From: a virus
DNA length: 21,377 nt
Direction: 5' to 3' (one strand)
IMG/VR virus record: IMGVR_UViG_3300035703_000439
Coordinates: 1-21,377 of that record
The translations under genes and the position numbers were made by a program. The notes below the pieces were generated by a model that was not told the origin of the DNA, did no database searches, and saw nothing but the letters and a program-made list of their open reading frames with translations. Positions 1 to 21,377 of this stretch are shown piece after piece. The first letter of the stretch is position 1. The number at the start of each line of letters is the position of its first letter.

Positions 1-210
1 CATTATGGTTTGCGTCATACAGCAGAAACTAAAGAAAAAATGAAAGTAGCACAGCAAGCATTGGGATATACACACTCGGAAGAAGTTAAAGAAAAGATGA
101 GGTCGCACGAAAGGACCTCGGAACATTCTGCAAAACTAAGCGACTCGCTAAAAGGAAAACCATGGTCAGATGCAAGGAGAGCAGCGTATGAAAATAGAAA
201 AGGAAAATAA
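1..210 (+). CDS. Homing endonuclease C-terminal part (NUMOD3 repeats), 5' truncated by window edge
   Basis: The frame is open from base 1 and ends at TAA 208-210; the gene starts before the window. The visible protein is lysine-rich and has two copies of the NUMOD3-type pattern (H-T-A-E-T-K-E-K-M, then H-S-E-E-V-K-E-K-M), followed by a K-G-K-P-W segment. NUMOD3 repeats are the DNA-binding modules of GIY-YIG and HNH homing endonucleases, so the catalytic domain should lie upstream. The Shine-Dalgarno sequence of uvsX (AAGGA, 200-204) lies inside its last codons, so the element was inserted directly against uvsX or the two are translationally coupled. The catalytic class cannot be decided from what is visible. 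Confidence 0.75.
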   Translation, partial: HYGLRHTAETKEKMKVAQQALGYTHSEEVKEKMRSHERTSEHSAKLSDSLKGKPWSDARRAAYENRKGK

Positions 211-211
211 A

Positions 212-1333
212 ATGGTAGGACGACCTTTCGACATAAGTAAATTCCGTAAAAGCATTACCAAAGCTGTTCCGGGACTCAGTGTGGGATTCAGAGATCCTGA
301 CACTTGGATCAGTACTGGTAACTATTGTTTGAACAAACTTGTAAGCGGAGACTTTTACGGCGGTATTCCGTTGGGCAAAGTTACAGTGTTTGCAGGCGAA
401 TCCGGTGCAGGTAAATCGTTTATTTGCAGCGGCAACTTGGTACGTGAAGCACAGAATCAAGGCATTTTTGTTGTACTGATTGACACCGAAAACGCATTGG
501 ACGAAAAGTGGCTACATGCACTTGGTGTTGACACCGACGAGTCAAAATTGCTTAAACTCAACATGGCAATGATCGACGATGTTGCTAAAGTTATTAATGA
601 CTTTATGACAGACTACAAGAAAGAATATTCAGACAAATCTAACGACGAACGTCCTAAAATCCTGTTTGTGTTGGACAGTTTGGGTATGATGCTTACACCC
701 ACTGACGTCAATCAATTTGAAAAAGGCGATCTTAAAGGTGACATGGGCCGAAAGCCCAAAGCACTCACTGCACTGGTTCGTAACTGTGTAAACATGTTTG
801 GTGACTACAACATTGGTATGGTATGTACCAACCATACATATGCAAGCCAAGACATGTTTGACCCCGACGATAAAATCAGCGGCGGGCAAGGATTCGTATA
901 CGCATCGAGTATCGTTGTGGCTATGCGAAAACTAAAGCTCAAGGAAGACGAGGACGGTAACAAGATTACAGAGGTGCGCGGTATTCGTGCTAGCTGTAAG
1001 ATTATGAAAACTCGCTATGCCAAGCCGTTTGAATCGGTACAGGTTAAAATCCCTTATGAGAGCGGTATGAGCCCTTATAGCGGACTAACTGATTTCTTCG
1101 AAGCCAAAGGTATACTGAAAAAAACAGGCAATCGCTTGGAGTATATTGATAAAGAAACAGGCGAAGCTATTGCTAAATTCCGCAAAGCATGGGAATCCAA
1201 TGAAGGTGGAAATTTAGATCTTATTATGCGACAGTGGAACGATCACGATGCTAAATCTGTCACAGAAGAACTAAATATCCAAGATGACGCAGATAGCGTC
1301 ACAGAGGATGTAACTAACAATGAAAATGTCTGA
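212..1333 (+). CDS. uvsX: UvsX-like RecA-family recombinase
   Basis: 373 aa, close to the 391 aa of T4 UvsX. The protein binds ssDNA and drives ATP-dependent strand exchange for recombination-dependent replication and repair. Walker A GESGAGKS is at residues 62-69, the TEN motif with the likely catalytic glutamate near 92-94, and Walker B (ILFVLDSL) at 150-157. A region like DNA-binding loop 2 follows (KISGGQGFVYASS, about 221-233), and the C-terminus is acidic. I chose ATG 212 because AAGGA lies 7 nt upstream; ATGs at 170 and 188 lie in frame but inside the preceding endonuclease gene and have poorer signals. It heads a compact cluster with a uvsY-like gene two genes downstream, which fits a recombination operon. 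Confidence 0.93.
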   Translation: MVGRPFDISKFRKSITKAVPGLSVGFRDPDTWISTGNYCLNKLVSGDFYGGIPLGKVTVFAGESGAGKSFICSGNLVREAQNQGIFVVLIDTENALDEKWLHALGVDTDESKLLKLNMAMIDDVAKVINDFMTDYKKEYSDKSNDERPKILFVLDSLGMMLTPTDVNQFEKGDLKGDMGRKPKALTALVRNCVNMFGDYNIGMVCTNHTYASQDMFDPDDKISGGQGFVYASSIVVAMRKLKLKEDEDGNKITEVRGIRASCKIMKTRYAKPFESVQVKIPYESGMSPYSGLTDFFEAKGILKKTGNRLEYIDKETGEAIAKFRKAWESNEGGNLDLIMRQWNDHDAKSVTEELNIQDDADSVTEDVTNNENV

Positions 1334-1574
1334 AACAGAAATAGAGACATACGCCGACTTATGGATGTCGATCAAGCCCTATCTAAATCCCAAAGACAGG
1401 GACAGTGCTTGTGAAAAATTCCTAGGTGTTATCAATGAAAATGTTTGTGATTTGACCGAAGTAGCAGATGAGTGGGTAGGTTTCGACAGTTCGCTTGACA
1501 AAGCAATTCGAAACAACTACATTGATCACGATAACTTCACAGATTATGACGCTGATGAAAATGACGGTGAATGA
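1320..1574 (+). CDS. Small acidic hypothetical protein
   Basis: 84 aa, strongly acidic, especially in the C-terminal part (DYDADENDGE). It starts inside the end of uvsX (14-nt overlap) and its stop overlaps the next start by 4 nt, so all three are probably translationally coupled. ATG 1326 is an alternative start two codons later; neither start has a strong Shine-Dalgarno sequence (AGAGGA lies 11 nt before 1320). I do not recognise the family. Its position between uvsX and a uvsY-like gene suggests a role with recombination, but that is only context. Confidence 0.75.
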   Translation: MKMSETEIETYADLWMSIKPYLNPKDRDSACEKFLGVINENVCDLTEVADEWVGFDSSLDKAIRNNYIDHDNFTDYDADENDGE

Positions 1575-2026
1575 ACTGGTTTAGAGAAATCCGACAGGAT
1601 ATGGCTCAGATCATACCTGCAATTGATTATTACGAAGCACAACTGCTAGAAGCACGCCTTGAATGTGGACTGCGCGGTAACGTAGAAAAACACAGTAGAG
1701 ACATGCCAGGTATAGTTGAACATCGATTTAATCAATTGCAGGAGATCGAGGCAATACTAGAATACTTGAATATTGAAATGCGCAAAAAGCGCACAGAACA
1801 CTACAGAAAATTCCTAGAACACTACAACCGCGTACTTAGTAGCAGAGATGCTGACAAGTATGTGGATGGTGTAGAGGAGGTTGTAGACCAACAACATATT
1901 ATCAATGAAATTGCGCTGATACGCAACAAATTCATGGGCCTTATCAAAGCCTTGGATGCGAAGCAATTTCAGATCAATAACATTGTAAAACTCAGAGCAG
2001 CAGGATTAGAAGATGTCAGCCTTTAA
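1571..2026 (+). CDS. UvsY-like recombination mediator (tentative)
   Basis: 151 aa, mostly helical and highly charged. The middle and C-terminal half has the layout of UvsY proteins of T4-like phages: a basic stretch (M-R-K-K-R-T-E-H-Y-R-K) near residue 78, then a helix ending in I-K-A-L-D-A-K-Q-F-Q-I-N-N-I-V-K. T4 UvsY is 137 aa; it helps UvsX load onto gp32-covered ssDNA. Synteny supports the call, as it lies one short gene after uvsX. It starts with a 4-nt ATGA overlap on the preceding gene and overlaps the rpiB-like gene by 14 nt. The similarity is by eye and from memory; an unrelated helical protein is possible. Confidence 0.6.
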   Translation: MNWFREIRQDMAQIIPAIDYYEAQLLEARLECGLRGNVEKHSRDMPGIVEHRFNQLQEIEAILEYLNIEMRKKRTEHYRKFLEHYNRVLSSRDADKYVDGVEEVVDQQHIINEIALIRNKFMGLIKALDAKQFQINNIVKLRAAGLEDVSL

Positions 2027-2465
2027 AATTGCCATTGGCTGTGACCATGGCGGATACGAACTTAAACAAGCGATTGTTTCATATTTGCGTGTAAAAGATC
2101 CTTTTGCAGACAAGTATTCGGTGGTCATCGAAGACATCGGCTGTCATAACACTGACAGTGTAGATTACCCAGACTATGCACACACAGTATGCAAAACCAT
2201 TACCCAAGGTGGTAATGAATTTGGTATCCTTATCTGCGGCACAGGTATTGGCATTAGCATTGCAGCAAATCGTCACAGCCATATCAGAGCAGGTCTTTGT
2301 TACAACGCAGAAACCGCAGCACTTACTCGACAGCACAACAACGCTAACGTATTGTGTCTGGGTGGTAGACAAACAACTGCGGAACAAGCATATGCTATTG
2401 TAGACGCATTTTTCACTGCACAGTTTGAAGGTGGTCGCCACCAAAAAAGGTTAGATAAACTCTGA
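2013..2465 (+). CDS. rpiB: Ribose-5-phosphate isomerase B (RpiB/LacAB family)
   Basis: 150 aa, full family length. RpiB interconverts ribose 5-phosphate and ribulose 5-phosphate in the pentose phosphate pathway. The family residues look intact: D11-H12 in the N-terminal CDHGG motif, the CGTGIG loop with the catalytic-base cysteine C75, H108 in HNNANVL, and the phosphate-binding R142 in the C-terminal GGRHQKR. It overlaps the preceding gene by 14 nt, so it is part of the uvsX unit. As a metabolic gene in a phage replication operon it may steer ribose phosphate toward nucleotide synthesis; that role is inference. The family assignment is strong, and phosphosugar isomerases such as allose-6-phosphate isomerase share the fold. 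Confidence 0.92.
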   Translation: MSAFKIAIGCDHGGYELKQAIVSYLRVKDPFADKYSVVIEDIGCHNTDSVDYPDYAHTVCKTITQGGNEFGILICGTGIGISIAANRHSHIRAGLCYNAETAALTRQHNNANVLCLGGRQTTAEQAYAIVDAFFTAQFEGGRHQKRLDKL

Positions 2466-2473
2466 GCATTCTC

Positions 2474-2502
2474 TTGACTTCGACACCAAGATGTATTACA
2501 TT
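2474..2502 (+). promoter_or_regulatory. Promoter, repeat family, -35 TTGACT / -10 TACATT
   Basis: TTGACT, 17 nt, TACATT. The -10 lies in the near-perfect dyad TACATTA-A-TAATGTA (2497-2511), and the transcript would start at the family's conserved TGTAGGCAA. It precedes the 69-aa gene at 2529. Confidence 0.75.
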
Positions 2503-2528
2503 AATAATGTAGGCAATGAGGGGAAGAA

Positions 2529-2738
2529 ATGAACAATTTTACTCAAGCAGCCCAGCGCAGAGAGACTGTTCGTCTGTCGGACGGCTCTACTGTGATTTTG
2601 CATTTCAATCCTGCTGGCGTCGACGGTTGGCAGGATGCAGTGATCTATGCATATGATCATTATGACGATATGTTGTTTTGGAATATCGACGGAACTGCTC
2701 TCGGGCATACTGAAAATATTTTGGAAATCTTAAATTAA
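2529..2738 (+). CDS. Hypothetical protein, 69 aa
   Basis: The start has a strong Shine-Dalgarno sequence (GAGGGGA). The protein looks like a small soluble alpha/beta protein, with an N-terminal strand pattern (T-V-R-L-S-D-G-S-T-V-I-L-H-F) and an acidic middle. No motif that I can name. It is the only gene between two copies of the repeated promoter, so it is probably an independently expressed early gene, as is common for small host-takeover proteins; that is context only. Confidence 0.8.
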   Translation: MNNFTQAAQRRETVRLSDGSTVILHFNPAGVDGWQDAVIYAYDHYDDMLFWNIDGTALGHTENILEILN

Positions 2739-2741
2739 GAC

Positions 2742-2770
2742 TTGACAAGTAAGACATCATACACTATATT
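2742..2770 (+). promoter_or_regulatory. Promoter, repeat family, TTGACA-17-TATATT
   Basis: Consensus -35 and near-consensus -10 with the exact 17-nt spacer AGTAAGACATCATACAC. TACACT (2760-2765) and AGTGTA (2774-2779) form a dyad around the -10. The family leader TGTAGGCAA follows. Confidence 0.85.
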
Positions 2771-2804
2771 GTAAGTGTAGGCAATAACGCAAGAGGGTTT
2801 GCAA

Positions 2805-3092
2805 ATGACTAAGATCGCTCGTAAGACTGTTGAAGTTGGTAAAGTTTTGAAAATCGCAAACACTTTTCTTGCTGCACGGCGCACTAATGCCGACGAGCGT
2901 GAAGCTGTTGCTGCGTTGCTTGAAGCAGTGTTGTTTGAAACCGGCAACTATCGTGGGTTTGCTTACTTGCCCAAAGAAAACTACCCTGGCGAAGTCGATG
3001 GACTCGGCACTCGTCGGCGCTACATTGTGAGCAGCACTGTCGACGCTGACTACGAAGTAGAAAATCGTGATATCAACGTAATTCGTGTGTAA
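2805..3092 (+). CDS. Hypothetical protein, 95 aa
   Basis: ATG 2805 is preceded by AGAGGG; a TTG two codons upstream is less likely. The N-terminal two thirds are alanine-rich and helical (residues about 5-50). The C-terminus holds a Y-I-V-S-S-T-V-D-A-D-Y-E-V strand segment. I do not recognise the family. It is the first gene after a strong promoter and is followed closely by two very short genes (34 and 50 aa) that probably share its transcript. Confidence 0.8.
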   Translation: MTKIARKTVEVGKVLKIANTFLAARRTNADEREAVAALLEAVLFETGNYRGFAYLPKENYPGEVDGLGTRRRYIVSSTVDADYEVENRDINVIRV

Positions 3093-3104
3093 GAGGAATA
3101 GAGT

Positions 3105-3209
3105 ATGGATTGGACTATCGAAGAGTATCTGGCGTTCGAGCAGCATTTGCTAGAACAGATGGATCAAGATGCTGAATATGAAAATGCCTATTCGGACCTG
3201 ACAGAATGA
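3105..3209 (+). CDS. Very short acidic hypothetical protein, 34 aa
   Basis: ATG at 3105 follows AGAGGAATAG, a good Shine-Dalgarno sequence, 12 nt after the previous stop. The peptide is acidic and probably one amphipathic helix (E-E-Y-L-A-F-E-Q-H-L-L-E-Q-M). It lies in a tight run of genes with no better frame in the interval. No family recognised. Confidence 0.55.
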   Translation: MDWTIEEYLAFEQHLLEQMDQDAEYENAYSDLTE

Positions 3210-3227
3210 CTGGGGAGAACAAATAAC

Positions 3228-3380
3228 ATGCGATATATCGTAGGACTTATAATGCTCGCGGCTTACTTTGTGGGCATTGTTCTTGCCAAAGGCTTTTGGA
3301 GTACATTTTTTGCAGTGTTAATCCCGTTCTGGTCTTACTACTTGGTAGCCGAACGCTTCGTTGAAAAGTTTTTGATGTAA
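3228..3380 (+). CDS. Small membrane protein, 50 aa, two TM segments
   Basis: ATG 3228 follows GGGGAG (3212-3217). Two hydrophobic stretches span about residues 3-20 and 23-41, separated by K-G, with a charged tail (A-E-R-F-V-E-K-F). This predicts a helical hairpin in the inner membrane. It has no signal peptide and no recognisable family. Small holin-like proteins share this size and layout, but no lysis genes are nearby, so I do not call it a holin. Confidence 0.65.
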   Translation: MRYIVGLIMLAAYFVGIVLAKGFWSTFFAVLIPFWSYYLVAERFVEKFLM

Positions 3381-3388
3381 AATAACTC

Positions 3389-3417
3389 TTGACAAGTAAG
3401 ACGTCTTACATTACATT
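3389..3417 (+). promoter_or_regulatory. Promoter, repeat family, TTGACA-17-TACATT, perfect spacer palindrome
   Basis: Here the conserved spacer becomes a perfect 14-bp palindrome, GTAAGACGTCTTAC (3396-3409), where other copies have GTAAGACATCATAC. This suggests a protein-binding dyad inside the promoter. The leader TGTAGGCAA follows the -10. Confidence 0.85.
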
Positions 3418-3446
3418 GTATATGTAGGCAACAAAGGAGAGTTGGC

Positions 3447-3767
3447 ATGTCAGAATTTCTCATCACCTGGGATACAAACGGAATTGAAGCTATCGTTCCT
3501 ATTGGTGAATGGCGGGAAGCAAACATTGCTGCTAAACTCTCAGGCAATAAAGAACCCCACAACATTGGCGGCACATACAATGCGTTGTTGATGCGGGCTC
3601 GGTTTAACGGGCACCGTTACCCCCAAGTTTGGGGTGTGAATGTTGATGACAGTATTACCGAAGCTGACCTTCGTAGCCTCCCAGATCAAGAACTTGTAAA
3701 TTTGGTCAAGTCGCATGGTGTCAAATTTTTTGGTGGTCACAAAGAAAAAAGTGTGATCGAATACTAA
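3447..3767 (+). CDS. Hypothetical protein, 106 aa
   Basis: ATG with upstream AAAGGAGAGT. It is a soluble protein with an N-terminal segment F-L-I-T-W-D-T-N-G-I-E-A-I, a central loop rich in N, G and H, and a basic C-terminal tail (H-K-E-K-S). No catalytic motif that I can name. It is the sole gene between two copies of the repeated promoter, so it is expressed as its own short unit. Confidence 0.8.
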   Translation: MSEFLITWDTNGIEAIVPIGEWREANIAAKLSGNKEPHNIGGTYNALLMRARFNGHRYPQVWGVNVDDSITEADLRSLPDQELVNLVKSHGVKFFGGHKEKSVIEY

Positions 3768-3774
3768 AAAAGAC

Positions 3775-3803
3775 TTGACAAGTAAGACATCATACATTAT
3801 ATT
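3775..3803 (+). promoter_or_regulatory. Promoter, repeat family, TTGACA-17-TATATT
   Basis: The spacer AGTAAGACATCATACAT differs in one base from the copy at 2742. A TACATT/AATGTA dyad (3793-3812) flanks the -10. The leader is TGTAGACAGCGAA, shared with the promoter at 5110. Confidence 0.85.
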
Positions 3804-3836
3804 ATAAATGTAGACAGCGAAAAGAGGACTCCGAAG

Positions 3837-4250
3837 ATGGCTTATATTTCCCAATCGATGAAAGCTGACCGTGCGCCTGCTATCAAAGCAGTGCTGTCAA
3901 AATACAAAGTCAAAGGTTCGATCAGTGTAGACAATCATTCCTCACTGGTAGTGACGCTCAAAGAAGGTGAGATGGACTTTATCGGCGAAGCTAACCGCAG
4001 CAATTTAGAAGTTGCTGAACGCCGCGGTGAACGTTTTTACCCCGTGGAAGGCAACTACACTGTCAATACTTACTATCTCGATGACCACTACAAAGGTAAA
4101 ATGCGCAGCTTTTTCAAAGAGTTGCTGGCTGCAATGCGCGGCACTGGTTGGTTCGACGAAAGCGATTCGTCCACTGATTACTTTCATATCGCGTTCTACA
4201 CCGACATCAAAGTTGGTCGTTGGAACAAGCCCTACGTTTACACCAAATAA
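3837..4250 (+). CDS. Hypothetical protein of a widespread phage family, 137 aa
   Basis: Soluble alpha/beta protein with V-L-S-K-Y-K-V-K-G-S-I-S-V near residues 19-31 and an aromatic C-terminus (D-I-K-V-G-R-W-N-K-P-Y). From memory, proteins of this pattern recur in many phages without a known function; I have not verified this. It heads a run of four genes (to 5087) with short gaps and no further promoter, so they probably form one operon from the promoter at 3775. Confidence 0.82.
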   Translation: MAYISQSMKADRAPAIKAVLSKYKVKGSISVDNHSSLVVTLKEGEMDFIGEANRSNLEVAERRGERFYPVEGNYTVNTYYLDDHYKGKMRSFFKELLAAMRGTGWFDESDSSTDYFHIAFYTDIKVGRWNKPYVYTK

Positions 4251-4261
4251 GGAACACACAA

Positions 4262-4456
4262 ATGCGTGATTTTGATCGAAACTTCAATCGTATGCAGCGA
4301 GTGTTTTGGGTAGCCTTTACATTGGTTGCAGTAGTAATTCTTTCTGTTTGGATTATAGTGGGTGTTGGGATTTACACTGTAATTAGCAATCCAGCATCAG
4401 TTGGCAATTCGATAGCAGATATTGTTCGACCTGTAGCTAACGCAATTAAGGAGTAA
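4262..4456 (+). CDS. Small single-pass membrane protein, 64 aa
   Basis: ATG 4262 follows AAGGAACACACAA with a good Shine-Dalgarno sequence. A charged N-terminus (M-R-D-F-D-R-N-F-N-R) precedes one long hydrophobic segment at about residues 14-40, with a short C-terminal soluble part. The basic N-terminus suggests N-in topology. No family recognised. Confidence 0.7.
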   Translation: MRDFDRNFNRMQRVFWVAFTLVAVVILSVWIIVGVGIYTVISNPASVGNSIADIVRPVANAIKE

Positions 4457-4462
4457 TCAGAG

Positions 4463-4789
4463 ATGCCGTGTAATGATGGTGGCTGGGGAGACGAAGTTCG
4501 TGTTAGTCGAGATTCTGTTACAGAGCATCGGATGCTCGCTGCAAGTATGTGCGGGTTGCTGACACAACTAGAGAAGGAAGGCGTGATTGGGCTTTGGTTG
4601 TCCAGTGTTGATTGGGCCGAAGCTGGCATCAAGCGCAAGACGCTAGAAACATGGTGGAAAGCACACAAGCGCGAAGATGCGGCCCGCCTTGCCCGTGAAG
4701 CTGCTGAAAAGCGTAAAGACGATCTGCGTAAGATTGCAATCGGCAAACTGTCGCCCGATGAACTTGAAGCCCTTGGAATTAAATGGTAA
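4463..4789 (+). CDS. Hypothetical protein, 108 aa
   Basis: The protein begins M-P-C-N-D-G-G-W and has a C-terminal helix rich in Arg, Lys, Ala and Glu (about 68-95), followed by S-P-D-E-L-E-A-L-G. From memory, MPC-starting proteins with a W-W-x-x-H-K segment (here W-W-K-A-H-K-R) recur as small hypothetical proteins in phages. Function unknown. It follows the membrane protein by 6 nt. Confidence 0.78.
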   Translation: MPCNDGGWGDEVRVSRDSVTEHRMLAASMCGLLTQLEKEGVIGLWLSSVDWAEAGIKRKTLETWWKAHKREDAARLAREAAEKRKDDLRKIAIGKLSPDELEALGIKW

Positions 4790-4799
4790 AGGCAACAAA

Positions 4800-5087
4800 A
4801 TGAAAATACAAGATGTAAAGGTTGGTCAGCTGGTACGGGCAAGTAAGCATTATGTCGATACTAGCAGCGGTCCTGACTTTGTAGGTAGTGTAGTTGGCGT
4901 TACAATCAATTCTTTCGGTGAACCTATTGCATTACTAAGTATGTCGGCACTTTGCACTAGCACAGATATTTTAGGACGTGTGGGATGGGATCTTGAAAAC
5001 CTCGGCGTGTGGGCACGAACTACAGGGATGCACCCTACAAATTTTGAATTGATTGTAGACGGCACTCCTATCGTAGAATACAAATAA
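4800..5087 (+). CDS. Hypothetical protein, 95 aa
   Basis: I chose ATG 4800 because the longer in-frame extension would run 123 nt back into the previous gene; upstream is AAAGGCAACAAA, a modest Shine-Dalgarno sequence. The sequence suggests a small beta-rich fold (V-G-Q-L-V-R-A, F-V-G-S-V-V-G-V-T-I, P-I-A-L-L-S-M), possibly SH3-like, but I cannot assign a family. Last gene of the run from the promoter at 3775. Confidence 0.72.
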   Translation: MKIQDVKVGQLVRASKHYVDTSSGPDFVGSVVGVTINSFGEPIALLSMSALCTSTDILGRVGWDLENLGVWARTTGMHPTNFELIVDGTPIVEYK

Positions 5088-5109
5088 GGATTAGATTCTA
5101 AAATAACCG

Positions 5110-5138
5110 TTGACAGTACTAGAATTTGATTGTAAGTT
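5110..5138 (+). promoter_or_regulatory. Promoter, TTGACA-17-TAAGTT
   Basis: Keeps the -35, the 17-nt spacing and the TGTAGACAGCGAA leader of the copy at 3775, but its spacer sequence is unrelated. Its -10 matches the one at 8720. Confidence 0.7.
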
Positions 5139-5167
5139 AATACTGTAGACAGCGAAAGGATGCACTG

Positions 5168-5380
5168 ATGTGGGAACGGGTTGGTCAAGTAATTCAAGGA
5201 CTTTATTTGGATCAGTATCCCTATCAAGGGATAGTAGAATCCAGTCGAGTTAAATTGGGCGGTGAAGTGCAACACACCGTGGCGCTAATGGACCAGATAA
5301 CGGTCATGGGTGCAGAAAAAGACACACTGTTGATCAATGAGTCAGAAAAGTTTTCGTTGATTGAAATGATAGATAAATAA
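5168..5380 (+). CDS. Hypothetical protein, 70 aa
   Basis: ATG 5168 follows AAAGGATGCACTG. The protein has an amphipathic N-terminus (W-E-R-V-G-Q-V-I-Q-G-L-Y-L-D-Q-Y) and an acidic C-terminus. No family recognised. It is the last protein gene before the first tRNA block, so the promoter at 5110 may also transcribe the tRNAs 5394-5742. Confidence 0.72.
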   Translation: MWERVGQVIQGLYLDQYPYQGIVESSRVKLGGEVQHTVALMDQITVMGAEKDTLLINESEKFSLIEMIDK

Positions 5381-5393
5381 ATCGAAACGTCTT

Positions 5394-5471
5394 GCTTCCG
5401 TAGCTCAGCTGGATTAGAGCAAGGAACTTCTAATTCTTAGGTCGGGGGTTCGAGTCCCTCCGGAAGCACCA
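5394..5471 (+). tRNA. tRNA-Arg(TCT)
   Basis: Acceptor GCTTCCG/CGGAAGC, D-arm GCTC/GAGC, anticodon loop CTTCTAA, T-loop TTCGAGT, encoded ACCA. First of four tRNAs that lead into tilS. Confidence 0.95.
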
Positions 5472-5475
5472 AAAT

Positions 5476-5558
5476 GCGGGCATGGTGAAATGGTAGCCAC
5501 GAGAGACTTAAAATCTCTTGCCTAGTGCGTCCCGGTTCGAGTCCGGGTGCCCGCACCA
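5476..5558 (+). tRNA. tRNA-Leu(TAA), class II
   Basis: Acceptor GCGGGCA/TGCCCGC, anticodon stem AGAGA/TCTCT with loop CTTAAAA, a long variable arm as expected for leucine, and encoded ACCA. Confidence 0.95.
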
Positions 5559-5565
5559 AAACTAC

Positions 5566-5642
5566 GCCCTTGTAGGCCAATCGGTAGAGTCAGGAGACTT
5601 AAAATCTTCAAAGTGTCGGTTCGAGTCCGACCGGGGGCACCA
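5566..5642 (+). tRNA. tRNA with Leu anticodon TAA but a short variable loop
   Basis: Acceptor GCCCTTG/CGGGGGC includes two G-U pairs. The anticodon loop CTTAAAA gives TAA, but the variable region is only AAAGT, so this is a class I tRNA. The D-stem has three pairs. Encoded ACCA. Charging by LeuRS is uncertain. Confidence 0.85.
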
Positions 5643-5665
5643 AAATAAAAAGAAGTAATCTTAGT

Positions 5666-5742
5666 GGGCTTGTCGACTAATTGGTTAAGTCACTTTCCTC
5701 ATAAGAAAGCCGATCGCGGTTCGAGTCCGTGCAGGCCTACCA
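5666..5742 (+). tRNA. tRNA with CAT anticodon, probably tRNA-Ile2 (TilS substrate)
   Basis: Acceptor GGGCTTG/CAGGCCT, loop CTCATAA, T-loop TTCGAGT, encoded ACCA. It lacks the weak 1-72 pair and GC-rich anticodon stem of an initiator. It has a C4-G69 pair, as in E. coli tRNA-Ile2. The next gene is tilS, 57 nt downstream, which makes isoleucine (AUA) the best identity; elongator Met is the alternative. Confidence 0.9.
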
Positions 5743-5799
5743 ACATTACTTTTTTAGGTTATCTCGCACTTGTGATATCCCTGCTTACGGAGTAAGACA

Positions 5800-6393
5800 A
5801 TGATTAAGGTTCAAAGAGAACTACCTCGACACTTGGTTGTTGCGTGTAGTGGCGGTGTCGACAGTATGGCTGCGGCAAACTTCTTGAAAAGAAATCACCG
5901 TGTTACTCTACAGTTTGTACATCATGGAACGGAAACCAGTGATCAAGCGCACGAGTTTTTGTATGATTACGCCAAAGACAACAACATGTCGCTGTGCGTA
6001 TCCAAGATCAGTACTCGTGTTCCGCGGGGCGTAAGCCAAGAAGAACACTGGAGAAATGAACGCTACAAAGTGTTTCATAGTTGGGATTGTCCGGTAGTCA
6101 CTGGTCATCATTTGGATGATTGCGTAGAAACCTGGATTTGGAGTAGTATGCATGGTGAAGGTAAAGTTATTCCTTACCAAAATAAAAATGTAATCAGACC
6201 ATTTAGGCTGAATCGAAAACAAGAATTTATCGACTGGTGCAAAAGAAAAAACGTAAGTTGGATTGAAGACAAATCAAACATTGACACAAAGTATATTAGA
6301 AACTATATTCGTAACAATGTTGTAGATCAAATGCTAGTTATCAATCCAGGTCTACACAAAGTAATTGCAAAAAAAATCGAAACCGAAGTTTAA
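5800..6393 (+). CDS. tilS: Minimal tRNA(Ile)-lysidine synthase
   Basis: 197 aa. TilS adds lysine to C34 of the CAU tRNA so that it reads AUA as isoleucine instead of AUG. The N-type ATP pyrophosphatase P-loop SGGVDS is at residues 17-22, HHLDDCVET at 103-111 matches the conserved HHxDDxxET motif, and RPF (133-135) plus W-I-E-D-K-S-N and Y-I-R-N-Y-I-R (about 154-171) match the family's core C-terminal signature. Cellular enzymes have further C-terminal domains (E. coli about 430 aa); this copy is essentially the catalytic domain. ATG 5800 follows CGGAG. The putative substrate tRNA lies directly upstream, so enzyme and tRNA are probably co-transcribed. Confidence 0.9.
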   Translation: MIKVQRELPRHLVVACSGGVDSMAAANFLKRNHRVTLQFVHHGTETSDQAHEFLYDYAKDNNMSLCVSKISTRVPRGVSQEEHWRNERYKVFHSWDCPVVTGHHLDDCVETWIWSSMHGEGKVIPYQNKNVIRPFRLNRKQEFIDWCKRKNVSWIEDKSNIDTKYIRNYIRNNVVDQMLVINPGLHKVIAKKIETEV

Positions 6394-6404
6394 AGGAAAC
6401 GCAA

Positions 6405-6968
6405 ATGAAATTGACACTACGCAAAGCAAACGCTGTTCAGCACAGCATCAACGAAATGATCAAGTCGCTTGATCTCAACACCAATATTACTCTTAACGAG
6501 TTCGTAGAGGTTAAGGACCAAATCCAAGCAGTGCGTGATCGTTTCTGGGCACACACTGCTACACGCAACAAGCTGATGTTGTCACTGTATGAAATTCGCC
6601 AAAAGGTAGCCAATGCCAACGCCGCTGCGGGCATTAATGACATGCTGGCAGAGGTGGCTCATCTTGAAAAGCAAATCGGCCATAACACTATGCTTGCGAG
6701 CAAAGGCGTTCAAACAGAACTTAGAGTGCTTAACGGGCAGCTTTCAAAGCAAGCAGCCGCTAAAGAGGATGCATATGGTTACGGCCGTAGAGATGTAACT
6801 ACTTCAATTTTTTCGGAAGAAGAAATAGAAACATTCCGCCGTGACGCTGCTGAAGGCAAACGCCAAAAGCAAAGATTGCAGGATGCGCTGCTTGAACTAA
6901 ACGTTCAAACAGAAATTGAACTAGAGGAAGGCACTGCCCATTTCCTAGAGAAAGCAGACATCCTATAA
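6405..6968 (+). CDS. Coiled-coil hypothetical protein, 187 aa
   Basis: Strong Shine-Dalgarno (AAAGGAAACGCAA before ATG 6405). The protein is nearly all helical with long heptad-like stretches (about 1-60, 70-118, 140-187) and few aromatics, predicting an elongated coiled coil. No catalytic motif or membrane segment. It follows tilS by 11 nt and is probably in the same operon. Function not recognised. Confidence 0.8.
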   Translation: MKLTLRKANAVQHSINEMIKSLDLNTNITLNEFVEVKDQIQAVRDRFWAHTATRNKLMLSLYEIRQKVANANAAAGINDMLAEVAHLEKQIGHNTMLASKGVQTELRVLNGQLSKQAAAKEDAYGYGRRDVTTSIFSEEEIETFRRDAAEGKRQKQRLQDALLELNVQTEIELEEGTAHFLEKADIL

Positions 6969-7238
6969 AGTTTGGTAGTTAGGCGGGGCAACCCGCAAAC
7001 TACCCAGAGTAAGGAAATGAGTGAGTCGAGAAAAATACGGTCATAACGAATCTCCCGAGATTCTCCATGCTATTGTGTTCTGGTTTTTATTATAGCATCA
7101 TGCTTGCACATTGATGACCAGAGATATAAAGCGTTCTGCAAGTTGTGGGTTGTTTTTTGCACAAGTAGGTCTGTAATCCACGCTACATGCATATTGCTTT
7201 TCTTGATATTCGCACTTTCTTTACTCTGTTTTAAATTA
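6969..7238 (+). other. Gene-free spacer with a strong GCAA-tetraloop hairpin
   Basis: A near-perfect hairpin follows the coiled-coil gene: GGTAGTT (6974-6980) with AACTACC (6998-7004), and inside GCGGG-GCAA-CCCGC (6983-6996). No T run follows, so it is not a standard terminator. A 9-codon frame with AAGGA starts at 7017 and ends at 7046. A second small hairpin, GAATC/GATTC, follows near 7049-7064. Nothing else convincing up to the tRNA at 7239. Confidence 0.5.
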
Positions 7239-7323
7239 GCCCCGGTGGTGAAATTGGTAACCACACTAGATTCAAAATCTAGCGCCGCAAGGCTTGTCGG
7301 TTCGAGTCCGACCCGGGGCACCA
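7239..7323 (+). tRNA. tRNA-Leu(CAA), class II
   Basis: Acceptor GCCCCGG/CCGGGGC, anticodon stem CTAGA/TCTAG with loop TTCAAAA, long variable arm, T-loop TTCGAGT, encoded ACCA. Confidence 0.95.
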
Positions 7324-7327
7324 ACGT

Positions 7328-7479
7328 TTTAGTCTGCGTCTTGTGTATTATAATAGAGATTCTACTACTTAAGGCGTAAAAATGGATTAATAAGATAATT
7401 CGAAGTAAGAAGTCCTAACACTGCTGGTAAAACCGATAAATGCTTTCTCAGGCTTTGCAGTTGCCGGACGCAGACTAAA
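7328..7479 (+). repeat. 13-bp perfect inverted repeat enclosing a possible leader RNA
   Basis: TTTAGTCTGCGTC (7328-7340) and GACGCAGACTAAA (7467-7479) are exact reverse complements. They close a 126-nt interval that holds TATAAT (7349-7354) and small internal stems such as GGT-AAA-ACC. The closing helix ends about 10 nt before the methyltransferase start, so folding could affect its translation. It could be a structured leader or an ncRNA; I recognise no known riboswitch. Confidence 0.55.
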
Positions 7480-7488
7480 TAGGTTATT

Positions 7489-8193
7489 ATGAACTGGTCA
7501 GATATTATAAACCAAAAAGATTTCGTGTGGACAACCAACACACAGCAAACGATCACCGATCTTTCAAGTGACGTTGTTGAAGCTGCCTTTGCGCTACACT
7601 CTTCTATTTTTTCATCAGATGATAAATCGTATACTGAGTTTTTGAGTTACGTTGAACAGTTAATTTTTCCTTGTTCTTCGATAGCCGAGTTTGGGTGTGG
7701 CAATGGTGCAAATTTATACTACTTTTCTAAGCAATACCAAATGCCAGTTGCTGGGTGTGATATTTCGTCAGATTTGATAAACCTGGCTAAACTGGTGATT
7801 CCTGGTAGCGTGTTCACAGTGGGGGATAAGTTTGAAATCGATGACTGTGCAGTTGATTACTGTATTTCAAATTCTGTGTTTCAATATTTCCCCAGCGACG
7901 AATATGCACAATCTGTGATTGACGAAATGTTACGTATTAGTAAGAAAGGTATACTGATCACTGACATTAAATCTAAAGAAACAGAAGCAGACTTTAAAGC
8001 AACACAAGCAAAAAGGCAAGGCTTGACTATTGCAGATTTAGAACTAAAGTATAAAAATACTCCGTTAAAGTGTTACCCTAAAACTTTTTTTGAAAAATAT
8101 AATGCAAAATTTTTGAATATGCCTGCGAATTATCCAGATTCTCACTTAAAATCATATTCAGTGATGATAAATAAACTAGTAGATGATAAATAA
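7489..8193 (+). CDS. Class I SAM-dependent methyltransferase
   Basis: 234 aa. The S-adenosylmethionine motif I, E-F-G-C-G-N-G-A-N (67-75), is followed by an acidic residue after the next strand (G-C-D-I-S, about 90-94) and a post-motif region C-I-S-N-S-V-F-Q-Y-F typical of the Rossmann methyltransferase fold. The substrate cannot be read from the sequence; tRNA, protein and small-molecule enzymes share these motifs. The Shine-Dalgarno sequence is weak (TAGG), and the long inverted repeat directly upstream may control it. It lies downstream of tilS and a tRNA, so a tRNA substrate is possible, by context only. A terminator follows at 8339. Confidence 0.85.
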   Translation: MNWSDIINQKDFVWTTNTQQTITDLSSDVVEAAFALHSSIFSSDDKSYTEFLSYVEQLIFPCSSIAEFGCGNGANLYYFSKQYQMPVAGCDISSDLINLAKLVIPGSVFTVGDKFEIDDCAVDYCISNSVFQYFPSDEYAQSVIDEMLRISKKGILITDIKSKETEADFKATQAKRQGLTIADLELKYKNTPLKCYPKTFFEKYNAKFLNMPANYPDSHLKSYSVMINKLVDDK

Positions 8194-8218
8194 ACTTATA
8201 CAAGGAATACTAAGTTCA

Positions 8219-8308
8219 ATGACGAAACTCGTAGTTACAGCGCAAAATACATGGTCACTAGGGGGCAACCCTAGTAACGATACCATGCAGGTGGGCCGAG
8301 GATGTTGA
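8219..8308 (+). CDS. Possible 29-aa peptide over an RNA hairpin
   Basis: ATG 8219 with AAGGA 12 nt upstream, ending at TGA 8306-8308. The peptide has no recognisable feature. The stretch also folds strongly: CATGGT (8250-8255) with ACCATG (8282-8287), and inside ACTAGGG (8257-8263) with CCCTAGT (8269-8275). The interval may therefore be a structured 3' RNA instead of a gene. Low confidence. Confidence 0.25.
   Translation: MTKLVVTAQNTWSLGGNPSNDTMQVGRGC
8250..8287 (+). ncRNA. Nested hairpin in the methyltransferase 3' region
   Basis: Outer helix CATGGT/ACCATG and inner helix ACTAGGG/CCCTAGT with a GGCAA loop, 6 nt unpaired on one side. With the terminator at 8339 it would form a stable 3' RNA of the transcript. 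Confidence 0.45.
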
Positions 8309-8338
8309 TGAACTAACACAAGTACAAGTTCAAACACC

Positions 8339-8371
8339 AAAGCCCCAAGCGCAAGCAGAGGGGCTTTTTTA
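8339..8371 (+). terminator. Rho-independent terminator
   Basis: AAAGCCCC (8339-8346) pairs with GGGGCTTT (8360-8367), followed by a T run to 8370. The loop can form an inner GC-GCAA-GC. It ends the tilS/methyltransferase region before the tRNA-island promoter. Confidence 0.9.
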
Positions 8372-8405
8372 ATGGCAAAAAAACAAAAAAAAGACAAAAT
8401 AACAG

Positions 8406-8434
8406 TTGACAGGCAAGACATCATACGCTATATA
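8406..8434 (+). promoter_or_regulatory. Promoter, repeat family, TTGACA-17-TATATA, upstream of the tRNA island
   Basis: Spacer GGCAAGACATCATACGC keeps the conserved AAGACATCATAC core. No protein gene follows for over 1 kb, so it drives an RNA transcript into the boxA-containing leader and the tRNAs. Confidence 0.85.
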
Positions 8435-8489
8435 TAACTAGTAAGGAACGCAGACGCAGCAACGCAGAGCTTCCAAACGCAGAACTCGA

Positions 8490-8507
8490 ACGCTCTTTGA
8501 CAATTTA
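8490..8507 (+). promoter_or_regulatory. rrn-like boxA antitermination motif, copy 1
   Basis: CGCTCTTTGACAATTTA closely matches the E. coli rrn leader boxA with its flank (TGCTCTTTAACAATTTA), the binding site of NusB-S10. It lies about 60 nt after the promoter at 8406, the position expected for a leader signal. Confidence 0.65.
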
Positions 8508-8510
8508 CAA

Positions 8511-8673
8511 AACAATTTGTATGCCGGAACAGGTATACGGTGGTGAGGACTAAGCCAATACGGATAGGGTGTGTAATGCTAATAAGCACCTTTGCGCTCA
8601 TGGTGAAACCCACCAGTGCTGGGCAGCGCAACGTAACAGCACAATGTTGGCTCGAATCCAACTACAAATTGTT
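8511..8673 (+). ncRNA. Structured RNA with T-arm and 11-bp closing helix, no CCA
   Basis: AACAATTTGTA (8511-8521) pairs perfectly with TACAAATTGTT (8663-8673). Directly before the 3' strand is a T-arm, GTTGG-CTCGAAT-CCAAC (8646-8662), stacked as in a tRNA. The interior is about 125 nt where a tRNA has about 41, and holds TGCT-AATA-AGCA and TTGCGCT/AGCGCAA hairpins. It follows boxA copy 1. I find no tmRNA tag frame and no rRNA similarity; class unknown. Confidence 0.5.
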
Positions 8674-8696
8674 TTTTAACTTGTTGAAAAAAGTTG

Positions 8697-8725
8697 TTGA
8701 CAGCGCCAAAACAATGCGCTAAGTT
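8697..8725 (+). promoter_or_regulatory. Promoter, TTGACA-17-TAAGTT
   Basis: Consensus -35 with the same -10 as the promoter at 5110. The spacer carries a GCGC...GCGC dyad. It lies 40 nt before boxA copy 2, repeating the promoter-boxA order. Confidence 0.7.
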
Positions 8726-8763
8726 AGTAACAAGAAGCAAGATACGAACGTAACGCAAGTTAC

Positions 8764-8781
8764 ACGCTCTTTGACAGTTTA
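8764..8781 (+). promoter_or_regulatory. rrn-like boxA motif, copy 2
   Basis: CGCTCTTTGACAGTTTA differs from copy 1 at one base and lies just downstream of the promoter at 8697. Confidence 0.65.
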
Positions 8782-8843
8782 GACACATTAAGGTAAGCTA
8801 CTTTAGCTTATCACATTCCTTAGCGCAAGCGATGATAGGGATT

Positions 8844-9012
8844 GTAAGTAGACGATGTATGCACCAACATACATTAACTAACTCTACTTACATGTATGTT
8901 AGAAATGGGAGTAGCACGGTTCGACTCCGTGTGTGGTTGGGTTGACCTATGTAAAAAGCCGACGGGCGCTCGCTGTTTCAAAGACAGACTAACATACTTG
9001 TAAGTAGAGTTA
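8844..9012 (+). ncRNA. Long hairpin RNA with alternative folds and an internal T-arm
   Basis: TAACTCTACTTAC (8879-8891) plus GTATGTTAG (8894-8902) pair with CTAACATAC (8989-8997) plus GTAAGTAGAGTTA (9000-9012): 22 bp with a 2x2 internal loop. Inside is a perfect T-arm, CACGG-TTCGACT-CCGTG (8915-8931). TCTACTTAC (8883-8891) can instead pair with upstream GTAAGTAGA (8844-8852), around the hairpin ATGTATG/CATACAT, so two folds exclude each other. The long stem is a plausible RNase III site. Confidence 0.5.
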
Positions 9013-9053
9013 AAAACTAGTGCAGGAGGTAGACTCCGTAAGTCACAAGCTAC

Positions 9054-9105
9054 ACGGTACTGCTTGATCGAAGCAGCTAAGTCAACCAAGCGATGGTTAG
9101 AGCCA
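9054..9105 (+). ncRNA. Two-hairpin element, family B copy 1
   Basis: Starts ACGGTACTGC; hairpin CTGCTT/AAGCAG (9060-9076), linker CTAAGTC, hairpin AACCA/TGGTT (9084-9098), end AGAGCCA. It shares its unpaired parts with 9665-9715 while the helices differ with compensation. It ends in CCA but has no acceptor or T-arm. Confidence 0.5.
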
Positions 9106-9117
9106 AAAACATATTGT

Positions 9118-9194
9118 TGCGGGGTAGAGAAGTGGTCATCTCGCCTGGCTCATAACCAGGAAATCGAAGGTTCGAATCCTTCCCAACGCAACCA
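9118..9194 (+). tRNA. tRNA-fMet-like (CAT), imperfect acceptor stem
   Basis: D-stem GAGA/TCTC has the A11-T24 pair of initiators; loop CTCATAA; T-arm GAAGG/CCTTC; ends ACCA. The acceptor pairs only TGCG/CGCA and GG/CC around a 1x2 internal loop, one base longer on the 3' side. Possibly a degenerate initiator copy. Confidence 0.8.
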
Positions 9195-9203
9195 AAACAA
9201 TGT

Positions 9204-9280
9204 TCCCTCTAAGCTATCCAGGTGATGGTGCTCGGCTGTTAACCGAGAATGAGGCTGGTTCGAGTCCAGCAGAGGGAGCC
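9204..9280 (+). tRNA. tRNA-Asn(GTT)
   Basis: Acceptor TCCCTCT/AGAGGGA, anticodon stem CTCGG/CCGAG, loop CTGTTAA, discriminator G, encoded CCA. The D-stem GCTA/TGGT uses G-U pairs. Confidence 0.93.
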
Positions 9281-9288
9281 AAAAATAT

Positions 9289-9362
9289 ATCGGTGAAGTG
9301 TTATGGTAGCACGGCGGTCTCCAAAACCTCAAGCCAGAGTTCGACTCTCTGCACCGGTGCCA
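9289..9362 (+). tRNA. tRNA-Trp(CCA)
   Basis: Acceptor ATCGGTG/CACCGGT, anticodon loop CTCCAAA, T-arm CAGAG/CTCTG, discriminator G and CCA. One mismatch in the anticodon stem. Confidence 0.92.
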
Positions 9363-9375
9363 AATAAACTATTGT

Positions 9376-9451
9376 TTCTAGTTAGCTCAGTTGGTAGAGC
9401 GTCTGACTGTTAATCAGAATGTCGCTGGTTCGAGCCCAGCACTAGGAGCCA
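9376..9451 (+). tRNA. tRNA-Asn(GTT), second copy
   Basis: Acceptor TTCTAGT/ACTAGGA, loop CTGTTAA, T-arm GCTGG/CCAGC, discriminator G, CCA. Quite different in sequence from the copy at 9204. Confidence 0.93.
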
Positions 9452-9457
9452 AATAAT

Positions 9458-9565
9458 TTTCAAAGTCTGGCGGCGGTTGACCGTTCCAGATAAGTGTTGA
9501 AGCGTTGGCTGGCACCAGCGTGGAGCCAAAGAGTAAGAGATGCCAGTCTCTGCTGTGCTTTGAAA
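9458..9565 (+). ncRNA. Four-helix RNA with exactly complementary hairpin loops (kissing-loop candidate)
   Basis: Closing helix TTTCAAAG (9458-9465)/CTTTGAAA (9558-9565). Hairpin 1 TCTGG/CCAGA (9466-9490) with inner CGG-TTGA-CCG. Hairpin 2 CGTTGG-CTGGCA-CCAGCG (9503-9520). Hairpin 3 AGAGA-TGCCAG-TCTCT (9536-9551). The 6-nt loops of hairpins 2 and 3 are exact reverse complements. It fills the whole interval between tRNA-Asn and tRNA-Pro and has no CCA-tailed acceptor. Class unknown. Confidence 0.55.
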
Positions 9566-9574
9566 TATAACTTA

Positions 9575-9652
9575 CAGTGTGTAGCTCAGTTTGCGTAGAG
9601 TGCTCGCCTTGGAAGCGAGAGGCCGAAGGTTCAAATCCTTTCACACTGACCA
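9575..9652 (+). tRNA. tRNA-Pro(TGG)
   Basis: Acceptor CAGTGTG/CACACTG, anticodon stem CTCGC/GCGAG, loop CTTGGAA, T-loop TTCAAAT, encoded ACCA. Confidence 0.93.
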
Positions 9653-9661
9653 AATTACAAT

Positions 9662-9715
9662 ACGGTACTGCAACTTGAAATGCAGCTAAGTCGCTCGAAC
9701 ACGAGAGCAGAGCCA
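9662..9715 (+). ncRNA. Two-hairpin element, family B copy 2
   Basis: ACGGTACTGC start, hairpin CTGCA/TGCAG (9668-9685), linker CTAAGTC, hairpin CTCG-AACA-CGAG (9694-9705), end AGAGCCA. Pairs change relative to 9054-9105 while linker and ends stay the same. Confidence 0.5.
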
Positions 9716-9723
9716 AAAACATA

Positions 9724-9794
9724 CGGAGCGTGGGCAGGATGGTAATGCCTTTTGCAGATAGCCTATCTGCTAAATAAAGTATGGGAGATAGGTT
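9724..9794 (+). pseudogene. Possible tRNA 5' part cut off by the endonuclease gene
   Basis: A D-arm-like hairpin, GGCA/TGCC, is followed by an anticodon-arm-like hairpin GCAGA-TAGCCTA-TCTGC (GCC in the loop, but A at position 33). No T-arm or acceptor 3' strand follows; the endonuclease Shine-Dalgarno (GGGAGAT) and start come next. It could be a tRNA-Gly remnant or a leader hairpin. Confidence 0.4.
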
Positions 9795-10160
9795 ATGAAT
9801 GTAAATGAAAAAGGTAATACAGGCTTAATAAAAGTTATGTCTGACTTGTATGATAAAGGTTATCATTGTTTTACACCGTTTGATGATTATAGTCCAGTAG
9901 ACTTAATTGCAATGGATAAGCAAGGTAATATTAAAAGACTACAAGTTAAATATCGCTCATTGCTTCCTAGCAAAGGAACTTATGAAGTTGCAGGGCGTTC
10001 TATGGTAAACGGAAAAGGCGTCAATATAGACAAGAGTTTGATTGACGGTTGGGCTGTTTATTTAGAAGAAGAACAGAAAGTAACATACTTGCCTGTTAGT
10101 ATAATGGAAACCAAGAATGTTCATTATATTAAACCAGGTGAGATACAAGATATTTGGTGA
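9795..10160 (+). CDS. PD-(D/E)XK homing-type endonuclease
   Basis: 121 aa. The order N-terminal E-K-G-N-T-G (5-10), helix, then P-V-D-L-I-A (35-39) and Q-V-K-Y-R (50-54) matches the small PD-(D/E)XK endonucleases related to I-Ssp6803I, which is encoded in a group I intron of a cyanobacterial tRNA-fMet gene. The catalytic D and the Q-x-K lysine are present. ATG 9795 follows GGGAGATAGGTT. Its TGA stop (10158-10160) lies inside the 5' acceptor strand of tRNA-Ser, and a tRNA-like remnant precedes it, so it probably entered the island as a tRNA-targeting mobile gene. I see no group I intron around it. Confidence 0.75.
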   Translation: MNVNEKGNTGLIKVMSDLYDKGYHCFTPFDDYSPVDLIAMDKQGNIKRLQVKYRSLLPSKGTYEVAGRSMVNGKGVNIDKSLIDGWAVYLEEEQKVTYLPVSIMETKNVHYIKPGEIQDIW

Positions 10161-10247
10161 GATGCCTGAGAGGCCGAAAGGAGCGGTTTGCTAAACCGTC
10201 GTAGGGCGAAAGTTCTACCCAGGGTTCGAATCCCTGTCTCACCGCCA
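10156..10247 (+). tRNA. tRNA-Ser(GCT), class II
   Basis: Acceptor GGTGAGA/TCTCACC, anticodon loop TTGCTAA, long variable arm, discriminator G and CCA. Its first five bases double as the end of the endonuclease gene. Confidence 0.93.
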
Positions 10248-10260
10248 TAAGCACACTAGC

Positions 10261-10315
10261 ATCTGGCTAGTCCAGACCGTAAGGTTAACGGTGACAAGCA
10301 GGGAGAGACCTGCAC
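10261..10315 (+). ncRNA. Three-hairpin element, family A copy 1
   Basis: Hairpins TCTGG-CTAGT-CCAGA (10262-10276), CCGT/ACGG (10277-10291) and GCAGG-GAGAGA-CCTGC (10298-10313), then ACAAGA and a short spacer to tRNA-Ala. The second copy lies at 10596-10656. Confidence 0.55.
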
Positions 10316-10324
10316 AAGATTTTT

Positions 10325-10399
10325 GGGCTGTTGGTATAGTTGGGAACACAGTAGCTTTGCAAGCTTCAATCACCGGTTCGAACCCGGTACGGTCCACCA
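10325..10399 (+). tRNA. tRNA-Ala(TGC)
   Basis: Acceptor GGGCTGT/ACGGTCC, loop TTTGCAA, T-arm ACCGG/CCGGT, encoded ACCA. Confidence 0.92.
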
Positions 10400-10409
10400 A
10401 AAACTAAAT

Positions 10410-10484
10410 GGGCCTATGGTGATAATGGGAGCATATTGCACTTGCAATGCAATGGACACGGATCGTAACCGTGTGGGTCCACCA
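10410..10484 (+). tRNA. tRNA-Ala(TGC), second, divergent
   Basis: Acceptor GGGCCTA/TGGGTCC, anticodon stem TTGCA/TGCAA, loop CTTGCAA, T-stem CACGG/CCGTG with unusual T-loop ATCGTAA, ACCA. D-stem has a mismatch. Confidence 0.85.
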
Positions 10485-10515
10485 AAACACGCAGGAAAAG
10501 ATCTGCATAAGAATT

Positions 10516-10589
10516 GGCCTATTGACGTAGTGGTAGCGTACCGGATTGTCTATCCGAGGGCGGGAGTTCAATTCTCCCATAGGTCGCCA
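10516..10589 (+). tRNA. tRNA-Asp(GTC)
   Basis: Acceptor GGCCTAT/ATAGGTC, loop TTGTCTA, T-loop TTCAATT, discriminator G and CCA. Confidence 0.92.
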
Positions 10590-10595
10590 AAAAAT

Positions 10596-10656
10596 CTTAG
10601 GTCGCTCCTAAGTCTAACGTCTAGGAAGACGTGACAAGCGGGGAGAGACCTGCGCA
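10596..10656 (+). ncRNA. Three-hairpin element, family A copy 2
   Basis: Hairpins CTTAGG-TCGCT-CCTAAG (10596-10612), ACGTCT-AGGA-AGACGT (10617-10632) and GCGGG-GAGAGA-CCTGC (10638-10653), then GCAAGA. Hairpins 1 and 2 differ fully in sequence from copy 1 yet pair; hairpin 3 and GTGACAAGC are conserved. It precedes tRNA-Val. Confidence 0.55.
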
Positions 10657-10665
10657 AGAATTTAC

Positions 10666-10740
10666 GGTCTGTTAGCTCAGCGGTAGAGCAACTCCTTTAC
10701 ACGGAGAAGGTCGATGGTTCGATCCCGTCACAGACTACCA
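10666..10740 (+). tRNA. tRNA-Val(TAC)
   Basis: Acceptor GGTCTGT/ACAGACT, D-arm GCTC/GAGC, loop TTTACAC, T-arm GATGG/CCGTC, ACCA. Confidence 0.92.
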
Positions 10741-10745
10741 TTAAT

Positions 10746-10822
10746 GCCCTGGTGATGGAATTGGTATACATACCAGTCTTAGAAACTGGGTTCTGAGGGT
10801 TCGAGTCCCTCCTAGGGCACCA
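10746..10822 (+). tRNA. tRNA with Leu anticodon TAG but a short variable loop
   Basis: Acceptor GCCCTGG/CTAGGGC, stem CCAGT/ACTGG, loop CTTAGAA, large leucine-like D-loop, but a variable region of only GTTCT. Encoded ACCA. A normal class II Leu(TAG) exists at 11678. Confidence 0.85.
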
Positions 10823-10917
10823 AATATCTCATGTCAACTTACAGATTTTTGTATAATTGACATGAGGACCAATTGTGAAGCAGTTGTCGATCTGCGTCAT
10901 CAAATATCGTCAAAATT
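10823..10917 (+). repeat. 10-bp inverted repeat in a tRNA spacer
   Basis: CTCATGTCAA (10828-10837) and TTGACATGAG (10857-10866) are exact reverse complements around a 19-nt loop that ends in TATAAT-like sequence. A GCAG/CTGC hairpin follows. A processing stem or an operator/promoter are both possible. Confidence 0.45.
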
Positions 10918-10992
10918 GCGGGTGTAGCTCAGCGGTAGAGCTCCTGCCTTCCAAGCAGATTGTCGAGGGTTCGATCCCCTTCGCCCGCTCCA
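10918..10992 (+). tRNA. tRNA-Gly(TCC)
   Basis: Acceptor GCGGGTG/CGCCCGC, D-arm GCTC/GAGC, loop CTTCCAA, discriminator T, CCA. Confidence 0.94.
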
Positions 10993-11122
10993 AATTACCG
11001 GTTTTTGGTTATGCCCGGTCTACTGCCAGCAAGCTGCTCGGCTCGATTAAGTTGCGGTATGAGGGTTAGCCCAAGAGCATGATGTAGATAAAAACCAAAT
11101 TATCCGTATGTGAGAGGACAAT
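10993..11122 (+). other. Spacer with weak hairpins
   Basis: GGTTTTT near 11001 can pair with AAAAACC near 11092, enclosing small stems such as GGG-TTA-GCCC. Possibly another structured element, less clear than the others. It ends with the Shine-Dalgarno sequence of the next gene. Confidence 0.3.
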
Positions 11123-11389
11123 ATGAAAACACAAGATGATAAAAAAGAATTTTACGAACGATGTTCCGCTATACTAGGTATAGTGCATGAATACAATACG
11201 CCTGTCCCACGACGCAACAGGTGGAATGCTAGGAGACTGGGAAACGGACGTTATCCAGGATTTGGACTAGTACAGTGCTACGGCAGCTCTGCAAGAGTTG
11301 TTAGCAAACATGGAACACGTATGTTTAAAACATACGAAGAAGTTTACGAATATTTACAGATTGTGCTTGACAAAGACAAACAATCGTAA
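11123..11389 (+). CDS. Hypothetical protein, 88 aa
   Basis: ATG follows GAGAGGACAAT, a good Shine-Dalgarno sequence. The protein is basic and aromatic in the middle (N-R-W-N-A-R-R-L-G-N-G-R-Y-P-G-F-G) and ends in a helical segment (T-Y-E-E-V-Y-E-Y-L). The basic centre could bind nucleic acid, but no named domain is visible. It is embedded between tRNA-Gly and tRNA-Thr. Confidence 0.75.
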   Translation: MKTQDDKKEFYERCSAILGIVHEYNTPVPRRNRWNARRLGNGRYPGFGLVQCYGSSARVVSKHGTRMFKTYEEVYEYLQIVLDKDKQS

Positions 11390-11405
11390 TACAACTTGAT
11401 ATAAC

Positions 11406-11487
11406 GCTAGTGTGGCTCAGCGGCGACAGCACCTCTCTTGTAAGGAGGCATAACACATCGGGGGTTCGAGTCCCTCCACTAGCACCA
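11406..11487 (+). tRNA. tRNA-Thr(TGT)
   Basis: Acceptor GCTAGTG/CACTAGC, anticodon stem CCTCT/GGAGG, loop CTTGTAA, an enlarged variable region of about 10 nt, ACCA. Confidence 0.92.
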
Positions 11488-11494
11488 AAATTAT

Positions 11495-11569
11495 GTCGCG
11501 TTAGCAAAACGTTAATGCGCTATCTTGCACAGGTAGAGGCCGGTGGTTAGACTCCCCGACGCGACTCCA
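11495..11569 (+). tRNA. tRNA-Cys(GCA)
   Basis: Acceptor GTCGCGT/ACGCGAC, stem CTATC/GGTAG, loop TTGCACA, discriminator T and CCA. The T-stem needs a bulged T and the T-loop reads TTAGACT. Confidence 0.85.
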
Positions 11570-11578
11570 AAATTAAAT

Positions 11579-11662
11579 GGTCGATGGCCCGGATGGTAAG
11601 GGGATGGATTGCAAATCCATAGCACTGCAAAGTAATGTGTTCGAATCACATATCGACCTCCA
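11579..11662 (+). tRNA. tRNA with Cys anticodon GCA and a class II variable arm
   Basis: Acceptor GGTCGAT/ATCGACC, stem ATGGA/TCCAT, loop TTGCAAA, discriminator T. The variable region is 14 nt with an ACT-GCAA-AGT stem, unlike normal cysteine tRNAs. Confidence 0.85.
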
Positions 11663-11677
11663 AATACAAAGAATAAT

Positions 11678-11759
11678 GCGGATGTGGTGTAATGGTAGCC
11701 ACGCTGGTCTTAGAAGCCAGTGCGTAAGCGTGAGAGTTCGAGTCTCTCCATCCGCACCA
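11678..11759 (+). tRNA. tRNA-Leu(TAG), class II
   Basis: Acceptor GCGGATG/CATCCGC, stem CTGGT/GCCAG, loop CTTAGAA, variable arm TGCG-TAA-GCGT, ACCA. Confidence 0.94.
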
Positions 11760-11766
11760 AAGCTAT

Positions 11767-11843
<77 letters not shown>

Positions 11844-11845
11844 AG

Positions 11846-18008: not shown

Positions 18009-18159
18009 CTGTTTTCACATGCAATAATAAAGTGTAAGGGTGATATATACCTTGGGCGACAGCAGTAAGATAGAGTGAAGTACAAACTCCGTATCTGTTA
18101 GTAGTTTAGGTACAAGGTGGGGTTGGTTCGAGTCCAACAATTATTGCAGTTGAAAACAG
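18009..18159 (+). ncRNA. Structured RNA with perfect T-arm and two-part closing helix, no CCA
   Basis: CTGTTTTC (18009-18016)/GAAAACAG (18152-18159) and TGCAATAAT (18020-18028)/ATTATTGCA (18140-18148). A perfect T-arm, GTTGG-TTCGAGT-CCAAC (18122-18138), stands one base before the 3' strand, as in a tRNA. The interior includes AGATA-GAGT/ACTC-CG-TATCT. Same architecture as 8511-8673. The CTGTTTTCAC start also resembles 17034-17043. Confidence 0.5.
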
Positions 18160-18164
18160 AGTTT

Positions 18165-18239
18165 TGCCTTGTAGCTCAGTGGTAGAGCAAAGAGCTGATA
18201 ACTCTTAGGTCGAGTGTTCAATTCACTCCAGGGCAACCA
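18165..18239 (+). tRNA. tRNA-Ile(GAT)
   Basis: Acceptor TGCCTTG/CAGGGCA, stem AAGAG/CTCTT, loop CTGATAA, T-arm GAGTG/CACTC, ACCA. Confidence 0.94.
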
Positions 18240-18245
18240 ATATAT

Positions 18246-18327
18246 GGGTTTGGGGGCGTATGTTAGGAAACGCGGTGCCACCTTAAAGGCACAATTATCG
18301 CGGGTTCGAGTCCCGTCAAATCCACCA
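18246..18327 (+). tRNA. tRNA with 8-nt anticodon loop, identity uncertain
   Basis: Acceptor GGGTTTG/CAAATCC, T-arm GCGGG/CCCGT, ACCA. The anticodon stem GTGCC/GGCAC closes an 8-nt loop ACCTTAAA. Keeping T33 gives TAA (Leu); other registers give TTA or CTT. D-stem has three pairs with a long loop. Confidence 0.75.
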
Positions 18328-18334
18328 AAGACAC

Positions 18335-18426
18335 GGGGGTGTCAAATAAGGCTATGCTGGTGCTAGCAGCGGACTGTAAATCCGTTCCTGAAGAGGCAAG
18401 TTGTTCGATTCAACACACTCCCACCA
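18335..18426 (+). tRNA. tRNA-Tyr(GTA), second, with long acceptor-D linker
   Basis: Acceptor GGGGGTG/CACTCCC, stem GCGGA/TCCGT, loop CTGTAAA, class II variable arm, ACCA. Nine bases (TCAAATAAG) instead of two separate the acceptor from the D-arm GCTA/TAGC. Confidence 0.82.
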
Positions 18427-18432
18427 TTTTAC

Positions 18433-18552
18433 GTGCAAGTAGCCAAACGGTAAAGGCACAGGCGACGGCTTGTTCGGGGTTCGATTCCCTAAGTTCTGCG
18501 TCGGCAGAATGAGTTCGGAACACTGTTGGTTCAACTCCAACCTTGCACACCA
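18433..18552 (+). tRNA. Composite tRNA with an inserted T-arm-like hairpin
   Basis: Perfect acceptor GTGCAAG/CTTGCAC with ACCA, D-arm GCC/GGC, T-arm GTTGG-TTCAACT-CCAAC. Between D- and T-arm are about 68 nt, not about 30: possible stem CGACG/CGTCG with a 31-nt loop that itself holds GGGG-TTCGATT-CCCT. No anticodon can be assigned. Confidence 0.65.
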
Positions 18553-18557
18553 ATACT

Positions 18558-18633
18558 GCTTCTAACTGTCTAATGGAAAGGCAGGCGCCCGATAAGCGTC
18601 CAAGAGGAAGTTCGATTCTTCCTAGAAGCACCA
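18558..18633 (+). tRNA. tRNA-Ile(GAT), second, C33
   Basis: Acceptor GCTTCTA/TAGAAGC, stem GGCGC/GCGTC, loop CCGATAA, so position 33 is C in place of the near-universal T. T-loop TTCGATT, ACCA. Confidence 0.85.
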
Positions 18634-18634
18634 A

Positions 18635-18711
18635 CTCGCATAGGACTACTCGGTGATGGTCGCTGGCCTTTCAAGTCGGAGAAACGGGTTCGAAACCCGT
18701 ATGCGGGACCA
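18635..18711 (+). tRNA. tRNA-Glu(TTC), second copy
   Basis: Acceptor CTCGCAT/ATGCGGG, loop CTTTCAA, D-region nearly identical to 17574 and 18717. Confidence 0.92.
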
Positions 18712-18716
18712 ATTAA

Positions 18717-18793
18717 CTCCCATAGGACTACCAGGCGATGGTCGCTGCCCTCTCAAGGCAGAGAAGCGGATTCGAGATCCGCATGGGGGACCA
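18717..18793 (+). tRNA. tRNA-Glu(CTC)
   Basis: Acceptor CTCCCAT/ATGGGGG, stem CTGCC/GGCAG, loop CTCTCAA, ACCA. Tandem duplicate of 18635 with a changed wobble base. Confidence 0.92.
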
Positions 18794-18798
18794 ATTAC

Positions 18799-18872
18799 AT
18801 CCTCATAGTTCAATGATAGAACACTGTCCTGACTCGACAGATACGAAGGTTTGATTCCTTCTGAGGATACCA
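18799..18872 (+). tRNA. tRNA-Val(GAC)
   Basis: Acceptor ATCCTCA/TGAGGAT, stem CTGTC/GACAG, loop CTGACTC, T-loop TTTGATT, ACCA. Confidence 0.9.
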
Positions 18873-18877
18873 ACAAC

Positions 18878-18951
18878 GCTGCTATAGTATAAAGGTATTA
18901 TGCGTCTTTGGTAAGGACGAGACGGAGGATCGTTACCTCCTAGCAGCACCA
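18878..18951 (+). tRNA. tRNA-Thr(GGT)
   Basis: Acceptor GCTGCTA/TAGCAGC, stem CGTCT/GGACG, loop TTGGTAA, T-stem GGAGG/CCTCC with T-loop ATCGTTA, ACCA. Confidence 0.92.
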
Positions 18952-18957
18952 AAATAT

Positions 18958-19031
18958 GACTCGGGTTTTGTCTGGGACAAGAACAGTCTGCAAAACTGTT
19001 TTTAAGGGTTCGATTCCCTCCCGGGTCTCCA
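18958..19031 (+). tRNA. tRNA-Cys(GCA), third
   Basis: Acceptor GACTCGG/CCGGGTC, stem ACAGT/ACTGT, loop CTGCAAA, discriminator T, CCA. Most canonical of the three GCA tRNAs. Confidence 0.92.
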
Positions 19032-19051
19032 TAAAGAAAGTAAGAATAGAA

Positions 19052-19285
19052 ATGGAAATCCGAATTTGGTTACCTGACACACTTGCAGGTTGGCGCTATT
19101 GCTTGCGTCATCCGCGCTCGTTTATTGTAGGGCGCTACGGATACAAAACTTTTATTCGACAGCGCGACATCATGATGAGTGCTGTTAAACAGCGTAATGA
19201 TTGGGAAGAAAAATATAGAAAAACACTTTCTGATCTTATCGAAGTTCGTAAAGAACTAAGCGAGTTAAAACGAAAGAAAAAATAA
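19052..19285 (+). CDS. Hypothetical protein, 77 aa, C-terminal coiled coil
   Basis: ATG 19052; a longer frame extends into tRNA-Cys and is rejected. The Shine-Dalgarno is weak (TAAGAA). Basic N-terminal half (W-R-Y-C-L-R-H-P-R-S-F) and a heptad-like C-terminus (L-S-D-L-I-E-V-R-K-E-L-S-E-L-K-R). No family recognised. It lies between tRNA-Cys and tRNA-Lys. Confidence 0.65.
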   Translation: MEIRIWLPDTLAGWRYCLRHPRSFIVGRYGYKTFIRQRDIMMSAVKQRNDWEEKYRKTLSDLIEVRKELSELKRKKK

Positions 19286-19286
19286 T

Positions 19287-19361
19287 GCGCCGGTAGCTCA
19301 GAGGCAGAGCAGGGGTCTCTTAAACCCAAGGTCGAGGTTTCGAAATCCTCCCGGCACACCA
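19287..19361 (+). tRNA. tRNA-Lys(CTT)
   Basis: Acceptor GCGCCGG/CCGGCAC with the same C2-A71 mismatch as 17485, loop CTCTTAA, ACCA. One mismatch at the loop end of the T-stem. Confidence 0.91.
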
Positions 19362-19380
19362 AAAAAGATAAAAAAAGATG

Positions 19381-19409
19381 TTGACAGTAAGACATCATGA
19401 GTGTAATGT
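19381..19409 (+). promoter_or_regulatory. Promoter, repeat family, TTGACA-17-TAATGT
   Basis: Spacer GTAAGACATCATGAGTG; -10 and leader almost identical to 17682. Drives five short overlapping or abutting genes. Confidence 0.85.
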
Positions 19410-19440
19410 GTATATGTAGGTAGCAAGAAAGAGACACACT

Positions 19441-19683
19441 ATGACCAAGTTTGAAAAAGCTAAGTTTACTACTTCAGGTGATTATGTTCACTACGAAGGT
19501 AAGTTTGTGGCTCGGTTCAAGCATAAAGGTCCCATTACTAAAGCAAAATTTATGAAAGAGTTGTTGGCCAATCACACTGTGGAAAGTTTTTTCTCAGACG
19601 CTAACAAAGATAAAGCGCCGCTAGCGATTTTGCGTGACGCTAACCCCGATTGGTTCTATGGCTTGCTTGGGATGGCGAAGTAA
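19441..19683 (+). CDS. Hypothetical protein, 80 aa
   Basis: The segment Y-V-H-Y-E-G-K-F-V-A-R-F-K-H-K (residues 15-29) followed by a helix and a V-E-S-F-F-S segment resembles, from memory, a common small phage protein family of unknown function. The Shine-Dalgarno is AAGAAAGAG. First gene of a compact run; the next start lies 1 nt after its stop... the following ATG begins at 19684. Confidence 0.8.
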   Translation: MTKFEKAKFTTSGDYVHYEGKFVARFKHKGPITKAKFMKELLANHTVESFFSDANKDKAPLAILRDANPDWFYGLLGMAK

Positions 19684-19770
19684 ATGACTGCCGAAATTAT
19701 TCCGATTTTGTTTTTGATAGTAATAGTAGTTGCTGGCGCTGTAATCGAATTTTTCGAAGAGGAAAACTAA
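19684..19770 (+). CDS. 28-aa single-TM peptide
   Basis: ATG 19684 directly abuts the previous stop. One hydrophobic segment (residues about 4-22) and an acidic end (F-F-E-E-E-N). It is contiguous with genes on both sides, which supports translation by coupling. Small membrane peptides are common in phage early regions; function unknown. Confidence 0.55.
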   Translation: MTAEIIPILFLIVIVVAGAVIEFFEEEN

Positions 19771-19908
19771 ATGCTGTACTATGTGAGAGTCGACAACGAA
19801 GTTGTGATGGTCGCAACAGACGCCAAAGATGTGGCAGCGTTTTTGGCTGCATCCGAAGTTGATCCTGACCTCAAAGATAAAAAAGTAGAAGTAGAAGAAC
19901 GGAAATGA
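19771..19908 (+). CDS. Hypothetical protein, 45 aa
   Basis: Abuts the TM peptide and overlaps the next gene by 4 nt (ATGA). GAAGAGGAAAACTAA gives a good Shine-Dalgarno. Begins L-Y-Y-V-R-V and is acidic; a small strand-helix protein is likely. No family recognised. Confidence 0.6.
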   Translation: MLYYVRVDNEVVMVATDAKDVAAFLAASEVDPDLKDKKVEVEERK

Positions 19909-20063
19909 AAACAGATCCGGAGGAAATTATCCCGCTGACCGAAGAGCAAGCAAAACGAATAGACGATATATGTGCTAGCCAGGTTGGGATGACAGACTAC
20001 CTAAGACGATACATTAACGCATATAGGAAGAAAAATGAAACGAAAACGCCAAAAGGTTCCTAA
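19905..20063 (+). CDS. Hypothetical protein, 52 aa
   Basis: ATGA overlap with the previous gene and GGAAATGA context. Acidic N-terminus (D-P-E-E-I-I), then a helix (T-E-E-Q-A-K-R-I-D-D-I), then L-R-R-Y-I-N-A-Y-R-K-K. The layout suggests a short helical protein, possibly ribbon-helix-helix-like, but this is not established. It overlaps the next gene by 29 nt. Confidence 0.55.
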   Translation: MKTDPEEIIPLTEEQAKRIDDICASQVGMTDYLRRYINAYRKKNETKTPKGS

Positions 20064-20268
20064 GGAAAGGAACGTGTTTGTGGCTGCTGCAATGTTTCGC
20101 AAAGCGGGCGCACACACTAAAACAAACAAAGCGAAACGAAAACGTGAACGTCAAAACTTCACAGAAAACATTAGGACCGGTGCCCGAGCGGACGATGGGG
20201 ACAGACTTTTAATCTGTAGCAGCAATGCCAACGTGGGTTCGAATCCCTCCCGGTTCACCATTATTTAG
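20035..20268 (+). CDS. Small basic protein whose frame runs through a tRNA gene
   Basis: ATG 20035 follows AGGAAGAAAA. Residues 1-48 are very basic (M-K-R-K-R-Q-K, K-A-K-R-K-R-E-R), like small phage proteins with a V-A-A-A-M-x-R-K-A-G-A-H motif seen from memory. The frame continues through tRNA 20174-20260 and ends at TAG 20266, one of only two TAG-terminated frames here; TAA follows four codons later. The C-terminal third is therefore tRNA sequence read as protein, so a tRNA probably landed on the original 3' end. Confidence 0.6.
   Translation: MKRKRQKVPKERNVFVAAAMFRKAGAHTKTNKAKRKRERQNFTENIRTGARADDGDRLLICSSNANVGSNPSRFTII
20174..20260 (+). tRNA. tRNA with Lys anticodon TTT on a class II body
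   Basis: Acceptor GGACCGG/CCGGTTC, stem ACAGA/TCTGT, loop CTTTTAA, variable arm of 15 nt with GCA-GCAA-TGC, and a serine-like TGCCCGAGCGG D-region; discriminator A, CCA. True class I Lys tRNAs exist at 17485 and 19287. Confidence 0.85.
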
Positions 20269-20270
20269 AC

Positions 20271-20343
20271 GATACACTAACCGATGACATCGGGTGGTTC
20301 AAAACTCTGCCTGCTAAGATGGTTTAACTCCATATAGTGTATC
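20271..20343 (+). ncRNA. Structured element with 9-bp closing helix, tandem copy 1
   Basis: GATACACTA (20271-20279)/TAGTGTATC (20335-20343), perfect. Inside CCGAT-GAC-ATCGG. It is followed by TCTTCTAAGTAATG, repeated after the second element. Confidence 0.5.
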
Positions 20344-20368
20344 TTCTAAGTAATGACATTGTTTTAAT

Positions 20369-20448
20369 GATACATTGATACCGAAGGGCACGACGGTTTG
20401 GTTAGTAACCCTAATGCCGGGTGAACGGTTCGAATCCAACAATGTATC
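20369..20448 (+). ncRNA. Structured element with 9-bp closing helix and T-loop, tandem copy 2
   Basis: GATACATTG (20369-20377)/CAATGTATC (20440-20448), perfect and covarying with copy 1 at two positions (CT/AG to TG/CA). Inside GGCA/TGCC enclosing GGTT/AACC, and GG-TTCGAAT-CC before the 3' strand. Followed by TCTTTTAAGTAATG. No CCA. Confidence 0.5.
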
Positions 20449-20459
20449 TTTTAAGTAAT

Positions 20460-20534
20460 GCCTCTGTAACTCAGCGGAAGAGTTCTGGTCTTCGAAACCA
20501 AGGGTCGGGAGTTCGAATCTCTCCAGGGGCACCA
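20460..20534 (+). tRNA. tRNA-Arg(TCG)
   Basis: Acceptor GCCTCTG/CAGGGGC, stem CTGGT/ACCAA, loop CTTCGAA, T-arm GGGAG/CTCTC, ACCA. Confidence 0.93.
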
Positions 20535-20542
20535 AATAATAT

Positions 20543-20617
20543 CCTGGGTAAGGTGTAATGGTTGCACTCCTTACTGTGACTAAGGAAGATGAGGTTCGAT
20601 TCCTCTGCCCAGGACCA
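20543..20617 (+). tRNA. tRNA-His(GTG), A73 and no G-1
   Basis: Acceptor CCTGGGT/GCCCAGG, stem CCTTA/TAAGG, loop CTGTGAC, discriminator A. The base before position 1 is T, not the usual encoded G-1 that pairs with C73. Confidence 0.92.
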
Positions 20618-20622
20618 AATAT

Positions 20623-20704
20623 GCCTCGGTAACCCCCCTCGCTACGAACGAGGAGAAAGGTAACTGGATGGAAGATGCAGGTTCGAGTCCTGTCCGAGGC
20701 TCCA
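20623..20704 (+). tRNA. tRNA-Arg(ACG) apparently lacking a D-arm
   Basis: Acceptor GCCTCGG/CCGAGGC, discriminator T, CCA; T-arm GCAGG/CCTGT. The anticodon arm CCTCG-CTACGAA-CGAGG follows after only TAACCCC, leaving no D-arm, and a 23-nt region separates it from the T-arm. Confidence 0.75.
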
Positions 20705-20722
20705 ATTAAAAGGAAACGTGTC

Positions 20723-21172
20723 TTGAAAATCGAATATCGAACAGGGGACTTGTTTAGCACAGATATTTGGACTATAGTTCATGGTTGTAATGCACAAGGA
20801 GTAATGCGCTCCGGTGTTGCCAAAACAGTGTATGAACAATATCATGCAGCATATACAGAGTATCGAGCACAATATCTCAAAGAAAACAAGTTGCAGTTGG
20901 GATCCACTATTAGTGTAGAGGTCAACGGTAAACTGATTGTAAACGCTATTACTCAAGAATTTTACGGTAGAGACGGTAAACGTTATGTCAGCTATGATGC
21001 AGTTGCTGAAGCTATGCACAACATCAATCGCAGTTGGCGTGATAACAGCGCAGAAACACATATTGCAATGCCACAGATTGGCGCTGGTCTAGGTGGAGGC
21101 GACTGGACGGTAATTGCTGCTATTATCGAAAGTGAAATGCAAGACATTCAGCCAGTGGTATATGTGCTTTAA
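20723..21172 (+). CDS. Macro-domain protein (ADP-ribose binding)
   Basis: 149 aa from TTG 20723, chosen because AAAAGGAAACGTGTC supplies the Shine-Dalgarno and longer versions run into tRNA-Arg. Macro-domain landmarks: D9 in the first loop, H-G-C-N-A-Q-G-V-M-R-S-G-V-A (20-33), and M-P-Q-I-G-A-G-L-G-G-G-D-W (116-128). Proteins of this group bind ADP-ribose and some remove the phosphate from ADP-ribose 1''-phosphate or reverse ADP-ribosylation. In a phage it might counter ADP-ribose-based defence or recycle NAD; this is inference. The HAD-like gene follows within 10 nt. Confidence 0.87.
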   Translation: MKIEYRTGDLFSTDIWTIVHGCNAQGVMRSGVAKTVYEQYHAAYTEYRAQYLKENKLQLGSTISVEVNGKLIVNAITQEFYGRDGKRYVSYDAVAEAMHNINRSWRDNSAETHIAMPQIGAGLGGGDWTVIAAIIESEMQDIQPVVYVL

Positions 21173-21181
21173 CAAAAAGAA

Positions 21182-21377
21182 ATGAAAATGAAACAAGTTC
21201 GCAAATATCTGGTATTTTTAGACGTGGATGGAGTATTTACTTCCAGTCGTGTTCATTATGCTCACAATGCCAGCTACGAAATGTGGCATAGATTCGATCC
21301 AGTTGCAGTAGATTTTATGAACAAGATCCATGATAGGTATCCTGTAGAATTTGTTCTCATGAGTACTTGGAAAAACT
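21182..21377 (+). CDS. HAD-fold protein, 3' truncated by window edge
   Basis: 65 codons visible from ATG 21182; ATG 21188 is a close alternative. Motif I of HAD hydrolases is F-L-D-V-D-G-V-F (both aspartates present) and a motif II-like V-L-M-S-T-W comes near the visible end. The S-T-W ending resembles the HAD domains associated with RNA repair proteins, which show S-S-W at this place. It follows the macro-domain gene and is probably co-transcribed. Likely a phosphatase; substrate unknown. Confidence 0.78.
   Translation, partial: MKMKQVRKYLVFLDVDGVFTSSRVHYAHNASYEMWHRFDPVAVDFMNKIHDRYPVEFVLMSTWKN

Follow-up and report, generated by a model that had tools for sequence, protein, structure and literature searches.

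As judged from sequence comparison, two short elements in the tRNA array of a large uncultured phage are members of a real and strongly conserved RNA family, previously unlisted and absent from Rfam, with copies in dozens of further phages, cultured Gordonia phages among them. Comparison of aligned copies shows that the element, about 50 nt long, is a conserved RNA folded as a three-way junction, with stems P1, P2 and P3, closed by a short P1 (GG/CC) and laid out as GGUA, hairpin P2, YUAARUC, hairpin P3 and AGAGCC. Both copies lie in the window (the whole stretch of DNA analysed here), a virus record that spans 21.4 kb and contains many tRNA genes.

Two copies of the element in a viral tRNA array

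ARAGORN found 43 tRNA genes in the window, and the RecA-like gene of the window is closest to those of phages with genomes of 340-490 kb (among them XbC2, CBB, GAP32, Phosso and Atu_ph07). A first-pass annotation of this DNA had described two elements with shared sequence blocks and compensated helices, and both were recovered in the places given there, with ACGGTACTGC, CTAAGTC and AGAGCCAAAAACATA in common and with tails reaching the ends listed in Table 1. The helices of copies 1 and 2 differ with compensation, CTGCTT/AAGCAG versus CTGCA/TGCAG in one hairpin and AACCA/TGGTT versus GCTC/GAGC in the other. The motif pattern has two matches in the window, versus 0.04 expected from shuffles. Folding of the two elements as single sequences was not significant (z about -1 to -1.5), so the proof of the structure comes from their relatives. 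An element at 9458, which had been thought related, gave no match to the family model with filters off and is not retained as kin.

Table 1. Positions of the two copies, their parts and their neighbours in the window.
Feature	Position	Strand	Remarks
Separate small conserved element CTAGTGCAGG...CCGTAAGTCACAAG	9017..9049	+	same order in several other contigs
Copy 1, three-way-junction core	9056..9104	+	R1 match 67.0 bits; pair counts
Copy 1 P1	GG 9056-9057 with CC 9103-9104		U9058 can face G9102
Copy 1 P2	9060-9065 with 9071-9076
Copy 1 linker CTAAGTC	9077-9083
Copy 1 P3	9084-9088 with 9094-9098
Copy 1 linker AGA	9099-9101
Copy 1 unpaired A/C-rich tail AAAAACATA	9105..9113	+	family consensus AAACACATA
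tRNA-Met gene	9118..9189	+	ARAGORN; 13 nt downstream of copy 1
tRNA-Pro gene	9575..9652	+	ARAGORN; 11 nt upstream of copy 2
Copy 2, three-way-junction core	9664..9714	+	R1 match 64.6 bits; pair counts
Copy 2 P1	GG 9664-9665 with CC 9713-9714
Copy 2 P2	9668-9672 with 9681-9685
Copy 2 linker CTAAGTC	9686-9692
Copy 2 P3	9693-9696 with 9705-9708
Copy 2 linker AGA	9709-9711
Copy 2 unpaired tail AAAAACATA	9715..9723	+	identical to copy 1 tail

Extent and covariation of the RNA family

When IMG/VR was scanned with a loose pattern, most matches were due to chance, and a few, picked out by hairpin filtering, had both hairpins of the window copies; 28 stretches matched a stricter pattern and 21 matched a subtype pattern. 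The covariance model R1, built from an alignment of 29 sequences, gave 54 unique matches in uncultured viral contigs (22-70 bits; one to four per record), a count in which the seed sequences match by construction and which includes one doubtful member, L124 (26 bits, weak P3). Pattern matches judged to be due to chance scored at most about 16 bits. The same core is present in 34 Gordonia phage records, between two genes and mostly under no annotated feature, and since these phages are cultured, the copies in them make the family directly testable. No Rfam family matches the element, and a bacterial genome collection yielded one weak match, L205 (15.7 bits, judged to be chance), and none that was convincing. 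R1 gave no match in 13 cultured phages, some of which are giant phages (T4, Atu_ph07, Phosso, CBB, GAP32, XbC2, XaC1, V07, S-CRM01 and four others), under stricter filters by which weak matches could be lost, and blastn of the window element or the family consensus against cultured phages retrieved nothing meaningful. Outside the Gordonia phages, a pattern scan for a longer P1 gave only matches of 13 bits or less beyond the known loci and the doubtful L124. A partial, brief literature search found no description of such an element. The recurrence of a strongly covarying family in phages of very different genomes and contexts implies a selected function.

In the 29-sequence alignment, 94.3% of the cells pair compared to 76.7% in shuffles, double-sided changes occupy 69 cells compared to 18.8 in shuffles, and pairing falls to about 40% when the partners are slid by one column; the structure was read from these same 29 sequences, which favours it, and a model-fitted alignment of more copies agrees. 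Covariation was detected at nearly every pair of P2 and P3, and bases 1 and 5 of the 7-nt linker are C-G in 20 of the 29 sequences, U-A in nine and mixed in none. The junction itself (GGUA, YUAARUC and GAGCC) is near-invariant, with GGUA present in 52 of 54 copies, whereas the arms and loops differ between copies in both length and sequence. As the GG/CC of P1 is invariant in the arrays, covariation is uninformative for this stem there, and P1 lacks any further pair in 39 of the 54 array copies. P1 of the Gordonia phages spans about 12 bp, and its arms differ between phages yet pair, with six pairs changed on both sides, most of these double changes stemming from one phage, Crocheter. Judged by these compensated arms, P1 is proven to be real.

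The idea of a discrete two-hairpin RNA with compensated helices was thus upheld, while the tRNA-like CCA end proposed with it was not. GAGCCA is similar to the 3' ends of neighbouring tRNA genes, but the terminal A is unconserved, as 37 of the 54 copies have A after GCC, seven have T, seven G and three C, and in the Gordonia phages this stretch lies inside P1, where pairing runs past the CC. The tRNA model RF00005 leaves the element unmatched at E-values up to 5 and does match the neighbouring tRNAs. Conservation in many phages with covariation indicates a kept structure, not decay, and a CCA-ended tRNA-like RNA or decayed tRNA gene is an extremely improbable identity for the element.

Genomic setting and neighbouring elements

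Most R1 matches lie within tRNA arrays, always on the tRNA strand, and all 78 neighbouring tRNAs within 400 nt share the strand of the element. Array cores typically start 4-13 nt past a tRNA and end 9-14 nt before the next, with a few neighbouring tRNAs 27-46 nt off. The unpaired tail AAACACATA follows most array copies; an ACACATA tail occurs in only six of 431 tRNA leaders, so it is not a general tRNA leader. Near-identical cores were found in different settings (for instance L134 and L135; copy 2 of the window with L137, L140 and L141), and L126, a close relative of the window, carries its copy elsewhere in an array that has been reshuffled, implying that the element moves as a unit, like the tRNA genes of such arrays. 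In the Gordonia phages it lies downstream of a stop codon and ahead of the next gene, and its core is fixed, nearly unchanged with loops included, while the flanks and the downstream gene vary. In the Gordonia phage Duffington the core occupies positions 50783-50831 of MK376957.1. The element is shown to be a small interchangeable unit in spacers, which separate tRNAs in the large uncultured phages and a pair of protein genes in the Gordonia phages. No consistent downstream gene, as would be expected for a riboswitch, was found, the neighbours being different tRNAs or other RNA elements and the downstream genes of the Gordonia phages being different.

Other recurrent elements are found nearby. 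The separate element directly upstream of copy 1 (Table 1) is an associated neighbour outside the core; it conforms to CTAGYGCAGG-hairpin-CCGTAAGNCRCAAG, has compensating changes in its outer stem (GCG/CGC versus GTG/CAC), is also present in L141, L135, L052, L127, L133, L148, L244, L245, L246 and L192, and often lies a few nt upstream of the three-way-junction element. A third element, a hairpin that contains AACACGGCAGNCYCATTGCGTAG and has outer stems with compensating changes (L154 at 6790, L052, L029, L106 and L148-L152), lies between tRNAs, sometimes directly 3' of the three-way-junction element, and has no Rfam match in L154. A fourth repeat, GTGACAAGCRGGGAGAGACCTGC (window positions 10291 and 10631, and L148), is likewise located between tRNAs and has differing upstream hairpins. 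Motifs resembling the boxA of ribosomal operons (CGCTCTTTGACARTTTA) occur in the window at 8491-8507, 8765-8781 and 17933-17949, upstream of array segments, with four matches at up to three mismatches versus 0.15 expected.

Past copy 2, at positions 9725-10247, the start of a tRNA-Ser gene is cut off; a PD-(D/E)XK endonuclease gene (PF11645) and then an intact tRNA-Ser come next, an arrangement that would suit insertion of a homing-type cassette. Long complementary arms, seen by eye around tRNA-like or unknown RNAs of 85-150 nt at 8505-8680, 16990-17130 and 18001-18165, are reminiscent of the processing stems of ribosomal RNA operons. The window also encodes a macro-domain protein (20675-21172) that weakly matches the macro domain of Thoeris ThsA and, beside the tRNA genes, a PP-loop family protein (PF01171; 5800-6393) that is possibly a TilS-like tRNA lysidine synthetase.

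Candidate functions and comparison with known RNAs

On predicted grounds, we consider it plausible, though at less than even confidence, that the element is a self-cleaving or processing element acting in cis, and the favoured version, by analogy with known RNAs, is that it is most likely a candidate small self-cleaving RNA. As a module for cleavage or processing it would act on a polycistronic transcript, with the junction as its active centre and the long transcript being cut between neighbouring genes; the candidate cut, from the hammerhead layout, would fall after GGUA. Location between same-strand genes, the lack of a constant neighbour, a near-invariant junction with free arms and occurrence in very different phages together suggest either an activity residing in the RNA or a universal host factor. 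The cleavage reading draws on the theta ribozyme precedent beside phage tRNAs (PMC10879173), on the covariation of P2, P3 and the linker pair and the compensated P1 of the Gordonia phages, and on the concentration of conserved letters in the junction rather than in the variable arms and loops. Further arguments for it are the strand agreement and tight spacing of the 78 tRNAs, the fixed core of the Gordonia phages despite differing next genes, and the 7-, 3- and 1-nt linkers with GUA shared with type III hammerheads. Against cleavage stand the absence of essential hammerhead bases and of any match among the Rfam ribozyme families, the low number of copies (one to four per record) and the fact that tRNA array processing needs no ribozyme. 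The conserved single-stranded tail of the array copies is left unexplained by self-cleavage.

This tail, which looks like an RNase E site and adjoins the following tRNA, would suit a structured spacer that is recognised by a nuclease of host or phage origin (such as RNase III, E or P) or that serves as a nuclease-resistant insulator, giving processing without catalysis of its own, as would the placement of the element between tRNAs and between protein genes. We regard such a spacer as conceivable and somewhat doubtful, since conservation falls mainly on unpaired junction letters, which nucleases of the RNase III/E/P type usually do not need, and the same junction is found in Gordonia phages and large tRNA-rich phages. 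If not catalytic, the element would be a clue to the ways in which phages handle long tRNA transcripts, whether by processing or by protecting them; if catalytic, it would be one more on the short list of natural self-cleaving RNAs.

Release from the array as a stable small RNA with a role in trans, such as that of a decoy drawing off an RNA-binding protein or a tRNA-directed host defence, has a parallel in species 1 and 2 of T4, stable non-tRNA RNAs encoded by rnaC and rnaD in the T4 tRNA cluster, and would agree with the nearly unchanged Gordonia core, loops included. The T4 RNAs differ in being 119 and 139 nt long, however, R1 has no match in the T4 genome, and the freely varying arms and loops of the array copies leave no common seed or recognition loop, which makes a trans-acting role unlikely. 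The put antitermination RNAs of HK022 are also two-hairpin phage RNAs, act in cis and have their sites near early promoters. A put-like element that prevents termination or resists Rho, keeping RNA polymerase moving through arrays, would fit their length and untranslated nature, the boxA-like motifs upstream of the window array and the two-hairpin architecture. It is nevertheless quite improbable, given the tandem and mid-array copies and the single copy in a protein-coding Gordonia operon; R1 had no match in HK022 positions 30000-40000, a stretch in which put sites are unannotated.

For the self-cleavage reading, a close parallel in setting is provided by the theta ribozymes, minimal HDV-like and tRNA-associated self-cleaving RNAs of gut phages that lie next to phage tRNAs (PMC10879173), as the small structured element described here adjoins phage tRNA genes. 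HDV-like ribozymes adopt a nested double-pseudoknot fold and cleave at the 3' end of the tRNA, whereas the element is a plain three-way junction, which explains the covarying pairs, and typically starts 4-13 nt after a tRNA; the HDV-like covariance models in Rfam gave no match to it.

A close parallel in geometry is the type III hammerhead, which has linkers of 7, 3 and 1 nt and a GUA triplet at the cleavage-site position. Linkers of these lengths also join the three stems of the element, with the circular order unchanged; GUA stands at the corresponding position, so that an NUH site is present, and, as in hammerheads, the 7-nt linker contains a covarying pair. An assignment to the hammerheads was rejected because the CUGANGA and GAAA core is absent, the element having YUAARUC in place of CUGANGA and AGAG on the GAAA side, and the Rfam hammerhead models gave no match at E-values up to 5. 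Tentatively, the element may represent a putative new class of small self-cleaving ribozyme in tRNA-rich large phages and Gordonia phages, with a hammerhead-like three-way-junction geometry built around a different core.

What the first reader, a model, noticed from the sequence alone, without database searches (positions are those of the whole stretch)
9458..9565. Exactly complementary 6-nt hairpin loops in a four-helix RNA
Hairpin 2 (stem CGTTGG/CCAGCG) has loop CTGGCA and hairpin 3 (stem AGAGA/TCTCT) has loop TGCCAG. These are perfect reverse complements, inside a helix TTTCAAAG/CTTTGAAA. An intramolecular kissing loop would give a rigid compact RNA.
Basis: seen in the sequence. Interest (0 to 1): 0.85.

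Follow-up and report, generated by a model that had tools for sequence, protein, structure and literature searches.

The report
Phage RNA with paired hairpin loops
Between two tRNA genes of a giant bacterial virus lies a previously undescribed small RNA whose two hairpin loops are exact mirror complements; a distant relative in another virus kept that match by changing both loops together, so the loops very probably pair with each other.

Summary
At 9458-9565 an 8-bp helix encloses three hairpins, and loops 2 and 3 are exact 6-nt reverse complements (CUGGCA/UGCCAG). Chance gives about 0.01 such hairpin pairs per strand of this window; one was found. The RNA fills the gap between tRNA-Asn and tRNA-Pro in a roughly 43-tRNA array of a Mimasvirus-related jumbo phage. 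Rfam has no match.

A covariance model of this one RNA found a single homolog, in contig IMGVR_UViG_3300003177_000010 (E 2e-17). It lies between tRNA-Leu and tRNA-Lys on the same strand. Its loops are CUAGCA/UGCUAG: both changed, and the match is still perfect. Twelve of 28 stem pairs change on both sides and 98% of cells stay paired. Apart from the stems and their one-pair extensions, the loop-loop pair is the only complementarity of 5 nt or more kept in both sequences.

Function is unknown. Most likely it is a small stable RNA cut out of the tRNA transcript, comparable in kind to T4 RNA C/D but not homologous to them. Several other conserved unannotated RNAs lie in the same array.

The parts
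9376..9451 (+). tRNA-Asn(GTT), upstream neighbour
   Evidence: ARAGORN; Rfam
9458..9465 (+). outer helix P1, 5' strand UUUCAAAG
   Evidence: 3 of its 8 pairs change on both sides in the G037 homolog
9466..9490 (+). hairpin 1 (UCUGG/CCAGA, 3 pairs covary); its tip CGGCGG(U/A)UGACCGU is nearly invariant and is the best candidate recognition site
9491..9501 (+). linker J1/2, 11 nt (13 nt in G037)
9502..9521 (+). hairpin 2, stem GCGUUGG/CCAGCGU (3 pairs covary; one A-G mismatch in G037)
9509..9514 (+). loop L2 CUGGCA (CUAGCA in G037)
9522..9535 (+). linker J2/3, 14 nt, holding conserved AAGAG(A)UAAG that runs into hairpin 3
9536..9551 (+). hairpin 3, stem AGAGA/UCUCU (AAGUA/UACUU in G037; 3 pairs covary)
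9541..9546 (+). loop L3 UGCCAG (UGCUAG in G037), exact complement of L2 in both
9552..9557 (+). linker J3/1 GCUGUG; CUGUGC (9553-9558) is invariant
9558..9565 (+). outer helix P1, 3' strand CUUUGAAA
9575..9652 (+). tRNA-Pro(TGG), downstream neighbour
   Evidence: ARAGORN

Best explanation
9458-9565 encodes a stand-alone structured small RNA of a jumbo phage, made as part of the tRNA-array transcript and released by the host enzymes that trim the flanking tRNAs. It folds into a four-helix junction: closing helix P1 stacked on hairpin 1, plus hairpins 2 and 3 held together by a 6-bp kissing pair of their loops. This presents the conserved tip of hairpin 1 (CGGCGG[U/A]UGACCGU) and the linkers AAGAG(A)UAAG and CUGUGC, which are probably where a partner binds. 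SHOWN by comparison: the four helices, the loop-loop complementarity kept by a paired change, a place between co-oriented tRNA genes in both phages, and absence from the tight tRNA-Asn/tRNA-Pro junction of a close relative. INFERRED: transcription and processing, intramolecular rather than intermolecular kissing, stability, and action in trans on a host protein or RNA.
For: A covariance model built from this single RNA found a homolog at 51 bits, E 2e-17, in G037, between tRNA-Leu and tRNA-Lys on the same strand. Over the two sequences 12 of 28 stem pairs change on both sides and 98.2% of cells pair, against 36-47% when the partner strands are slid by 1-3 columns. With the loop pair added, 13 of 34 pairs change on both sides. 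An exhaustive scan of this model-based alignment for complementarity of 5 nt or more in both rows returns only the helices, their one-pair extensions and L2-L3; shuffling the unpaired columns makes L2-L3 perfect in both rows with P about 2.5e-6. One independent change per loop would keep a perfect match with P about 0.056. Relative L097 has tRNA-Asn (ends 8973) followed 9 nt later by tRNA-Pro (8982) with no element, so the window's gap holds little but this RNA. No promoter-like or terminator-like match lies between the two tRNA genes on the + strand.
Against: Only two members are known, and only one of the six kissing pairs varies. Folding energy is not unusual. Without the kissing pair, thermodynamic prediction gives hairpin 2 a probability of only 0.45, against 0.27 for the competing UUGGCU/AGCCAA helix; hairpin 2 has one A-G mismatch in the homolog. 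The pair counts come from an alignment fitted to the structure; a sequence-only alignment agrees for P1, the 5' half of hairpin 1 and the 3' part of the RNA but shifts hairpin 2. The RNA is absent from all other records searched, so it is dispensable. There is no expression data.
Confidence: 0.78

Rival explanations
1. The loops pair between molecules: L2 of one copy kisses L3 of another, giving dimers, rings or larger RNA-only assemblies, as in the phage RNAs GOLLD and ROOL.
For: Covariation cannot tell cis from trans pairing. GOLLD and ROOL, also encoded near phage tRNA islands, use intermolecular kissing loops to build nanocages (PMC12286853).
Against: The RNA is only about 110 nt. L2 and L3 sit in neighbouring hairpins joined by a 14-15 nt linker in both homologs, long enough by estimate to span a coaxial kissing stack, which favours pairing within one molecule.
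Confidence: 0.15
2. The RNA is only a folded spacer or processing signal between tRNA genes, needed in cis to direct cleavage of the polycistronic tRNA precursor.
For: It lies exactly between tRNA genes in both phages, closed by a terminal helix.
Against: Many neighbouring tRNAs in the array are separated by 5-15 nt without it, and L097 does without it at this junction. The conserved tip of hairpin 1 and the loop-loop pair are more than a cleavage site needs.
Confidence: 0.12
3. It is a mobile DNA element with short terminal inverted repeats, inserted between tRNA genes.
For: Presence/absence against L097 and different tRNA neighbours in G037.
Against: The terminal repeats differ between the copies (TTTCAAAG/CTTTGAAA and TTTAATGG/CCATTAAA) by compensatory changes, as in an RNA helix rather than a transposase site. 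No target duplication was seen and one copy per record was found. Shuffling of tRNA arrays explains the movement.
Confidence: 0.04
4. The complementary loops are chance, and the region is a decayed tRNA or random spacer.
For: Folding energy is near that of shuffled sequence.
Against: A significant homolog with 12 doubly changed stem pairs and a matched change in the loops; no T-loop or encoded 3' CCA after P1; no tRNA match.
Confidence: 0.03

Closest known systems
T4 stable RNAs C (species 1, 139 nt) and D (species 2, 119 nt)
   Same: Small RNAs encoded in a phage tRNA cluster on the tRNA strand, of similar length
   Different: No significant match of the covariance model to the T4 tRNA region or genome. 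RNA C ends in a tRNA T-arm-like hairpin, which this RNA lacks. T4 C and D are annotated as stable RNAs; here expression is untested
GOLLD and ROOL RNAs
   Same: Phage RNAs near tRNA islands, held together by kissing loops (PMC12286853)
   Different: Hundreds of nucleotides long, unrelated in sequence; no Rfam match here
Purine riboswitch aptamer (from general knowledge)
   Same: Two neighbouring hairpins joined by a loop-loop contact above a closing helix
   Different: Three-way junction, 7-nt loops, a cis element of mRNA leaders; no Rfam match here
HIV-1 TAR-TAR* and ColE1 RNAI-RNAII kissing complexes (from general knowledge)
   Same: Loops of 6-7 nt that are fully complementary
   Different: Formed between two RNAs; no homology

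Membership tests
Any Rfam 15 family | Score at or above the gathering threshold | tested here: not met
   Only the tRNA genes match; best sub-threshold match of 9450-9574 is 13.4 bits, E 1
tRNA | Cloverleaf with T-loop, 7-bp acceptor stem, CCA end | tested here: not met
   ARAGORN and Rfam find no tRNA at 9458-9565; no T-loop sequence; no CCA after P1 in either homolog
5S rRNA (own lead from faint sequence resemblance) | Match to RF00001 | tested here: not met
   No match up to E 10
T4 RNA C / RNA D | Homology in sequence and structure | tested here: not met
   No significant covariance-model match in T4
T4 RNA C / RNA D | Small RNA within a tRNA cluster, same strand | tested here: met
T4 RNA C / RNA D | Accumulates as a stable processed RNA | not testable with these tools
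   No expression data
GOLLD / ROOL | Match to the Rfam models | tested here: not met
RNA with a loop-loop (kissing) interaction | Loop complementarity maintained by compensatory change | tested here: met
   One of 6 pairs changes on both sides, none breaks; rests on two sequences
RNA with a loop-loop (kissing) interaction | Physical pairing of the loops within one molecule | not testable with these tools
   Needs probing or a structure

The most novel reading that the evidence does not exclude
Jumbo-phage tRNA arrays carry an exchangeable set of unrelated structured RNAs, some tRNA-like and some pseudoknotted or kissing-loop RNAs like this one, kept as trans-acting agents such as decoys for host RNA-targeting defences. 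The window's RNA would be one such module.
Probability: 0.15. Interest if true: 0.85.

Novelty: new variant of a known kind. Interest (0 to 1): 0.6.

Why it matters
It is a new RNA family with a simple, testable tertiary contact in a compact RNA of about 110 nt. It also shows that the non-tRNA space of phage tRNA arrays holds several conserved RNAs that standard annotation misses. The function of such RNAs has been open since T4 RNA C and D were described, and small members like this one are suited to structure determination and binding-partner searches.

Tried and rejected
5S rRNA-like reading: no Rfam support. Direct DNA similarity: none in 50,697 phage records with either sequence. Exact core pattern in IMG/VR: no match. 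Two gapped patterns in IMG/VR and one in 84,980 prokaryote genomes returned the G037 copy plus matches that fail the two-sequence model or score only 14.7-19.1 bits in GC-rich sequence. Two weak model matches were inspected: S-CRM01 165,084 (inside a coding gene, loop 2 missing) and Acinetobacter phage UOL-KIMZ-24 2,570 (loops not complementary). Whole-record searches of about 75 IMG/VR contigs with the two-sequence model, of a nearly identical set with the single-sequence model, and of 20 named phages including GAP32, CBB, Phosso, Atu_ph07, XbC2, S-CRM01 and T4 found nothing but G037. General enrichment of complementary-loop hairpins in relatives is in good part TTCGAA T-loops, so the feature is specific to this RNA. 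Some search for related loci seeds gave no relatives.

Full report
SETTING. The window is a 21,377-bp IMG/VR virus fragment. Its UvsX-like recombinase is 64-69% identical to those of Mimasvirus CBB, GAP32, XbC2 and of Phosso and Atu_ph07 (PHROG UvsX-like, UvsY-like), so it comes from a jumbo myovirus related to that group. It carries 43 ARAGORN tRNAs, all on the + strand. The finding lies in the 123-nt gap between tRNA-Asn (ends 9451) and tRNA-Pro (starts 9575).

OBSERVATION. Pairs of hairpins with fully complementary 6-nt loops are expected about 0.01 times per strand of this window; this is the only one found. Predicted energy is unremarkable (z -1.9 for the bare element; -0.5 with flanks), so stability alone would not have singled it out. 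No Rfam family matches.

HOMOLOG. BLAST, HMM and exact-pattern searches found nothing. It returned one strong match, 51.1 bits, E 2.1e-17, at 27,878-27,987 (minus) of IMGVR_UViG_3300003177_000010, handle G037. There too the RNA fills the gap between two co-oriented tRNA genes, tRNA-Leu(TAA) and tRNA-Lys(TTT), starting 3 nt or less after the encoded CCA of tRNA-Leu. That contig entered the set through its TilS-like gene (L100), so it belongs to the same broad group but is not a near copy.

COVARIATION. The two RNAs are identical at 62 of 111 aligned columns, and at only 28 of 56 paired columns. Of 28 stem pairs 12 change on both sides; 98.2% of cells pair; sliding the partner strand by 1-3 columns drops pairing to 36-47%. 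P1, hairpin 1, hairpin 2 and hairpin 3 each have three doubly changed pairs. The loops are CUGGCA/UGCCAG in the window and CUAGCA/UGCUAG in G037: one G-C pair has become A-U and the six-pair complementarity is exact in both. Scanning the alignment for complementary stretches of 5 nt or more in both sequences returns the helices, their one-pair extensions and this loop pair, and nothing else; the shuffled-column probability for the loop pair is about 2.5e-6. If each loop had taken one change independently, a perfect match would survive in 5.6% of cases. Caveats: two sequences, one compensatory event in the loops, an alignment fitted to the structure, and an A-G mismatch in hairpin 2 of G037. 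A sequence-only alignment reproduces the register of P1, the 5' half of hairpin 1 and the 3' end, but not hairpin 2. In both sequences hairpin 3 can also close a U-G pair across its loop.

WHAT IS CONSERVED. Sequence conservation concentrates in the tip of hairpin 1 (CGGCGG[U/A]UGACCGU), the linker between hairpins 2 and 3 (AAGAG[A]UAAG), the two loops and CUGUGC before the closing helix. P1 and hairpin 1 abut with no linker, so they probably stack. Hairpins 2 and 3 with a 6-bp kiss would make a second rod of about 18 bp; the 14-15 nt linker between their bases is long enough to span it. This geometric argument is inference from known kissing complexes, not a model.

DISTRIBUTION. The syntenic relative L097 (80% identical TilS-like protein) has tRNA-Asn followed by tRNA-Pro with a few nucleotides between and no element. 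No other of about 75 IMG/VR records searched whole with the two-sequence model, nor any of 20 named phages, has it. Since the single-sequence model found G037 easily, a homolog of similar divergence would have been seen in the DNA searched; many records are fragments, however. The RNA is an optional module with different tRNA neighbours in the two phages.

HOW IT MOST LIKELY WORKS. It is co-transcribed with the tRNAs and cut free by the enzymes that make the tRNA ends; the closing helix and the kissing pair give a compact, nuclease-resistant RNA that acts in trans through the hairpin 1 tip and purine-rich linker. Structure is shown by comparison; processing, stability and trans action are inferred. 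I cannot name the partner. A cis spacer or processing role, intermolecular kissing, a mobile DNA element and chance were weighed above.

RELATION TO KNOWN RNAS. The nearest known kind is the small stable RNAs of phage tRNA clusters, T4 RNA C and D, and among larger RNAs GOLLD and ROOL (PMC12286853). Homology to T4 C/D was tested and not found, so the RNA is filed only as the same kind, not the same family.

NEIGHBOURING RNAS. The same array contains several other unannotated RNAs with homologs, listed under Noticed in passing; the best supported (8510-8674) has covariation across a cyanophage and a Pseudomonas phage, including a pseudoknot. This makes it more likely that the finding is one member of a larger, largely undescribed set.

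Noticed in passing
8510-8674: Unannotated tRNA-like RNA (long terminal stem, D-arm-like and T-arm-like hairpins, two further hairpins and a pseudoknot) with homologs in cyanophage S-CRM01 (between tRNA-Ala and tRNA-Val) and Pseudomonas phage GP100; 14 of 30 pairs change on both sides. Absent from syntenic L096 and L097; not in Rfam.
   Followed up: partly
8879-9012; L097 8646-8795; L099 12125-12256; L130 10814-10951; L096 8225-8385: RNA closed by a 24-bp stem and holding a T-arm-like hairpin, conserved in L097, L099 and L130. In L096 the same outer stem AACTCTACTTACA/TGTAAGTAGAGTT encloses an unrelated sequence, as if the cargo had been exchanged inside a fixed stem.
   Followed up: partly
17030-17135 and 18007-18162; L096 9517-9607; L112 about 8130; L142 about 11680; L120 11764; L149 12433: A recurring stem AATTCTGTTTTC(ACATGC)/(GC.GTT)GAAAACAGAATT encloses different RNA cargos, several with a T-arm-like GGTTCGANTCC, in five or more phages and twice in this window. 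It looks like a shared processing stem.
   Followed up: partly
10255-10320, 10590-10660, partial 10484-10516; L096 9447-9513; L097 9240-9305: Family of short RNAs with three hairpins ending GACAAGC.GGGAGAGACCTGC.CAAGA, repeated between tRNA genes.
   Followed up: no
9047-9106 and 9661-9716: Two copies of a small element ACGGTACTGC...GCAGCTAAGTC...AGAGCCAAAAACATA; related copies are visible in L096 and L097.
   Followed up: no
8490-8507 and 8764-8781: ACGCTCTTTGACA(A/G)TTTA occurs twice, resembling the boxA antitermination leader of bacterial rRNA operons (from general knowledge); possibly antitermination of the long RNA transcript.
   Followed up: no
9724-10247: A 121-aa ORF (PHROG 5018, unknown function) ends at the start of tRNA-Ser(GCT), as in the IMG/VR relatives found. 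Upstream lies the 5' half of another tRNA-Ser that is intact in L096 and L097, so the ORF with its own tRNA looks inserted into, and replacing, a tRNA-Ser gene.
   Followed up: partly
18245-18327 and 18332-18551: tRNA-like genes missed by ARAGORN; the first seems to have an 8-nt anticodon loop (GTGCC ACCTTAAA GGCAC), as in +1 frameshift tRNAs (seen in sequence).
   Followed up: no
L245 1409-1547 (T4 rnaC): T4 RNA C carries a T-arm-like hairpin CCGGGTTCGAATCCCGG near its 3' end, like the tRNA-like RNAs of this array.
   Followed up: no
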